Below are positions 1 through 64,000 of a DNA stretch of 64,000 nucleotides, one piece after another. The notes beneath the pieces were generated by a model that did no database searches, was not told the origin of the DNA, and saw only the letters and a program-made list of their open reading frames with translations. The DNA lies in the NCBI GenBank assembly GCA_903825645.1, contig CAIKBL010000042.1, positions 1 through 64,000 on the forward strand. The letters are read 5' to 3'. Numbering within the stretch: the first letter of the stretch is position 1; the number at the start of each line of letters is the position of its first letter. Both the position numbers and the translations under genes were made by a program. The stretch is from an uncultured Pseudomonadota bacterium. Its GTDB lineage: Bacteria > Pseudomonadota > Gammaproteobacteria > Ga0077536.

Positions 1-85
1 AGTCCGAGCGGGCCCACCATTAAATTCAAATAGTTGTGTAACTTTATGCAAGGGGAGCAAACCGCGCATCTCCTTCCAGTGCACC

Positions 86-115
86 CATAAAAACAAAACC
101 CCGCCGAAGCGGGGT
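86..115 (-). terminator. Rho-independent terminator reading leftward
   Basis: A 7-bp perfect stem (98-104 pairing with 109-115, loop CGAA) is followed, on the minus strand, by a T-rich run in positions 86-97. This is a classic intrinsic terminator for transcription coming from the right. The only candidate gene it could serve is the minus-strand TPR fragment at 148-378, which supports the idea that a real gene once ended here. Confidence 0.75.
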
Positions 116-147
116 GTGCACGTCAGGTTGCGTAGCGTTACTGCCGC

Positions 148-378
148 TCACGGAGAGACTCCGACAGCCGGTTGCTTCTTATCTGGAGACGCGGACGTAC
201 TCCCAAGATATCGTGGAGCCCGGAGAAATGGTGATAGCAGAAATGTGGTTCCCGTTGCGAAGTCAGGATCCTCAGCCAGGGCCTCCTCGATGATCGCCCC
301 GGGGTCACCGCGGTAGATGTTCAGGGCGCGCAGGGCGCTCTCGAAAGCTTGAAGGCTTCGGGCTGTACCGCTGCCCAT
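148..378 (-). pseudogene. Fragment of a tetratricopeptide-repeat protein
   Basis: The 76-codon minus-strand frame contains a stretch (residues about 11-42, core RGDPGAIIEEALAEDPDFATG) that resembles the first helical repeats of TPR proteins, in which a short helix is followed by an ALAEDPDF-type turn. The rest of the frame (PRYLGSTSASPDKKQ) does not look like folded protein. The family's usual length is several hundred residues, so this is a remnant. It sits between a leftward terminator (86-115) and a decayed IS66-type end (480-546), which suggests insertion and deletion destroyed the gene. Family assignment is by appearance only. Confidence 0.45.
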
Positions 379-479
379 GCTCCGCCCACGGGCATCGTTC
401 GGACTGATGGGGTGTTCCTTGCCGAAGAAGGGCTGAACTGCAGCCCAGACTGTGCCACCGCACCAGCCACCCGCAACGT

Positions 480-546
480 GACTCTGCCGAAAGCTAGTTC
501 GCCCCGTGCTTTCTCGTCAGTGACGAGGTTGTTAGAGCGCTAAACG
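480..546 (+). mobile_element. Decayed end of an IS66-family element
   Basis: These 67 bases align without gaps to 54943-55009, the 3' end of an IS66 transposase remnant and its terminal region; I count about 49 identical positions. Both copies share the block AAGCTAGTTC, which holds the transposase stop codon in the 55-kb copy, and TCTCGTCA. Weaker resemblance may extend left to about 405. No reading frame survives here. Confidence 0.5.
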
Positions 547-839
547 AAAACCCGGTATAACCAGCCTCTTCGTTTGTAAAGCAGGTGTTACGCAATTGCC
601 GTAGGGTATTTCTTAGGGCGGGTGTGGCGCAGAAACCTAGGCTACGTTCTGGCGACGCTCACTGCGTCTCTTACTCTGGACCAGAATCTGCCCGGAGGAA
701 TCACTAATTTGCGGCACCGCGAGGCCCCAAAATCCCTCGAATCCCCTATCAGTTGTGTGTTTTTCGCGCCCTGTATAATGGCTCACTTGATTAGTTCGTT
801 TTTTATTCTAAAAACACACACCGACAGGAGATAAACCAC
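547..839. other. Non-coding stretch upstream of the SDR gene
   Basis: No convincing reading frame is present in either strand. The right part carries a candidate promoter (753-779), and a good ribosome binding site (ACAGGAG, ending about 9 bases before the GTG at 840). The rest shows nothing recognisable. Confidence 0.5.
753..779 (+). promoter_or_regulatory. Candidate sigma-70 promoter for the SDR gene
   Basis: A perfect TATAAT (774-779) lies 15 bases after TTGTGT (753-758). The spacing is shorter than ideal, but the -10 box is exact. Transcription would start near 786 and give a leader of about 54 bases before the GTG start at 840. Confidence 0.5.
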
Positions 840-1625
840 GTGAAACTAGATTCAACAATAACCGCCGTTATTACCGGTGGCGCATCGGGTCTCGGCGCCG
901 CAACGGCCCGTCGCCTAGCCTTACATGGCATAAAAGTGGCGTTATTTGATTTGAATGAAACGCAAGGCGAGACGCTCGCCCAGGAGATCGGTGGCATTTT
1001 CTGCAAAGTCGATGTCACCTCATCAGAGCAGGTTGACGCCGGCTTTGCGGCTTCCCGTGCGGCGATAGGCCAAGAGCGCATTCTGATCAACTGTGCCGGT
1101 GTTGGCGGTGGTGCGGCAAAAACGGTCTCACGGGACCGGCAATCGGGCGAGGTTCGGCAATATCCGCTCGAAAATTTCGAACGCATCATTCAGGTTAACC
1201 TCATAGGGACATTCCGCTGCATTACTAAAAGTGCGGCCGGAATGCTTACACTACCGTTGCTTCCGGACGGCGAACGCGGCGCTATTGTGAACACAGCGTC
1301 CGTCGCTGCCGAAGACGGGCAAATTGGTCAGGCCGGTTATACTGCATCAAAAGCCGGGGTTGTCGGCATGACATTGACTATCGCGAGAGACCTCGCGAGT
1401 GAAGCTATTCGGGTCAACACGATTTTACCGGGGATCTTCGATACCCCCCTTCTGCAAGGAGCTCCGGAAACGGTCAGGGCCAGCTTAGCTATGCAGGTGC
1501 CCTTCCCCAAGCGTCTAGGAGATGCGAGAGAGTTTGCAGAAGTCGCCTTGACGATGATTACCTGCGGCTATTTAAACGGAGAAGATGTGCGACTAGACGG
1601 CGCAATTCGCATGGCGCCACGCTGA
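840..1625 (+). CDS. SDR-family NAD(P)-dependent dehydrogenase (3-hydroxyacyl-CoA dehydrogenase type 2-like)
   Basis: A short-chain dehydrogenase of 261 residues, the usual length for a single Rossmann domain. Visible motifs are the cofactor-binding TGGASGLG at residues 12-19, NCAGVGGG in the middle, the catalytic Ser in NTASVAAEDGQIGQ and the YTASK pair (Tyr167, Lys171). The acidic residue after strand 2 (FDLNE) suggests NAD rather than NADP. The overall pattern, including the segment DGERGAIVNTASVAAEDG, is like type-2 3-hydroxyacyl-CoA dehydrogenases, which oxidise 3-hydroxyacyl-CoAs and related alcohols. The substrate is an inference. The start is GTG, chosen because of ACAGGAG upstream. 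It is the first gene of the 0.8-6.2 kb block. Confidence 0.85.
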   Translation: MKLDSTITAVITGGASGLGAATARRLALHGIKVALFDLNETQGETLAQEIGGIFCKVDVTSSEQVDAGFAASRAAIGQERILINCAGVGGGAAKTVSRDRQSGEVRQYPLENFERIIQVNLIGTFRCITKSAAGMLTLPLLPDGERGAIVNTASVAAEDGQIGQAGYTASKAGVVGMTLTIARDLASEAIRVNTILPGIFDTPLLQGAPETVRASLAMQVPFPKRLGDAREFAEVALTMITCGYLNGEDVRLDGAIRMAPR

Positions 1626-1759
1626 GCCTGTCCGGATCTGCCTCACTGCGCGCCCCATGCGGTGATGCAACACGATCGATTTAATTTTTTCGCCAGCATG
1701 GTCTCTCCTTGGTATGCTCCCGGCGCGACTGTTACTTGGCTTTTTAAAAGGATTTGTGA

Positions 1760-2500
1760 ATGAAACGTTTTAGCGGTTTTCTGTGCCTTCTCCTCCTCCT
1801 CGGTGCGGGCTGTGGCGAAAAGAACGAAATGAAAGAGATAAAGGTCGCCGTGACGCCGGCCTCGCCACCGAACCTTTTCGAGGAAAACGGCAAAACTGCC
1901 GGTATCGATTTTGATATTTTCACGGCTTACTGCAAGGCACGTGGTTGCCAACTCAAGATCACCCCTTACGACTGGCAGGGCATGCTAGGCGCCGTAATCG
2001 GTGGACAGGCTGACGTCGCCTTCTCAGGGATCTCTATCACTGAGGAGCGCAAGAAGGTCATGGAGTTCTCCAAACCCTATATGGAGAACACTTGGAATCT
2101 CGTCAGCCTTACCAAGCGAAATATTAAAATCGAGAAGATGGAGGATCTCAAAAAATACTCAATCGGCTATCCACGTGGCATGGCTTATACCGCTTTTATC
2201 GAAAAAGAACTGCAGCCCAAGGGCTATTACCAGATTGCAAACGTCAAACTTTACCCGAGCTACAACGAAGTACTGACCGATCTCCAAAACGGAAATCTTG
2301 ATTTGGCTTTCCTTGACGGCACTGTCGCCGCAGTCTACCGAAAAAAGCTCCCGATCCAGGATTCCCACGTCTTTTCCGGATTTGATCGGTTTGGTTTTGC
2401 CTTCCCCAAAGGCTCCACGCTACGGGTGGATTTCGACCACTACCTCGATCAAATTTCTGGCCCAGAACTTCAGGCGATTATTGACCGCTGGATCAAGTAG
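1760..2500 (+). CDS. Polar amino acid ABC transporter, substrate-binding lipoprotein
   Basis: A periplasmic binding protein (family 3, HisJ/GlnH type) of 246 residues. The N-terminus is a lipoprotein signal: KR, a leucine-rich core and the lipobox LGAGC with Cys18 as the lipidated residue. The mature part has the standard pattern, with an early I-KVAVTP strand, GIDFDIFTAYCKARG, GQADVAFSGISITEERKKVMEFSKPYM and a final D-ALQAIIDRW-like helix. It should capture an amino acid and pass it to the two permeases encoded just downstream. The ribosome binding site is AAAGGA. The exact ligand cannot be told from the sequence. Confidence 0.88.
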   Translation: MKRFSGFLCLLLLLGAGCGEKNEMKEIKVAVTPASPPNLFEENGKTAGIDFDIFTAYCKARGCQLKITPYDWQGMLGAVIGGQADVAFSGISITEERKKVMEFSKPYMENTWNLVSLTKRNIKIEKMEDLKKYSIGYPRGMAYTAFIEKELQPKGYYQIANVKLYPSYNEVLTDLQNGNLDLAFLDGTVAAVYRKKLPIQDSHVFSGFDRFGFAFPKGSTLRVDFDHYLDQISGPELQAIIDRWIK

Positions 2501-2518
2501 ACGATACCGGCACAAGGC

Positions 2519-3172
2519 GTGCGTTTTAGTGGAATACTCGCGCTCCTCCTCGAGGGCGCGGGCTACACCCTTCTGGTGACCGTGTCCTGTGTCATTACCG
2601 GATTGGTTACCGGTCTCGGCATCGTGGCGTTGCGAAGATTATTTGGAAAAGGAGTAGCACGGCTTCTCGCGCTGTACACCTACGTATTTCGCGGCATTCC
2701 TGTTTTAGTCCTGTTGTTTATCGTTTTTTTCGGACTTCCCGGATTGGGGATCCGCCCGTCTCCGCTTGTCTCCATGATGCTAAGCTTGGGATTAGTCTGC
2801 GGTGCCTATCTCGCCGAAGTATTTCGCGGCGCGCTGGATGCGGTTGACCCGCATGAAATTATTGCCGCCGAAGTCATGGGTCTTAGCCGCCTACAGGTGA
2901 TTCTTTCGATCGAGTTCCCGCAGATGCTCCGACTGGCCGTTCCTGGCATGCTGAACGAATTCACCACTGTCCTGAAATACTCCCCCTTCGGATATACGGT
3001 GGGGATCCCGGAAATTACCAAGCAAGCCATGGCTCTGGCCTCAACGACGCTCCGAGGGATCGAAATCTATACGGCGGTCGGGGTACTTTACTTTGGGATA
3101 TACCAACTCCTCTGCCTGTTGATGCGCATGATTGAACGCAAATTTCGGGTTCCCGGATTTGCGACGCAATGA
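2519..3172 (+). CDS. Amino acid ABC transporter permease 1 (HisQ/HisM type)
   Basis: A 217-residue integral membrane subunit with about five hydrophobic segments. It carries the signatures of the polar amino acid permease family: YVFRGIPVLVLLFIVFFGLP near residue 60 and the cytoplasmic EAA-like loop (IIAAEVMGLSRLQVILSIEFPQ) that contacts the ATPase. Start is GTG, 18 bases after the binding-protein stop. It pairs with the second permease at 3916-4590 to form the channel of the importer. One irregularity is the EAA loop, which reads AAEVMG rather than the usual EAARALG. Confidence 0.87.
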   Translation: MRFSGILALLLEGAGYTLLVTVSCVITGLVTGLGIVALRRLFGKGVARLLALYTYVFRGIPVLVLLFIVFFGLPGLGIRPSPLVSMMLSLGLVCGAYLAEVFRGALDAVDPHEIIAAEVMGLSRLQVILSIEFPQMLRLAVPGMLNEFTTVLKYSPFGYTVGIPEITKQAMALASTTLRGIEIYTAVGVLYFGIYQLLCLLMRMIERKFRVPGFATQ

Positions 3173-3181
3173 GGTTCACAA

Positions 3182-3919
3182 ATGGCGCTGCTTGAGATCA
3201 AAGACCTAGTCAAACGATTCGATGGACGAACCGTACTCAACGGCGTCACCTTCGAACTGAACGAAGGTCAGACGAAAGTCATCATGGGGCCCTCGGGTTG
3301 TGGCAAATCAACGCTCCTACGCTGCCTCAACCGTTTGCTCGAACCCGATGGCGGCCAAATTTTTTTCCGGGGCGAGGATGTCGCGTTGCCCGATACAGAT
3401 ATTCGACAGCACCGCCAAAGAATTGGATTCGTCTTTCAGCAATTTGCGCTCTATCGACATTTAACGGTCCTCGAAAATATTACCTTGGGACTACGGAAGC
3501 TGCGTCGCCTATCCACCGCAGCGGCAGACAAGAAAGCCGCTTATCAATTGGAGCGGATGGAAATGGGGGCCCACCGGCTCAAGTACCCGGCGCACCTTTC
3601 GGTGGGGCAGAAACAACGCGTCGCGATAGCCCGGGCGCTGGCCATGGACCCGGCTGTTCTGTTCTTCGATGAGCCCACCTCCGCGCTCGACCCACTGATG
3701 TCACTCGAGGTCGCCGCGGTAATCAACCAACTTAGGAGCGAAAACGTAACCATGCTCTGTGTCACGCATGACGTCTCACTCGCCAGGCACGTCACCGACC
3801 GTGTGATATTTCTCGATGATGGGCAGGTTAAGGCGGAAGACAGCGCCGAACAACTCCTGACCACCCACGCAGATCCCAGAATCCGTCAGTTTTTTGGCCA
3901 ACCGGCGGCGTTAAAATGA
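3182..3919 (+). CDS. Amino acid ABC transporter, ATP-binding protein
   Basis: ABC ATPase of 245 residues, the normal length for the GlnQ/HisP group. Walker A is GPSGCGKST (residues 36-44), the Q-loop is in FVFQQFALYRHLTVLENIT, Walker B is VLFFDEPTSALDP (about 158-170) and the switch His is in CVTHD. The ABC signature at 139-143 reads LSVGQ rather than LSGGQ, so the first glycine is replaced by valine. It lies between the two permease genes, 9 bases after the first, and its stop overlaps the start of the second (ATGATG). It powers import of the amino acid held by the 1760-2500 lipoprotein. Confidence 0.9.
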   Translation: MALLEIKDLVKRFDGRTVLNGVTFELNEGQTKVIMGPSGCGKSTLLRCLNRLLEPDGGQIFFRGEDVALPDTDIRQHRQRIGFVFQQFALYRHLTVLENITLGLRKLRRLSTAAADKKAAYQLERMEMGAHRLKYPAHLSVGQKQRVAIARALAMDPAVLFFDEPTSALDPLMSLEVAAVINQLRSENVTMLCVTHDVSLARHVTDRVIFLDDGQVKAEDSAEQLLTTHADPRIRQFFGQPAALK

Positions 3920-4590
3920 TGGCATTGACGGATTTCCTCCGGGACGTCGGCAATGACTCGGCGCTCCTGCTCGGGGGCTTACGCAGCACACTGTTGCTGG
4001 CCACGACCATATCCATCACCGGCTTTGTGGGCGGCGTACTGGTCTTTTTTTGCACACTCACGTCCAATCGGATAGGGCGTTACTGGGTCGAGAGCTATAT
4101 TTCTTTTTTTATCGGAACGCCTCTGCTGGTACTTCTTTTCTTGATGTATTACGGTCTGCCCCAATGGGGGGTTCGCTTGTCACCCCTTTGGGTATCGATC
4201 ATCGGCTTCACCCTGAATGTCGCGGCTTACAACGCGAGATATCTCACTACGGCATACCGCGGATTGGACACGGGCGAACTTGAAGCGGCGCGTGCGCAGG
4301 GATTCACGTCATGGCAAGTTTTCACCCTGATCACGTTACCTCAAGTACTTCGCCTATCTATTCCGGGATTGACCAATCAGGTCATTCTTAATCTGAAAGA
4401 CAGTTCAATCGCATTTTTGATTCAGTACACGGAGTTTTTCGCACAAATACAGGAACTTTCCGCAAGGAATTTTAAATTTTTCCAAGCTTACCTATTCGCC
4501 GGCATCGTCTACCTGGGACTGGTCTCTGTTATCGTTCTGATAGCCCGTCATCTGGAGGCAAAATGCATGATCCCCGGAGTGCGTGGATAA
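3916..4590 (+). CDS. Amino acid ABC transporter permease 2 (HisQ/HisM type)
   Basis: A 224-residue membrane subunit of the same family as the first permease. It has about five hydrophobic segments, the FFIGTPLLVLLFLMYYGLPQ block near residue 70 and a canonical coupling loop with ELEAARAQGFTSWQVFTLIT near residue 120. Its start overlaps the ATPase stop by 4 bases, so translation is probably coupled. Together with the three preceding genes it completes an ABC importer made of a binding protein, two permeases and an ATPase dimer. Confidence 0.88.
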   Translation: MMALTDFLRDVGNDSALLLGGLRSTLLLATTISITGFVGGVLVFFCTLTSNRIGRYWVESYISFFIGTPLLVLLFLMYYGLPQWGVRLSPLWVSIIGFTLNVAAYNARYLTTAYRGLDTGELEAARAQGFTSWQVFTLITLPQVLRLSIPGLTNQVILNLKDSSIAFLIQYTEFFAQIQELSARNFKFFQAYLFAGIVYLGLVSVIVLIARHLEAKCMIPGVRG

Positions 4591-4774
4591 GCCGGCTCGG
4601 CCGGTGTCTGACGTGCCCTCGGGCGGCTGCCAACAGAAATAGACGCTGACATCTCGCTGCAAGTAGGTAAACTCGGCTGCCCACAAGGTACTTGGGTTCC
4701 CGTGCTTCGCCGGGAATACCCACGCAACCGGGGTCTAGCTGACTAACTATCCGACTCGTGGACGGGAATCAATC

Positions 4775-6193
4775 ATGAAAAAAAGCCTAATGGCGGTGGT
4801 GATTTTACTCAATTTATGGGGAGAATCGGCATCAGCTGCGGAGCCCGGCGACTGTCCTCGTGCGCTCAGTCTGGAGAAAACCGCTATTGAGACCGAAGCG
4901 GTCTGCCTATTGCAAAAATACGTTCGGATTGACACGACAAATCCCCCTGGAAACGAGCTGGCGACAGCGCGTTTCCTCGCAGCCTTCCTGCATCAGGAAG
5001 GAATAGAAGCAACGCTGTTTGAATCCGCACCTGGACGAGCAAACCTCTACGCCCGCCTCCGAGGCGACGGCAGCCGCAAAGCCTTGATGCTCGTACATCA
5101 CATGGATGTCGTGCCCGCGGTCCCGGGCGAATGGCAGAAACCGCCCTTCGCGGCCGTCCGAGAAGACGGGTACCTGTGGGGGAGAGGCACACTGGATGAT
5201 AAAGGCCCTGGCATTATGGAAGCCTTAGCTTTCGTGATGCTCAAGCGACTCTCCATTCCGTTGGCACGGGATGTCGTCCTGCTTGGCGTCGCTGATGAGG
5301 AGCAAGGGGGCGCTCAAGGTGCGCGGTTCATGATGAATGCGCATTTTGCCCTCTTCAAGGATGTCGAATTCGCGTTGAATGAAGGCGGCGGAATGCTAGA
5401 GCTGGCTGATAAACGCATGCTGTACGCGGTCGAATTCGCGCAAAAAGTACCCCTCTGGCTAGAAATAACGGCGAACGGACCAGCCGGCCATGCATCGCTT
5501 CCACGACATGAGGCCGCCACACATCGCCTCGTCCGTGCATTGTCCAGGCTGGAACGCTTTGAGTTCCCGATCATCGTCGTACCCGAGGTCCAAAAAGTGT
5601 TTGCGCAGCGGGTGCAAGCGCTGCCTGAGACAGAACGTGGTGACTACCAGAACCTGGCCCAGTCTTTGAAAAACAATTCCGCTTTTCGGAAAACATTCAT
5701 GAGCGATCCGCACCGCGTGGTGATGGTCAGGAATAGCCTAGCCATTACGATGCTAACGGGTAGCGGCAAAGAGAATGTTTATCCTGCCCAGGCTAAGGCG
5801 GTACTCGACCTTCGCCTGTTACCTGGCCAAGATCCGCAAGCCGTTATCGCCACGCTGGCAAAAGTCATGAACGAGTCGGAGGTCAACATTCGCACGCTGT
5901 TGTCGTCGCAGGCGCACGCTTCGCCGATAGACACAGCGCTGTACCGGGCTATTGGCGCCCTCATTCAGCGCCATGACGCGCACGCCCAGATCACCCCGAA
6001 CTTCATTGCGGGATTCACCGACTGCAACACTTTTCGGAGCAAAGGGATCGTATGTTATGGATTCATGCCCGAACATCTGCCGATCGGTGAAACCGAACGT
6101 ATCCACGGGCGAGACGAGCGCATTGCCGTCGAGGATTTAACCCAAGCAACCTTACTTCTTCACGAACTTGTGCGCGACGTCGCAGGACACTGA
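4775..6193 (+). CDS. Secreted M20-family metallopeptidase
   Basis: A 472-residue zinc peptidase or carboxypeptidase of the M20/M28 clan. The N-terminus (MKKSLMAVVILLNLWGESASAAE) is a Sec signal peptide with likely cleavage after ASA. Metal and catalytic motifs are all visible: HMD at 109-111, TLDDKGPG with Asp141/142, and the glutamates of ADEEQGGAQG at 175-176. The dimerisation lid domain follows and a late HGRDERI segment supplies the last zinc ligand. It probably trims peptides or acyl-amino acids in the periplasm, which fits the amino acid importer immediately upstream (184-base gap). Whether the two are co-transcribed is unclear. Confidence 0.87.
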   Translation: MKKSLMAVVILLNLWGESASAAEPGDCPRALSLEKTAIETEAVCLLQKYVRIDTTNPPGNELATARFLAAFLHQEGIEATLFESAPGRANLYARLRGDGSRKALMLVHHMDVVPAVPGEWQKPPFAAVREDGYLWGRGTLDDKGPGIMEALAFVMLKRLSIPLARDVVLLGVADEEQGGAQGARFMMNAHFALFKDVEFALNEGGGMLELADKRMLYAVEFAQKVPLWLEITANGPAGHASLPRHEAATHRLVRALSRLERFEFPIIVVPEVQKVFAQRVQALPETERGDYQNLAQSLKNNSAFRKTFMSDPHRVVMVRNSLAITMLTGSGKENVYPAQAKAVLDLRLLPGQDPQAVIATLAKVMNESEVNIRTLLSSQAHASPIDTALYRAIGALIQRHDAHAQITPNFIAGFTDCNTFRSKGIVCYGFMPEHLPIGETERIHGRDERIAVEDLTQATLLLHELVRDVAGH

Positions 6194-6328
6194 AGTTCGA
6201 GACACGACAGCTGATCAGCTGCCAAACCGGCGTCGACGCCATGGATAGTTGATCAAGGCGATAGCGTGGATCAAATCTAAGCGTTACCGCGAGGATAGGC
6301 CTTCGACCTAAGAAAATAGGGGACTCGC

Positions 6329-7189
6329 ATGAATTTCGGAATTGTTTGTTTCCCAACTGACCGGAGCATTCACCCGTTGGAGCTGGGCCCGGCGCTCGAG
6401 GCGCGCGGTTTCGAGTCTCTTTTCTACGCCGAACATACGCACATTCCCACGAGTCGCCGCACGCCATTTATCGGAGGTGGCGCGCTCCCTTCCATGTACT
6501 GGCACAGCCATGATCAGTTCGTCGCGCTATCGATGGTGGCTGCGGTCACCACTACCCTGAAGCTCGGGACGGGCGTCACGCTCGTTACAGAGCACGACCC
6601 CATCAACCTCGCCAAAGCAGCCGCATCACTTGACCGACTGTCTGGGGGACGGCTCATTCTCGGCATCGGTGCAGGCTGGAATGCAGAGGAAATGGCCGAC
6701 CATGGTGTTGCCTTCCGCGACCGCTGGCAGGTGACGCGAGACCGCTTACTGGCGATCCGCCGGATCTGGACCGAGGACGAGCCCGAATACCATGGATCTT
6801 TTACCGACTTTCCTCCGATGTGGTGCTGGCCGAAGCCCTTGCAACCCGGGGGTCCGCCGGTGTTGATGGGTGCCTATTCGAAGTACGTCCCCGCCCGGAT
6901 CGCCGAATACTGTGATGGCTGGATGCCGATCGAGGGATTGTTAGAGAATTTTCCAGAGGCGCTCAGTGATATCCACGCCGCGATGCGGGCCCGTGGCCGC
7001 GACCCCGCCACACTCGACATCACCGTGCTGGCCGAAGTCCGTGAGGATGGTCCGCTTGAACCTGCGCGATTGGAACGGATGTTGAAGCTGGGGGCCAACC
7101 GCGTACTCTTGCCTTTTGCAGATTACCCTAGAGACCAGGCACTGCGGGTACTTGATGAGTACAGCACCATCGTGCGGCAATTTCGCTAA
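6329..7189 (+). CDS. LLM-class flavin-dependent oxidoreductase (TIGR03619-like)
   Basis: A 286-residue luciferase-like monooxygenase fold protein. Diagnostic stretches are AEHTHIPTSRRTPF near residue 35, LKLGTGVTLVTEHDPI near 80, the flavin-contact segment LGIGAGWNAEEM near 112 and WPKPLQPGGPPVLMG near 170. Members use FMN or F420, and the reaction is often unknown. A clear paralogue is encoded at 15892-16737 and shares AEHTHIP/SRRTPF and GIGAGWNAEEM. It ends 55 bases from the converging cupin gene. The cofactor and substrate cannot be read from the sequence. Confidence 0.82.
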   Translation: MNFGIVCFPTDRSIHPLELGPALEARGFESLFYAEHTHIPTSRRTPFIGGGALPSMYWHSHDQFVALSMVAAVTTTLKLGTGVTLVTEHDPINLAKAAASLDRLSGGRLILGIGAGWNAEEMADHGVAFRDRWQVTRDRLLAIRRIWTEDEPEYHGSFTDFPPMWCWPKPLQPGGPPVLMGAYSKYVPARIAEYCDGWMPIEGLLENFPEALSDIHAAMRARGRDPATLDITVLAEVREDGPLEPARLERMLKLGANRVLLPFADYPRDQALRVLDEYSTIVRQFR

Positions 7190-7234
7190 GCGGTGTCTGA
7201 GAAAGATCTCAACCGACTTCCCAGACAACACCGC
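7190..7234. terminator. Possible hairpin between converging genes
   Basis: GCGGTGT (7190-7196) can pair with ACACCGC (7228-7234), and an inner GTCTG/CAGAC match adds stability. The loop is long and no T-run follows, so this is a weak terminator candidate for the LLM gene and the opposing cupin gene. Confidence 0.3.
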
Positions 7235-7244
7235 GGCCCTAGTG

Positions 7245-7718
7245 CTAGCCCTTTAATCTGCCGTTAACAAAGTCGTCGATGGTTGCGGTGACCAGAACCT
7301 TGCCCTTGGCGTCAAGCACGTCGAAAAGTTTGCCGTCCACCGCCTCAACACTGAAAAACACGACGGCGCCCTGTGGGCCACCGTACTCCATATGGACGTC
7401 ACCCCCCAAATTTCGTGCGAAGTGCCCCGCGGTCCGGACTTTATGGACGGTTTCCGTTGGGGTGGTTTCCACGACGTGGTGTTCGCCCTCGAGCACAAGC
7501 AGGGTGGTCGGTCCGAGATGGCGATGATAATGACAATAGGCGTTAGGCGCCCACTTCGACAGAAAATCGATCCGACCGAGTTCGGGTTGAACACCAAGCA
7601 CTGCTACCCAATAGTCTATGGGGTAGTCAAAGCGGGGTGTCCCAACAATACGCTGCCATTCGATGGCGTCTGTTTTGTAACCGGAAGAGAACGTAGCGGA
7701 ATTGGCAGCAAGGGTCAT
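7245..7718 (-). CDS. Cupin-fold protein of unknown role
   Basis: A 157-residue protein with a central beta-rich section typical of a single cupin barrel. The metal-binding pattern is visible as YCHYHRHLGPTTLLVLEGEH near residues 62-81, with three closely spaced histidines, followed by a second glycine-rich strand (ARNLGGDVHMEYGG). The start is supported by GGAGG eight bases upstream. It is transcribed leftward, apart from the EthD gene (166-base gap). Such proteins act as dioxygenases, isomerases or ChrR-like sensors. Nothing here separates these options. Confidence 0.65.
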   Translation of the reverse strand: MTLAANSATFSSGYKTDAIEWQRIVGTPRFDYPIDYWVAVLGVQPELGRIDFLSKWAPNAYCHYHRHLGPTTLLVLEGEHHVVETTPTETVHKVRTAGHFARNLGGDVHMEYGGPQGAVVFFSVEAVDGKLFDVLDAKGKVLVTATIDDFVNGRLKG

Positions 7719-7884
7719 GCGAGAGGCCTCCAGTGGGCATTGTCAGGTAGCTTAATTGTCCATCGTCAACGGGTGGCGATGCAATAATCTGCTGGCGTTC
7801 CGCCGCAGCTCTAGCAACGGGTGGCGAGTACGCTTCGGGCGAGCTCCCCGCGAGAACCCCGAGGTTGCTGCGTTATCGCCTCGT

Positions 7885-8250
7885 TTAGGGTTTTGCCGGG
7901 ATGCGAGTCTCATGGTCCTCGACCACCATAAATCGGATAGAGGAGCGCTCGAACAATTTTTCTTCATCCGCAGCGATAATCGCCGCCGTCTCCGGCTCGG
8001 TCAGATACGCCATACCGCGATTAAAATCGGCCTCATCATCAAACCAAAGCTCGGTCAGCACATCGTAGGCAGAGGTCGTATCAGCCCCATAGACCGCATT
8101 ACCATAGGGGCGGATAAAGTGCCGTACGTAGCGCTTCAGATTCGGCACCTTGCTGAAGCCAAGCGGCGCATGCATCGATTCATAGTAATCGATGAAGTCC
8201 TCCATGCTCAGGCCGGATTTGCGTTTTATCATGACCATTACTTTGAACAT
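7885..8250 (-). CDS. EthD-domain protein
   Basis: A 121-residue ferredoxin-like (dimeric alpha-beta barrel) protein of the EthD family. The family pattern shows in MFKVMVMIKRKSGLSMEDF, YYESMHAPLG and the middle FDDEADFNRGM segment. The open frame extends further upstream to 8376, but that part would overlap the stop of the neighbouring regulator. The ATG at 8250 has a clean GGAGGA eight bases before it, so I chose it. Family members assist degradation of ethers, polyketides or other hydrophobic substrates, and their chemistry is often unproven. A two-domain relative lies at 59339-60115. Confidence 0.75.
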   Translation of the reverse strand: MFKVMVMIKRKSGLSMEDFIDYYESMHAPLGFSKVPNLKRYVRHFIRPYGNAVYGADTTSAYDVLTELWFDDEADFNRGMAYLTEPETAAIIAADEEKLFERSSIRFMVVEDHETRIPAKP

Positions 8251-8318
8251 CGACGTTGTCCTCCGAAAATCCATGGGCCCAGCCACAATAGCAGGAATTT
8301 GCGCCCTGCTTGTCCCCC

Positions 8319-10463
8319 CTACGCCACATTTACCGCCGCGGTTGCCGGGAATGCATTCAACCCGGTGAGTGACCAATCTCGGATCAGCAGGTTGGGTATA
8401 TCTCCCGCAGGGACTGGTTTACTGAATAAATAGCCTTGGAGCGTATCGCAGTTCATCTGCTGCAGTGTCTGCGCCTGTTCAAGCGTCTCGACGCCCTCGG
8501 CCGTAACGTTCAGCCCGAGACTGCTCGCCATCGCGAGAATGGCCGCCACAATCGCGAAACTATCGCGGTCATTCGGCAGATCGCGCACAAAACTGGCGTC
8601 AATTTTAAGGAGATGTAGAGGCATTCGCGTCAGATAGCTTAACGACGAGTAGCCGGTCCCGAAATCGTCCATGGCGACCCGTACCCCATGGGCTCGGAGC
8701 ATTTCCAGGACGCTAATACAGGCCGCCGGATCCTGCATGACAGCACTTTCGGTCACTTCCAGTTCCAAAAGCTCAGGCGCTAATCCTGTCTCCTCCAGCG
8801 TATTGATCACGAGTTGACTCAGATTCGGATCGCCGAACTGTACGGCGGAGAGATTCACCGCCACGCGAACCGGACGCCCACCCTTCGACCAGCGTGCCGC
8901 ATCGGCGCACGCCGTGCGCAGAACCCATTCACCAATGGGGAAAATAAGCCCGTTCGACTCTGCAACCGGGATAAAGTCGAGCGGAGACACCATTTGCTGT
9001 GAGGAGCGAGTCCATCGAATAAGCGCCTCGACCGTCTCCACCCGTTGAGATATCAAATTAAACTGGGGTTGATAAACGAGGCTGAATTCCTCACGCTGCA
9101 GTGCAGTGCGTAAACTGGCGTCGAGATCGAGCCGCTTGGCCGCGCGCTCCGTCAGCGCTGCGCTGTAGAACTGACAGTTATCACGGCCTAAGTCCTTGGC
9201 GTGATACATCGCCGTATCTGCATGCTTGAGTAAAGTCTCGGCATCAGCACCGTCATCTGGATAGATGGCGATACCGATACTGCTCGTCAGGGTGAGCTCA
9301 CGATGATCAAGCTCGAAGGGTTGCCGCAGACGATGTCCCATCCGTCGGGCGATAAAGAGCGCGTCTTCCGGGCTCGGCACGTCGACTAAAAGAGCGGTAA
9401 ATTCATCCCCGCCGAGCCGCGCAAGACCAATTTCGCCGATAGGCTCACTGCCATGTGCCACCATATCTGCTGGACGCAGGACATCCCGCAAACGATTTGC
9501 TACGCCTTGCAGAAGGCGATCCCCGATGCTGTGCCCGAGCGTGTCATTGATATGTTTGAAGCCGTCCAGATCGGCGAAAAGAATCGCCAATCGTTCGCCG
9601 ATATGCGCGGCCCGCCGAATCTCTCGCTCCAACCTGTTCAAAAAAGAAAGCCGGTTTGGCAGCCCCGTCAAACTGTCAAAATAGGCCAGCCGCGTGATCT
9701 GGCTCTCGGCCATTTTTCGTTCCGTGACGTCTCGCAAAAGGACAACGTACTGGGGTCCTTCTCCGACGCTCGATTTTTTAAGCGAAATCGATAATTCCAT
9801 CCAACAGGTCGAATCTGGCAGTTTCAGTTCAAACTGCCAACCGCGAGAAAAATTTTTCTCGCGCGCGTCGGCAAGACCGGAACGAAAGATAGTAGCGGCG
9901 CGTGGCGGGAGGACTTCCTCGATTTTTTTGCCTAAAAACCGATCGGGAGCGACCGGCAGCACACTAGGATCACGTGCGTGATATCCGGTAAAGCGGCCTT
10001 CGTCGTCTACTTCGAGGAGGAGATCGGGAATGGCATCGAGCACTGCGGCCGTACGTGCGCTCGTCACTTCCAGGGCCTGCTGGATTTTAAAATCATTCAA
10101 AAGATAGTTCAGTCGGGGACCCAACAATGTCCAGTTAATGGGCTTGACGATGAAGTCGGATGCCCCGACCTCATAGGCTCTTTTGATGGACCGCGGATCA
10201 CTCAGCCCGGTCACCATCAGGATTGGCAGCAGACTCCCGGCTTCAGCCCTCAATATCGCGCAAAGCTGATACCCGTTGAGATCGTCTGGCATGTTGATAT
10301 CCAGCAAGACCATATCGAAGGGCTGATCGCGAAACTCGCGCAATCCATGCTCACTTCTCGAGACGACGGTGACGTCGAAACCTGCGTTACCCAGCCAAGT
10401 AGCGATGATTTCACATGCCTGCTCGTCGTCGTCAACGACGAGGATTCTGGGTAAATCAGCCAC
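8319..10463 (-). CDS. Response regulator with PAS, GGDEF and EAL domains
   Basis: A 714-residue cytoplasmic cyclic-di-GMP signalling protein. Residues 1-125 form a receiver domain with the acidic pocket DDD (11-13), phosphoacceptor Asp55 and Lys107 in FIVKP. Residues about 140-255 look like a PAS domain ending in VVLLRDVTERKMAE. The diguanylate cyclase domain follows with an intact GGDEF at about 351-355. The EAL phosphodiesterase domain has EALIRW (about 478), EVTES and DDFGTGYSSL, so its catalytic residues are present. Either activity, or a switch between them, could be controlled by phosphorylation. No partner kinase gene is seen nearby. Its start overlaps the 3' end of the small upstream ORF by 8 bases. 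Confidence 0.92.
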   Translation of the reverse strand: MADLPRILVVDDDEQACEIIATWLGNAGFDVTVVSRSEHGLREFRDQPFDMVLLDINMPDDLNGYQLCAILRAEAGSLLPILMVTGLSDPRSIKRAYEVGASDFIVKPINWTLLGPRLNYLLNDFKIQQALEVTSARTAAVLDAIPDLLLEVDDEGRFTGYHARDPSVLPVAPDRFLGKKIEEVLPPRAATIFRSGLADAREKNFSRGWQFELKLPDSTCWMELSISLKKSSVGEGPQYVVLLRDVTERKMAESQITRLAYFDSLTGLPNRLSFLNRLEREIRRAAHIGERLAILFADLDGFKHINDTLGHSIGDRLLQGVANRLRDVLRPADMVAHGSEPIGEIGLARLGGDEFTALLVDVPSPEDALFIARRMGHRLRQPFELDHRELTLTSSIGIAIYPDDGADAETLLKHADTAMYHAKDLGRDNCQFYSAALTERAAKRLDLDASLRTALQREEFSLVYQPQFNLISQRVETVEALIRWTRSSQQMVSPLDFIPVAESNGLIFPIGEWVLRTACADAARWSKGGRPVRVAVNLSAVQFGDPNLSQLVINTLEETGLAPELLELEVTESAVMQDPAACISVLEMLRAHGVRVAMDDFGTGYSSLSYLTRMPLHLLKIDASFVRDLPNDRDSFAIVAAILAMASSLGLNVTAEGVETLEQAQTLQQMNCDTLQGYLFSKPVPAGDIPNLLIRDWSLTGLNAFPATAAVNVA

Positions 10464-10767
10464 CGCAAAGCTCCCGCGCAGACCCTGGACTCCGTTCCCC
10501 TAGAACCACACGCGGCGGACGAGTCAGGCGCGTCGGATCATGCCCGGCTAGTAGCTCCTCGCCAGCGGTGTAGCCTAGTGGGCGACTGCGCACACCGCGC
10601 CACCTCGTGACCGCATGCCGGGCATCTGGACCGCGGGTCCTCGATTTAGATCCGCTCAACAGCGGATTGCCAATCGCATCAAAGAAAACAAAGATTAAGC
10701 GCTCAGGATGCACGAACTGACCCGGCAGATTAAGGCCCTCATTTTGGACACCGCCACTGACATCCAT
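10456..10767 (-). CDS. Small hypothetical protein upstream of the c-di-GMP regulator
   Basis: A 103-codon frame with a strong ribosome binding site (AGAGGA, about 8 bases before ATG). It ends 8 bases inside the regulator gene, an arrangement typical of translational coupling. The first 40 residues (including PERLIFVFFDAIGNPLLSG) look protein-like. The rest is arginine- and proline-rich and may be out of frame, so a frameshifted remnant of a longer gene is possible. No family was recognised. Confidence 0.35.
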   Translation of the reverse strand: MDVSGGVQNEGLNLPGQFVHPERLIFVFFDAIGNPLLSGSKSRTRGPDARHAVTRWRGVRSRPLGYTAGEELLAGHDPTRLTRPPRVVLGERSPGSARELCGG

Positions 10768-10984
10768 CTTGTTTCCTCTTCAAATAACGCCACCGACGCT
10801 GCGGTCTGCCCTCGGCGCACGCGATCGACTCCCGTTAGTTAAATTTTAGTTCGGTTATGAGGTTGCGCCCGCGTAAGGCAAAACTTTAGTCGGCTCGATG
10901 GGGTCGCGCCGCACCAACCACAAGCTGCATGTGGCAAAAAAATAAAAAATCCGGCGGCCGCGGCGGGTCGCGTCCAGTCCGCAC

Positions 10985-10996
10985 TTGACCGGTCAA
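10985..10996. promoter_or_regulatory. Perfect palindrome TTGACCGGTCAA, possible operator
   Basis: The 12 bases are self-complementary, the usual form of a dimeric repressor site. The first half also gives a TTGACC that could serve as a -35 box, although no good -10 follows at 16-18 bases. It lies about 250 bases before the hpnK start. Confidence 0.3.
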
Positions 10997-11107
10997 TTTT
11001 TGCACTTTGCTTGCATGAAATGGCGCGCCCCCCTAGTTGAAACCTAGAGGCCCCCTCAAACCACACAACTGATGCGGTACGTCGATTTTGCTCGAGCACC
11101 GAAAATC

Positions 11108-11123
11108 CCCCTTTCAAAAGGGG
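11108..11123. terminator. Small CCCCTT/AAGGGG hairpin
   Basis: Six perfect base pairs with a TCAA loop. On the minus strand the stem is followed by GATTTTC, which makes it a weak leftward terminator candidate. No gene that needs it is evident. Confidence 0.25.
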
Positions 11124-11246
11124 TAGTCATACTGGTAGTTTGCGCGAGCGCCGTTGGCCTGCGCTCAAGGTAGGCGGGGCCTTCGCGCCCAAAAGCCCAA
11201 CCCGCAGGACTGCCGCCGGCAGAGACCGACTCAGGAATTTTTCACA

Positions 11247-12113
11247 TTGAAACAAGTGATCTTCACGGCGGACGACTTCGGGCTGTCGCCGGCGGTCAAT
11301 GCGGGGATCGAACGCGCCCACCGCGATGGCGTGCTCAATTCCACCAGCCTGATGGTCAGCGCCGCGGCGGCCGCCGACGCAGTCGCCATTGCCCACCGCA
11401 ACCCAACGCTTAAAGTAGGCCTACACCTCGTGGTCGTCGATGGTCACCCGATGCTGCCGCCCAGAGAGGTCCGCGCCCTACTCACCCCTGAGGATAAATT
11501 TAGCACAGACCTCGTCCACAACGGATTTCGATATTTTTTTCTGCCGGCCGCCCGACGCGCGCTCGCACGAGAGATCAGGGCCCAATTCGACGCCTTCAAG
11601 GCTACCGGCCTCAAACTGGACCATGTCGATTCGCATCACCATTTCCACCTCCACCCGACGGTCCTCAGGCTTTTGCTCGAGATCGGCCAAGATTACGGTT
11701 TGCAAGCGCTACGGGTGCCGGCCGAGCCACCGTTGCTCGCCCTGCTGGCGGGGGAGTCTGGCGCGCTCCAGCGACGGCTGCAGGCAGTGCTGCTGCGTCC
11801 CTGGACACAACATATCCGGCGCCGCATCCGAGCCCTAGGGATCACGACGACGGATTGTGTGGTCGGTTTGCATGACACGGGACGGATGACCATCGAGCGA
11901 CTTGCGCATATTTTGCGCGTGCTTCCTGAACAGAGCGTGGAAATTTTCTTTCATCCGGCAGTCAGCGATGCGGCAGGTCCGTGGCCCCTCCCTATCGCTG
12001 CCTGTGCGCAAGAGCTGGCGGCCTTGCTGAGTCCGGCGATCGGCGCGCTATTGATCGAGGAAACGGTGCAGCGCGTCTCCTTCTCCGAACTCGCGGCGGC
12101 CCGGCGCGGATGA
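11247..12113 (+). CDS. hpnK: Hopanoid biosynthesis-associated deacetylase HpnK
   Basis: A YdjC/ChbG-like carbohydrate deacetylase of 288 residues. The metal-binding TADDFG sits near residue 7 and the histidine cluster DHVDSHHHFHLHP near residue 120. The family member in hopanoid clusters removes the acetyl group from N-acetylglucosaminyl bacteriohopanetetrol made by HpnI. The open frame begins earlier (11154), but the homology starts at LKQVIFTADDFG, so a TTG start at 11247 with AGGA upstream fits best. It is 28 bases ahead of hpnL and is the first gene of the cluster here. Confidence 0.85.
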   Translation: MKQVIFTADDFGLSPAVNAGIERAHRDGVLNSTSLMVSAAAAADAVAIAHRNPTLKVGLHLVVVDGHPMLPPREVRALLTPEDKFSTDLVHNGFRYFFLPAARRALAREIRAQFDAFKATGLKLDHVDSHHHFHLHPTVLRLLLEIGQDYGLQALRVPAEPPLLALLAGESGALQRRLQAVLLRPWTQHIRRRIRALGITTTDCVVGLHDTGRMTIERLAHILRVLPEQSVEIFFHPAVSDAAGPWPLPIAACAQELAALLSPAIGALLIEETVQRVSFSELAAARRG

Positions 12114-12141
12114 TTGTAGCGCACGCCGCCGTCGTCGAACG

Positions 12142-13158
12142 ATGAACGCATACCGCCAGGCGTGGGCTCGCGGGTTGGTGATCGGCTCCGCGTTCGCGGG
12201 TGCAGGCCTGCTGGCGCTGTTACTAAAACAACACGGGCCGGAGGTATGGGCAACTGTTCGTGCCGTACGCTGGGCGCTAGTCCCGATCGTGGCGCTGCAC
12301 GGCATCCAACTCTTGCTGTCAGGGGCCGCCTGGCATGCCGTGGCGGACCCGCAAACTCGACGGTCTGGTTGGACTTACCTCTGGGTACGCTGGGTCCGGG
12401 AAGGGGTCAGCGGTCTCTTGCCCGTCGCACAGATTGGCGGTGATGTGATTGGAGCCCGTTTGCTGACACTCGCCGGCGCTCCGCTCGCCAATGTCGCCGC
12501 GAGTCTTACGGTGGACCTCAGTATCGAAGCCATCACACTCTTCGCGTTTGTCTTGACTGGCATCGCTTTTGCCGTGGTCTCTGGTGTCGGCGGCGGGCTG
12601 GTCGGCTATTCGCTCATCGGGATGGCTGCCTTGCTACCCTGTGTTGTGCTAATCGTGATGCTCCCACGGCAGAGTACCGGGCGTTTCCTCGAGCGGCTAG
12701 GCGACTGGCTTGCCCAGCGTCTGCCAGGACTACCGGTCGCGCAATTCATGAATGTTCATCGCGCGATTGTAAGCACCTACGCGATTCCTGGCGCCTTCCT
12801 CCAGGGTTGTGGTTATCACTTGGCGTCTTGGGCCTTCGGAATCGTTGAGATCTTGGTCATGGCAACCGCCATACATGCCCCGATATCGGCGGGCCAAGCG
12901 TTGGTATTCGAAAGTATCGGACAAGCCGTACGGGCGGCCGCTTTCTTCGTGCCGGCGGGTCTCGGCGTACAGGAGGGCGGCCTATTACTGATTGCCCTGC
13001 AACTCGGTCTTCCCGGAGAGACCGGATTGGCCTTGTCCCTGCTCAAACGGGTCAGGGAGGTGACGCTAGGCGTGCCCGCGCTGTTGGCATGGTATATTGC
13101 AGAGAATCACTATCGCGTGGATTCCGACGGCGCGGCGGGCGCAGAAGAGAGCCTATGA
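12142..13158 (+). CDS. hpnL: Hopanoid biosynthesis-associated membrane protein HpnL
   Basis: A 338-residue polytopic membrane protein with about seven or eight hydrophobic segments, related to the lysylphosphatidylglycerol synthase/flippase (UPF0104) family. Conserved blocks are WVREGVSGLLPVAQIGGD near residue 90, ESIGQAVRAAAFFVPAGLG near 255 and the C-terminal LKRVREVTLGVPALLAWY. HpnL genes accompany hpnI-K in many hopanoid producers, and a transport or membrane-organising role is suspected rather than shown. It starts 28 bases after hpnK. Confidence 0.85.
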   Translation: MNAYRQAWARGLVIGSAFAGAGLLALLLKQHGPEVWATVRAVRWALVPIVALHGIQLLLSGAAWHAVADPQTRRSGWTYLWVRWVREGVSGLLPVAQIGGDVIGARLLTLAGAPLANVAASLTVDLSIEAITLFAFVLTGIAFAVVSGVGGGLVGYSLIGMAALLPCVVLIVMLPRQSTGRFLERLGDWLAQRLPGLPVAQFMNVHRAIVSTYAIPGAFLQGCGYHLASWAFGIVEILVMATAIHAPISAGQALVFESIGQAVRAAAFFVPAGLGVQEGGLLLIALQLGLPGETGLALSLLKRVREVTLGVPALLAWYIAENHYRVDSDGAAGAEESL

Positions 13159-13240
13159 CAAGTGAGAATGATCCAGGGTTCGACGCGCGCTGTTCAGCGA
13201 ACGCAACCCTTTCACTTCCGGTTAACGCGAAGAAAACCCC

Positions 13241-14395
13241 GTGCGCGCCGATCTGTCGATGATTTTTGGAGGGTATCTCTTGTTCGCGAGCGGGTATGTC
13301 CTCCTCGCCATAAGGCGCCTGCTGGCATTCAAGCTGCCCACCAACCTGTCGCCGAAACACTTTCCCCCGATCACCATCCTGAAGCCCGTTCACGGTGCGG
13401 AAGTGGAATTGTTTGAGAATTTGAGTTCTTTTTGTCGTCAGGACTATCCGGAATACCAAGTCGTCTTTGGGGTGGCCACGGAGGATGATCCGGCCGTGGC
13501 CGTCATTCGTCAGGTCATGGCGGCGTGTCCGGCAGCAGACATTACGCTCACCGTTAACGGGCGCGCCATCGGCACCAACCGAAAAATCGGGAACGTGGCC
13601 AATTGCGCCTTGCTGGCAAAACACGACTTATTCGTGATCGCGGATAGCGATATGCGCGTAAAACCTTCTTATCTTCAATGCGTTGCCGCGAGTTTTGATG
13701 ACCCAGAGGTCGGCGCCGGGACCTGTCTTTATCGTGGCCGGGCACCCGATGGCGGGCTCGCCTCTATGCTCGGGGCGGCCTTCATCAATGAGTGGTTTTT
13801 ACCCTCTGTGCTAGTTGCCTTGAAGTTTAAGTCCCTGCATTTCTGTTTCGGCGCTACAATGGCTGTGCGCCGCACCATTTTACAGGAAGTCGGGGGGTTC
13901 GAGCGGCTTGCCGACGAACTGGCGGATGACTACATGCTCGGAGAATTAGTCGCTCGCTGCGGAAAACAGGTCGCTTTGATTCCCTATGTGGTAGAAAATA
14001 CGGTTCAGGAGACTTCGGTGGGCGCCTTAATCAGACACGAATTGCGTTGGGCGCGCACGATCCGCACGGTACAGCCTGTCGGATTTTGTTTGTCTTTCCT
14101 AACCTACGTGATGCCCGCCGCCGTAGCGTTTGCATTGGTTACGCCGAGCCCAGCGCGGGCTTTGCTGGCCATTGCCGTGGGCATAGGCCTGAGGGCGTTG
14201 ATGCATGACGCCGCGCGTATCGTGCATGACATAGACGCACCCGCACACTATAGCCTTGCGGTGGTGCGGGATCTGCTCTGTTTTGGCGTGTGGGCCATGA
14301 GCTTCGTCACCCGGGACGTAGAATGGCAAGGCTATTCATTTCGTGTAGACAAAAAGGGCCATCTGGCACTGAAAGGAACCCCTCAATCACCATGA
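13241..14395 (+). CDS. hpnI: Hopanoid-associated glycosyltransferase HpnI
   Basis: A membrane-bound family 2 glycosyltransferase of 384 residues, similar in plan to ceramide glucosyltransferases. An N-terminal transmembrane helix is followed by PPITILKPVHGAE, the metal-binding ADSDMRV near residue 138, LADDYMLGE near 230 and the ELRWART version of the Q/RxxRW motif near 270. Hydrophobic C-terminal segments anchor it. HpnI adds N-acetylglucosamine to bacteriohopanetetrol, the substrate for HpnK. Start is GTG. Its stop overlaps the hpnJ start by 4 bases. Confidence 0.88.
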   Translation: MRADLSMIFGGYLLFASGYVLLAIRRLLAFKLPTNLSPKHFPPITILKPVHGAEVELFENLSSFCRQDYPEYQVVFGVATEDDPAVAVIRQVMAACPAADITLTVNGRAIGTNRKIGNVANCALLAKHDLFVIADSDMRVKPSYLQCVAASFDDPEVGAGTCLYRGRAPDGGLASMLGAAFINEWFLPSVLVALKFKSLHFCFGATMAVRRTILQEVGGFERLADELADDYMLGELVARCGKQVALIPYVVENTVQETSVGALIRHELRWARTIRTVQPVGFCLSFLTYVMPAAVAFALVTPSPARALLAIAVGIGLRALMHDAARIVHDIDAPAHYSLAVVRDLLCFGVWAMSFVTRDVEWQGYSFRVDKKGHLALKGTPQSP

Positions 14396-15813
14396 AGACA
14401 CTCTTTCTGAACCCGCCGTCCTTTGACGGCTTCGACGGCGGCGCCGGTTCCCGCTATCAGGCTCGGCGCGAAATCCGCAGCTTCTGGTACCCCACTTGGC
14501 TTGCCCAACCCGCCGCCATGGTCCCCGACAGTGTATTGGTCGACGCCCCCGCGCGTGGATTATCGGTTGAGAGCGTCGTGAAGATGGCGCACGGCTTCGA
14601 GCTCGCCGTGCTACACACGAGTACGCCATCGTTCGCCAACGATGTCCGCATCGCAGAAGCCATGAAGGCGGCGAACCCCAAACTCATGCTGGGTCTCGTG
14701 GGTGCCCATGTGGCTGTCAATCCAGGCCCCAGCATCAACGCATCGACCGCCATTGATTTTGTCGCGAACGGCGAGTTCGATTACACCGTCCAGGAAATCG
14801 CCGCCGGCAAACCGCTGGCTGACGTAACGGGCATCACTTATCGCGCAGACGACAAGGTTATCCGTAACGCCGATCGCCCGATCATTGAAGACATGAATGC
14901 CCTGCCCTCGGTGATCGATGTCTACAGGCGTGATCTTGTCATTGAAGACTATTTCATCGGCTATCTGGAACATCCGTACGTCTCGTTCTATACCGGGCGC
15001 GGGTGCAAGTCTCGCTGCAGCTTCTGCCTCTGGCCACAGACACTCGGCGGGCATCGGTACCGTACCCGCAGCCCCGAAGTCGTGGCGGAAGAAGTCGCCA
15101 AGGTCAAAACCTATTTCCCTCAGGTGAAAGAAATCTTTTTTGACGACGACACCTTCACCGACGATCTGCCCCGGGCCGAAGCGACCGCTAGGCTGCTCGG
15201 GAAACTGGGCGTCACGTGGTCTTGCAACGCAAAGGCCAATGTCCCATATGAGACGCTGAAAGTAATGCGTGACAATGGATTGCGATTGTTACTGGTCGGT
15301 TACGAGTCAGGCAACCAACAGATCCTGCTCAATATCAAAAAGGGCATGCGGGTCGAGTTTGCGCGTCGCTTTACGGCTGATTGCCACAAGCTTGGCATCA
15401 AGATCCATGGCACCTTCATTGTCGGTCTTCCCGGCGAGACTCGCGAAACGATCGAAGAGACGATCCGCTTCGCACAGGAGATCAATCCGCACACGATTCA
15501 GGTGTCTCTCGCCGCGGCCTATCCCGGCACTTCGCTCTACAAAGAAGCACAAGAGAACAACTGGTTACGCCGGCCTGCCGGCGATGTCGTCGCAAATGAT
15601 GGGCTCCAAATCAGCTCCCTCGAATATCCTCATCTCTCACATCAGGAAATTTTCGAGGCGCTGGCGACCTTCTATAAACGCTTCTATTTCCGGCCGCGCA
15701 AAATCGGCGAAATCACGTGGGAAATGCTACAAAGCTGGTCGATGATGAAGCGCCGCTTGCGCGAAGGTGCAGAGTTCTTCCAGTTCCTGCGCCAACGGAA
15801 TGATGCGAGCTGA
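14392..15813 (+). CDS. hpnJ: Hopanoid-associated radical SAM protein HpnJ
   Basis: A B12-binding-type radical SAM enzyme of 473 residues. The N-terminal half is a cobalamin-binding-like domain, and the radical SAM cluster motif GCKSRCSFC has Cys205, Cys209 and Cys212. PETLKVMRDNGLRLLLVGYESG and GTFIVGLPGET are typical of the class. HpnJ is needed to convert the glucosamine head group to the cyclitol ether of bacteriohopanetetrol. The ATG at 14392 overlaps the hpnI stop (ATGA), so I prefer it to the longer frame from 14290. A hairpin terminator follows. Confidence 0.9.
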   Translation: MKTLFLNPPSFDGFDGGAGSRYQARREIRSFWYPTWLAQPAAMVPDSVLVDAPARGLSVESVVKMAHGFELAVLHTSTPSFANDVRIAEAMKAANPKLMLGLVGAHVAVNPGPSINASTAIDFVANGEFDYTVQEIAAGKPLADVTGITYRADDKVIRNADRPIIEDMNALPSVIDVYRRDLVIEDYFIGYLEHPYVSFYTGRGCKSRCSFCLWPQTLGGHRYRTRSPEVVAEEVAKVKTYFPQVKEIFFDDDTFTDDLPRAEATARLLGKLGVTWSCNAKANVPYETLKVMRDNGLRLLLVGYESGNQQILLNIKKGMRVEFARRFTADCHKLGIKIHGTFIVGLPGETRETIEETIRFAQEINPHTIQVSLAAAYPGTSLYKEAQENNWLRRPAGDVVANDGLQISSLEYPHLSHQEIFEALATFYKRFYFRPRKIGEITWEMLQSWSMMKRRLREGAEFFQFLRQRNDAS

Positions 15814-15852
15814 GCTGAGCTGATGACGGTAAGCCGGCTACTTTGAAACATA

Positions 15853-15877
15853 CCCCCCGAAGCCCGACTTCGGGGGG
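15853..15877. terminator. Strong hairpin between hpnJ and the LLM gene
   Basis: A perfect 10-bp stem (15853-15862 with 15868-15877, loop CCCGA) between converging genes. There is no long T-run on either side, but the position and stability suggest a bidirectional terminator. Confidence 0.65.
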
Positions 15878-15891
15878 ATCACGGGTAATAA

Positions 15892-16737
15892 TCAGCCCAC
15901 GGCAACCATCAACGCCGCATGTCGATCCAGCAACTTGAGCGTTGCATCCTTGGAGTCGGCAGGACAGGCCATGATCGCGCGGTGCACACCAAGATCGCGA
16001 TAACGCTTTAGTACATCGGCGTCTTCAGGCGCCCAGAAAAATGAAATCTCGATATCGGATAGCTTTCTTCCGTGTCGTATTAAGCGACTCTCCAGATCGG
16101 AAAGTTCGGCCGCGATATTTTTCATTTGTGCAGGGAGAGGCACCCAACCATCACAAAAGCGCGCGACGCGCTCACGACCCCACGATGAGGCCGCGCCCAT
16201 AATGATCGGCGGATGTGGCTTCTGCACCGGCTTTGGCCACGACCAGATTGAATCGAAGTTGACGTGCTGCCCATGGAAAGCCGAGTCATCCTGAGTCCAA
16301 CACGCTTTCATCGCGTCAACGCGCTCCTCGAGGACTTTCCAGCGATCTTCAAAGCGGGTCCCATGATTCTCCATCTCTTCCGCATTCCAGCCAGCGCCGA
16401 TACCAAATAAAAAACGCCCATTGGACAACAAATCGAGCGTCGCGACTTCCTTTGCTGTCACGATGGGATCGCGCTCCGTAATCAGGCATACGCCGGTCGC
16501 GATTTTGATTTTCTTGGTGGCAATAGCCGCCGCGGTCAACGCGACAAAGGGATCGAGCATGTGCCAGTAATCCTGAGGCAGATCCCCTCCGCCCGGGAAA
16601 GGCGTCCGGCGACTGGCCGGGATATGCGTATGTTCGGGTAACCAGACCGATTCGAAACCGCGCTCTTCACAGGCCACCGCAAACTCATCGGGTCGCATGG
16701 CATAGTCAGTCGAATAAAGCATCGTGCCGAATAACAT
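15892..16737 (-). CDS. LLM-class flavin-dependent oxidoreductase, second copy
   Basis: A 281-residue luciferase-like protein, paralogous to the one at 6329-7189. Shared landmarks are PEHTHIPASRRTPF, TGVCLITERDPI, FGIGAGWNAEEM and WPKPVQKPHPPIIMG. The ribosome binding site AGGAGG lies about ten bases before the ATG. It is a lone gene, closed on the right by a non-coding gap of about 170 bases (16738-16908) in which nothing is visible, and converging with hpnJ on the left. It is probably an FMN or F420 enzyme acting on a hydrophobic or CoA-linked substrate. Substrate assignment is not possible. Confidence 0.82.
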   Translation of the reverse strand: MLFGTMLYSTDYAMRPDEFAVACEERGFESVWLPEHTHIPASRRTPFPGGGDLPQDYWHMLDPFVALTAAAIATKKIKIATGVCLITERDPIVTAKEVATLDLLSNGRFLFGIGAGWNAEEMENHGTRFEDRWKVLEERVDAMKACWTQDDSAFHGQHVNFDSIWSWPKPVQKPHPPIIMGAASSWGRERVARFCDGWVPLPAQMKNIAAELSDLESRLIRHGRKLSDIEISFFWAPEDADVLKRYRDLGVHRAIMACPADSKDATLKLLDRHAALMVAVG

Positions 16738-16908
16738 AATTGAGGGTCCTCCTGTTGGTGAATAGCGGATCTTCGAAAATTCGGTTGTGGTACTAGGGGC
16801 GATCGCCCTCCCCGTGCGCGGTCAGCTTAGTTGGCTCTCGTCTGCCGCAACTTGGATTATGTGGGCGCCGGCAAATCTGATCACCCGTCTGCACTGGAAC
16901 GGCGTCGC

Positions 16909-18204
16909 TCAGGATTTCTGTTGTTCGGGTTTCACCGCGCGTGCAGCCCAAATCGCCTGCGCGGGCGACATCACCTCCATCGCCTCTCGCCGCTTATCTT
17001 TCTTGCTCTTGCGCTTCCCCTTGATTCCGCCAATCGTCACCGGCACATCCGGCGCGATTGCCGCCGGAGTGGATTCAAACCCCGGAACTTGCTCACGCAA
17101 CAGCGTCATCCGTTGGCGTTTTTCGATCAGGGTAAAGTGCGCCTCCGCGGCGGGCGTGACGAAGCTCACCGCCTCGCCGGCTTCTCCCGCGCGCCCGGTG
17201 CGCCCGATGCGATGGACATAATCATCGGCCGCACGCGGCAAATCAAAATTGACGACCACGGGTAGCTGCGCAATGTCGATACCACGGCCCGCGAGATCAG
17301 TCGCCACCAATACTTGCAGGCGTGCAGCTTGAAAATCCGACAGGGCCTGTGCGCGTACGCCTTGACTCAACTCCCCGTTGAAGGCGGCAGCGGCAATCCC
17401 GGCTCGACGTAATTTTTCCGCTACGTGTCCGGTGGCGTATTTGGTCGCCACGAAGACCAGAACCCTCGACCATCCGTGCTGTTGAATCAGATGACGCAGG
17501 AGTTGAGTGCGACGGGCCGGATCCACACTGATAGCACGCTGCGTAATGACAGCAGGCATCGTCGGGGAAGAACACATGCCGAGACTTATGGGCGTGCGCT
17601 GGATCGTGTCGGCAAGCCGCTCAACAACCGCTGGAAAGGTAGCGGAAAAAAGCAGCGTCTGTCTGTCCTGCGGCATCTGGTCCAACACCCGGGCAAGTTC
17701 CACTGCAAAACCAAGTTCAAGGAGCTTGTCAGCCTCGTCTATCACGAGCGTCCTGACCGAGTCTAACTTCAGCGCATTATGCTCAACGAGATCGAGGAGA
17801 CGACCGGGTGTCGCCACCACGATGTCCGCGCCGCCGCGCAATGCCATCATCTGCGGATTGAGCGAGACGCCACCGACCAGGCCCATTATTTTCACGGGAT
17901 GAGGCGAAAAATGAGCGTAGCGCTGACACGCGGCCGCAATCTGAAGCACTAGTTCACGGGTGGGCGCGAGGATTAACGCCGCGATACCCACGCGCGATCC
18001 CGTCGGGTTTTTCGACAGTCTTTGCAGTAGGGGCAATGCAAAGGCGGCTGTTTTTCCCGAGCCGGTGGGCGCACAGGCGCGCATATCCTGGCCGGCTAAA
18101 ATAATCGGGATCGCTTGACGCTGGATTTCTGTAGGCGAGTGATAACCTTGTTCGGCAACGGCGAGCAGGAGAGATCCGGTCAGTCCAAGCGATGAAAACG
18201 GCAT
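16909..18204 (-). CDS. DEAD-box RNA helicase (RhlE-like)
   Basis: A 431-residue RNA helicase with the motifs in order: TEIQRQAIP (Q motif region), APTGSGKTAAF (I), APTRELVLQI (Ia), TPGRLLDL (Ib), DEADKLLELGF (II), SATFP (III), FVATK, ATDLAGRGIDIAQ (V) and HRIGRTGRAG (VI). The C-terminal tail is short and lysine-rich (GKRKSKKDKRR), which is common in RhlE-type proteins that handle ribosome assembly or mRNA decay. The DEAD box reads DEAD followed by K. Start taken at the ATG (18204); the open frame begins one codon earlier with TTG. It lies 42 bases downstream of dbpA on the same strand. Confidence 0.88.
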   Translation of the reverse strand: MPFSSLGLTGSLLLAVAEQGYHSPTEIQRQAIPIILAGQDMRACAPTGSGKTAAFALPLLQRLSKNPTGSRVGIAALILAPTRELVLQIAAACQRYAHFSPHPVKIMGLVGGVSLNPQMMALRGGADIVVATPGRLLDLVEHNALKLDSVRTLVIDEADKLLELGFAVELARVLDQMPQDRQTLLFSATFPAVVERLADTIQRTPISLGMCSSPTMPAVITQRAISVDPARRTQLLRHLIQQHGWSRVLVFVATKYATGHVAEKLRRAGIAAAAFNGELSQGVRAQALSDFQAARLQVLVATDLAGRGIDIAQLPVVVNFDLPRAADDYVHRIGRTGRAGEAGEAVSFVTPAAEAHFTLIEKRQRMTLLREQVPGFESTPAAIAPDVPVTIGGIKGKRKSKKDKRREAMEVMSPAQAIWAARAVKPEQQKS

Positions 18205-18246
18205 CAATCCAAACTTTCGGGCATAGCTGAAAAGTAGAGGAGGAAC

Positions 18247-19629
18247 TTATTGCGCGCTGGGCGGATTAAGCGTGCGGACGCGAAACGTACGACCTTTTAT
18301 TTTTGCCGTTTTCAGCCGTTGCAGCGCACGCGCATACCAGTCAAACGCAATCGCCACGTAGGTACGCGTCGGGAAGATATCTATCTTCCCGACCGCATCG
18401 ACCGGTAACCCGACATCTCCCGTCAGTGCACCCAGAACATCGCCCGGACGGAGTTTATCCTGTCGACCAGCATCGATAATCACCGTCGCGAAGGGGGCCA
18501 GCGACGGCTCCACGCGCCGATCGAGTTTCGGGAAGGGTTGCCACGAGGGCGGCGAGGGCATGCCGTCGAACATCCGTGCTGACCGAAGCTTCTCACTTGG
18601 CGTGCACAGACTGAGCGCAAGACCGGGTCTGCCCGCCCGGCCCGTACGCCCAATGCGATGCAAATGAGTATCGGCGTCATTAGCCAAATCAAAATTAACC
18701 ACCATCGACAGTCCGGCGATATCGAGCCCGCGGGCCGCCACGTCCGTCGCCACCAGGACTTGCGTGCTGTGGTTGGCAAAACAGACCAGCATTTCCTCGC
18801 GTGCACGTTGTTCTAGCTCACCATGCAGCGCGAGGGCCGAGAACCCCTGCGAATTCAGGCGCGCCGTCGTTTCGCGGACGGCATCCCGGGTATTACAAAA
18901 GACAACTGCTGACGTCGGCGCGTGGACGGCCAGCAGCCCGACGAGGCCTTCCAATTTTCTGCCCGGTTCGACCGCAAAAAAAATCTGCTCGATCCGCAAG
19001 CGTGCTTCTTCGGGCGTAATCTCTTGCGGGGACTGCTGGTATTGCCGACTAAGGGTGCGGATGGCTGGAGGAATGGTGGCCGAAAACAGCAGGGTTTGCC
19101 GCTTGACCGGCATGGCGGCAATAATTTCTTCCAAGTCTGCCGCAAACCCCATATCGAGCATGCGGTCAGCCTCATCCAGCACGAGGGAAACCACGTCCTT
19201 AAAAGGGAGTGCTTGCCGCCGCATAAGGTCAAGAATCCGGCCTGGCGTGCCAACGATGAGGTGCGGCGCCACGGCAAGGGAAGCGAGATGGACACGCACC
19301 GGGATCCCGCCACACAACGTCAAGACCTTCACGTTGGGTACGGCACTCCCGAGGCGACGGATCTCGCGGCTGATTTGATCCGCAAGCTCCCGTGTCGGAC
19401 ATAGCACTACCCCTTGCACGGCGAAAGTCGTCACGTCGAGGCCCGATAATAACCCGAGGGCATAAACTGCCGTTTTGCCGCTACCCGTTTGCGCCTGCAC
19501 GATGACATCTTCGCCCGCAAGGACGGCCGGTAAACTCGCCGCCTGCACGGCAGTCATGCCGCTATAGCCGACCTCACGCAACGCTTGCTGGAGCGGCTCG
19601 GCTAGGGGGAGATCGGTAAAAGCAGGCAT
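18247..19629 (-). CDS. dbpA: ATP-dependent RNA helicase DbpA
   Basis: A 460-residue DEAD-box helicase. Motifs I (AQTGSGKTAVY), Ia (CPTRELADQ), II (DEADRMLDMGF), III (SATIP), V (ATDVAARGLDIAG) and VI (HRIGRTGRAG) are present. What marks it as DbpA is the C-terminal RNA-recognition domain (about residues 385-460), with KLRPGDVLGALTGD and the final strand KIKGRTFRVR. This domain binds hairpin 92 of 23S rRNA in E. coli. The enzyme acts in large-subunit assembly. It is upstream of the RhlE-like gene, and the two are probably co-transcribed. Confidence 0.92.
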   Translation of the reverse strand: MPAFTDLPLAEPLQQALREVGYSGMTAVQAASLPAVLAGEDVIVQAQTGSGKTAVYALGLLSGLDVTTFAVQGVVLCPTRELADQISREIRRLGSAVPNVKVLTLCGGIPVRVHLASLAVAPHLIVGTPGRILDLMRRQALPFKDVVSLVLDEADRMLDMGFAADLEEIIAAMPVKRQTLLFSATIPPAIRTLSRQYQQSPQEITPEEARLRIEQIFFAVEPGRKLEGLVGLLAVHAPTSAVVFCNTRDAVRETTARLNSQGFSALALHGELEQRAREEMLVCFANHSTQVLVATDVAARGLDIAGLSMVVNFDLANDADTHLHRIGRTGRAGRPGLALSLCTPSEKLRSARMFDGMPSPPSWQPFPKLDRRVEPSLAPFATVIIDAGRQDKLRPGDVLGALTGDVGLPVDAVGKIDIFPTRTYVAIAFDWYARALQRLKTAKIKGRTFRVRTLNPPSAQ

Positions 19630-19715
19630 CCGGACATGATGTCATTAATCGGCGCAGTTTGCGCGTCAACCGCGGATACCCAAGAACCGCATACGCTCAG
19701 CCGCGGGGGTTGCGA

Positions 19716-20522
19716 TCACCGCTCGCCTAAAAATGCCAAGATGCAAGCGAAGGCGGCGGGATCCTGAAAATAGAAACGATGCCCCCCCTCGAACATCGCA
19801 AGACGGGCACCAGGGATTTGTCGGCACAGGGCCTCCAGATTGGCGGGTGGCGAAATGCCGTCATACCGCCCGCCGCAAATCAGCGTCGGCACCTTCAAGC
19901 TCGGCAACCGCGCGTAGGCATCATGTCGGCGCCGTGCGTCGAGCTGCCGGCGGGCACCGATCGCACGCCCCGGCTCGCCCGCAGCGAAGGTTATCGCTGC
20001 CATCGTGTCCGCCAGCGCGCCGGCGCTCTTCGCGGGCGAAGCAGTCTGCCATGCCGTATCGCGACGCGTATCGAAAAGCCCCAAGGTATGTGCCGCATAC
20101 GCTTGGGGCGACAGATCGCTCAGTTCGTGCAAGGGGTAGGCCGCCCCCCCGACCCCACCGCTACTGGCGCAGCAAAGCACGAGGCGCTCGACCCGGCCGG
20201 GGTATCGCAGGGCGAACTCCTGGGCGACCATCCCGCCGAAAGAAACCCCCACGACGCTGCATGTCGCCCAGCCAAGGGCCGTCATCAGACCATCGGCGTC
20301 TGCCGCAAAATCCGCCATGCTGTAAAGCGTATCCGGACGCGCCGACTGACCCAGACCGCGTTGGTCATAGGCCAGTACCGTAAAATGCGCCGCCAACGGC
20401 CAATCGAATGCCGTGGGGGGGCGACGCAGATCGCCACCCGTGCCGCTGATGAACAAGACCCGGGGACCTACGCCTTTAAGCTCATAATAAAATGCGAGAT
20501 CTCGCAGCTGCGCGAATGGCAT
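19716..20522 (-). CDS. Alpha/beta-fold hydrolase
   Basis: A 268-residue hydrolase of the 3-oxoadipate enol-lactonase/epoxide hydrolase-like group. The nucleophile elbow is GVSFGG with Ser94, the acid is probably the Asp in CGGRYDGISPP and the His is in FEGGHRFYFQDP near the C-terminus. The oxyanion region SGTGG and AYDQRGLGQS are also typical. The ribosome binding site GAGGAG is well placed. It appears to stand alone, 86 bases from dbpA. The substrate is unknown. Confidence 0.82.
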   Translation of the reverse strand: MPFAQLRDLAFYYELKGVGPRVLFISGTGGDLRRPPTAFDWPLAAHFTVLAYDQRGLGQSARPDTLYSMADFAADADGLMTALGWATCSVVGVSFGGMVAQEFALRYPGRVERLVLCCASSGGVGGAAYPLHELSDLSPQAYAAHTLGLFDTRRDTAWQTASPAKSAGALADTMAAITFAAGEPGRAIGARRQLDARRRHDAYARLPSLKVPTLICGGRYDGISPPANLEALCRQIPGARLAMFEGGHRFYFQDPAAFACILAFLGER

Positions 20523-20714
20523 AAAGTCTCCTCGACCAGCGATCTACACAGGCAATGGCATCGGGTACCCGGGCATTGTCAACGTGATCCTGTACAGCGT
20601 CCAGCCAGTGCTCGCCTTACGCGACCGATTGCACCGCGCGACAGAATCACCAATGATCGTAGCCGTGTCACCCGACGTCCGATCCTGTACGCCCGTTTTC
20701 ATGGGAAGCCACAC

Positions 20715-20972
20715 ATGTCCGACCCGCCGCACGATCCGCTCGCCATCCCTTACGACAGCCTATCCGCCGAAGCGCTGCGCGGGGTGATCGAGGCCTTTGT
20801 GTTACGCGAAGGCACGGATTACGGATCCCACGAATTCACCTTGGACGACAAGGTCGCCCACGTCATGCGTCAGCTCGAACAAGCCGAGGCAGAAGTCGTG
20901 TTCGAGCCGACGTCGGGATCAGTCGGCATCGTGCGAAAATCGGTCCCTAGTCGTAAGCGTGGCCTCAACTGA
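20715..20972 (+). CDS. YheU/UPF0270-family protein
   Basis: An 85-residue protein matching the small YheU family of gammaproteobacteria: IPYDSLSAEALRGVIEAFVL, then REGTDYGSHEF and a helix DDKVAHVMRQLEQAEAEVVF. The C-terminal strand is followed by a basic tail (SRKRGLN) longer than in E. coli. The ATG at 20715 fits the family start; the longer frame running from 19779 is not coding. The function of the family is unknown. Confidence 0.75.
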   Translation: MSDPPHDPLAIPYDSLSAEALRGVIEAFVLREGTDYGSHEFTLDDKVAHVMRQLEQAEAEVVFEPTSGSVGIVRKSVPSRKRGLN

Positions 20973-21120
20973 GATCAAGACGGCACCCCGAAAGCTCATC
21001 ATGTCAGAAGCGCGTGTCCTCGCTAACCGAGGCACTGCAGACATTCGAGACTCACCGGCACCCGACGCAAGACGGTCGGTCGCGGTAGAATCCACGTCCG
21101 CTTTACAGGAGAGTGCCGGG

Positions 21121-22113
21121 ATGCCAAGAGTCGTACGCTTTCACACGGTGGGTGCGGCGGATGTGCTGCAAATTGACGAACTCCCGGTGCCAGAGGCCAC
21201 CAACGATGAAGTCGTCATCGATGTACGTGCTTTCGGCCTCAATCGCGCAGAAATCATGTTCAGGCGCGGCGAATATCCCCAGTACGCGCCCGACCTACCC
21301 TCAACCCTCGGCTATGAGGCTTCGGGAACTGTTCGTGCGCTCGGCCCGGGGGTCACAGGCCTTCAGGTGGGCGACGCCGTGAGTACGATTCCTTCGTTCA
21401 AGATGGGCCGCTACTGGACTTATGGTGAAGTTGCGCGCGTGCCCGCACATGCGGTTGCGCGGTTTCCGGCACGGCTGTCCTGGGTGGAGGCAACTGCTAT
21501 CTGGATGCCCTATATTACGGCCTACGGGGGGTTAATCGAATACGGCAAGCTAAAGGCCGGTGAGCATGTCGTCATCCGTGCAGCCAGCAGCAGTGTGGGC
21601 ATTGCGGCGATTCAAATCGCACGCCATATCGGGGCGATCCCGATCGCGGTGACGCGGGACACTTCCAAGCTACCCTTTCTGCAAACCCAAGGTCCCGCGC
21701 ATATTTTGACTTCCGACGAAGGCACGCTGACAAGCGCGATTATGGCGGTAACGCAGGGTCACGGCGCGGACATGATTTTTGATCCGGTCTCGGGGCCCGA
21801 AGTTGAAACCCTCTGTCGGGCACTGGCCTATCAGGGACGGTTGTTCATCTACGGGCGACTAAACGGCGCACCAACGCACTTTCCGGTCGGACTGGGGCTT
21901 GCCAAGGGCATCACACTGCGTGGTTTTTCGCTTTTTGAAATCGTGAATTTCCCGGACCGCTTCGCCCGCGTGAAAGCGGCCGTTTATGCTGGCCTGGAAA
22001 GCGGGATCTACCAGCCTGTGATCGCAGAAATCTTTCAGCTCGACGACATCGTCGCCGCCCATCGCTACATGGAGTCGAATATCCAGCAGGGCAAAATCGT
22101 CATTGCCGTCTGA
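21121..22113 (+). CDS. Zinc-independent MDR-family oxidoreductase (quinone reductase-like)
   Basis: A 330-residue medium-chain dehydrogenase/reductase. The N-terminal GroES-like domain has LGYEASGTVRALGPGV near residue 63, and the Rossmann domain has AASSSVGIAAIQIARHIG near 155, a variant of the AAxxGVG nucleotide motif. The zinc-binding cysteine cluster of alcohol dehydrogenases is absent, so NADPH:quinone reductase or enoyl reductase-like activity is more likely. I chose the ATG at 21121 because AGGAGAG lies about eight bases upstream; an in-frame ATG at 21001 would add 40 residues with no similarity. Confidence 0.82.
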   Translation: MPRVVRFHTVGAADVLQIDELPVPEATNDEVVIDVRAFGLNRAEIMFRRGEYPQYAPDLPSTLGYEASGTVRALGPGVTGLQVGDAVSTIPSFKMGRYWTYGEVARVPAHAVARFPARLSWVEATAIWMPYITAYGGLIEYGKLKAGEHVVIRAASSSVGIAAIQIARHIGAIPIAVTRDTSKLPFLQTQGPAHILTSDEGTLTSAIMAVTQGHGADMIFDPVSGPEVETLCRALAYQGRLFIYGRLNGAPTHFPVGLGLAKGITLRGFSLFEIVNFPDRFARVKAAVYAGLESGIYQPVIAEIFQLDDIVAAHRYMESNIQQGKIVIAV

Positions 22114-22348
22114 GCGTCCGGACGTCGGCTCGGCAACAACACGGTCATCGCGCCTCAGACAGACGACTCATGGCGGGCGGCAGCAACCAGCACCGTCAGG
22201 ACGACCCAAAGCTTAACCGAGGCAGCACCCACGGGTTCGAAGATGTCGCACCTCGGGTTCGGGCCAACGAGCCGGTTCGCGAGCAAGGTCCTCGCCGTAG
22301 TGCGCGTGTCTTTAGAATGTTCACAAGCGTAGGTATAGGGGTCTCAGG

Positions 22349-22444
22349 ATGAAGCCATTTTCTGGTATTGTGCATCGCCGTAAAGGGCGCCGGAGCGGTG
22401 TCGATCGGCGCACACTGTCCAGCCCGGATTTATTCAAGCTATGA
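22349..22444 (+). CDS. Possible leader peptide before opgG
   Basis: A 31-codon frame starting at an ATG with AGG just upstream and ending in a TGA that overlaps the opgG start as ATGA. The product is basic (RRKGRRSGVDRR near its middle). The exact stop-start overlap suggests translational coupling, or a small attenuator-like leader, but no homologue was recognised and the ribosome binding site is poor. The preceding 235 bases (22114-22348) show no gene. Confidence 0.3.
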   Translation: MKPFSGIVHRRKGRRSGVDRRTLSSPDLFKL

Positions 22445-23964
22445 ACCGTCGTGATTTCACATTGCAACTCCTCGCGGCCGGCGTCGCGGCGACCTTCGCC
22501 CCGGGCGCGCTCTCCGCGCAGCCGGCACTGAGTGCCCCGATCCCTTTTTCTGTCGGCGCCTTGCGCGCGCGCGCGCGTCGGCTTGCCGCGCACCCCTTCC
22601 AGCCACCGCGCAGTAATCTGCCACAGATCTTGCATGACCTTAGTCCGGAGCAGTACCAAGACATCCATTATCGACCGGAGGCAGCGTTGTGGGCCGACGG
22701 TCCCTTTAGCGCCCAGTTCTTTCATCAAGGGTTCTATTACAAAACCCCCGTGCGCGTCTTTCAGGTCGCGGAAGACGGCGCCCGAGAGATCCACTTCGAC
22801 TCGGCACTTTTCGATTACGGCGCAAAGAGTTTCAATCCGGCGCGCCTCGGCGATACGGTCGGTTTTGCCGGCGTGAGACTCCATCACCGTCTCAACTACC
22901 CCGATGTGCTGGACGAGTTGGTGGCCTTTCTGGGCGCGAGTTATTTCAGAGCACTCGGGCGCCACATGCGCTATGGCGTGTCTGCGCGAGGTCTCGCGGT
23001 GGGCACGGCCTCGGATACCGGCGAGGAGTTTCCCTTCTTCTCTGAGTTCTATCTGGAACGTCCCGTGGACGCGAACAGTTTCGTCATTCACGCCCTGATG
23101 AACAGCCAGAGTCTAACCGGTGCCTACAGCTTTACCGTGCGCCCGGGCGATGACACCATCACCGATGTCGTCATCTCGCTGTACACTCGTCGGCAGGTGA
23201 CGCAGATAGGCATCGCGCCGCTGACGAGCAAATTCTTTTTTGGCGCAAACGAGCGCCAAAATGTCGATGACTTCCGGCCCGAAGTGCATGACTCTGATGG
23301 CTTGATGATTCTCACCGGAGCGGGCGAATGGCTATGGCGACCCTTGGTCAACCCCGAACGCCTTAGAATCAGCACGTTTTCGGACCGCAACCCGCAAGGC
23401 TTCGGTCTCATGCAGCGCAACCGCAACTTTGAAACCTACCAAGATCTGGATGCGCACTACGAGTCCCGACCAAGTGCTTGGGTCGAACCTATCGGCAATT
23501 GGGGCGAAGGCGGAATCATGTTGGTTGAGATCCCCACCAGTGAGGAAATCAATGACAACATCGTCGCGTTCTGGCGACCGAAAACGCCCCTCCCCGCCCG
23601 CGCCGAGTGGCAAGGCGCCTACCGGCTTCACTGGTGTCGGGACGTCACTTTTGTCACCCGCCGCATGGCGGCTACGCTGGCCACCCGAAGCGGTCGAGGG
23701 ACCCTTGCACACAGCCGACGGTTCGTCCTTGATTTTGCAGGTGGCTCACTCCCCACCGTGGCGGATGCGCCCATCCGTGCGGAGATCTCGGCCTCACGCG
23801 GCGAGTTGCAACATGCAACCACGCAATTTAACGACATCGCGCAAAGTTGGCGGGTCACCTTCGAACTCGTGCCGACCGGTGAAGATCCCATCGAGCTGCG
23901 CTGCTATCTCACTAACGGCACGCAAACGCTGAGTGAGACGTGGTGTTATCAGTGGACGGCTTGA
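22441..23964 (+). CDS. opgG: Glucan biosynthesis protein, OpgG/OpgD family
   Basis: A 507-residue periplasmic protein needed to make osmoregulated periplasmic glucans. Residues 1-26 form a Tat signal (NRRDF at 2-6, hydrophobic stretch, cleavage near ALSA). Family blocks include DIHYRPEAALWADGPF near 75, RLNYPDVLDELVAFLGASYF near 150, WVEPIGNWGEGGIMLVEIPT near 350 and the C-terminal immunoglobulin-like region. A Tat signal is the hallmark of OpgD in E. coli, whereas OpgG there uses Sec. However, the operon with opgH is the OpgG arrangement, so the symbol is a choice between close relatives. It overlaps opgH. Confidence 0.88.
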   Translation: MNRRDFTLQLLAAGVAATFAPGALSAQPALSAPIPFSVGALRARARRLAAHPFQPPRSNLPQILHDLSPEQYQDIHYRPEAALWADGPFSAQFFHQGFYYKTPVRVFQVAEDGAREIHFDSALFDYGAKSFNPARLGDTVGFAGVRLHHRLNYPDVLDELVAFLGASYFRALGRHMRYGVSARGLAVGTASDTGEEFPFFSEFYLERPVDANSFVIHALMNSQSLTGAYSFTVRPGDDTITDVVISLYTRRQVTQIGIAPLTSKFFFGANERQNVDDFRPEVHDSDGLMILTGAGEWLWRPLVNPERLRISTFSDRNPQGFGLMQRNRNFETYQDLDAHYESRPSAWVEPIGNWGEGGIMLVEIPTSEEINDNIVAFWRPKTPLPARAEWQGAYRLHWCRDVTFVTRRMAATLATRSGRGTLAHSRRFVLDFAGGSLPTVADAPIRAEISASRGELQHATTQFNDIAQSWRVTFELVPTGEDPIELRCYLTNGTQTLSETWCYQWTA

Positions 23965-26432
23965 CGGAGGCACCCACGGCCGAAGCGGCCAGCGCCAGAA
24001 CAAGGCGACCAGCGCATACTCGGCGGATCCTACGCCGCTATTTCATGGCACTGGGCTATACGCCCGGCCAGACGCTTCAGTGGGTAACGGAGACCGTCCT
24101 GGAAAACCAGCCGCCAGATCTCTCGCCCACCGCGGCAATCGCCTGCGCAGCCCGCGCGCTCGATGCGTGGCTAAGACGAATCATCACTGTTCCGCCTGGA
24201 CACCCGGCGATCACGCCCGAAATCGGCCGGGCAGCCTTGCTGGCGCTACAACCTGGTCGCCATTGGCCGGCGGCGCTCTTCGCCCCCAACCCGGAGGCGG
24301 CGTTTCTCGCGGCGTTATACGACGCCTTGCCGATTGCGTTGCCGCTTAGTGCCCCACTCAGCATGCCGGTTCAATCGTTGACCCATCCCGCGCCGGCGAG
24401 CGCGGAGGTGCCGCCGTCGATTCAAGTGCCGGGACTCAAGGCTAGGCGTGCCGGCGTGTTTGGACTCACTTGTGCCACGACCCTTGGCGCGACCTTCCAG
24501 ATTTACCGCGTCTTCCTACCGGGCGGCATCACGGCTATCGAGGCCCTGCTCATGGGGCTATTCGCGATCAACTTCATGTGGATAGCCCTGACGATGTGGA
24601 CCGGATTGCTTGGCCTGTATGCCGTGCTCAAAGGGGGGCTGCCAAACGGCCTGCGTCCGGCCGCGGCGGGGACCCGTCTGCCGAAAACCGCCATTCTGAT
24701 CCCCGTCTATAACGAGGCCCCTGGGCGTATTTTTGCCGGGGTCGTGGCCATGTACGAATCACTTGCCGCTACCGGTCAACTCGAGGCCTTCGAGTTTTTC
24801 GTGCTGAGTGATTCCACGAATCCGGATGCCTGGGTGGCGGAAGAGATTTTGTGGGACGCCACCCGCCGTCGGCTGCATGCCACCGAGCGATTGTTCTACC
24901 GGCGGCGGTTCGAAAATACGGCGCGCAAAGCGGGCAACCTGGAAGAATTTTGCACCCGCTGGGGTGGTCGTTATGAAACGATGCTGGTACTGGATGCCGA
25001 CAGCCTCATGGAAGGCTCGACGATTGTGCAGATGGCCGCCCTGATGGGCGCAAATCCCGCCGTCGGGTTGCTCCAAACCGTGCCGCTGCTGATCAACCGT
25101 AATACCCTGTTCGCCCGTGCGCATCAGTTCGCGAGCCGGCTATACGGGCCGGTACTCGCAACCGGTCTTGCGGCCTGGCACGGGGGTGACGGCAACTACT
25201 GGGGCCACAACGCCATGATCCGCGTACGTGCCTTCGCCGCGCATGCTGGCATGCCGATACTGCCCGGACGCCCCCCCTTCGGCGGGCATATTCTAAGCCA
25301 CGATTTCGTGGAGGCCGCGCTGCTGCGTCGCGCCGGTTGGGGCGTGTTCATGCTGCCAGGGCTCGGGGGTAGCTACGAGGAATCTCCCCCAAGCCTGCTG
25401 GATCATGCCCAACGTGACCGGCGATGGTGTCAGGGTAATTTACAACATCTCGCCGTGATTGGCGCGCGTGGCTTGCATCCGGCTAGCCGATTCCATTTGC
25501 TGACTGGCATCATGTCGTACCTCTCATCGCCGCTCTGGTTCGCCTTCATCGTGGTGGGGATCCTCGCCGCACTGCAGACGCGCTTTGAGCTCCCCCAATA
25601 TTTTTTTCCGAATCGCACCCCGTATCCCGTCTGGCATGTCATCGATCCTGAACTCGCCCTGCGTCTTTTCGAGATGACCATGGCCGTACTTCTCGTGCCT
25701 AAAATTTTTGGCTGGTGTGCTATCGCGGCCCAACCCACCTTGGCAGCCCTTTATGGGGGACGCGCGCGCGCCTTCAAGAACGTGCTCTATGAGACCCTCC
25801 TTTCCGCACTTATCGCGCCGGTACAAATGCTTTTCCAGAGTCGCTTCGTGATTGAAGTCTTGCGCGGTCGCGACAGTGGCTGGAAGGTCCAGGCGCGTGA
25901 TGACGGAGGCCTCTCGCTGCGGGAAGCGTGGCACCACCACAAGCATCACGCGATCATGGGTTGTCTATTGGGATTCGCTGCGTGGGCTGTTTCTCCAGGG
26001 TTGCTGGGGTGGATGGCCCCCGCACTCATCGGCATGATTGCTGGGGTCGGCACCTCGTATTTCAGTGCGCAGCTCGCCGTCGGACTGCGCGCAAGACAGC
26101 GGGGCATTCTGCAAATTCCGGAAGAAATCACCCCGCCGGATATCGCACGCCGGGCCGCAGCGGCGGCGGCGGAAATCCGCGAGCCGCAAGCCGCCTCTGG
26201 CTTCAACGCGGTCATCAGCGACAATCGGACCGGCGCACTGCATCTGGCGCTCCTGTCGCAATACGCGCCGCGCGCCGTCACCGAACCGATGGCCCTGGCC
26301 CATTACCGTGCGCATCACCTGACACGGCGTGAAGCTTTACGGGCCGCGTTGGAGCCCCGCTTGCACGCAGCCGCGCTGGCCGATGCCGAGACACTGCGCC
26401 GGCTCCGCCGCCGCCTGGGCGGATATCGCTGA
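23940..26432 (+). CDS. opgH: Glucan glucosyltransferase OpgH
   Basis: An 830-residue inner-membrane family 2 glucosyltransferase that polymerises the beta-1,2 glucan backbone from UDP-glucose. A cytoplasmic N-terminus of about 165 residues is followed by two membrane helices. The catalytic domain has PVYNEAPGRIFAG near 255, FFVLSDSTNPD, the DADS metal site near 350 and QRDRRWCQGNLQHL near 490. Several more helices follow. Candidate GTG starts lie at 23940, 23943 and 23952, so the overlap with opgG is 25 bases or a little less, and translation is probably coupled. Confidence 0.9.
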   Translation: MVLSVDGLTEAPTAEAASARTRRPAHTRRILRRYFMALGYTPGQTLQWVTETVLENQPPDLSPTAAIACAARALDAWLRRIITVPPGHPAITPEIGRAALLALQPGRHWPAALFAPNPEAAFLAALYDALPIALPLSAPLSMPVQSLTHPAPASAEVPPSIQVPGLKARRAGVFGLTCATTLGATFQIYRVFLPGGITAIEALLMGLFAINFMWIALTMWTGLLGLYAVLKGGLPNGLRPAAAGTRLPKTAILIPVYNEAPGRIFAGVVAMYESLAATGQLEAFEFFVLSDSTNPDAWVAEEILWDATRRRLHATERLFYRRRFENTARKAGNLEEFCTRWGGRYETMLVLDADSLMEGSTIVQMAALMGANPAVGLLQTVPLLINRNTLFARAHQFASRLYGPVLATGLAAWHGGDGNYWGHNAMIRVRAFAAHAGMPILPGRPPFGGHILSHDFVEAALLRRAGWGVFMLPGLGGSYEESPPSLLDHAQRDRRWCQGNLQHLAVIGARGLHPASRFHLLTGIMSYLSSPLWFAFIVVGILAALQTRFELPQYFFPNRTPYPVWHVIDPELALRLFEMTMAVLLVPKIFGWCAIAAQPTLAALYGGRARAFKNVLYETLLSALIAPVQMLFQSRFVIEVLRGRDSGWKVQARDDGGLSLREAWHHHKHHAIMGCLLGFAAWAVSPGLLGWMAPALIGMIAGVGTSYFSAQLAVGLRARQRGILQIPEEITPPDIARRAAAAAAEIREPQAASGFNAVISDNRTGALHLALLSQYAPRAVTEPMALAHYRAHHLTRREALRAALEPRLHAAALADAETLRRLRRRLGGYR

Positions 26433-26487
26433 TCCGCAAACGGGCCTATGATGACCGCGTTCGTGTCAACATTCGCTGGGGAGCCTG

Positions 26488-27126
26488 ATGAAAATCTATA
26501 ACTGGCAATTCGCACCGAACTGCCGCCGCGTACGGATGTTCATGCTCGAAAAACAACTTGACCTGCCCGCCTTAGAAGAAGTGATCGGTGACGGTTTTCG
26601 ACTCCGACCGGCCTATGTGGACAAATGGCCTCACGCGATGGTACCCATGCTTGAAACCGACGAGGGCGTCCGGATTGGCGAGGCGATGGCCATCTGCCGC
26701 TATCTCGAAGATGTTTATCCCGAACCGCCCTTGATGGGCGCCACGGCCGTCGAGAAGGGACTCGTCGAGATGTGGGAACGACGCGCTTACGACGAAGGCC
26801 TCATTGGCTGCGCGGAGGTGTTTCGCAATACCCATCCTGCCTTTGTTGATCGGGGCTTGCCGGGCAGTCTGGAACCTGTACCCCAAATTCCGGACCTCGT
26901 CGCGCGTGGCCATGGCCGCGTACGTCGTTTTTTCCAAAAATTCGAACAGCAGTTGGCGCATAGCCACTTTGTCGCGGGAGACCGATTCTCGGTCGCGGAC
27001 ATCACCACGCTGTGTGTGAGCGATTTTGCAAAATTCAACCAGATCGACATTCCGACCGACTGCCCTGCTTTCGCACGGTGGTACGCCGAAGTCACCATCA
27101 GACCCAGCGCACAGGCTAGTCGATGA
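26488..27126 (+). CDS. Glutathione S-transferase family protein
   Basis: A 212-residue protein with an N-terminal thioredoxin-fold part (residues 1-80; APNCRRVRMFMLEK, then PMLETDEGVRIGEAMAICRYLE, the cis-Pro and Glu/Ser glutathione-binding segment) and an all-helical C-terminal part with HFVAGDRFSVADITTL. It conjugates or reduces electrophiles with glutathione, or acts as an isomerase. GGGGAG precedes the ATG by six bases. It lies 55 bases after opgH and 68 before the beta-propeller gene, so it may be transcribed with either. Confidence 0.86.
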   Translation: MKIYNWQFAPNCRRVRMFMLEKQLDLPALEEVIGDGFRLRPAYVDKWPHAMVPMLETDEGVRIGEAMAICRYLEDVYPEPPLMGATAVEKGLVEMWERRAYDEGLIGCAEVFRNTHPAFVDRGLPGSLEPVPQIPDLVARGHGRVRRFFQKFEQQLAHSHFVAGDRFSVADITTLCVSDFAKFNQIDIPTDCPAFARWYAEVTIRPSAQASR

Positions 27127-27194
27127 GCCGCTGACAGGACTACCCGCCGGCGAGGACTGTGTTCCCCGCGTATAACTGAGATAGAGGAGCCGCC

Positions 27195-28799
27195 ATGACC
27201 CGCGCACATTACGCAACCGATCCCCGCGAGACACCACGCGCCGCGCCGGGTTGGACACTCAGTACCGTTATCGCACCCAGTACGCTGTTTGGGGCCAACG
27301 GCATGAAAGTTGGCACGGATGGCGCGCTCTATGTGGCACAGGCCTTCGGCAGTCAGATCAGCGCGCTGAATACCGAATCCGGTGTCGCACATACCGTCGT
27401 GCCTGTCGGGAGTGCGGTCGTAGCGCCGGATGATCTCGCGTTTGACAGCCATGGGGTGATGTACATCACCGAAGTGATGAGCGAACGGGTCAGCGCCCGC
27501 ATGCCGGATGGCACGCTGCGCGTCATCGCCGAAGGCGTGCCGGTGGCAAACGGCATTACCACCCACGGTGATCGCATTTTCATGGACGAGTTCAGAATGG
27601 ATGGCCGCGTCCTCGAGTTGTACCCCGACGGACGTGCCCCGAGAGTCATCGCCGAACACCTGACCCTGCCCAACGCACTGGCCATGGGACCCGACGATGC
27701 CCTCTACTTCCCGCAAGTGGCGCTGGGTGAAATCTGGCGGGTAGCCGTCAGCGGCGGACCCGCAGAGCGCGTGATCGCAGGGCTCGCCTTGCCGACCGCC
27801 GTAAAATTCAGTCCGCGGGGCGAGCTGTACACCACCGAAGCAGGATCGGGGGATCTCACCCGCATTGACCTCACCAGCCGGACCCGTCAGGTGATTGCAA
27901 AGCTCAGACCCGGCATCGATAATTTTGCCTTCGCGCCGGACGGCAGGCTTTTTGTCTCCCACTTCATCGACGGCGGCGTCGCTGAAATCGACGCGCAAGG
28001 GCAGGCCCGCTCGCTCGTGGCCGCGGGGCTCGTCGGCCCGTTCGGCATTGCGGCCGGGGCGGATGGCATGCTGTACATCGCCGATGGCATGAGCCTGGCT
28101 ATCATGCATCCAGATGGGACACAGGCGGCCCGCCCGGCATTACTGGTCAATCATGATTTCCCGGGCTTCGTGCGCGGCGTCGCCACCGCCCGTGCAGGTC
28201 GATGCTTCCTCTCCACCAGCGCCGGTACGGTAGCCGAATACGAGGCGGGACGGGAAACAATCGTTTGGGCGACCGGACTCGATCAGCCCACCGGATTAGC
28301 CATCGCCCCGGACGGGGCATTAGTGGTATGCGAAACGGGTACGGGGCGTGTGCTGCGAATCGATCCCAAGGACGGTACGACTGTGCTGGCGGCGGGGCTT
28401 TCCGGCCCAGTCGGCATCGCCGTGCGGAAAGATGGCACCTGTTTCGTTTCGGAGGCCGCCGCCGGGCGCGTGGCGCATGTGGCGAATGGACAGGCCACCG
28501 CGGTGGTACGCGGACTCAGCGAACCACACGGCTTAGCCCTACTCGGCGATGATCTCTTCATCCTCGACCGGGCTGCCAAAACACTGTCGTGTTATATCGG
28601 CAAAACTGGCATGCATACGATCATCGCAGAGCACCTGCCCGTGGGCGCCGCCGCCGGCATCGTCCCTAAGACGTTGCCCGGGATCACCGATGTGATGCCT
28701 GGGCCACTCCTTCCCTTTGCCGGTTTGACCGTCGCGGGGAGTCGGATCTTGGTGAGTGCCGACGGGGCGGGCGCGATTCTCGCGATTACCCGCGACTGA
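27195..28799 (+). CDS. Twelve-blade beta-propeller protein (SMP-30/Vgb-like)
   Basis: A 534-residue protein made almost entirely of repeats of about 40-43 residues, each of the form P-x-G-[IL]-A-x-x-x-D-G-x-L-Y-x-x-E-x-x-x-G-x-[IV]-x-x-[IV]. I count about 11-12 repeats, enough for two six-bladed propellers in tandem. The repeats resemble SMP-30/gluconolactonase and virginiamycin B lyase-type propellers. No signal peptide is visible, so the protein is probably cytoplasmic. It may be a lactonase or lyase-like enzyme, or a binding scaffold. A good ribosome binding site (AGAGGAG) precedes the ATG. It ends at a hairpin terminator shared with the cyclase gene. Confidence 0.75.
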   Translation: MTRAHYATDPRETPRAAPGWTLSTVIAPSTLFGANGMKVGTDGALYVAQAFGSQISALNTESGVAHTVVPVGSAVVAPDDLAFDSHGVMYITEVMSERVSARMPDGTLRVIAEGVPVANGITTHGDRIFMDEFRMDGRVLELYPDGRAPRVIAEHLTLPNALAMGPDDALYFPQVALGEIWRVAVSGGPAERVIAGLALPTAVKFSPRGELYTTEAGSGDLTRIDLTSRTRQVIAKLRPGIDNFAFAPDGRLFVSHFIDGGVAEIDAQGQARSLVAAGLVGPFGIAAGADGMLYIADGMSLAIMHPDGTQAARPALLVNHDFPGFVRGVATARAGRCFLSTSAGTVAEYEAGRETIVWATGLDQPTGLAIAPDGALVVCETGTGRVLRIDPKDGTTVLAAGLSGPVGIAVRKDGTCFVSEAAAGRVAHVANGQATAVVRGLSEPHGLALLGDDLFILDRAAKTLSCYIGKTGMHTIIAEHLPVGAAAGIVPKTLPGITDVMPGPLLPFAGLTVAGSRILVSADGAGAILAITRD

Positions 28800-28821
28800 T
28801 GCAGCGCAGCATCGACGAAAA

Positions 28822-28844
28822 CCCACGGTCTCGGCGACCGTGGG
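28822..28844. terminator. Bidirectional terminator between propeller and cyclase genes
   Basis: A perfect 9-bp stem (28822-28830 with 28836-28844, loop TCGGC) between converging genes. On the minus strand it is followed by TTTTCG, a short T-run. Confidence 0.65.
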
Positions 28845-28850
28845 ATCCCC

Positions 28851-29630
28851 TCAGTCGAACATCGCGACGGCGCGGGTCCAACCACCCGACGCGGCTTTGA
28901 TCTTGCAGGGGAAGCAGGCGACCGAAAAACCGAAGGGTGGCAAGGTCTCCAGATGCCGTAATTTCTCCATGTGGCAGTAAGGGGTATCAATCCCTGCGTA
29001 GTGACCTTCCCATACGATGCGGGGATCGCGCGTGGCCAGCCAGCGCTCGAGCGTCTTGGAGAACGGCGCATCCCAGCTCCAGCCGTCGATACCGGTGACC
29101 CGCACACCTTGCTCAATCAACCAGTGGGTAGCTTCGCGACCCACGCCACAACCCGAGTGGATATAGTCCGCTGTGCCATACATGTCACCGGCGCGGGTGT
29201 TCACGAGCACGATATCAAGCGGCTGGAGGCGGTAACCGATACGGCTCAGCTCTGCCTGCACGTCTGCCGCCGTCGCGACGTACCCGTCATCCAGGTGTCG
29301 AAAGTCCAGCTTCACGCCGGGCCGAAAATACCAATCCAACGGCATCTGGTCGATCGTCGGCATGGGATTGCCGCGCGCATCCCGTGAGTTGTAGTGATAG
29401 GGCGCGTCCATGTGCGTGCCATTGTGGGTGGTCAAGGTGACATACTCCAAGGCCCAAGCTTCGCCACCCGGCAGATCTTCCGGCTTCAGGCCTGGGAATA
29501 ATTCGCACATCAGCGCCGCATTTTCCTTACCCGTGGTATACCGAATAGATGGTCGCATGAACGGCGGATCGACGACCGTTTCATTATCAAGCGGCTGTGA
29601 GATATCGACGATTCGCGAAGGCATTTTCAT
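28851..29630 (-). CDS. Cyclase-family (kynurenine formamidase-like) metal-dependent hydrolase
   Basis: A 259-residue protein with the signature HNGTHMDAPYH at residues 69-79 (metal ligands His69, His73, Asp75; catalytic His79). This matches the HxGTHxDxPxH motif of the cyclase/KynB family. Later, DIVLVNTRAGDMYG and VRVTGIDGWSWDAPF complete the fold. The family hydrolyses N-formylkynurenine, isatin or related lactams and amides. No kynurenine pathway genes are near, so the substrate is open. GGAG lies seven bases before the ATG. The MFS carrier gene is 64 bases upstream in the same direction and may supply the substrate. Confidence 0.82.
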   Translation of the reverse strand: MKMPSRIVDISQPLDNETVVDPPFMRPSIRYTTGKENAALMCELFPGLKPEDLPGGEAWALEYVTLTTHNGTHMDAPYHYNSRDARGNPMPTIDQMPLDWYFRPGVKLDFRHLDDGYVATAADVQAELSRIGYRLQPLDIVLVNTRAGDMYGTADYIHSGCGVGREATHWLIEQGVRVTGIDGWSWDAPFSKTLERWLATRDPRIVWEGHYAGIDTPYCHMEKLRHLETLPPFGFSVACFPCKIKAASGGWTRAVAMFD

Positions 29631-29694
29631 TCAAAAACTCCGGTGATAGACGGTGTGCAAAATTTGCCCCCCACGGCCGGTCAAGACGACCCTG

Positions 29695-30942
29695 TCATGG
29701 TGTGAACGCGATCGCGTGCCGCTGTCGCCAGGCAAAAACCGCGGTCAACCCAAAGGCTAGCCCATTAAGACCTGCCGCGAGCATGAAGGTACTGCGGTAG
29801 CTACCGCTCGTATCGTACAACCAACCGGCCAGCGTCGGCCCGATGGCGGCGGGGGATCCCGCGAGGGCGAAGATCGTGCCCACCACGCTGGCCACATGGG
29901 CGCGTCCGAATAAGTCCCCGCAGAGCGGCGGTAGCAGCGCAACGCCGCCGCCATACGAGAGGCCAAAAATAACCGCGGCAAACCATAGCGACGCGATGCC
30001 GTGCGCCCAGGCAAACAACAGGAATCCCGCGACCTGCAGCGCAAACGTGGCCAGCAAGGTCGGAAACCGCCCGAGTGCGTCGGACACGATGCCGGAGGAC
30101 AGACGTCCGACCACGCCGCCAATGCCAATTCCGCTCAGGATAGACGCGCTGGCCAGCGGCGACAGCCCTAAGTCGTGGGCATAGGCCGGCGCGTGAACAA
30201 AGGGGATAAAGACCACGATCCAGGTCAAAAAATAAATGGCGTTGACGAACAGAAAGGATTCCGAGCGCCAGAGTTCGCGTACGGTATAGCCGCCATACAG
30301 CGCCGCATGCGACGGTGGCAGGCGATCCCCATCCGGCCACAGCCCCATCTCCTCAGGATCGCGCACCATGAACCGCGCAGCGAGCAGCATCAGTAGGGCG
30401 CTTACCACCGCCAACGCACTCAACGTTCCGCGCCAACCCCAACTGCCGATCAGTGCCGCGATGCCGGCGGGGACGATGAAATTGCCCAGACTTGCGCCCG
30501 AAGAGGCGATCGCTACAGCCGTGCCCCGACGTCGCGTGAACCAACGGGCCACCGTCGCATTACAGGGCACCCAGGCCACGCTCATGCCTAGGCCAGCGAC
30601 AAGACCGAGCGTTAGATTCAGTTGCCAAGGGTGTCGGACCCAGGCGCTCAGGCTCCAACCAAGGCCGAGCAGCAACGCACCGCAATAAATCACCCGCCGT
30701 GGACCAAAGCGATCTGTCGCATGACCCGTGACCGCCGAGAGCGCGCTATAGACAAAAACGTAAATCGAGTAAGGCAAGGCCGTTTCCGCGCGACTCCAAC
30801 CGAGATCGTGCGACATGCTAGCGACAAAAACGCCGTAGCTGAACTGCATGCCATAAGCCAGAAACAGCACGACAAAGGCGGCGCCGACGACGTACCAGCC
30901 ATGAAATAGTCTGCGCGGGGCCGCCTTCTGCGCCGACGTCAT
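29695..30942 (-). CDS. MFS transporter (monocarboxylate/oxalate-formate antiporter-like)
   Basis: A 415-residue, roughly 12-helix carrier. Features are HGWYVVGAAFVVLFLAYGMQ at the start, GHATDRFGPRRV (the loop 2-3 motif) near residue 75, and RWFTRRRGTAVAIASSGASLG near 150, typical of the oxalate/formate antiporter and monocarboxylate porter branch. The frame is open to 31059, but the family's usual start HGWYVV argues for the ATG at 30942. The ribosome binding site is weak. It probably imports an organic anion used by the cyclase-family hydrolase downstream. The ligand is not predictable. Confidence 0.82.
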   Translation of the reverse strand: MTSAQKAAPRRLFHGWYVVGAAFVVLFLAYGMQFSYGVFVASMSHDLGWSRAETALPYSIYVFVYSALSAVTGHATDRFGPRRVIYCGALLLGLGWSLSAWVRHPWQLNLTLGLVAGLGMSVAWVPCNATVARWFTRRRGTAVAIASSGASLGNFIVPAGIAALIGSWGWRGTLSALAVVSALLMLLAARFMVRDPEEMGLWPDGDRLPPSHAALYGGYTVRELWRSESFLFVNAIYFLTWIVVFIPFVHAPAYAHDLGLSPLASASILSGIGIGGVVGRLSSGIVSDALGRFPTLLATFALQVAGFLLFAWAHGIASLWFAAVIFGLSYGGGVALLPPLCGDLFGRAHVASVVGTIFALAGSPAAIGPTLAGWLYDTSGSYRSTFMLAAGLNGLAFGLTAVFAWRQRHAIAFTP

Positions 30943-31132
30943 GACAGACCACACAAAATCGCCCGGCGAACACGCGTGAAGAGTACGAACATGGAGCAGC
31001 AGGCTAAAGGGTTGGCGAGGCAAGCACCAGCCCCGTCTTTCACCATGGGATAGAAACACTTAGGGTAGACTGGCCACAATGCGCCCTTGCGCGCCTGTAA
31101 TATCCATCGCAACAAGGTCAGAGGGTTTTCCA

Positions 31133-32182
31133 GTGGACAAAGAAAAAACAAAGGACATGGCCGACCGTATTTTTCGCGATATGGCCGGTGCCATGGCGGT
31201 CGGGCTCGCCCATCTCGGGACCCAGACGGGGTTATTCCGGGTAATGGCCGATCAGGGCCCGATGACGCTCGACGCGGTCGTCCGTGGGAGTGGGCTAACC
31301 GCCCGCTACGTCGAAGAATGGCTCAAAGGGATGGTGGCGGCCCGTTATCTCGATTATGCACCGGCGACCGGCACTTTCTGTCTACCTGCGGAGCATGCCT
31401 ACCTGCTCGCCTCAGAAACCACCGACCACTACATGGGGGGACTTTTCGGCATGGTGCCTCCCTTGTTAACCGTGGCACCCCGGGTGTTGCAAGCGTTCCG
31501 CGACGGCGGCGGTGTGCCCTTCGCCGACTTCGCGCCGGAATGTCGTGAGGCGATCGATCTCATGAACCGGGGCAATTACGAACATCGTCTGGTGGACTAC
31601 TGGCTGGCGCAGTTGCCGGAAGTCGTGGCGCGGCTCACCGCAGGGGGGCGCGTCCTTGATGTGGGCTGTGGAACAGGCCAGGTTGTACAGGCGCTCGCGC
31701 GCGCCTTCCCCGCAAGTGACGTCATCGGTGTTGATCCCGATGCACGGTCCATCGCGGCAGCCACCGCCGCGATGGCGGCACTTACCCCGCCGCCACGCCT
31801 CATCCACGCGACCCTCGATGCTGTCCCGACAGATCTGCGTTGCGATCTTATTTTGTTGTGCGATGTGCTGCATGACTTGCCGACGCCACTACCCGTACTG
31901 CGGGACATTCGGCAGCGCCTCGCCCCGGGCGGAGTGCTTTTTATTATCGAACCCCGTGTGTCCGATCATCTGGAAGAAAACATCCACCCGATGGGCGCGA
32001 TGTTTTATGGCTTCAGCGTGTTCCATTGCATGACCCAGTCGATTGCCCATCAGGGCGCAGGACTCGGCGCGTGCATGGGACCGGCCCGTACCAAAGATTT
32101 GCTCGCAGAAGCGGGCTTCTCGCGCATTGACTCGGTGCCCATCAAAAGCGCTGTCAATCTTTTCTATGCAGCGCATCCGTGA
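31133..32182 (+). CDS. SAM-dependent methyltransferase with N-terminal helix-turn-helix domain
   Basis: A roughly 349-residue class I methyltransferase. An N-terminal winged-helix-like part (residues about 5-90, with [20 protein letters not shown]) resembles the dimerisation domain of O-methyltransferases and RIF-like enzymes. The catalytic domain has motif [12 protein letters not shown] near residue 178, then GVDPDARS and [11 protein letters not shown]. The substrate is unknown. The start is uncertain: GTG at 31133 gives a good N-terminus ([16 protein letters not shown]), and the frame is open to 31079. Its last 29 bases overlap the end of the opposing GIY-YIG gene. Confidence 0.8.
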
Positions 32183-32486
32183 GTGCCGCTACAGGGACCG
32201 GAGGCAGACCGAAAACAGTCCGCAGCGCGTCCCCCGCCAACTGACGCGCCAACAGAGCTTCTTTGGCCGCTTTGGGCAGTTTCTTGAGCGCGGCTTCGAC
32301 CCGCAAAGCATCGCCGCGGGAGCCGATCGCACCGGTATACACCAGAGTAATCGGGCCCTTCGCGCGCAGCGCCTTGGCACCCCGACCGTCCTGATGTTGG
32401 CGTACGCGTCGCGCCACATCGGTCGTGATGCCGGTGTATAGCGCGCCGCGCGCGGTGCGCACGAGATAGAGGTGCCATTGCGGCAT
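32154..32486 (-). CDS. GIY-YIG family protein, YhbQ/UPF0213-like
   Basis: A 110-residue single-domain GIY-YIG nuclease-fold protein. The core is [20 protein letters not shown], then [16 protein letters not shown], with the conserved Arg in VARRV and the Glu in [16 protein letters not shown]. The family member YhbQ is a small nucleic-acid-acting protein of uncertain role. The frame is open to 32525, with in-frame ATGs at 32525, 32507 and 32486; I prefer the last because the conserved sequence begins there. It converges on the methyltransferase gene with a 29-base overlap. Confidence 0.8.
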
Positions 32487-32943
32487 CCCGTGCTCAGTGG
32501 GACCCATGTGCGCCACCGCTTTCATAGCGCCAGGTTATGTCGGTGGGTACGCGTGTGCATGGGGCCTGGGGGCCCTGAGAAGTCGCTAACCAGCCCATAT
32601 ATATGCTTTCACTCACGCAAAAATAGGAGACGCTGGCCATTGTAAGCAACGGGACTTCGCACCGGCACTTGATCTATGCGACGCACTCGTAAGAATGAAC
32701 GCCTCTACTACGCGGGGATGCCACCATGAGCCGTATAACGCCACGGGCGCCTGATCTTACCGACGCGACCCGCGCAACGCGCGCGTACAGCCCGGTGCAA
32801 CAGCCCGCGCTCAACGCTTTCGCCAAGTTCGACGCCGCGGAAACCCTGTCCGAGCTCCACGTCGTCATGCGGATGCTGAGTTTCCGCCTAACCGCGGCGA
32901 TAGCGCACGCACGCAGGTCCTCTTCCCTTGGGCGGGTGTGGCG
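32487..32943. other. Intergenic region before the glp genes
   Basis: About 450 bases with no secure gene. A 73-codon plus-strand frame at 32726-32947 has no recognisable similarity, lacks a good ribosome binding site and runs into the glpK start; I treat it as non-coding. An AT-rich patch (TATATAT near 32598) could be a -10 region. The glpK promoter is likely somewhere here. Confidence 0.4.
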
Positions 32944-34437
32944 ATGACCTACCTGCTTGCGCTCGATCAGGGCACCACCAGCACGCGGGCGTTTGTCTAC
33001 GATGCCGAGCTCAACCCCTTAGGGCACGCCCAGCAGCCCTTAGCGCAGCACTTCCCCGCGCCCGGCCGGGTTGAACACGATCCGCTCGAAATCTGGCAGG
33101 CGCAGCAGGCCGTCGCCATTGCAGCCATTGCCGATGCCGGTTTGACGGCGGCAGCCATCAGCGCCGTCGGCATCACCAATCAGCGGGAGACCATCGTGCT
33201 TTGGGAGCGCCGCACGGGACGCCCGTTGCACCGGGCGATTGTGTGGCAGGACCGACGAACCGCCCAGGCCTGTGCGCGTCTGCGGGCTCTGGGTAAGGAG
33301 GGAGAGATCCAGCAGCGCACCGGTTTACTGCTAGATCCTTATTTCAGCGCAAGCAAGATTGCTTGGTTGCTCGACCATTGCCCCGGCGCACGGGTGGCCG
33401 CCGAACGCGGTGAACTCGCCGTCGGCACCGTTGATAGTTGGCTGGCGTGGCAGCTGACGGGTGGCCGCCATCACCTCACGGATGCGAGCAACGCCTCGCG
33501 CACGATGCTGTACAACCTCGCCGAGGGCGACTGGGACGAGGCGCTCCTCGGTCTGTGGAATATCCCGCGCGCACTGCTGCCAACGATAGTCGACTCCAGC
33601 GGCGAATTGGCGGCGATCAGCGAAATTCCCGGCCTTCAAGCGCCGCTGGCGGGCCTCGCGGGGGATCAGCAAGCGGCGCTGTTTGGACAGGCATGTCTAC
33701 GCCCGGGCGAAGCAAAGTGCACCTATGGCACGGGCTGCTTCATCCTGCGGTACGCAGGGACCGAGATCCCCCGTTCGCAGGCCCGTTTGCTCACGACCGT
33801 CGCATGGTCTCACCGGGGCAAACGAGAATACGCGCTCGAAGGGAGTGTCTTCATGGGCGGCGCGCTGGTGCAATGGCTACGCGATGGACTCGGCCTCATC
33901 AACACGCCCGGTGAAATCGAAGCGCTTGCAGCCTCGGTGCCGGACAGTGGCGGTGTGGTCCTGGTGCCGGCATTCACGGGGCTCGGCGCACCGCACTGGG
34001 ATGCCGACGCGCGTGGATTACTGATCGGCCTCACCAGAGGGACCACCAAGGCGCATATTGCACGTGCCGCATTGGAAGCCATTGCCCTGCAGGTTAGCGA
34101 TGTGATATCCGCCATGAACCTCGATACGGGGACCACGCTGAGCACGTTGCGTGTCGATGGGGGTGCGTGTACGAATCAATTATTGATGCAGCTTCAGGCA
34201 GATTTGCTGCAGTGTCCCCTGCAGCAACCGCAGGACACGGAAACGACTGCCCGCGGCGCGGCCGCCCTCGCGGGTCTGGGGATCGGACTGTGGTCGGACC
34301 CTGACGCCTATGCTGCGGCGACCCGATCGACCGCACGGATCTTCAGACCCGACTCGATGTCGGACACGACGGCCCTGGAGATCCGTTGGCAGGCGGCCGT
34401 CGCCCGCGCCGGGCACTGGGAGACGGGCACGACATGA
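32944..34437 (+). CDS. glpK: Glycerol kinase
   Basis: A FGGY-family sugar kinase of 497 residues, the usual length for GlpK. Landmarks are [15 protein letters not shown] at the start (phosphate-binding loop), [17 protein letters not shown] and WQDRRTAQ (glycerol site), TYGTGCFIL near 265, [13 protein letters not shown] near 345 and the adenosine motif [13 protein letters not shown] near 405. It phosphorylates glycerol to sn-glycerol 3-phosphate, the substrate of GlpD encoded next. I chose the ATG at 32944; a GTG two codons earlier is possible. No glpF facilitator or glpR gene is seen alongside. The stop overlaps the glpD start. Confidence 0.93.
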
Positions 34438-35975
34438 GCCGACAGGCGGTCCTCGATCAGATCATCGCGCGCCGTCGCCCGTTTGATCTCATCGTTATCG
34501 GGGGTGGGGCGACGGGCGCAGGTATTGCGTGGGATGGGGCGGGTCGAGGTCTGTCGACGGTGCTCCTTGAAGGAACTGACTTCGGACAGGGCACCTCGAG
34601 CCGCAGCACGAAGCTGATCCATGGGGGGATCCGTTACCTTGCGCAGGGACAACTCGGTCTGGTCCGTGAGGCGCTCCGCGAGCGCCGGCTGCTGCTCGCC
34701 AATGCGCCCGAGCACGTCCGCCCGTTACGCTTTCTCATCCCGACCAGCAATTTTTGCGAGACCCTCAAGTACCGAGCTGGACTTGCGCTCTACGCCACGC
34801 TGGCCGGTGAGCGGCATCCCCTTGCAGATACCGGCGCCGAGCCAGCGGTCTGCGCGGCGGTTCGTCCCTGGTTACAGGCCGCGCCTCATCGTCTGCTGTC
34901 TTACCAAGATGCGCAGTTCGATGATGCACGTCTTTTATTCGCCGTGCTGGGTCGCGCCGTCACGCTAGGGGCGACGGTCCTGAACTACGCGCGCGTCGTC
35001 GCCCTCAACCAACAACAAGATGGTCACCTGGCCGGTGTCGCCTTTCAGGATCAGCTAAGTGGTCGGACTTACGAAATTGAGGGGACACTGATCATCAATG
35101 CGGCGGGGCCCGGTGTCGCGGCTGTCGCGGCGCTAGGCGGCGCACGACTTAATCCCCCCATCACCCTCAGTCGAGGTAGCCACGTGGTCGTGAAGCGAGC
35201 CTTCTGGCCGAGGCCAGAGGCCCTTCTGATGCCGCACACTCCGGATGGACGGATTATGTTCGCGATCCCCTGGCAGGACCACCTGCTGCTGGGTACGACC
35301 GATGTGCCAACCGTGTCGACGGCGGATCCGCGCGCGAGCGAGGAAGAGATCGCCCAGATCCTCGCGGTCGCTGGCCGTTACCTCGCACACCCCCCGCAAC
35401 TGACCGACGTACAAGCGTGTTTTGCTGGTGTCCGCCCCCTCGCCGGCGTGGCCGCGAGTCACACCGCGGGCCTGTCCCGCGAATATCAGTTGTCCGTCGA
35501 CGACTCCGGTTTAATCTCGAGTTACGGCGGAAAATGGACGACTTTCCGGCGCATGGCAGAACACGCGATCACGACAGCGCTTCGCGCGCACCGGCTGCAC
35601 GCTCGTCCGAGTCGAACGGCACACGATTATCTGCCGGCCCAAACCTCCCTGATTCCGCCGACACTGCGCCCCCCTGCACCTCTGCCGAGTACCCCGGAGG
35701 ACGACACCCCCTTGGTGCCCGGTTTCACCTATTCTGTGCGCGCCGCGCGTCTTGGGATCCAGGAAGAGATGGCCGTCAGCATCGAAGATTTGCTGGCCCG
35801 GCGTTCGCGCTGTCTGTTTCTCAATGCCGGGGCGGCGCGCGAGGCGGCGCCGGCCGTCGCCCGTCTGCTTAGCCGCGAACTCGGCCATGACGAGGCGTGG
35901 CAGACCGAAGCACTCAACACCTTTGAACAGGTTGCCGCCGCCTTTCAGCCGGCTAGCCAAGGAGTCCGTACATGA
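34434..35975 (+). CDS. glpD: Glycerol-3-phosphate dehydrogenase (FAD, aerobic type)
   Basis: A 513-residue flavoenzyme. The FAD-binding [19 protein letters not shown] sits near residue 20, followed by [16 protein letters not shown], a hallmark of GlpD. Later blocks include [21 protein letters not shown] and VRPLAGV. It oxidises glycerol 3-phosphate to dihydroxyacetone phosphate at the membrane and feeds electrons to quinone. The ATG at 34434 overlaps the glpK stop by 4 bases. The stop overlaps the next gene by 4 bases, so glpK, glpD and the DUF2461 gene form a tightly coupled unit. Confidence 0.92.
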
Positions 35976-36694
35976 AAAAGAAGCTCGTCCTCAGCGGGAG
36001 CGCGCCCTTCAGGGGTTTTGCACCGGAGACCCTCGCTTTTTTGCACAAACTGGCCCAGAACAATACCCGCGAATGGTTTCATGCCCACAAGCCAGAATTC
36101 GAAGCCGTCGTGGTCACCCCCGCGCTCGATTTCATCGAAGCCATGGCAACCCCGTTGTCGCACATCTCGCCGCATTTTCTCTGCATCCCCAAACGGGTCG
36201 GCGGCTCCTTGTTCCGTATTTACCGCGATACCCGCTTCGCACATGACAAGCGCCCGTATAAAACCAACATCGGGATCCATTTTCGACATGACGCAGATTT
36301 TGACGTCCACGCGCCGGGCTATTACCTCCACATCGGCGTGGATGAATGTTTTCTGGCGTGCGGCATGTGGCAGCCAGAGCGTCCCGCACTCAACCGAATT
36401 CGGACCCAGATTGCCGAGCAACCCAAGCAGTGGGGCAGCGTGCGCCGCGCCATCCAGCGCGCGGGCGAACTGACGTTTCATGGGGCGTCGCTGAAACGAT
36501 TACCCCCCGACATCGCGATTCCGCCCAACCATCCCTGGCAGGAAGATCTAAAACGCAAGGATCTGATCTTGCTCCGGGAATTCGACGAAGGCGTGCTCTA
36601 TGATCCGCAGCTGCTCGACTTTGTCACTGCCACGTACGCCGCGGCCACGCCCTTCATGCGCTTCCTTTGCGCCACCCAGGGGGCGCGGTTCTGA
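35972..36694 (+). CDS. DUF2461 family protein (TIGR02453)
   Basis: A 240-residue protein matching the DUF2461 family: FAPETLAFLHKLAQNNTREW near residue 20, FHAHKPEFEAVV, SLFRIYRDTRFAHDKRPYKT near 85, GYYLHIGVDECFLACGMWQP near 115, and a C-terminal FVTATYAAATPFMRFL. Function is unknown in the family. It begins in an ATGA overlap with glpD, which is an unusual neighbour and suggests co-expression with glycerol use, at least by position. The basic start (MKKKLVLSG) has no signal peptide. Confidence 0.82.
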   Translation: MKKKLVLSGSAPFRGFAPETLAFLHKLAQNNTREWFHAHKPEFEAVVVTPALDFIEAMATPLSHISPHFLCIPKRVGGSLFRIYRDTRFAHDKRPYKTNIGIHFRHDADFDVHAPGYYLHIGVDECFLACGMWQPERPALNRIRTQIAEQPKQWGSVRRAIQRAGELTFHGASLKRLPPDIAIPPNHPWQEDLKRKDLILLREFDEGVLYDPQLLDFVTATYAAATPFMRFLCATQGARF

Positions 36695-38688
36695 CACCAC
36701 GCCTAGGCGCGCCTCAAGCCCCCCGTCCTGCCGGATCGCGCCCGCCTGCGGACAGCCGCGAACCGGCATCGCCGCGGGCGTCGCAAATCCCGCTTTTAGG
36801 CTTCGCCGGCACGTTGCTTATCTACTGTCTGGGCTATCTTGCCTGGTACAGCACCACGGCGCTGGGCCGTATGCCGGTCCTGGACGAGCGCGAGATCCTG
36901 CAACTGGCCCAACAGATCGCGAGCGGCCATCTTCCCGCAGAAGCCTTTTATCGCGCCCCCCTCTATCCCGCGCTGCTGGCGCTCCCGCTCTGGGCAGGGT
37001 TAGAACCCGGTTTGTTGCCCTTACTTGCCCGCGCGCTGAACGGTTGCCTGCACCTCAGTACCGCCGCGCTCGCCTTCGTGGTCGCCGGTCGCTTGTGGGG
37101 CTCCCGGGCAGCCCAATACACGACTGCCGCCCTCATCGGATTCAACCCGGTTCTGCTGCATTTTGCCGGGGATGCGCTGGACATCACCTGTGCCATGACC
37201 CTGCTGATGCTGGGCATTGCCGCGCTCATTCCTGGTGATCGCGGGCCGCCCCACTGGACTCGTGTCGGCGGTTGGTGCGCTTTAAGCGCCTTGGCCCGTC
37301 CGCAGCTTCTGGCGGTGGTGGTGGCACTGCCGATTTTGGTGCACGGGCTCACCGCCGAACCGCAGGCCCGCCGGCGGGCGCTGTTCGCCGCGTGGGCGTT
37401 ACCCCTGTGTGTGTTTCTCACCCTGGGGCTCCTCAATCTGAAACTCGCCGGGGAATTCCGTATCCTTCCCTGGCAGGGCGCCTACAACTTCTGGTCAGCC
37501 AATCGGCCGGGCGCGAACGGGCGTTATTTCGAGCAGACCCTTGTTATCCAGACCGTCGATGAGGCGGCCAATACGGCACGAATCGAAGGCGATCTTCTTT
37601 ACCGGCGCGCGACCGGTGATGTCACCGGCGATTACCGACCGCAAATAGCCTACTGGCAACACCGGACCCTGCAGACCCTCGCCGTCGATCCCGCCCGCTG
37701 GGTAACGCTACTTCTCCACAAGGCGTTTTACCTCATGAACAATATGGAGCAGTACAACAACAAAACCTACGCCTTCCACAAGGCGCGCTCACCCTGGCTC
37801 CGCTATAACCCGCTAGGCTGGTCGATGCTATTGGGACTCGGCGTACTGGGTGCCGCGCGAGCCTGGAACCGACGTGAGATCCGGGGGCTCGTCCTCCTCG
37901 CCGGGGCTTACGCGGGCGGGACCTTGCTTTATTACGTGAGCGACCGCTTTCGGGCACCGCTGGTTATCTTTGCGGCCCTGTTGGCGGGGGGCGCTTGGGC
38001 CGCGGCCGGCGCGACCCAAGATCGGCGGCCCCTGTGGCTCGCGCTGATGGTGACTGCACTCAGCCTCATCCCGATTGGCCGTGCAGATCGCACCCAGACC
38101 TATGTTCAGGATTACCTCGCCCTGGGACGGGCGCACAGCGAATTGCACGAGTACGCGGCGGCACAAGAGGCGGCGACGCAGGCCATCGCGCGTGCGCCTG
38201 ACCGCCCCGCTACACAGGCATTACTGTGCATCACGCGCTTCAATGCGTGGCTGATGAGCCCCCGCATGGAACTTACGCCAGAGACACTTCGGGGATGGAC
38301 TGAGACTTGTCAGCAAGCGTCCGTCTATTCGCCCACAGCGCGTCGGCTGCTCGGTTATTGGGAATGGCGCGCCGGCGCGCGGGACGCAGGCCGACAACAT
38401 TGGCAGGCGCTGGTCGACGAAGATAGTGGCGAGCGCGTATCAGCCCTCGCCTGGCTCGTCCTCTCGGGCGCCTTACGGCCCGCCGACAAGGCGTTGCTGC
38501 GGGAGGCTACCCGCTTCAACATCAGCAATGAACTCCTCCAGCTGGCGCTGGCCTATCAAGGCGATCCGCGCGCGCGCGCCGTCCTCACAGACCACTACAT
38601 TACCGCCACGCATCAACCGGAGTTCGAAAGCCTACGGCGGCTGTTCGGGCCACCCCGGGAGGGAACGTTGTCCGGCGCCGAACCCTGA
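36667..38688 (+). CDS. Membrane glycosyltransferase-like protein (GT39/ArnT-like) with C-terminal TPR region
   Basis: A roughly 673-residue protein. A proline-rich cytoplasmic start is followed by about 10-11 hydrophobic segments up to residue 465. After the first helix comes LDEREILQLAQQIASGHLP and YRAPLYPALLALPLW, similar to the acidic pair and R-x-P-x-Y-P element of lipid-linked sugar transferases of the GT39/PMT/ArnT group. The C-terminal 200 residues contain helical repeats resembling TPRs (YLALGRAHSELHEYAAAQEA). It probably transfers a sugar from a polyprenyl carrier to a surface target. Start is uncertain: TTG at 36667 overlaps the DUF2461 gene by 28 bases. Confidence 0.6.
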   Translation: MRHPGGAVLTPRLGAPQAPRPAGSRPPADSREPASPRASQIPLLGFAGTLLIYCLGYLAWYSTTALGRMPVLDEREILQLAQQIASGHLPAEAFYRAPLYPALLALPLWAGLEPGLLPLLARALNGCLHLSTAALAFVVAGRLWGSRAAQYTTAALIGFNPVLLHFAGDALDITCAMTLLMLGIAALIPGDRGPPHWTRVGGWCALSALARPQLLAVVVALPILVHGLTAEPQARRRALFAAWALPLCVFLTLGLLNLKLAGEFRILPWQGAYNFWSANRPGANGRYFEQTLVIQTVDEAANTARIEGDLLYRRATGDVTGDYRPQIAYWQHRTLQTLAVDPARWVTLLLHKAFYLMNNMEQYNNKTYAFHKARSPWLRYNPLGWSMLLGLGVLGAARAWNRREIRGLVLLAGAYAGGTLLYYVSDRFRAPLVIFAALLAGGAWAAAGATQDRRPLWLALMVTALSLIPIGRADRTQTYVQDYLALGRAHSELHEYAAAQEAATQAIARAPDRPATQALLCITRFNAWLMSPRMELTPETLRGWTETCQQASVYSPTARRLLGYWEWRAGARDAGRQHWQALVDEDSGERVSALAWLVLSGALRPADKALLREATRFNISNELLQLALAYQGDPRARAVLTDHYITATHQPEFESLRRLFGPPREGTLSGAEP

Positions 38689-38727
38689 GCACTGGCATCC
38701 CCCGGTACACTAGGGTTCTCGCGGACG

Positions 38728-39084
38728 CTAGCGTTTGAGTGCGCTGAGGTGACTGATCTGCGCCGCAAAATGGGCCGCGAGTCGGTCAATATCGGCATCC
38801 GTGAGTTTCAGGGCTTGCACCTGTGCACCCATGATGGGGTTATTGCGGCGCCCCATGCGGTAATCGCGCAGGGCATGGGCGATATAGTCCGCATGCTGCC
38901 CAGCCAGAATGGGGTATTCGGGCATGATCGGCTTGGCACCGTTCTCGCCATGGCAGGCCGTACAGGCAGCAAGCTTGCTCTCGAAAGGCAAGCCGTCACT
39001 CGCGGGGGAAGCTCCTTCGGCGCAAACAGCGCCGGAAACCAGGGCCATTCCACAAGCGAGAAGAAGGGGGCGCAATAAGGTCAT
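38728..39084 (-). CDS. Cytochrome c, single haem
   Basis: A 118-residue periplasmic c-type cytochrome. The N-terminus (MTLLRPLLLACGMALVSGAVCA) is a Sec signal peptide, and the haem site CTACH follows at about residues 40-44. The distal Met is probably within NPIMGAQVQAL. It resembles one half of a di-haem cytochrome c4, as does the protein encoded just upstream (39131-39454), with a 46-base gap between the two. The frame is open to 39177, but GGAG before 39084 and the signal peptide fix the start there. Confidence 0.8.
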   Translation of the reverse strand: MTLLRPLLLACGMALVSGAVCAEGASPASDGLPFESKLAACTACHGENGAKPIMPEYPILAGQHADYIAHALRDYRMGRRNNPIMGAQVQALKLTDADIDRLAAHFAAQISHLSALKR

Positions 39085-39130
39085 GCTGGAGATCTCCGGG
39101 ATCGATAGAGAGACAGGCCCGAGCGGCCCG

Positions 39131-39454
39131 TTATTTACCCTGACTGGCAAAGAACGCCGCGATGTCGGCGATCGCATCGTCCGTCAGATTGCTTGCATTT
39201 GCATGCATGGTGTCGTGCTTGCGCCCGCCATCGCGATAGGCTTTGAGGGCGGCCGTCACATACCCTGCCTGCTGTCCACCAATGCGCGGGACATGATAGT
39301 TAGGATAGGCGTTGAAATACCCATCCACGCCGTGGCACCCGAGACAGGTCTCAGCTGCCACACGTCCGGCCGCCGCATCGCCAGCGGCCAGGACACTCGA
39401 TCCATGTGCAACGAGCAGGCCCGTGACCAGTCCATAGAAAAACCGCTTAGTCAT
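39131..39454 (-). CDS. Cytochrome c, single haem, upstream partner
   Basis: A 107-residue periplasmic cytochrome. A Sec signal peptide (KRFFYGLVTGLLVAHGSSVLAA) precedes the haem site CLGCH at about residues 37-41. The distal ligand Met is probably in DTMHANASNL. IGGQQAGYVTAALKAYRDGGR and LTDDAIADIAAFFASQ are typical of cytochrome c4-like domains. It is transcribed before the 38728-39084 cytochrome, and together they may mimic a di-haem c4 split into two proteins. GAGGAG lies seven bases before the ATG. Confidence 0.82.
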   Translation of the reverse strand: MTKRFFYGLVTGLLVAHGSSVLAAGDAAAGRVAAETCLGCHGVDGYFNAYPNYHVPRIGGQQAGYVTAALKAYRDGGRKHDTMHANASNLTDDAIADIAAFFASQGK

Positions 39455-39873
39455 TCAATCGCTCCTCGACACCGGCGCTCATCAAATCCGGGAAAGTGAT
39501 GGCAGATCGGGCCATTAAATCTGTGAGCGGCTCATCGTCAGCCCGCCGCTCACCTTCAGGTTTCCAATGCAGCGCGCATGTTACTAAATGCGGAGTGGGG
39601 GAGGGAAGCCGCTCGCGTCCAGATCCCCCTGGTTACAGAGCCGATTTTCACTGTCCCCGCCCCGCCCGCGCCCGCGGAGAGCGTGCGGCCGGCGAGTCCA
39701 CGCGGTGTCGGGCGCCGCATCGGACGGGCGTGTCTGCCTGTACGCGCGCCCGATCGCTCGTTGCGTTGGCCACCAAAAATGATTAAGGTGCGGTCCGCCA
39801 AAGGTAAAGCAGTTTTTTAGGTTTGGTAGATAATCGCTCGCAATGACTGATTAAAAACGATCGGAGGAAGCGC
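39455..39873. other. Divergent intergenic region between cytochromes and dksA
   Basis: About 420 bases without a supported gene; the frames on both strands are rich in arginine and proline and look like shadows. It must hold the promoters of the leftward cytochrome pair and rightward dksA-like gene. A TAGATAAT near 39827-39834 is a possible -10 for the latter, without a clear -35. Confidence 0.4.
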
Positions 39874-40842
39874 GTGGCGAAACAGCCCAAAGCGAAAGCA
39901 TCCGCGAAACAACCAGCGCGGCCGGCAACGCAGACCAAAAAGAAGGCGAGCGTGAAAGCGCCCGTGACACCCGCAAAGAAAGCGGCGCCAAAACCAGCGT
40001 CGAAAAAGGTTTCCGCGAAAACGGGCCGTGTGAAAGTACCGCCCGCGAAAGCGGCCGTCAAAGCGCCAATAGGGCGGGCAAAAGCCCCCGCCAAGGCGAC
40101 ACCTCGGCCCCTAACGCCGGCGAAAGTCGTGAAAAAGGTGGCGCCGGCGAAGACCATGCCCGTCAAGCCCGCGGCGAAGACCAAACAGGCTGCGCCAAAA
40201 ACGGTACCGCTGCCCCCCGCCACGGCCGCCAAAGCGGCAGTGGCGAAAGTGGCGCGCGCGCCCAAGAAAGGCGTAGTCGCACCACCGGCACCGCCGCCGA
40301 TAGCCCTCCCGATTGCTGTGCCAGCGGTAGGTGAGAGAAAAGAAGGACCCGAGCCGGTCAAGAAAACAGCGGGGAAACCCGCTCCCAAAACCCCCAGCCC
40401 CGTACGCAAGGTAATCAATCTGGACGAGATCAAACTTCCCAGCGGCTATCGCCCTTCGCCAAACGAAGAGTTCATGTGCCCGCTTCATCTGGCTTATTTC
40501 AAACAGAAGCTTTCGAACTGGCGCCAGGAACTAATCCTTGAGTCGCAGGAAACCCTAGAACATTTGCGCACGGAGACCCGTGATGTCGGCGATGAGGCGG
40601 AACGCGCCAGCCGCGAAAGTGACAATATTCTTGAGTTGCGTACCCGCGATCGGTATCGCAAGCTGTTGAATAAGATCGATCAGGCCCTCAAGCGCATAGA
40701 AGACGGCGCCTATGGCTATTGCGAAGAGACGGGCGAAGAAATCGGTCTGGGTCGACTGGAGGCTCGGCCTATCGCGACCTTGACGGTTGATGCGCAGGAG
40801 CGGCGCGAACTTTTCCAACGCCAGTTCCGAGACGATCACTAG
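39874..40842 (+). CDS. dksA: DksA-like transcription factor with a long Lys/Ala/Pro-rich N-terminal tail
   Basis: A 322-residue protein with two parts. Residues 1 to about 190 are built from Lys-, Ala- and Pro-rich repeats resembling histone H1 or AlgP tails. Residues about 200-322 are a DksA core: EEFMCPLHLAYFKQKLSNW, a coiled coil whose tip reads DVGDEAERAS, and GYCEETGEEIGLGRLEARP. DksA binds the secondary channel of RNA polymerase and adjusts transcription with ppGpp. Of the four zinc cysteines of E. coli DksA only the first is kept (Cys283); the others are Thr286, Thr304 and Ala307. Asp74 at the tip appears as Glu. GTG start with GGAGG six bases upstream. It may be a paralogue rather than the main DksA. 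Confidence 0.85.
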   Translation: MAKQPKAKASAKQPARPATQTKKKASVKAPVTPAKKAAPKPASKKVSAKTGRVKVPPAKAAVKAPIGRAKAPAKATPRPLTPAKVVKKVAPAKTMPVKPAAKTKQAAPKTVPLPPATAAKAAVAKVARAPKKGVVAPPAPPPIALPIAVPAVGERKEGPEPVKKTAGKPAPKTPSPVRKVINLDEIKLPSGYRPSPNEEFMCPLHLAYFKQKLSNWRQELILESQETLEHLRTETRDVGDEAERASRESDNILELRTRDRYRKLLNKIDQALKRIEDGAYGYCEETGEEIGLGRLEARPIATLTVDAQERRELFQRQFRDDH

Positions 40843-40886
40843 TGCTGGTAGACGGTTCACCTGCGGCAGGCGGATAACGGTTCCCG

Positions 40887-42305
40887 ATGGCCCATGAGCA
40901 AATCCTCATCGTCGAAGAGCAGCGGGCGGTCGCAGGTGCACTAAAGCTGCGCCTGCGCGGGCTAGGTTACGATGTTTCCGCGATTGCCAAAGATGGTTTT
41001 GAAGCCATCGAAAAAGCCGGCGAGCTCAAACCCGATCTGATCCTGATGGATATCCGGCTCGGAGAGGGCATTGATGGGATCGAAACGGCACAGCGCATCC
41101 GGGCCCGCCACGATATCCCCGTCATCTACATTTCATCGCACGTCGATCTCAAGCTGCTCGAACGCGCCCGCTCGACCCGACCCGCGGGCTTCATCAACAA
41201 GCCCTTTACGACCAAAGATCTGCTGAGCGCGATTGACCTCGCGTTGCACCGTGACCATCCACCACGTCCTAATGAGGTGCTTACCGGTGCGGGGGAAGAC
41301 GCCAGCGCGCGCCCGAAGGATGGCATCATCACCGCGGACAGCGATGGCCGGATCGGATTCGTCAATAATTCCGCGGAATACCTGATTGGTTGGCAACGAC
41401 GACAGGTCGTAGGACGACCGTTGGCGGATCTGCTTAAAACATTGTACGACCTGCCGCTCGAACAGGCTGCCGCCTTGGTCGCCCGCGTGATGCAGGACGC
41501 CGTAGAAGAGCGACTGACCCGCCCGCAGAACGGACGGTTCGGACAAGGCGAACCCTGCACTGACACGCTGTCCCCGCTCTATGACGCGCAGGGACAAGTG
41601 TATGGCGTCGCGATGAAACTGACCGCCACGGAGCGGGGCTCGCACAAAATCGAACATAATGCGCCGGACCGAGCGCTCCACAAGGCGCTCGACGCCGTGG
41701 CCCATGGCATTCTGACCATTGGCGCCGATCTGCGGGTGCGCCAAATGAACCGCAGCGCACGCGAAACCCTCAGTCGTAACCGGGGAATAGAGCTTCGCAA
41801 CGATCTCCTGACACTCAACGATCGACAACTCGATCAGCGGTTCAGGGAGCTGGTACAGGCTGCCGTCACCATGGCGCAACGGGGTGATGAGCGGGCGAGC
41901 GGCGCCATGTTTGTGCGCTCTCCGGCCTCTCGCGAACATGTGGAATTGGTGGTCGCGCCGGTCCCTTGCTTGGGCTGCGGAGAAGCCGACGCCCAGATTT
42001 TGTTATATCTCTTCGATACAAGTAGTCCGCGCCAAGTATCATTCGACGTCCTAACCGGACTGTACGGCTTGACGCATACCGAAGCAAAGCTCGTCCAATT
42101 CATGACGAATGGCATGACGCTAGATGAAGCCGGCGAGGAGCTCGAGATTTCGGTTAACACCGCGAGGACCCACCTCAAACACATCTTCCACAAGACCGGG
42201 ATCAACCGGCAGACCGAACTCCTGCACCGAATCGAGAGCGGACCTGCGTCCCTGCTCGTCAGCTTCGAGGGCAGTCACCTGGCAGAGCCGACCACACGGC
42301 GCTAG
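40887..42305 (+). CDS. Response regulator with PAS and LuxR-type HTH domains
   Basis: A 472-residue transcription factor. Residues 1-125 form a receiver with phosphoacceptor Asp55 and Lys in FINKPF; the acidic pocket is EE (10-11) rather than DD or DE. A PAS domain follows (about 140-250, with DGRIGFVNNSAEYLIGWQRR). The middle region (about 255-400) is a second sensor-like segment with HGILTIGADLRVRQMNRSAR. The C-terminal domain is LuxR-type HTH: LTHTEAKLVQFMTNGMTLDE, then NTARTHLKHIFHKTGI. No kinase gene is adjacent. It starts 44 bases after the DksA-like gene, so both may be transcribed together. Confidence 0.85.
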   Translation: MAHEQILIVEEQRAVAGALKLRLRGLGYDVSAIAKDGFEAIEKAGELKPDLILMDIRLGEGIDGIETAQRIRARHDIPVIYISSHVDLKLLERARSTRPAGFINKPFTTKDLLSAIDLALHRDHPPRPNEVLTGAGEDASARPKDGIITADSDGRIGFVNNSAEYLIGWQRRQVVGRPLADLLKTLYDLPLEQAAALVARVMQDAVEERLTRPQNGRFGQGEPCTDTLSPLYDAQGQVYGVAMKLTATERGSHKIEHNAPDRALHKALDAVAHGILTIGADLRVRQMNRSARETLSRNRGIELRNDLLTLNDRQLDQRFRELVQAAVTMAQRGDERASGAMFVRSPASREHVELVVAPVPCLGCGEADAQILLYLFDTSSPRQVSFDVLTGLYGLTHTEAKLVQFMTNGMTLDEAGEELEISVNTARTHLKHIFHKTGINRQTELLHRIESGPASLLVSFEGSHLAEPTTRR

Positions 42306-42339
42306 CGTTTTGGCTCGCCACCGCGAAAGGTGCCTCCCA

Positions 42340-45300
42340 TCAAGGCGCGGGCCACTCCCGCCAAGCGTCGAGCCGCGGATAATAGAGTCCCAGCATGACG
42401 GGCTCCGGGCCAAGGACAGCAAGCGCACGCGCGTAGGCTTCGAGTTGCGGGCGGTAACGCATCACCTCTGAGGTCATGAAAGCTTCGAGATCGCCGCCTT
42501 CATGGGTGCTCGTCTTGAAGTCGATAATCCAGCGCACCCCGTCCGCCGACACAAAGGTGCGATCGAGGATCACATCACCCACCTGGGTACCCCGTACCAC
42601 CGCCAGTCGATACTCGCTGTGCGCCTCGCGATGCGCCGGGGCAAATAGCCACCGACCGCGCGCACTGGCGAACGTCGCTCGAATCGCCGCATCCACCTCC
42701 CGCGTGGCGTGCTCAAGATCTCCGCCTCGCAGCCCGAGCATCCGCAGACGCGCCCGAATCGCCGTCGGAGCTGGCGGGATATCCCCGCCCGGACCGGCCA
42801 TCGCCTGGAGAAAACCATGGGTGACCGTGCCAATGGGCTTGGCGAGGGGACTCGCCCACTCAAAGGGTAACGCTTGACGCTGGGCAACCACGCCGGTCCG
42901 TGCGGGCGGCGCTGGAGGCAAGTCCGCGAACGCCTGACGTTGAAAGCCGCGTGCAACTTGGGGCGCAGACGGAGGCGCGCCGACAGCGCCGCATTCAACT
43001 GCCAGCCCCTCCCCGACCACCGGCCACAGCATCTCGAGAAAGCTACCCTGCGGCGGTTTTTTGTCGGACACTCGAGAGAAAAGGTGCAGTGCGCTGCGCG
43101 CGCGGGTAAGGGCCACGTAAAGAAGTCGATATCCTTCTGCATCCAGTGCGGCTTTTGCGCCCGCCCGAAGATAGGCGTAGAGGGCGCCCGTTTGGCCGGT
43201 CACCCCCGGCAATGGCGCGACCAAGGGTAGCGCGGCATGGCCGACATGCGGCGCATGCGCCAGCAGCAGCGCCTTGGGCTCTGCGCGCACCGCGCGCTGT
43301 AACTCGGGCAGCAGAACGACGTCAAATTCGAGCCCCTTGGCTCGGTGGATGGTCATGATTTCGACCGCCGCACCCGCCTGTCGTGGGAACGGCGCAAACT
43401 CTTGGGCGATCCGGCTCGCCATCACCGGTCCCGTCAACGGCGCTTCATCCTCGGCCAGTCGCTCCAGTAACTCAAAAAAACGCCCGGCATAACGACGCGC
43501 GTCGGCGTCGGGCAGTGGGGATGCGGTGCCCAGGGCGCACCAAGTTTGTTCCACCAGCGTCGCATAGGGAACTCGGCCGCGCACCTCGAGCGCGTGGCCC
43601 AAGATGTCTCGCACGCGACCCAAGCGGGCCGCCTCTTCCGGTGCGAGCGACGCGATCACCTGAGGCTGATTCATCTGGGTCCAGACAAGCGTCGTGGAGC
43701 CGACGTCCCGCAACAGCCGATGGAGATCGGCCAGCCGCAAACCACACCAGGGGGCGCGGAGTACGGCAAGCCAGGCGGTGCGATCAGCGAGATCAAACAA
43801 CGCGCGCGTCAACGCCACCAGATCGCTGATCAGCGGTAACTCATTCAGTGCATCAATGTCGTTGGTCGCCAGCGGAATGCCAGCGGCAGTCAGTATTTCC
43901 GGGACATCGCCGAGGTGCAGGCGGCTGCGCACAAGAATCGCGATGGTGGCCGCCGGCTTTTCCCGCCACGTCGTACGGATCACCGCCAGCATCTGATCGG
44001 CCAGCGTATGCGGTGTCGACCCGTGGATTTGCACGCCACTCAAACCATCGTCATCGCGCGTTGCTTGGAAGGGCAGGAAGGGTGGCAATACCTGTCGCGC
44101 CTGCGCGAAAACAGCCAAAAAAGCCCCGTTGAGCCAATGGAGAACGGCCGGCACCGTTCGAAAATTAGCGTTTAATCGCAGCGGCAGCAACGGAATATTG
44201 CCGAACTGCCGCTGCGACAAGGTTGTCAGAAAAAGATTGACATCGGCGTCGCGAAACCGATAAATGGACTGCAGCGGATCACCGACGAGAAACAACGTTC
44301 GCCCGTCGGTTCCCGTCCATCCGGCGGTGAGTCGCTCCAGCAGCTGGTATTGGATACGCGACGTATCCTGGAATTCGTCCACCAGCAGATGGCTGAGTCG
44401 ATAGTCTAAGGCGAGCGCCAGATCGGTCGGATCCTCCGGCTCGCCCAAGGCGGCCAGTGCCGCCAGACTTTGGGCTGGAAAATCGACAAGGCCTGACTCA
44501 GCGCTGACCAGCACCCACTGGGCGGCAGCGAGTCGCAGCACGCCCAGCAGATTGCAAAGACGCTCGAATTCCTGCGCACTGTAATGCACGTCCGGCAACT
44601 CTCGGATGTCTGCCAGCGCGGCACACCAACTAGGCGTCGCATCCAGTTCGGCCACCAGCGCGCGATAGGCTGCTCGCCACGCGACCCGGTCAGATTCGGG
44701 GCCGGGTTCGAGATCCTTTCGCGGATTTCGTCGTGGTTTGCCGTCTTTCGTCAACAGCAATTCCGCCAGCATTCGCCAACCCTCGAAATCCGTGACCGCT
44801 GCGGCAAACGTTGCCAAGAGGCTCTCGGGAAGATCCGGTGCGCGCTGAGCGACGGATTGCCCTATCCAGCGCGCGATTTCGACCAGTTGACCACAAAGGC
44901 CCGAGGGGCAACGAGCAACCAAGCCCTGCAGCGCTTGCGCCAGCAGCTGCGCGCGAAGCGTTTCCAACTCGTTGCGGGACGGTGTGGTATTGACGAGCGA
45001 CAGCCATTGGTCGCGCCGGGGAAGCATTTCCATGAGCAACGATTCGAGTTTGCGCCAATCGTTGTCCAAGTCGCTCAGGACCTGCCGCACTGTCTGGCCC
45101 CACGCGCCGTCTGGCTCTTCGGCCAACAGCAGTGTACGACGCGCGACGCGACGATAGAGATCGGCCGGATCTTCATGCAACCGATAGCCGGGCGCCAACC
45201 CGGATTGCAGCGGAAAACGGCGCACCAAGCTGCCCACCAGCGCATCAATGGTCAGTATTCGCAGCCGACCTGGATTTTGGCGCAGCTGCCAGCCCCGGTC

Positions 45301-45594
45301 GGCATCTCTCGCCAGGACGGCATCGGCGAGGATCTGCTGCGCACGGCCGAGGCTCGTCGCCGGCGCCAGGGTGGTGAGCGCTGTCAAGACCCGTCCGCGC
45401 ATTTCAGCCGCGGCTTTCCGGGTAAAAGTGATGGCGACGACTTCTTCAGGCATCGCCACCTGCGTCAATAGCACCAGGAAACGTTGCGTCAGTAGCGCCG
45501 TCTTACCGGAGCCAGCGGCGGCTTCGACAATGAAGGAATGGGCGGGATCGAGCGCCGTCGTGCGGGCCAGCGCATCTGTCAGGGGCTCATCCAT
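42340..45594 (-). CDS. AddA/RecB-like helicase-nuclease (UvrD superfamily)
   Basis: A 1084-residue DNA repair enzyme. The UvrD-type helicase motifs are visible: AAAGSGKTALLTQRFL (motif I, near residue 30), AITFTRKAAAEM (Ia), LLVDEFQDTSRIQYQ (II), VGDPLQSIYRFRDADV (III), IMTIHRAKGLEFDVV (V), and YVALTRAR (VI). The C-terminus has a PD-(D/E)xK nuclease segment (WIIDFKTSTHEGG). With the neighbouring nuclease it should process double-strand breaks. The ATG at 45594 overlaps the upstream gene by 8 bases and has GAGGA before it, so I prefer it to the longer frame from 45657. Confidence 0.88.
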   Translation of the reverse strand: MDEPLTDALARTTALDPAHSFIVEAAAGSGKTALLTQRFLVLLTQVAMPEEVVAITFTRKAAAEMRGRVLTALTTLAPATSLGRAQQILADAVLARDADRGWQLRQNPGRLRILTIDALVGSLVRRFPLQSGLAPGYRLHEDPADLYRRVARRTLLLAEEPDGAWGQTVRQVLSDLDNDWRKLESLLMEMLPRRDQWLSLVNTTPSRNELETLRAQLLAQALQGLVARCPSGLCGQLVEIARWIGQSVAQRAPDLPESLLATFAAAVTDFEGWRMLAELLLTKDGKPRRNPRKDLEPGPESDRVAWRAAYRALVAELDATPSWCAALADIRELPDVHYSAQEFERLCNLLGVLRLAAAQWVLVSAESGLVDFPAQSLAALAALGEPEDPTDLALALDYRLSHLLVDEFQDTSRIQYQLLERLTAGWTGTDGRTLFLVGDPLQSIYRFRDADVNLFLTTLSQRQFGNIPLLPLRLNANFRTVPAVLHWLNGAFLAVFAQARQVLPPFLPFQATRDDDGLSGVQIHGSTPHTLADQMLAVIRTTWREKPAATIAILVRSRLHLGDVPEILTAAGIPLATNDIDALNELPLISDLVALTRALFDLADRTAWLAVLRAPWCGLRLADLHRLLRDVGSTTLVWTQMNQPQVIASLAPEEAARLGRVRDILGHALEVRGRVPYATLVEQTWCALGTASPLPDADARRYAGRFFELLERLAEDEAPLTGPVMASRIAQEFAPFPRQAGAAVEIMTIHRAKGLEFDVVLLPELQRAVRAEPKALLLAHAPHVGHAALPLVAPLPGVTGQTGALYAYLRAGAKAALDAEGYRLLYVALTRARSALHLFSRVSDKKPPQGSFLEMLWPVVGEGLAVECGAVGAPPSAPQVARGFQRQAFADLPPAPPARTGVVAQRQALPFEWASPLAKPIGTVTHGFLQAMAGPGGDIPPAPTAIRARLRMLGLRGGDLEHATREVDAAIRATFASARGRWLFAPAHREAHSEYRLAVVRGTQVGDVILDRTFVSADGVRWIIDFKTSTHEGGDLEAFMTSEVMRYRPQLEAYARALAVLGPEPVMLGLYYPRLDAWREWPAP

Positions 45595-48163
45595 CACGTT
45601 CGTCCTCGGCGCCCTCATCACTGCGCTCATGCACACGACACAGCACCTGTAGATCACAGTACTGACAAGTTTTGCCGCGGTCTTTCGGTGCCACCGCGGC
45701 GTCGCCCGCCAGAAACTGATGTCCCAGGCGGGTGAGTTCGTCTGCCCAAGCCTCCCGCGCAGCGATAAAAGCAGCAGAAGCTGACACGTCCTGACCCAAT
45801 CCGATATCCCGCGGGAAATCGATCAATTCGCTACGATCGCTCCGCACGCAGGCAAAGGCGATTCCGCCCGCTAAAGGCTCCGCGAGGGCATAAGCGAGCA
45901 ACTGTGGTTGCGCGGGCCGCGGCAGATCCCATTGCCCGCGGGCGGGCTTTCCGCCGGTCTTGTAATCGATCAGCAGCATCGTCCCGTTCGCGAGACGGTC
46001 AACGCGATCAATCTGAAGCTCCAGGGTCAAACCGTCGAGTTGCAAACGGTAAGGGGTTTCGCACGCCACGACTTCAAAATCCGGCCGCGTCAGGTCGAAC
46101 ACCAACCAGGCACCGCACACCCGCTCAAGACGCGCATGCTCAAGCGTCCAACCGGCTGGCGGCATCTCGTTAGCCGCGAGGACCTCACGGACGGCCGCGC
46201 GCAGTGCGGCGGCGCGCGCCGTATCGGACAGCGCCTTCACGGCGGCCTGCGTACGGAATTGTCGCCAGAATACCGCGAGGACTTGGTGAACTGACTGCCC
46301 GCGCTGACGCGGATCGGGTCCAAGTTCGGGATACTCGGCGGCCTTCGCGCGCAGACGATGGCGTGCGAAGGCTCGGAATGGACAGGCCGACTGGTCGAGC
46401 AGCAACGAAGTGCCGCCGCGGATAGTCTCCTGTGCCGTCACGGGCACGGGCTCGTCCGTCACCGCTTCAAGCGGCGAGGCGACCCGAGGCAAGGCCGCCG
46501 GTGCAGGATCTGCGCGCAAGCGGGGCGCGCCGAGAGCGAGGCCTTGCACGGCCTGCTGCTCCACGTCACCTGCATGCACCGCGAAGCTCGCCTGCAGACT
46601 GCGGGCATAGGTGCTCAACGCCGAAAAACGGGTTGCCGCGACCGTAAACGCCTCGTCACGCAGCGCCGCCGGCACACCGGCTTCTCGCTGAGCCGCATAG
46701 GGCAGAAAAGGGCTTGTCTCTTCGAGCTTCGGCCAGGCGCCCGCATGTAAACCAAGCACCCAAACGTGAGCCGGGCCGAGCGCCACCGCCTCAGACAGGG
46801 AAAGTATTTCGATGGCATCGAGGGCCGGTGTCGTGCCTGCGGCGCTCCGCATTGCAGCCTGCGTCAGCCACTGCAGTGCCTGCGCGAACGTCTGCGCCGG
46901 CAAAACCAAATCCAGCGTGGACACTTCGTCGAGCGCACGCCGCCAACGCTTGAGATCGTCGTCCTCGCTCATCGTCAGCGCCACTGCCCCGGGCCAACCG
47001 GCCGCGCCGAGGATGCGTTCGAAACGGGCCAACCATTGTTTGAGATCGAGACGTCTGCCCTGCTCCGCGCCAAGTAGTTGCAGGGCTGACCAAAGATCAG
47101 TCAACCCTTCATAACGTTTTGCCCTGCAGAGGGAAGACAACGTGACGGGTCCGACGGGTTCGACGCCCCCCTCCAGCAAGGCTGTCGCAACGCGTACCCG
47201 CGCGGACTGCGTGTAAATCCCTTCGCCGAGGTACGGACTCGTGATCAAGCTGGCTGCCGTCACGCGTGACAGTTCAATCGTCGCCTGCAGGATCTGCAGC
47301 GCCGTCGCGACCAACATTGACGGCTCGGCGGTGCGGATCGCCCGGTAACCTGGCGCGGTCGTCCCAAAACCCGAGAGGAGCCCGCGCCCAAGCGTCAGGG
47401 CCCGGCTTAACGCGCGCTCTAGCGGCCCTTCAAGCGCGGGATCGGCACAGACCAGCACCGGCACATCTGTATCGCCTGTCCGTCGGCCTGCGATGGCCCA
47501 GGACACCGCGGCTGCAATTTCCTCGTCGAGCGCTGCAAATTGTGCGTATTGCCAGTTTCCCGCGCGCACTGCGGCAGGACAGGCGCTGGCGGGCGGCAGG
47601 AGCCGTAACACCGCCGGACTCGCGTCGTCGAAACCGACGCAATAACCCGCCGTCCCCTGGCGTGGCGCTAAGCGAGGCAGCACGCGACTTTGATCGACGA
47701 CCGCCAACGTCTCGCAAAGGGCTTGAAAACGCAGACTCCATACCCGGAAAGCGTGCTGTTCTAAGGATCCTCGGTGCGCCAGCGCCGGTATTGGTACGCG
47801 GTAACCATGCTGGGTCGCCCACGCACGCTGGGCGAGACGCGCCAATGCCCCGGGCGCTACCGCGGGTAACGCCAACTCCGTGGCAGATTCCGTGATGCAA
47901 CGCACCCAGAGTGCCTGTTCCTGTGCAGGACTGAGCATGACTTCCGCCGAACCGAGAGCGCCCGGCTGTTCGGCCACCGCGAGCGTCACCCATTCCTGCC
48001 AGCTGTAGAGCGACGGTGCCGGCCAGACCGCTAATCCCCGCGCCGCTTGGTCGCGATCGAAAGAAGCCCGCAGGACCGCACCGAGGCGACCGCTCGGGAC
48101 GACGATCGGCGCGCCACGGGCTAGCGCCTCACGCCAGCGGGGAAACGAAGGCTGGATAGACAT
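45587..48163 (-). CDS. AddB-like exonuclease (TIGR03623-type DNA repair protein)
   Basis: An 858-residue partner of the AddA-like helicase. The N-terminal two-thirds resemble an inactive helicase fold (VVPSGRLGAVLRASFDRDQA near residue 22). The C-terminal third holds a PD-(D/E)xK nuclease (LLIDYKTGGKP near 730). Cysteines in SACPFRAFARHR near 615 and CQYCDLQVLC near 840 match the four-cysteine iron-sulfur staple of AddB nucleases. Its stop lies inside the AddA-like gene (8-base overlap), so translation is coupled. This pair is a known arrangement in beta- and gammaproteobacteria that lack or supplement RecBCD. Confidence 0.85.
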   Translation of the reverse strand: MSIQPSFPRWREALARGAPIVVPSGRLGAVLRASFDRDQAARGLAVWPAPSLYSWQEWVTLAVAEQPGALGSAEVMLSPAQEQALWVRCITESATELALPAVAPGALARLAQRAWATQHGYRVPIPALAHRGSLEQHAFRVWSLRFQALCETLAVVDQSRVLPRLAPRQGTAGYCVGFDDASPAVLRLLPPASACPAAVRAGNWQYAQFAALDEEIAAAVSWAIAGRRTGDTDVPVLVCADPALEGPLERALSRALTLGRGLLSGFGTTAPGYRAIRTAEPSMLVATALQILQATIELSRVTAASLITSPYLGEGIYTQSARVRVATALLEGGVEPVGPVTLSSLCRAKRYEGLTDLWSALQLLGAEQGRRLDLKQWLARFERILGAAGWPGAVALTMSEDDDLKRWRRALDEVSTLDLVLPAQTFAQALQWLTQAAMRSAAGTTPALDAIEILSLSEAVALGPAHVWVLGLHAGAWPKLEETSPFLPYAAQREAGVPAALRDEAFTVAATRFSALSTYARSLQASFAVHAGDVEQQAVQGLALGAPRLRADPAPAALPRVASPLEAVTDEPVPVTAQETIRGGTSLLLDQSACPFRAFARHRLRAKAAEYPELGPDPRQRGQSVHQVLAVFWRQFRTQAAVKALSDTARAAALRAAVREVLAANEMPPAGWTLEHARLERVCGAWLVFDLTRPDFEVVACETPYRLQLDGLTLELQIDRVDRLANGTMLLIDYKTGGKPARGQWDLPRPAQPQLLAYALAEPLAGGIAFACVRSDRSELIDFPRDIGLGQDVSASAAFIAAREAWADELTRLGHQFLAGDAAVAPKDRGKTCQYCDLQVLCRVHERSDEGAEDERDG

Positions 48164-48422
48164 GCCGCCTATAGTAGGGGAGGTTCCGCTCGCTTCCCAG
48201 AAACCCGGTGGCCTGGGGTGTCGAATTCACCGGGCTCGGCCCTGCGCGGGTAGCGGTCCCGGATTACGGGTTAACCGGCGTCGGTATCGCGTTTGAGCCC
48301 GAAAGGTGCGCTCTCGACCTGATTTCGCTACATTACGCTAGCAGCAGCACTCTATTTCTGCCGAAAATGACCGCGCTCGCGTGATTAAAGACCGAGTGCC
48401 TGGAACCCGGAAGCCGTTAGTT

Positions 48423-48905
48423 ATGAATAAGACCATCAATCACAGCACCGATGCGCGCGTGACCACCCGCAAGCTGATCGATGACATGCTGAAGCAGCGC
48501 CAGCAGATGTTAGTCCTGTTGTGGGAGCTGACTAAGGTGGACTGGCATCACATCGACGATGCCGCAAAGGAAATGGTCGATGAATTTCTGACCATCTTGG
48601 TTGACTACATTGCCGCAGGGCACTTCGGACTCTATCAACGGCTGAGCGAAGGCAATGAGCGCCGCAGCCGCGTCGTGGATACCGCGAAAGGTATCTATGA
48701 CCAGATCGCGTCAACTACAGAATCCGCCGTGAGCTTCGGCGAGCGCTTCGAAAAAGCGGATGAGGAGGCGTTGAACAAGCATCTGGCCGCGGAGCTCTCG
48801 CAACTGGCTGAAAATCTGACCACTCGGATCGAACTGGAAGACCAGCTCATCGCCGCCATGGTGGGCGGCAGCGAAGAAAGACCTGACGCGCGGACCAAGC
48901 ACTGA
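48423..48905 (+). CDS. rsd: Rsd/AlgQ family anti-sigma-70 factor
   Basis: A 160-residue helical protein with the Rsd/AlgQ pattern: TRKLIDDMLKQRQQMLVLLW near residue 15, VDEFLTILVDYIAAGHFGLYQRL near 50, then long amphipathic helices ending in ELEDQLIAAM. Rsd binds sigma-70 and frees core polymerase for alternative sigma factors in stationary phase; AlgQ has a similar role in Pseudomonas. The ATG at 48423 gives the family-sized product, and a GTG at 48381 would add 14 residues. The 259 bases before it hold the promoter region shared with the divergent addB-like gene. Confidence 0.85.
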   Translation: MNKTINHSTDARVTTRKLIDDMLKQRQQMLVLLWELTKVDWHHIDDAAKEMVDEFLTILVDYIAAGHFGLYQRLSEGNERRSRVVDTAKGIYDQIASTTESAVSFGERFEKADEEALNKHLAAELSQLAENLTTRIELEDQLIAAMVGGSEERPDARTKH

Positions 48906-48917
48906 GGCCGCCTAGCC

Positions 48918-49355
48918 TTAACCGGGCGCCATCGCCAACTTGGCGCGTATGAGATCTCGGTGGGAAAGATGCAGGAGCTCGCCTATTTTGCGCAGGTAAT
49001 ACTCCTCATACGTGTCTAGGTTTCCATCGGCATACGCTACCTGCCATAAACATTCCAGGAGACGATACTTCGCGTCGCGATCGAGCCCTTCGTTCAACAC
49101 ACGGGTAAAATCGAAAAGCGATATGGATTCTTCCACGGCGCGCGCGGCCTCTTCGATCAGCATCGTCCTTACCGGCTCTTGGACACCGAAGACCTCAGTG
49201 GCGGCCTGGGCGATAGCCTGGCGCTCTTCGCGCGTATGATGGTTGTCTGCGCGCGCCACTTCGATCAACAAAGCTATCGCGGCGATCTCGAGCCGCGGCT
49301 TCGCGACGGGAGTCACGCCGAGCTCAGCGAAGAACACCTGAATCTGCTTCCACAT
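48918..49355 (-). CDS. TerB-like (tellurite resistance TerB family) protein
   Basis: A 145-residue helical protein with the TerB-like domain: LEIAAIALLIEVARADNHHT near residue 24 (acidic metal-binding site with Asp in ARAD) and LLECLWQVAYADGNLDTYEE near 98, the second acidic ADG motif. Such proteins appear in stress-related membrane contexts, and function is mostly unknown. It converges on rsd, with 12 bases between stops, and is divergent from rsmE with only 35 bases between the starts, so their control regions overlap. Confidence 0.82.
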   Translation of the reverse strand: MWKQIQVFFAELGVTPVAKPRLEIAAIALLIEVARADNHHTREERQAIAQAATEVFGVQEPVRTMLIEEAARAVEESISLFDFTRVLNEGLDRDAKYRLLECLWQVAYADGNLDTYEEYYLRKIGELLHLSHRDLIRAKLAMAPG

Positions 49356-49390
49356 GCTGACGATCCAAATTAAAAAAACAGAACCATGCC

Positions 49391-50122
49391 ATGACGCGTC
49401 TGTTCGTACCAGTCGACCTGAGCCCCGAGACCGAATTGCCCCTGCCGCCGGCGACCGCGCATCGGGTACGTGAGGTATTACGCGCGCGCAATGGCGACGC
49501 GCTCGTCTTATTCGACGGCAAGGGCGGCGAATATCCCGCGACTATCCAGACGTGCAACCGCGAGACAGTCACCGTCAGACTCGGTCCGCAGTTGGCACTG
49601 GAACGCGAGTCCCCGCTCCAGATCACGCTGGCGCAAGGCATCGCGCGGGGCGAGCGCATGGACTACACCCTGCAAAAAGCGGTGGAGCTGGGCGTTACGC
49701 GGATCGTGCCGCTGGCCACTATCCGCAGCCAGGTCAAACTGACGGACGAGCGGGCCGGCCGGCGACACCTACACTGGCACGCCATTGTCATTCACGCCTG
49801 CGAGCAGTGTGGCCGTAATCGAATCCCGACGCTCGCACCGATGACCGACGTGGCCGCTTTTGCCGCAGACGATAGCGCCGCCATGCGTCTGATCTTGTCA
49901 CCCGGCGCGCCTCACGATCTGCGCGCGAGGATCGGGCAGCCGTCCTCTTTCAGCCTGGTTATCGGTCCCGAAGGTGGACTGGACCCGGCTGAAATTGCGC
50001 ATCTCATTGCGGCCGGCTATCAGTCCGTGCGTTTGGGGCCCCGTGTGCTTCGGACCGAAACCGCAGCCCTGGTGGCGTTGACTACTTTGCAGGTGCTCGC
50101 AGGCGATCTCTGCCTGACGTAA
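49391..50122 (+). CDS. rsmE: 16S rRNA (uracil1498-N3)-methyltransferase RsmE
   Basis: A 243-residue SPOUT methyltransferase. The N-terminal PUA-like part (residues 1-72; [21 protein letters not shown]) precedes the knotted catalytic domain with [31 protein letters not shown] and the SAM-binding [14 protein letters not shown] near residue 195 and [16 protein letters not shown] at the end. It methylates U1498 in 16S rRNA. The ribosome binding site is poor. It is 35 bases from the divergent TerB-like gene. Confidence 0.93.
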
Positions 50123-50166
50123 CGTCCGGCCAGACTTCGCGACTCGGGGATAGCCGGCCAGTACGC

Positions 50167-50172
50167 TATACT
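50167..50172 (+). promoter_or_regulatory. Candidate -10 box for argH
   Basis: TATACT in the gap between rsmE and argH, about 40 bases before the argH start. No good -35 is seen at 16-18 bases upstream, so this is a weak call. Confidence 0.3.
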
Positions 50173-50211
50173 TCGGGCCAGTCTCACTGCTTTACCCATA
50201 TTGTGACGCCC

Positions 50212-51660
50212 ATGTCGAATGAATCCCACTCCGCTGATCACACGCCCCCTACGCGCCCCGTCACCGGCTTGACCAACCAATCCTGGGGGGGGCGTTTCGA
50301 TGCCCCCACCGATGCCTTCGTGGCCGAATTTACGGCCTCGGTGGGATTCGACCAACGACTCTACGCCGAAGATATCGCCGGCTCGATTGCACACGCGACC
50401 ATGCTGACGGCGAGCGGTATTCTGCTGGAGGCGGAGTGTGCGGAGATCGTGGCTGGACTGAACGCTATCCAGGCAGACTGCGATGCCGGAACCTTTCGCT
50501 GGTCAGTCGCACTCGAAGATGTACACATGAATATCGAAAGCGCGCTCGTCGCGCGCATTGGCGCCGTTGGCAAAAAACTGCACACTGCGCGCTCGCGCAA
50601 CGATCAGGTGGCGACGGACATCCGGCTTTATTTGCGGACGCAAATCGACCAATTATGTGTTCAGATTGATCGGCTACTGGGTGGACTGGTCGATCTCGCT
50701 GAGCGGGAAGCGGCGACCGTCATGCCGGGGTTCACACACCTGCAGGCTGCACAGCCCATCACCTTCGGCCATCACATGCTCGCCTGGTTCGAGATGATCT
50801 ATCGGGATCGGGATCGCCTGCGCGACACCCGCCGCCGGCTGAATGTCCTGCCGCTTGGCGCGGGGGCCTTGGCAGGCACCAGCTTCCCCATACAACGCGA
50901 GCTAACGGCTCGCTTACTGGGCTTCGACAGCGTAGCTGAAAATTCGCTCGACGCCGTTTCTGACCGCGATTTTGCCATTGAGTTCTGTGCGGCAGGAGCG
51001 CTGCTGATGGTGCACTTTTCCCGCATCGCCGAAGAGTTAGTGCTCTGGAATTCTCAACAATTCTCTTTTGTCGATCTCGCGGATGCCTTCTGTACCGGCT
51101 CAAGCATGATGCCGCAAAAGAAAAATCCCGACGTACCGGAATTGGTCCGCGGCAAAAGTGGCCGAGTCGTCGGCCATCTGATGTCGCTTATCACGCTGAT
51201 GAAAGGCCAACCGCTGGCTTACAACAAAGATAATCAGGAAGACAAAGAGCCGTTGTTCGACACCGTGGATACCTTACGTGCTTGCCTTCGTGCGTTCGGC
51301 GATCTGATCCCCTCCTTGGAGGTCAACCGCGCGCGCATGCGCGAGGCCGCCGAGAACGGTTTCACGAACGCGACTGATTTCGCTGACTATCTCGTGCGGC
51401 AGGGGATCCCCTTTCGCGATGCACATTCCATTGTGGGCGCCGCCGTGCGGCTTGCCATCGAAAAAAAATGCAGACTCGCCGCGCTTAGTATCGACGAATT
51501 CAAGGTGCTGCATCCGGCGATCACCGACGGGGTCTACACCATCCTCGATATCGAACAAGTAGTTGCGGCACGCGACCACTTGGGTGGCACCGCGCCGCGT
51601 CAGGTCCGCGCGGCCTGTGCACGGGCGCGCGAACGCTTGCGCCAACGCCAACCTGCCTGA
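50212..51660 (+). CDS. argH: Argininosuccinate lyase
   Basis: A 482-residue enzyme of the fumarase/aspartase superfamily that splits argininosuccinate into arginine and fumarate, the last step of arginine synthesis. Motifs are [20 protein letters not shown] near residue 25, [19 protein letters not shown] near 125, [17 protein letters not shown] near 170 and the signature [15 protein letters not shown] near 295 with the catalytic Ser. The usual length is about 460, so the N-terminus has a short extension. An in-frame GTG at 50203 is an alternative start. Confidence 0.94.
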
Positions 51661-51746
51661 CGCCAGCGGCGGAGTCGGCGGGCGTGTTATTCGACAGACG
51701 CGCGCCCTTTGGGAATCGACGAGTACTCCAGCGAAAGCGCAGAAAC

Positions 51747-52316
51747 ATGCGCAGAATGTTCGCGACGATAGGCTGCGCGTTACGTTTTTTCCTACCGGAT
51801 TCGGTGCTGGCCGCATCCCTTGAACGCGCAGATATTGCGGTTGAGGAAGGGGCCTATCACTATATTTTTGTCGCGACATTGAGTGCTAACCTACAGGCAG
51901 TGCGCGGTGTCGTCCTCGATGTCGCAAATTTCTCGCGGGTTAACCACGAAATCCGGCGTAGCCGCCTGCTCCAGCGAATGGATGATTCGTCTTTCAAACG
52001 ACAAATCATGCTGCGTCATTGCTTGCTCGTGTTTTGCTTTAACTTGGATTTTGTCGAGCACGTAATCCTGACGCCTCACGGAGATATCACGGCAACCATC
52101 CTACCGGCCGAAAGTAGTTTCCGACAAGGCACAGCCCGCTGGCACTTCCAGGCGCTCGACGCCCATCACACCCGCATTTCACTGCAGGCCGACCAAACCC
52201 CGGACTTCTGGATCCCCCCGGTGATTGGTCCCGTACTGATCAAACATTCGTTTGTCACGGAAGTCGACGAGACCGTCAACAACATCGAGCGCTTTGCCAA
52301 TGAAAAGTTTCAGTAA
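51747..52316 (+). CDS. SRPBCC/START-like protein with a probable signal peptide
   Basis: A 189-residue protein. The N-terminus (MRRMFATIGCALRFFLPDSVLAAS) looks like a Sec signal with cleavage after VLA. The rest has the alternating pattern of a polyketide-cyclase/START beta-barrel: VRGVVLDVANFSRVNHEIR, RSRLLQRMDDSS, then DITATILPAESSF and GTARWHFQALD. These domains bind lipids or other hydrophobic molecules. No catalytic residues are evident. Its last 17 bases overlap mutY, so it probably belongs to the mutY-yggX operon. Confidence 0.65.
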   Translation: MRRMFATIGCALRFFLPDSVLAASLERADIAVEEGAYHYIFVATLSANLQAVRGVVLDVANFSRVNHEIRRSRLLQRMDDSSFKRQIMLRHCLLVFCFNLDFVEHVILTPHGDITATILPAESSFRQGTARWHFQALDAHHTRISLQADQTPDFWIPPVIGPVLIKHSFVTEVDETVNNIERFANEKFQ

Positions 52317-53364
52317 TCGGATCCTCGCCTGGGCCGCCGTCCATGGCCGCCAGTCGCTCCCGTGGCAACAGATCCGCTCCCCCTACCGGGTCTGGATCTC
52401 TGAAATCATGCTGCAGCAAACGCAGGTGGCAACCGTCATTCCGTACTTTGAGCGATTTATGGCTCGCTTTCCCGACTGTGCCTCCTTGGCGGCGGCGCCC
52501 CTGGATGAAGTCCTGCACCATTGGTCGGGACTGGGCTACTACGCCCGGGCCCGAAATCTGCATCGCGCCGCGGTCCAGTTATGTGCGCAGCATGGCGGCG
52601 ATTTCCCCCCGGATATCGAAGCGACGATAGCGTTGCCCGGCATTGGGCGCTCAACCGCGGGGGCAATCCATGCCCTGAGCCGAGGCGCGCGCCACCCCAT
52701 ATTGGATGGCAATGTCAAAAGGGTCTTGGCGCGCCATTGCGCGGTAGCCGGCGTACCGGATGAACCAAAGACGCTCAAGGCCTTGTGGGCCCTAGCAGAG
52801 GCGCTAACGCCGACGACCCATGTCGCGGCATACACCCAAGCCATCATGGATTTGGGCGCACTGGTGTGTACACGCCATACACCACGATGTGCGCTGTGTC
52901 CGGTGGTCGACAGCTGTGAGGCCTTTCAAGCCGGACAGGTCTCCGAGTTCCCCGCACGCCGCGTTCGTCGCGCCTTGCCGGAGCGCGCCACCCAATTTCT
53001 GATCTTGAATAACCCGAGTGGGGAGTGGCTTCTTGAACGTCGTCCGCCCAACGGGATCTGGGGCGGCTTGTGGGGCTTCCCCGAGTTGAGTGCGCAGGAA
53101 ACGGTAGAGGACTGGGGGCTAAGACATGGACTCGTGCTGCAGCTCTCTCTGCCCGCGCCACCGCCGGTGGTGCGTGTTTTTACTCATTTTCGACTCACGA
53201 TCTCTCCGGTCCGGGCAACGACAGACACGCGCGCGCGCCGCATCATGGATTCGGACAGGTGGCTTTGGTATAACAATGCCCTGCCCGCCAACGTGGGGCT
53301 AGCGGCACCCGTTGCCAGTATCATCGCGCAGTTAAGTGCCGAGCCGAAAGGAACAACGTCATGA
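52300..53364 (+). CDS. mutY: A/G-specific adenine DNA glycosylase MutY
   Basis: A 354-residue base-excision repair enzyme that removes A paired with 8-oxoG. Catalytic Glu lies in [15 protein letters not shown], the helix-hairpin-helix is [15 protein letters not shown] and the catalytic Asp is in [14 protein letters not shown]. The iron-sulfur ligands [17 protein letters not shown] fit C-x6-C-x2-C-x5-C exactly. A C-terminal NUDIX-like domain ([19 protein letters not shown]) reads the 8-oxoG. ATG at 52300 lies inside the SRPBCC gene's end, and the stop overlaps yggX (ATGA). Confidence 0.95.
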
Positions 53365-53630
53365 ATCGGACAGTGAATTGCGTCAAACTTGGACGCGAAG
53401 CAGAAGGTCTACCGATGCCCCCTTACCCGGGCGATCTCGGGAAACGCATCTATGCGGAGGTCTCGCGCGAAGCTTGGCAAGGCTGGCTCAAGCACCAGAC
53501 CATGCTGATCAACGAATATCGGCTGACGCCGATTGAATCGAAGGATCGCAAATTCCTCGAAGCGGAAATGGAAAAATACTTCTTTGGCGAAGGATCTTCG
53601 CGACCCGATCAGTTCAAGGCCCCAGAATAG
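53361..53630 (+). CDS. yggX: Fe(2+)-trafficking/oxidative-damage protection protein YggX
   Basis: An 89-residue protein with the conserved [14 protein letters not shown] (Cys7), [16 protein letters not shown] and the final helix [13 protein letters not shown]. It helps protect iron-sulfur clusters from oxidants. It overlaps mutY by 4 bases, the arrangement also found in other gammaproteobacteria, which makes sense because MutY carries an iron-sulfur cluster. The 205 bases after it hold no gene but contain the tRNA-Phe promoter. Confidence 0.94.
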
Positions 53631-53767
53631 CGGCGAGAATTCTCTGCCGTTCTACGGCACTACCGCGCGTGCCAGCGCGAAACCGACAGGCATAGTAATG
53701 CTGCGCGATAGTGCTCGTGGTTGGCGTCCAAGATTGCCTGTGGTCCGCCATCTAGGGCGCGGTCGGG

Positions 53768-53796
53768 TTGACGGCCTAGGGTGGAGTCGATTAAAT
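53768..53796 (+). promoter_or_regulatory. Promoter of the tRNA-Phe gene
   Basis: TTGACG (53768-53773), a 17-base spacer and TTAAAT (53791-53796). The GC-rich discriminator that follows (ACGCGCTCCCCGCC) is the type found at stringently controlled tRNA promoters. The mature tRNA begins about 33 bases after the expected start. Confidence 0.65.
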
Positions 53797-53835
53797 ACGC
53801 GCTCCCCGCCACTCGCGGGCCTTTCTTGAATATTC

Positions 53836-53911
<76 letters not shown>

Positions 53912-53961
53912 AAATCAATGACTTACAACACGCTTCGATCATCTCAAAAACTTTGCGTGAG

Positions 53962-54591
53962 CTAGCCGACGATTAGTCGACACAACACCAGCCGTTCTTG
54001 TCTCGTGTCGCGATCGCATACGGTGTTCGCAGACTCGATCAATCGCGATCACTCTGCCGCCGAATAATGCGTTGTGATGCGTCCGGCATGATGCCCCAAC
54101 AGATTCTGTCTATCTGCAAAGATCACCCCGGCCGCGCGGAGGCGTCGACCAAACGTATGCTTCAAATCATGGACGCGCACCTGCGGTAGCTCCGCTGCCC
54201 TACGTGCTTTCAACCACGCGCCATTCAGTATTCGCCGAACCGGCTTGCCGCGATAACTGAACACATGCGTGGAATGTTATTGGCGCATTCCCTCTGTCAC
54301 CTAACCAGCGATTCGACTCAGCACCACCAGCCGTTCATCTCCATTCTTCACGAAGTTACCCGGCAGGATAAACACCAGTGTCTTCAACATCGGTAGTTTT
54401 ACCTCCCAAGCCCAACGCAAATTAAAAATTTCCGCATCCCGACATCCGGTGTTGACGACGAACAACGCCCTCTGTGCCACGTGATCTGGCAAACGCTGAC
54501 ACAATTTAGTCTGCTCGTCCTAATCAAGCGAGTACGGTTGGCGCCTGTGGAGATCAGCGAGAAGCTTGATCTTCGGTGCTATCGCCCGCCT
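53962..54591 (-). pseudogene. Tyrosine recombinase (phage-type integrase), nonsense-decayed
   Basis: One continuous minus-strand reading frame over about 630 bases encodes the catalytic half of an integrase. Segments are ALFVVNTGCRDAEIFNLRW (first catalytic Arg), HDLKHTFGRRLR (the H-x-x-K/R box), LLGHHAGRITTHYS (His and Tyr nucleophile region), and a tail LIESANTVCDRDTR. The frame is broken by four stops (54520-54522, 54301-54303, 54277-54279, 54049-54051) but shows no frameshift. The first stop replaces a residue that is Trp in relatives. The N-terminal part is gone, and IS66 debris lies beside it. Pointing at tRNA-Phe, it marks an old integrative element. Confidence 0.85.
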
Positions 54592-54759
54592 CGGCGGTCC
54601 CAACGCCGTGCGGAAACGAAGTTGGCCCATATCCCCCGTAAAACCCCACGCTGTTCGCACACCGGCATCTGCTCTAGGGCTCGACTGAGCGCCCAAGAGC
54701 CATATGAACGGAGACGTCCACGTACGGATCTTTGAGAGGCCCGACGACAGCTCCCCGGG

Positions 54760-55007
54760 CCAACTCGACTCCGCGACACGGTGAAAGGTGTGCAATTGAG
54801 CGCCAGTCTTTCTTCCTGGACTGAAACCACCAAGGCGAATCGGCTGGAGCCCAACGCGTACCTGCGCCGCGTGTTCACCTTGCTGCTGCAAGCCACCTCG
54901 GTCGCCGACATCGAAGCCCGGCTGCTCTGGCACCCACACGAAGACTCAGCGGGAAGCTAGTTCACCGCGCGTTCTCTCGTCAATGACAGAGTTGCTGGAC
55001 CGTTTAC
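54760..55007 (+). mobile_element. IS66-family transposase C-terminal remnant and right end
   Basis: The plus-strand frame ending at the TAG of 54958-54960 reads DTVKGVQLSASLSSWTETT, KANRLEPNAYLRRVFT and SVADIEARLLW. This matches the C-terminus of IS66 transposases (consensus TAKANGLEPYAYLRHVF). The bases after the stop lead to a terminal-repeat-like GGACCGTTTAC near 54997-55007. The rest of the transposase and the accessory genes are missing. A related degraded end lies at 480-546. Confidence 0.7.
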
Positions 55008-55276
55008 CGTCATTCGCTGCCGACCGGTCGTGCAGACAGAACGTTCCGAAAAATTTAGAACGGATTCGAACGATGCGGAACGGCGTCCGTCCGGGAGTGG
55101 CTTCCGGTGATCGCAGGCCTCAAAAAGCTCTACGTCCGCGCAAGCCAACGCCAAGTGAGCACGCGCGGCGCGTTGCTACAGTGACCCGTTCCTATCTTGA
55201 GGCACGCGGTGCGAACGGCTAAAGAGATCAAAAACATTGATCTTGTACTGACCTGATTTGCGCTTGGGCGGCTGCT

Positions 55277-55663
55277 GTGCAGATCGCCAAATCCGCGCAC
55301 GCCGACCGCTTCCTACTTAAAGGCGCGATGTTGCCAATGATCTGGTTTGACGATGCGCATCGTGACACCCGTGATCTGGATTTTCTCGGATACGGCGAGC
55401 CTGACCCAGACGTGATGCTCGCAACCTTAAGAGAAATCCTCGCACGTGACGCTGACGACGGCGTCTCGTTTGCTGTTGGTTTTCGAAGAGTCGATCGACT
55501 TCGTGACGCGCATGAATATGACGGCCTCGGGCTGCAACCGACCGATCAAATCAGCGGGGCGCTGAGCATCTTCAACACTCAGAAACACCATCGGGCCGGG
55601 GCCACTATTTTCGGCGATAGGTCACAATCCCTACAATTGGACGGATCGCTACCTTACCATTAG
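55277..55663 (+). pseudogene. AbiEii/AbiGii-type nucleotidyltransferase toxin, fragment
   Basis: The frame contains HADRFLLKGAMLPMIWF and HRDTRDLDFLGYGEPDPDVM, which match the start of AbiEii/AbiGii toxins: the KGAML segment followed by the nucleotidyltransferase Asp motif in RDLDFLG. The family is usually about 250-300 residues. Here the similarity fades after about residue 80, and the frame ends early, so the gene is truncated or frameshifted. An upstream AbiEi antitoxin gene is not recognisable (55010-55276 shows no clear gene). It belonged to an abortive-infection toxin-antitoxin pair carried by the tRNA-Phe element. Confidence 0.7.
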
Positions 55664-56182
55664 CCGAGTCCAAAAGTTACGATCAGCCAATGCCTGAGGA
55701 TGCCCTTTATTCACGCTAGGCTGCGCCACAATTACTGGAGATATTGGGGCAACTTAGCAGTGCGCTCGCCCCAGTGTGATGGCGGGTCTCGCGGCGACCC
55801 CTCGGGCACCCGGCCGCCCACGCCAAAAAAGTTGCAAAGCTCAAGGCATCGCTCCCCACAAACGCCCAGGAGAACCGCGTTAAAGAAACAGTAAGGGGTC
55901 ACCTACGTCGCGGCGAACCCCGACGCCGCCGACACCCTTCTTTGTTTTTATATTTTGGTCACAGGTAAGTTTTTTTTCGGGACAGGGTAGCACCGCTCGG
56001 TGCACGATAGAGCGCATTAAACTAACCAAAAGAGAAGGCGCGACCAATTGCGAGAAGGGATTGAAACGCTGTTCGAATAGGGCGACGATTCAAACTCGCG
56101 AGAAGAAAATAGACTGATCGGACGATAGGTTTCTCAGGCTAATCGGCCTAAACTGGGACGCTACGAAACAGCAAGGGCTTTT
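55664..56182. other. Decayed stretch at the right side of the tRNA-Phe element
   Basis: About 520 bases with only short, basic, proline-rich frames that resemble no family. A T-rich run (55938-55978) is present. I see no second copy of the tRNA-Phe 3' end that would mark the far attachment site. The promoter of the thiolase operon should be in the last 150 bases. Confidence 0.4.
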
Positions 56183-57367
56183 ATGATCGACCGGACGCTA
56201 CGTGGGCAGACTGCGATCATAGGCATCGGTGAGACGGTCTACTACAAACATGGACAATCCCCGGATAGCGAATTCAAACTTGCCTTGAAAGCGGTCATTA
56301 GTGCCTGCCAAGACGCCGGAATTAGTCCACACGAAATCGACGGCTTTGCATCCTATGGCAATGAGCGATCTGAGGCAGGACGGCTGGCCTCCGCGTTGGG
56401 CATCAAAGAATTGCGGTTTTCCAACATGTTCTGGGGAGGTGGCGGCGGCGGCGTATGTGGGGCCATCGGCAACGCCGCGGCGGCGGTAGCGACGGGTCAG
56501 GCAGATTGCGTGGTGGTCTTCCGTTCGCTTGCGCAAGGTCAATATCAACGTTATGGCCGCAGTGCCGGAGCGTCGGTGGCTGCTGGGGATGATGCGTTCA
56601 TGTTTCCCTATGGCGTCATATCGCCGGCCCAGCGTTTTGCCATGAAAGTCATCCGCTTCATGCATGACCATGGGATCACTGAGCACGCCCTACGGGCCAT
56701 CTCGCTCGCCTGCTATCACCATGCTCAGAACAATCCGAATGCGGTCATGCAGGGTCATTTGCTCGACGAGGGAAAATACGACCAGTCTCGTTGGATTATC
56801 GAGCCCTTCTTCAGACTTTACGATTGCTGTCAGGAGAATGACGGCGCCGCAGCACTCCTGGTGGTGTCGGCGGACCGCGCGCGGGATTTGCGACACAAGC
56901 CTGTCTACATCATGGCCGCTGCGCAGGGTTGCGACGAGCGCAGTGCGGCGCCCGTCCATAACATGCCGCACTACGCGAGTAGTCACTTTGCCCAGTTGGC
57001 GCCGCGTCTTTACCGTATGGCGAAACTGTTGCCCGAAGACATGGGTATTGTGCAATGTTACGAAAATTTTACGGGCGGCGTGCTCATGAGTCTCGTGGAG
57101 CATGGACTGGTGAAGCCAGCCGAAGCGAACGAAGTCCTCGTCAAGGAAAATCTCATCGCGCCCAATGGCACAATGCCGCTGAATACAAGTGGCGGGAATC
57201 TTGCCGAGTGTTACATGCACGGGCTTGAACTGGTGCACGAAGCGGTTCGCCAGATCCGGGGCGTTGCCATCAATCAGGTAACGAGAAATGACGCCGCGAT
57301 CATCATGGGCGGACCGATGGTCACACCGGTAAGCTCTCTGATCCTCGGGTCGGAGTTGACATTATGA
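56183..57367 (+). CDS. Thiolase-fold protein with altered active site (SCP-x/Ltp2-like)
   Basis: A 394-residue thiolase-superfamily protein. It has the N-terminal TAIIGIGETVYYKHG, GISPHEIDGFASYG, an N-domain loop MFWGGGGGGVCGAIGNAAAA, IVQCYENFTGGVLM near 290, and NTSGGNLAECYMHGLE near 335. In thiolases the catalytic Cys sits 17 residues before the TGQAD-type glycine; here that position is a glycine in a run of six. The catalytic His of the NxHGG motif is Ser. Degenerate sites like this occur in lipid-transfer proteins such as Ltp2, which works as a retro-aldolase with a DUF35 partner. A DUF35 gene follows with a 4-base overlap. Confidence 0.82.
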   Translation: MIDRTLRGQTAIIGIGETVYYKHGQSPDSEFKLALKAVISACQDAGISPHEIDGFASYGNERSEAGRLASALGIKELRFSNMFWGGGGGGVCGAIGNAAAAVATGQADCVVVFRSLAQGQYQRYGRSAGASVAAGDDAFMFPYGVISPAQRFAMKVIRFMHDHGITEHALRAISLACYHHAQNNPNAVMQGHLLDEGKYDQSRWIIEPFFRLYDCCQENDGAAALLVVSADRARDLRHKPVYIMAAAQGCDERSAAPVHNMPHYASSHFAQLAPRLYRMAKLLPEDMGIVQCYENFTGGVLMSLVEHGLVKPAEANEVLVKENLIAPNGTMPLNTSGGNLAECYMHGLELVHEAVRQIRGVAINQVTRNDAAIIMGGPMVTPVSSLILGSELTL

Positions 57368-57810
57368 GTGAGACCTATCTTCCTAAGGGCCTGCCACGGC
57401 CGAGCGCGGGACCTGACGGGTTGGCCGAGCCCTATTGGCGCGCGACACGCGAAAGTAAACTCGTCATCCAAAAGTGCACCGGATGTGGTGCTTGGCAGTG
57501 GGGACCAGAATGGGTCTGTCACCAGTGTCATTGCATGGAAATTGATTGGATCGAAATCGAAGGCAAGGGTCTGATTTATAGCTATGAGCGACCTCATCAC
57601 CCCGTGCATCACGCACTCACCGGACACGGCGCCTACCTTGTCGTCCTCGTCGAATTGCCGGCTTACGGAAACGTTCGGATGCTCGGGAACTTACTTGGGG
57701 ATCCGCACCAGGAGGTCGTGATAGGCAGTGCCGTGCAAGCCGTGTTTGAGCCACACGACGAAGGCGATCCCGCGTATACACTGGTGCAGTGGCGCATACG
57801 GAGCACCTAG
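57364..57810 (+). CDS. DUF35 zinc-ribbon/OB-fold protein
   Basis: A 148-residue protein. A zinc ribbon with CTGCGAWQWGPEWVCHQCH (cysteines near residues 38-56) follows an N-terminal helix, and an OB-fold makes the C-terminal part (GKGLIYSYERPHHPVHHALTG onward). DUF35 proteins bind acyl-CoA and form complexes with thiolase-fold or acyl-CoA hydratase partners. It overlaps the thiolase-like gene by 4 bases, consistent with a stoichiometric complex. Confidence 0.87.
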   Translation: MSETYLPKGLPRPSAGPDGLAEPYWRATRESKLVIQKCTGCGAWQWGPEWVCHQCHCMEIDWIEIEGKGLIYSYERPHHPVHHALTGHGAYLVVLVELPAYGNVRMLGNLLGDPHQEVVIGSAVQAVFEPHDEGDPAYTLVQWRIRST

Positions 57811-57835
57811 CCCCCGTGCGCTACCGAGTCGACCG

Positions 57836-59050
57836 ATGACATTGCCCCTTGAAGGTGTCCGGGTGCTCGATCTGACCAGTGTGCTGGCGGGTCCCTACTG
57901 CACCATGGTGCTGGGCGATCTCGGCGCACAGATTACTAAAGTCGAAAACTTTCCCGTTGGCGATGGTTCGCGTGGATTCGCGCCTCAAGTCAACGGCGAA
58001 AGTTATTGCTTTGCCGTCTTGAACCGAAACAAGGAAAGCCTAGCGCTCAATCTTCAGGATCCGCGAGGCCGAGAACTTTTTCTGCGGCTTGCCGCCGACA
58101 CCGACATCGTCACCGAGAATTTTAGACCGGGGGTCGCCGCGCGTCTCGGTGTCGATTATGCGGCCGTACGCGCTCGGAATCCGAACGTGATCTACGCCTC
58201 TATATCAGGATACGGTCAAACCGGGCCTTACGGTCACAAGGGTGGTTACGACATCGTCGCCCAGGGCATGTCGGGGATCATGATGATGACCGGCTATCCT
58301 GGGGGGCGGCCGGCTAAAGTCGGGATCGCCATGAACGACATCGCGGGCGGCGCCACCGCACTCTACGGCATCCTCGGTGCCTACATAGGCAAATTACGAA
58401 CTGGAGAAGGATGTTACCTGGAGACCTCGTTGCTCGAGGCGGGACTCGCTTGGACCTTTTGGGAGGCTGCGGCGATGTTCGGCGCGGGAGAACAACCCAC
58501 GCCATCGGGCACCCGCCACCGTCGCTCGGCACCCTATCAGGCCTATCGGACACGTGATGGTTATGTCACTGTCGGGGCCAATACAGCCCGCCTTTGGCGC
58601 GCCTTCTGCGTAGAGATCTGTGCGCACCCTGAATGGCTCGATGAGCCCCTTTTTGTTGACGTCGACGCCCGCTTAAAAAATGTCGAACGGCTTGAGCAAG
58701 TGGTCGAGGCGGTATTCATGACGCAGGATACCGAACATTGGGTCGCGAAGTTTGACGCGGCGGGTATTCCGGGTGGCCCGGTTTATACCTATGCGCAGGC
58801 GCTAGCGGATCCGCACGTACGTGCGCGCGCCATGGTTGTCGAGGTGGAGCATCCGTTAATCGGGCGCATGAATATGTTGGGCTTGCCGTTAAAGTCAAGC
58901 AGTGCGCTCACCGCCATTCGACAACCGGCCCCATGGCTAGGTCAGCATTCGGCCCAGACCTTAACTCGACTCGGCCTCAATCCGCGGGAAATTGAAGCAC
59001 TGTTCGCGGATCGGGTGGTTTATGACCGCCAATACATAAAAGCGTCTTGA
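57836..59050 (+). CDS. CoA-transferase family III (CaiB/BaiF)
   Basis: A 404-residue protein with the family pattern: LEGVRVLDLTSVLAGPYCTM at the start, LGAQITKVENFPVGDGSRGF, NRNKESLALNLQDPRGREL, FRPGVAARLGVDYAAVRARN and YASISGYGQTGPYG. The catalytic Asp is expected in the GIAMNDIAGGATALYGI segment, near residue 168. It moves CoA between organic acids. The ATG at 57836 is 25 bases after the DUF35 stop. The longer frame from 57728 overlaps the DUF35 gene and is not needed. The acid activated here should feed the thiolase-fold/DUF35 pair. Confidence 0.88.
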   Translation: MTLPLEGVRVLDLTSVLAGPYCTMVLGDLGAQITKVENFPVGDGSRGFAPQVNGESYCFAVLNRNKESLALNLQDPRGRELFLRLAADTDIVTENFRPGVAARLGVDYAAVRARNPNVIYASISGYGQTGPYGHKGGYDIVAQGMSGIMMMTGYPGGRPAKVGIAMNDIAGGATALYGILGAYIGKLRTGEGCYLETSLLEAGLAWTFWEAAAMFGAGEQPTPSGTRHRRSAPYQAYRTRDGYVTVGANTARLWRAFCVEICAHPEWLDEPLFVDVDARLKNVERLEQVVEAVFMTQDTEHWVAKFDAAGIPGGPVYTYAQALADPHVRARAMVVEVEHPLIGRMNMLGLPLKSSSALTAIRQPAPWLGQHSAQTLTRLGLNPREIEALFADRVVYDRQYIKAS

Positions 59051-59338
59051 AGCGCAGGCACGCGTGAAGCGATGTCGCAAACGGTCGGTACTGCAACTTT
59101 GCCATGGGTCGGCGATCACAAGCCCGTGGGCTTGTTCGGATGTCTAGATACAATGGGTGCCAACACGCACGACGTCGCGGCGTAAGCGCATTAAGGTCTC
59201 GCCGGTCGCGCGCAGGCGCGTCCGAGTTCCGTGCGATGCCAATCAAGGTCTCGGCACGGGTTATATACAGAATCGAAAGCCGCCTGCGAGCGGTTTTCGC
59301 GACAGCCGCTGGTAACTTGGGACAAGGCAGGAGAACAC

Positions 59339-60115
59339 ATGATTCGTCTGGAATTTGCGCTCCGTAGAAAGCCCGGGATGTCCCGGCAGGATTTTCAGCA
59401 GTATTGGCGTGAGGTGCACGGCCCGCTCGTCGCGCGACACGCAACTACACTGAATATCCATCGCTATATACAACTTCATACGCTGGACTCTCCAATAAAT
59501 GAGGCTCTCGCGCACGCACGCCGGGGGATGGAGCCTGCCTATGATGGAGTCGCGGAGTTATGGATGACCCATCCGAAATCCCTGGAAGCATTCGACACGC
59601 CCGCAGGTCGTGCAGCCGCGATGGAACTGCTCGAAGACGAAAAGAACTTCATCGATCTGGCCAATTCTCCTTTGTGGTTCGCCCACGAATACCCACAGGT
59701 TAATCCGACCGAATACATGGTCGCGACGGAGCACAGTCCGTTAGTCAAACTTTTCTTCTGTCTTCGGCAGTGCGCGAATCAAAGCCTTGAAGAGGCACAA
59801 TTCTACTGGCGGACAAATCATGGCCCGCTGATCCGAGGCGTCTCAGCAGGATTTAGAATGCAACGCTACCTGCAAGTTCATTATTACCACCATGAACTTG
59901 AGCCTCAGTTGACCGGCCCACGGGGGACACGGACGCTGCCCTACGCTGGGCACGCCGAGGCCTGGTTCAACCATGCCGATTTGCTGACCATGGCAAATAT
60001 CCCCGAGGCGACCCGGGCTATGGAACTCGCGATTGAAGATGAAACCAAATTCATCGACTTCCAACGCTCGGCCATGTGGATCGGGAAGGAGCATGTCTTT
60101 ATCGACCGTCGATAG
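59339..60115 (+). CDS. Tandem EthD-domain protein
   Basis: A 258-residue protein made of two EthD-like ferredoxin-fold repeats. The first (about 1-115) has KPGMSRQDFQQYWREVHGPL and HRYIQLHTLD; the second (about 130-255) has NQSLEEAQFYWRTNHGPLI and QRYLQVHYYHHEL. Each copy has the F-x-x-YWR-x-x-HGPL signature. EthD proteins accompany degradation of ethers and other hydrophobic compounds; their chemistry is often unclear. AGGAG six bases before the ATG fixes the start. It lies 288 bases after the CoA-transferase, with nothing else in the gap (59051-59338), and closes the cluster before a hairpin. Confidence 0.84.
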   Translation: MIRLEFALRRKPGMSRQDFQQYWREVHGPLVARHATTLNIHRYIQLHTLDSPINEALAHARRGMEPAYDGVAELWMTHPKSLEAFDTPAGRAAAMELLEDEKNFIDLANSPLWFAHEYPQVNPTEYMVATEHSPLVKLFFCLRQCANQSLEEAQFYWRTNHGPLIRGVSAGFRMQRYLQVHYYHHELEPQLTGPRGTRTLPYAGHAEAWFNHADLLTMANIPEATRAMELAIEDETKFIDFQRSAMWIGKEHVFIDRR

Positions 60116-60124
60116 AGACGGAAT

Positions 60125-60150
60125 GCGCGCCGGCAAGGTTTGCGGCGCGC
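60125..60150 (+). terminator. Strong hairpin after the EthD gene
   Basis: GCGCGCC pairs with GGCGCGC and, beyond one bulged G, GCAA pairs with TTGC, leaving a GGT loop: eleven pairs in 26 bases. It starts ten bases after the stop codon. No T-run follows, so termination strength is uncertain. Confidence 0.5.
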
Positions 60151-60582
60151 GCCGTCGCGCGTACAAACGCCCACGAAAGACATCACACGATTAGTTTTTC
60201 GCACTCTGGATGCAAAAAAAATAATTCCCTCTGATGCCGGTGCGACCATAATTAAGTGCGGTCCTTGTTTCGTGATATTTTGGCTGACGGCAGGATAGAG
60301 ACATTCGCGTGACCGTCGAATACCTTCAGCCGGCGCGCTTTCAGCACGCCACGTGCTGAGGTTTTACCGTTCGGCTAACAGACAAAAATCTAAACGGTGT
60401 TTCCCCGGTGGTCCGCGCAAGCGAACAACGCGACTGAGTTACTGATCTGTGCCAATAGGCCACGCGGACTCGGAAATATTCTGCGCTGGAACGGCGATAG
60501 ACTTCGCCGCCGCGGGCGACGGCGCAGATTAAACGGGCTGAGACAGTTTCATACGTGACAGGCAACGCACTTAATCTCGATC
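60151..60582. other. Intergenic region before the ABC transporter genes
   Basis: About 430 bases with no supported gene on either strand. AT-rich patches (60195-60225 and 60260-60282) could include a promoter, but no clear -35/-10 pair stands out. Confidence 0.4.
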
Positions 60583-62322
60583 ATGAAAAGTACCGCCCCC
60601 AGACTTGTCATTCACGAAGAGCGCCCAGGCTTCGGATGGATAGACGGCCTCGTTATTTTAGCCTTGCTCGGCCTGTTCTGGAGCGCGCTACACTTCGGTA
60701 AAGGGATGTTGGTCAATTTTGACCCAGCGACCCAGCAGCCGCTGAGCCGCTCACCCCTCGAGATCCCCTACTACGCGGGTCGAACCTTGATGCGCATGTG
60801 GATCGCCTTCGGCTTTTCACTGTCTTTTGCCGTATCCACCGGCTATCTGGCGGCCAAGAACACAAAAGCACGTGCCTTCATTCTTCCTGCATTGGATATC
60901 CTACAGTCAGTCCCTGTCCTAGGCTTCCTCTCGGCGACCGTCGCCGGCTTCATGGCATTATTTCCGGGGAGTTTACTGGGCGTCGAATGTGCCGCGATTT
61001 TCGCCATTTTCACCGGGCAGGTCTGGAATATTGCATTCGGTTTCTACCACTCCATGGTGACAGTGCCGAACGATATGCAGGAGGCGGCATCGATTTACGG
61101 GCTCACCCGCTGGCAGCGTTTCATGACCGTCGAATTACCGGCTTCGGCGCACAGCCTGATCTGGAATTCCATGATGGCTTTCGGGGGCGGATGGTTCTTT
61201 GTCGCCCAGAGTGAGGCCATCAGCGTCATGAACAAAGATATCAAGCTCCCCGGGCTGGGATCTTATATGGCACAGGCGCTCGAACGGGGAGATAACAGCG
61301 CCGCCGTGTGGGCTATCGTCGCCATGATTCTGCTGATCCTCATCAGCGATCAACTGGTCTGGCGCCCGCTGCTCGCGTGGGCCGACAAATTCAAGGTAGA
61401 GCTGACGGAATCGTCCTCGCCACCCACGTCTTGGATCTACAACCTATTCCGTGGCGTCTATATTTTTACCTGGCTGCATGATCGGATCGGGCGTTGGGTC
61501 GAACGCCTGCTGCGTCGGCGGAAGCGAAACTGGAAAAGGCGCCCGCTTAAGAGCCGACGCCTAGGCACTTGGCTGTGGCGCGGGGTCGGCACCGGACTGG
61601 GCCTATGGCTCGGACTCCAGGTGCTCGCCGCAGCGCTTGATGCTGCACACGCCTTGCAGAGTGCGCTGACCTTCAAGCTCATCGGGCATATTGCGTGGCT
61701 AGGCGCGTTAACGCTGCTCCGTGTGGTTTCTATGTTGACGTTGGCGACGCTCATCTGGACGCCCATCGGTGTCTGGATTGGTTTTGAGCCAAGAGTCGCC
61801 CGCTTCGCACAACCACTGGCCCAGATTGGAGCCTCATTTCCGGTCAATATGACTTTCCCGATCGTGGTCAGTTTCTTCGTCGCAAACCGCATCAGTATGA
61901 ACTGGGGCAGTATCCTGCTGATTGCCATGGGCACACAGTGGTACATCCTGTTCAATGTCATCGCGGGGGCGATGGCAATCCCCAATGATCTGAAAGAGGC
62001 CGCTCTGGTCTACGGCCTGCGGAATTGGAACTTGTGGCGAACCCTCATTTTGCCGGGAATATTTCCCTTTTGGGTAACCGGCGCGTGTACAGCGGCAGGG
62101 GGGGCTTGGAATGCGAGCATCGTCGCCGAGCTCGCCACTTGGGGCGAGACGACTTTAAAGGCGGACGGGTTGGGCGCTTACATCGCCGCGGTGACGAGAA
62201 CAGGGGATAGCCCCCTCATCGTCGCGAGCATCGGCGTCATGTCTTTTTTCGTGATTGTGATGAACAAATTTATCTGGCGTCCCTTGTATGGCTTCGCCGA
62301 CCGCCGTTTCAGACTGGATTGA
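60583..62322 (+). CDS. ABC transporter permease, two fused membrane domains (nitrate/sulfonate/taurine type)
   Basis: A 579-residue protein with two BPD permease domains in one chain. Each domain has about five or six membrane helices and a coupling loop: QEAASIYGLTRWQRF near residue 166 and KEAALVYGLRNWNLWRTLIL near 470. Between them lies a basic linker (RRKRNWKRRPLKSRR). The usual form in this family is a homodimer of single-domain proteins, so the fusion supplies both halves of the channel. The ATPase gene starts six bases later. No periplasmic binding protein gene is present in the window. Confidence 0.86.
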   Translation: MKSTAPRLVIHEERPGFGWIDGLVILALLGLFWSALHFGKGMLVNFDPATQQPLSRSPLEIPYYAGRTLMRMWIAFGFSLSFAVSTGYLAAKNTKARAFILPALDILQSVPVLGFLSATVAGFMALFPGSLLGVECAAIFAIFTGQVWNIAFGFYHSMVTVPNDMQEAASIYGLTRWQRFMTVELPASAHSLIWNSMMAFGGGWFFVAQSEAISVMNKDIKLPGLGSYMAQALERGDNSAAVWAIVAMILLILISDQLVWRPLLAWADKFKVELTESSSPPTSWIYNLFRGVYIFTWLHDRIGRWVERLLRRRKRNWKRRPLKSRRLGTWLWRGVGTGLGLWLGLQVLAAALDAAHALQSALTFKLIGHIAWLGALTLLRVVSMLTLATLIWTPIGVWIGFEPRVARFAQPLAQIGASFPVNMTFPIVVSFFVANRISMNWGSILLIAMGTQWYILFNVIAGAMAIPNDLKEAALVYGLRNWNLWRTLILPGIFPFWVTGACTAAGGAWNASIVAELATWGETTLKADGLGAYIAAVTRTGDSPLIVASIGVMSFFVIVMNKFIWRPLYGFADRRFRLD

Positions 62323-62327
62323 ATCCG

Positions 62328-63674
62328 ATGAACATCACCCCATCAGACAAGGATGACCTACCACCAGTCGCAGAGCTTTGTGCGGTCAGCAAAACCTTCA
62401 ATACGGCGGGCGGGCATGAGTTGAAAGTGCTGGAGAACATCAATCTTGCCGTCCATGACGGTGAGTTCCTGGCCTTGCTCGGCCAGTCGGGTTCCGGCAA
62501 GTCAACCCTTCTTCGGTGCCTCACAGGTTTAGTGGCACCGAGTGCCGGCAGGGCGCTCAGCGGCGGGAAAACGTGCCACGGGGTCAATCCCGAGGCTTCC
62601 ATTGTCTTTCAGACCTTTGCCCTTTATCCCTGGCTAACCGTCGAACAGAACGTCGCCGTGGGCTTAATGGCTCGGAACGTGACGTGGGCGGCCCGCGACG
62701 CAGCGGTCGACCGCGCCATAGAGCTTATCGGCTTAGGCAATTATCACACTGCATATCCCCGAGAATTATCGGGTGGCATGCGTCAACGCGTCGGTATCGC
62801 GCGCGCATTGGTTGCACAACCCAAGCTCCTATGCCTCGACGAGGCCTTTAGTGCCTTGGATGTGTTGACCGGCGAGAATCTGCGTCAGGAGCTCCTGACG
62901 CTGTGGCGGAGTCCGGAGAGCGGGCTCAGCTCTATTTTTATGGTCACGCACAACATTGAGGAAGCCGTGGAGATGGCGACCCGAATCGTGGTCCTGTTTC
63001 CGAGACCTGGCCGTATTGGGCTGGTGCTCGACAATCCTCTACCCTACCCGAGAGACAGTCGGGATCCCGAGTTTCAGCGCTTGGTGAGTGTGATACACGA
63101 ATCTATTACCACCATGGCGTTACCTGATCTGCCGCAGGATATCCCTCTCTCAGGACAACCAGTTTCGCGGGGACGATCGCGCATGGAGTCGATTCCGCTC
63201 GTTCCCGTTGGCCAAATTCTGGGCTTGATGAGCATTCTTCGCGACTCGCCGGAACTGTCCAATATTTACGACATCTCGGACGAAATCGGCAAAGAGTTCG
63301 GCGAGACCATTGCGATTGTTAAGGCAGCGGAAATTCTCGATTTTATCGACACACCCCAACAGGATGTCCGGTTTACGGAATTGGGTCGCCGGTTCGTAGA
63401 CGCCGATCGCCTAGCACGCCGCGAAATTTTCAAGGCGCAGGTCCTCAAGCTCCGACTCTTTCAGATCATCATCGCGACCCTCGAGGAGACCGAGGAGGTC
63501 GAAGCGGATCAGGTGATTCAGGATATTGCGAGCGCGCTGCCCTACGACAATCCGGAGAAGACTTTTCAGACGATGGTCGCTTGGGGACGATATGCAGGCC
63601 TGATGGACTTCAATGCCAATACCCGGACAGTCTTCGTTCCTGAGGGCGACACCGGTGAGTATGTCCCGATGTAG
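62328..63674 (+). CDS. ABC transporter ATP-binding protein with C-terminal AAA-associated domain
   Basis: A 448-residue protein. Residues 1 to about 260 form an ABC ATPase of the nitrate/taurine group: Walker A GQSGSGKST near 53, Q-loop in VFQTFALYPWLTVEQN, signature LSGGMRQRVGIARAL near 147, Walker B LLCLDEAFSALD (usually DEPFSALD; Pro is Ala here) and VTHNIEEAVEMA. Residues about 290-448 form an extra domain (VGQILGLMSILRDSP, FIDTPQQDVRFTELGRRFVD, LETQ-like helices) resembling the AAA-associated C-terminal domain of some transport ATPases. It pairs with the fused permease. ATG at 62328; a TTG at 62319 is possible. Confidence 0.88.
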   Translation: MNITPSDKDDLPPVAELCAVSKTFNTAGGHELKVLENINLAVHDGEFLALLGQSGSGKSTLLRCLTGLVAPSAGRALSGGKTCHGVNPEASIVFQTFALYPWLTVEQNVAVGLMARNVTWAARDAAVDRAIELIGLGNYHTAYPRELSGGMRQRVGIARALVAQPKLLCLDEAFSALDVLTGENLRQELLTLWRSPESGLSSIFMVTHNIEEAVEMATRIVVLFPRPGRIGLVLDNPLPYPRDSRDPEFQRLVSVIHESITTMALPDLPQDIPLSGQPVSRGRSRMESIPLVPVGQILGLMSILRDSPELSNIYDISDEIGKEFGETIAIVKAAEILDFIDTPQQDVRFTELGRRFVDADRLARREIFKAQVLKLRLFQIIIATLEETEEVEADQVIQDIASALPYDNPEKTFQTMVAWGRYAGLMDFNANTRTVFVPEGDTGEYVPM

Positions 63675-63685
63675 GCAGCGCGCTC

Positions 63686-63702
63686 GCCAGAAGGCATCTG
63701 GC
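63686..63702. terminator. Weak hairpin between converging genes
   Basis: GCCAGA (63686-63691) pairs with TCTGGC (63697-63702) around an AGGCA loop, 12 bases after the ATPase stop. A GC-rich patch and TTTAATT follow at 63717-63741. Likely a modest terminator region. Confidence 0.35.
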
Positions 63703-63738
63703 ATGATGAAGCGGGGTGCGCCCGTCGGGGGGCTTTAA

Positions 63739-64000
63739 TTAATAAAGGGGATGTCGTAGTTTTTGGAACACCGCCGGTATGCCCTGGCTGCCGGCGGCTG
63801 AGACGAAGGGAACGGGGTGGAGATGCCGACGAGGCGCCACCTCCGTAATGACCTGGTGCTGGCGGCAGTCGATCACCACAGCCTCCAAGGCCCGCGATAG
63901 CTGCTCGAATCGGTCGATAAGCATGGCCGTTGGTCTGACAAGCTTTACCCGCGCATCTCCAGCGGGAGCTGCGAGCGAGATCCACCCACTCGCTACGAGC
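63739..64000 (-). CDS. C-terminal part of an unknown protein, cut by the window edge
   Basis: An open frame of at least 86 codons enters from the right edge and ends at TAA (63739-63741). The visible end reads MLIDRFEQLSRALEAVVIDC, HQVITEVAPRRHLHP and FQKLRHPLY. It has the residue mix of a real soluble protein and no internal stop to the edge, but I do not recognise the family. The start lies outside the window. An overlapping minus-strand frame (63566-63985) is arginine-rich, runs antisense into the ATPase gene and is judged a shadow. Confidence 0.5.
   Translation of the reverse strand, partial: LVASGWISLAAPAGDARVKLVRPTAMLIDRFEQLSRALEAVVIDCRQHQVITEVAPRRHLHPVPFVSAAGSQGIPAVFQKLRHPLY

Follow-up and report, generated by a model that had tools for sequence, protein, structure and literature searches.

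A lysine-rich N-terminal tail on a probably zinc-free DksA, the likely housekeeping DksA of an uncultured gammaproteobacterial lineage

DksA adjusts gene reading during starvation, and the model DksA, that of Escherichia coli, has no lysine tail. The stretch of DNA analysed here (the window, 64,000 nucleotides of contig CAIKBL010000042.1) encodes a DksA in which a long basic tail precedes a core whose residues make zinc binding of the C4 type very improbable. This protein is very likely the single housekeeping DksA of its lineage. The reading that best accounts for the locus, a housekeeping DksA with a zinc-free core and a tail of loose polyanion affinity, is reasonably probable as a whole, while the view that DNA is the tail's main partner is an even bet. 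The DksA core is ordinary and the protein itself is an ordinary example; the main question raised by the locus, and the one worth testing, is why lysine tails recur on DksAs throughout Gammaproteobacteria, where about one third of the DksA loci in a class-wide sample carry a basic tail.

The dksA gene occupies positions 39874..40842 of the forward strand, stop codon included, and encodes 322 residues from a GTG start preceded by a Shine-Dalgarno-like GGAGG (39863..39867, +). No sigma-70-like promoter was found in a scan of positions 39400-39873 upstream of it. All of the following parts lie on the same strand: a Lys/Ala/Pro-rich tail (residues 1-177, 39874..40404), a linker joining tail to core (residues 178-205, 40405..40488, RKVINLDEIKLPSGYRPSPNEEFM...) that is similar across family members, a DksA_N coiled-coil domain (PF21157, residues 206-275, 40489..40698), which also appears in the predicted model, and a globular region of the zf-dskA_traR type without a C4 zinc site (PF01258, residues 278-312, 40705..40809), both domains scoring above cut-off. 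The TIGR02420 dksA model covers residues 201-310 with 143.2 bits against a cut-off of 115.5, and this score, with the composition of the tail, bears out the original prediction that a DksA core is joined to a basic low-complexity tail. The tail had been given 190 residues; it is real, but its low-complexity part ends at about residue 177, where the conserved linker (about 178-205) begins. Comparison of the window with six close relatives shows strong protein-level conservation of the core, with a pN of 0.04-0.14 and synonymous sites near saturation.

Alignment with E. coli DksA (1tjl) is gapless (E 4e-29, query residue 190 matching E. coli residue 21). It places Cys283 (40720..40722, +), Thr286, Thr304 and Ala307 at the zinc ligands C114, C117, C135 and C138, so that Cys283 is the sole ligand kept of four, exactly as first predicted, and the zinc independence proposed along with it is very probably right for binding of the C4 type. 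At the tip of the coiled coil, the DxxDxA motif reads DxxExA: Asp71 and Ala76 are retained, and Glu243 (40600..40602, +) stands at the Asp74 position, again in keeping with the prediction. Among L95, K98, R129 and K139, which we take to be the ppGpp site-2 residues of E. coli DksA, three are retained; the fourth, Lys139, presumably a ppGpp contact, is replaced by Gln308 (40795..40797, +). The protein thus resembles E. coli DksA (1tjl, 5vsw, 7khi) in its coiled-coil core, Asp71, Ala76, C-terminal helix and the residues R91, L95, K98, R125 and R129, but differs in lacking the C4 site, in Glu74 and Gln139, and in its 177-residue basic tail. The substitutions at 74 and 139 could affect how promoters are controlled or how the protein responds to ppGpp.

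A structure model built from 32 sequences combines a disordered tail with a helical core, and is weak as a whole (mean pLDDT 63, pTM 0.40). Its alignment was drawn from a scan of relatives seeded partly with YCEETGEE, which is biased to this cysteine pattern and was kept out of all frequencies given here. Block-mean pLDDT is 46-60 in the tail, which has no secondary structure, 73-89 for residues 181-300 and 48-64 for the C-terminal 22 residues. The model has the DksA fold, with 1tjl, 4ijj, 7khi and 5vsw as best structural matches; target-normalised TM-scores are 0.77 for E. coli DksA (1tjl), 0.80 for zinc-free DksA2 (4ijj) and 0.78 for 5vsw, in which DksA is in complex with RNA polymerase and ppGpp. 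The next match, with weaker E-values, is Chlamydia DksA (6ptg), which has one of the four zinc cysteines by alignment. The Pseudomonas aeruginosa DksA2 resembles our protein in having a globular domain free of zinc, in which Thr and Ala occupy the second and fourth ligand positions. It is, however, a zinc-starvation paralogue beside DksA1, whereas the protein described here is the sole DksA found in its genome; the solved DksA2 chain has 136 residues and no long tail, and here the third cysteine is missing too.

The genome also encodes the expected partners, with one long SpoT/RelA and an omega subunit beginning MARITIED. Its beta' subunit retains N680, K681 and D684, presumably the polymerase side of ppGpp site 2. 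Some homologues without the C4 finger function like DksA, namely RSP2654 of Rhodobacter sphaeroides, SMc00469 of Sinorhizobium meliloti and DksA2 of P. aeruginosa, according to a paper that also calls the DxxDxA motif critical (PMC9239242). The locus is best read as encoding a DksA that works without zinc, because the core is conserved, its structural matches are DksAs, the partners are present and zinc-less homologues function. The core would fold without zinc, as DksA2 does, its coiled coil would enter the secondary channel of RNA polymerase, and together with ppGpp it would act at promoters of rRNA, ribosomal and amino-acid genes. More tentatively, the disordered Lys/Ala/Pro tail may be drawn weakly, and regardless of sequence, to DNA or another polyanion, and may so keep DksA near the nucleoid and RNA polymerase, leaving the mechanism of the core unchanged.

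What, then, is the tail? It holds 36 Lys and 6 Arg for a net charge of +39, and its composition (K 20%, A 24%, P 20%, D+E 1.7%) is H1-like. Tandem repeats of the H1 type are lacking, KPAA and PAKK occurring once each and KAAK not at all, and the densest stretch has 7 Lys in 20 residues. The tail cannot be put down to chance, since its Lys/Arg bias is unlike that of six neighbouring proteins (0.7-5% Lys, with Arg exceeding Lys), no other 80-residue stretch in the six frames of the 64-kb window has a comparable K/A/P content, and a single frame spans tail and core in six close relatives too. No copies of it were found elsewhere in the genome at E 0.01, low-complexity queries being hard to search. 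Other Lys-rich, basic, H1-like tails are those of AlgP/PhaF (KPAA type, with Lys/Ala/Pro in AlgP), HupB and actinobacterial TopA; they are C-terminal, whereas this one is N-terminal and sparse in KPAA and PAKK, and the likeness is one of composition, with no homology claimed. The KPAA-type tails of AlgP/PhaF bind, or are thought to bind, DNA (PMC9239181), and HupB binds DNA more strongly owing to its PAKK/KAAK tail (PMC5676037).

A translated N-terminal extension of DksA is as such already known. In Xanthomonas euvesicatoria, peptides and start-codon mutants place the start at a GTG upstream of the annotated one, an arrangement like that proposed here, and a processed form of the extended protein was observed; a row for dksA in a table of that paper gives 256 and 147, taken for the new and old lengths (PMC5559785). 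No paper describing a lysine-rich DksA tail was found in open-licence PMC text. In the window, an antisense ORF of 216 amino acids (39783-40433, -) overlies the tail; it was judged a by-product of the GC-rich repetitive tail and rejected as a real gene. Such false genes can mask DksA extensions in annotation, and the authors of the X. euvesicatoria study proposed deleting a similar antisense gene over dksA (PMC5559785).

The distribution of these traits was followed in three samples. The family sample comprises 25 genomes, 24 of them with a match (the other, G006, is 62% complete), and contig ends truncate six of the 24 loci on their 5' side. For Lysobacterales, the order of Aquimonas, to which Xanthomonas citri presumably belongs, 41 genomes were searched and 39 had a match; the 41 loci come from 38 genomes plus three second copies. 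G122 and G036 share one place (L188), counted once; L250 lacks the zinc region and L247 is cut. The class sample comprises 94 genomes, 90 with a match, and its 92 loci (L001, L086 and L114-L203) come from 89 genomes, three with two loci each. Outside these 92 stand G113 and the second G047 copy, both zinc-less, with 37 and 44 open-frame residues before the core. Weaker second matches are left out of the Lysobacterales and class counts. A locus was called tailed if at least 60 residues precede the core and include a 60-residue stretch with at least 9 Lys and at least 27 K+A+P; tail lengths are counted from the earliest start codon available, which can make them overlong.

By this definition, 33 of the 92 class loci are tailed (26 to 35 with other cut-offs), their tails being basic and 73 to 393 residues long. 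Four cysteines are present in 78 of the 92, and 27 of these 78 combine a tail with the intact zinc site. Tail and zinc loss show no association in the class sample (27/77 tailed with C4, 6/14 without; Fisher p 0.56, with L181, cut at its 5' end, excluded). Mapped onto a tree of 120 cores, loss of the zinc site requires 2 changes, Glu74 1, Gln139 2 and the tail 28 at fewest; the last figure is rough, the tree being weakly resolved and built from few columns (of its 117 inner branches, 8 are starred and 74 open). The Glu74 clade has a support of 94 and is not starred, and independent tail/zinc pairs on starred branches number only two, too few to judge. Tail and zinc loss look like separate traits, zinc loss being clade-wide and the tail restless and widespread, and for this reason their combination, which the original prediction had taken as meaningful, would carry no special meaning.

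The make-up of the tail would fit DNA or another polyanion by analogy with the proteins above, and that much of the proposal that it binds DNA or polyphosphate stands. The main partner could instead be polyphosphate, RNA or the ribosome, the tail parking or releasing DksA as polyphosphate accumulates on starvation, a rather unlikely scheme for which PPK1 is at least present in the genome. AlgP, whose tail is of similar make-up, localises to polyphosphate granules (PMC9239181). In a small gel-shift study, polyphosphate shifted the two proteins whose count reached 9 Lys in 20 residues, but not the two with 5 and 7 (PMC12077175). The higher level is reached by 17 of the 33 tailed DksAs of the class sample, but by only 9 of 22 tails in the family and 2 of 20 in Lysobacterales, and the 7 in 20 found here is the level of a non-shifting protein, which disfavours polyphosphate under a rule that itself rests on four proteins. 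DNA is therefore kept as first choice of partner for this tail, at about even odds.

The tail could also be a nearly neutral low-complexity expansion of little effect, possibly clipped after translation. It evolves faster than the core, with a pN of 0.25-0.40 in the window and six close relatives, its length runs from 83 to 400 residues within the family by the start-codon rule, and the minimum of 28 changes on the weakly resolved core tree points the same way, as does the processed form known from X. euvesicatoria. Such length variation and fast change would also fit weak constraint. Against it, Lys is held high over Arg in a window of 60% GC and acidic residues make up 1.7% of the tail; Lys to Arg counts are 979:135 in family tails, 869:174 in Lysobacterales and 1304:202 in the class sample, three sets that overlap by a few loci. 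In addition, a tail is present in all family members that are not truncated by contig ends, and a similar make-up recurs across separate families. An expansion without function thus appears unlikely, and a tail with loose polyanion affinity is preferred.

Should tails anchor DksA to DNA or polyphosphate, the control of transcription in starvation would have a spatial layer absent in E. coli; should they do nothing, a recurrent oddity would be settled. A broader and rather unlikely proposal is that Gammaproteobacteria have repeatedly attached an H1-like lysine tail to DksAs both with and without zinc, and that this tail couples the ppGpp-DksA starvation switch to the state of the nucleoid or to polyphosphate, as a level of control that the E. 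coli model lacks and that proteolytic clipping possibly turns off.

Glu74 is confined in the three samples counted to the source family and Lysobacterales. It occurs in 3 of the 92 class loci, all from these two groups, in 24 of 24 family DksAs and in 38 of 41 Lysobacterales loci. Lysobacterales DksAs, although from another order, resemble our protein further in that the full zinc site is absent and Gln139 present at all 40 readable loci, with a tail in 20 of 41. A codon pattern for the Glu74 tip hit none of 36 genomes and missed even the Glu74-bearing G122; the pattern was too narrow. This confinement, and the critical role ascribed to DxxDxA in the paper cited above (PMC9239242), would agree with a core that has drifted to another working mode, its ppGpp-dependent part weakened by D74E and the Lys139-to-Gln change and its loss of affinity offset by the tail. 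Yet 17 of the 38 Glu74 loci of Lysobacterales have no tail, which shows that the tail is not required, and the three beta' residues named above are retained. In X. citri, moreover, deletion of dksA derepresses tRNA and ribosomal genes; a single dksA is named there, acting in parallel with ppGpp, and a zinc finger domain is described in its product (PMC6804348). A drifted core is distinctly unlikely, and a DksA working in the usual way remains the preferred reading.

This is the only DksA-length gene found in the source genome, an assembly of 4.1 Mb in 90 contigs that is 99.5% complete. A second, canonical dksA, the search for which had been proposed, was not found in it: a core search and a TIGR02420 search gave one match each, so that the arrangement of DksA2 beside a zinc DksA is not seen. 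Two other PF01258 genes, of 88 and 92 amino acids, match short TraR/YbiI-type models. Within the family, all 24 DksAs combine C-T-T-A at the zinc positions with Glu74 and Gln139. A tail is seen in 22 of them, and the remaining two are cut by contig ends (L088 and L097, the latter with a visible, Lys-poor stretch of 76 residues before the core). The original prediction of a factor dedicated to zinc limitation or oxidative stress, a paralogue beside a canonical zinc DksA like P. aeruginosa DksA2, is highly improbable and was rejected, given the sole DksA-length gene, the family-wide genotype and a zinc-less DksA as the rule at the readable loci of Lysobacterales as well. With a single DksA found, one cysteine pattern in all 24 members and tails in all uncut relatives, the state is a lineage norm, the very outcome that the prediction had itself set against a special role.

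Zinc-type relatives do exist beside DksA within the family. Fifteen further, weaker matches occur in 10 of the 24 family genomes, and 14 of them are short four-cysteine DksA/TraR-like proteins; among loci L258-L271, several such proteins share an N-terminal stretch of the ELDQSRVGRLSRMDA or ADFAEQ type that replaces the DksA tip. The fifteenth, L257 in G003, is a truncated tailed DksA that lies at the end of a different contig from the main locus and shares 90% identity with the query core in the overlap; it may be a further copy or, if the assembly is mixed, the one gene recovered twice. Two family DksAs, L006 (CAMATU010000025.1) and L021 (CAMCQE010000008.1), with 94% and 76% identity in the best segment, come from records titled as Klebsiella pneumoniae MAGs, an organism label that looks wrong.

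In the window, a cytochrome c pair (-) precedes dksA (+), and a REC-PAS-LuxR regulator (+) and then an AddA-like helicase-nuclease (-) follow it. The regulator (40887..42305, +) lies 44 nucleotides downstream of dksA in the same orientation, and this short gap suggests that the two share a transcript. A relative of the regulator adjoins dksA on the same strand in 17 of the 24 family loci, the window's own included, and was not found in the other seven within the sequence stretch examined. The two small cytochrome c genes (38728-39177 and 39131-39454, both -) overlap by 47 bases and diverge from dksA, and relatives of the pair lie near dksA in several family loci. Farther along the window, about 0.8 kb after a tRNA at 53836-53908, an Rfam group II intron match at 54695-54769 (+), with 42.9 bits against a gathering threshold of 40, marks a possible insertion.
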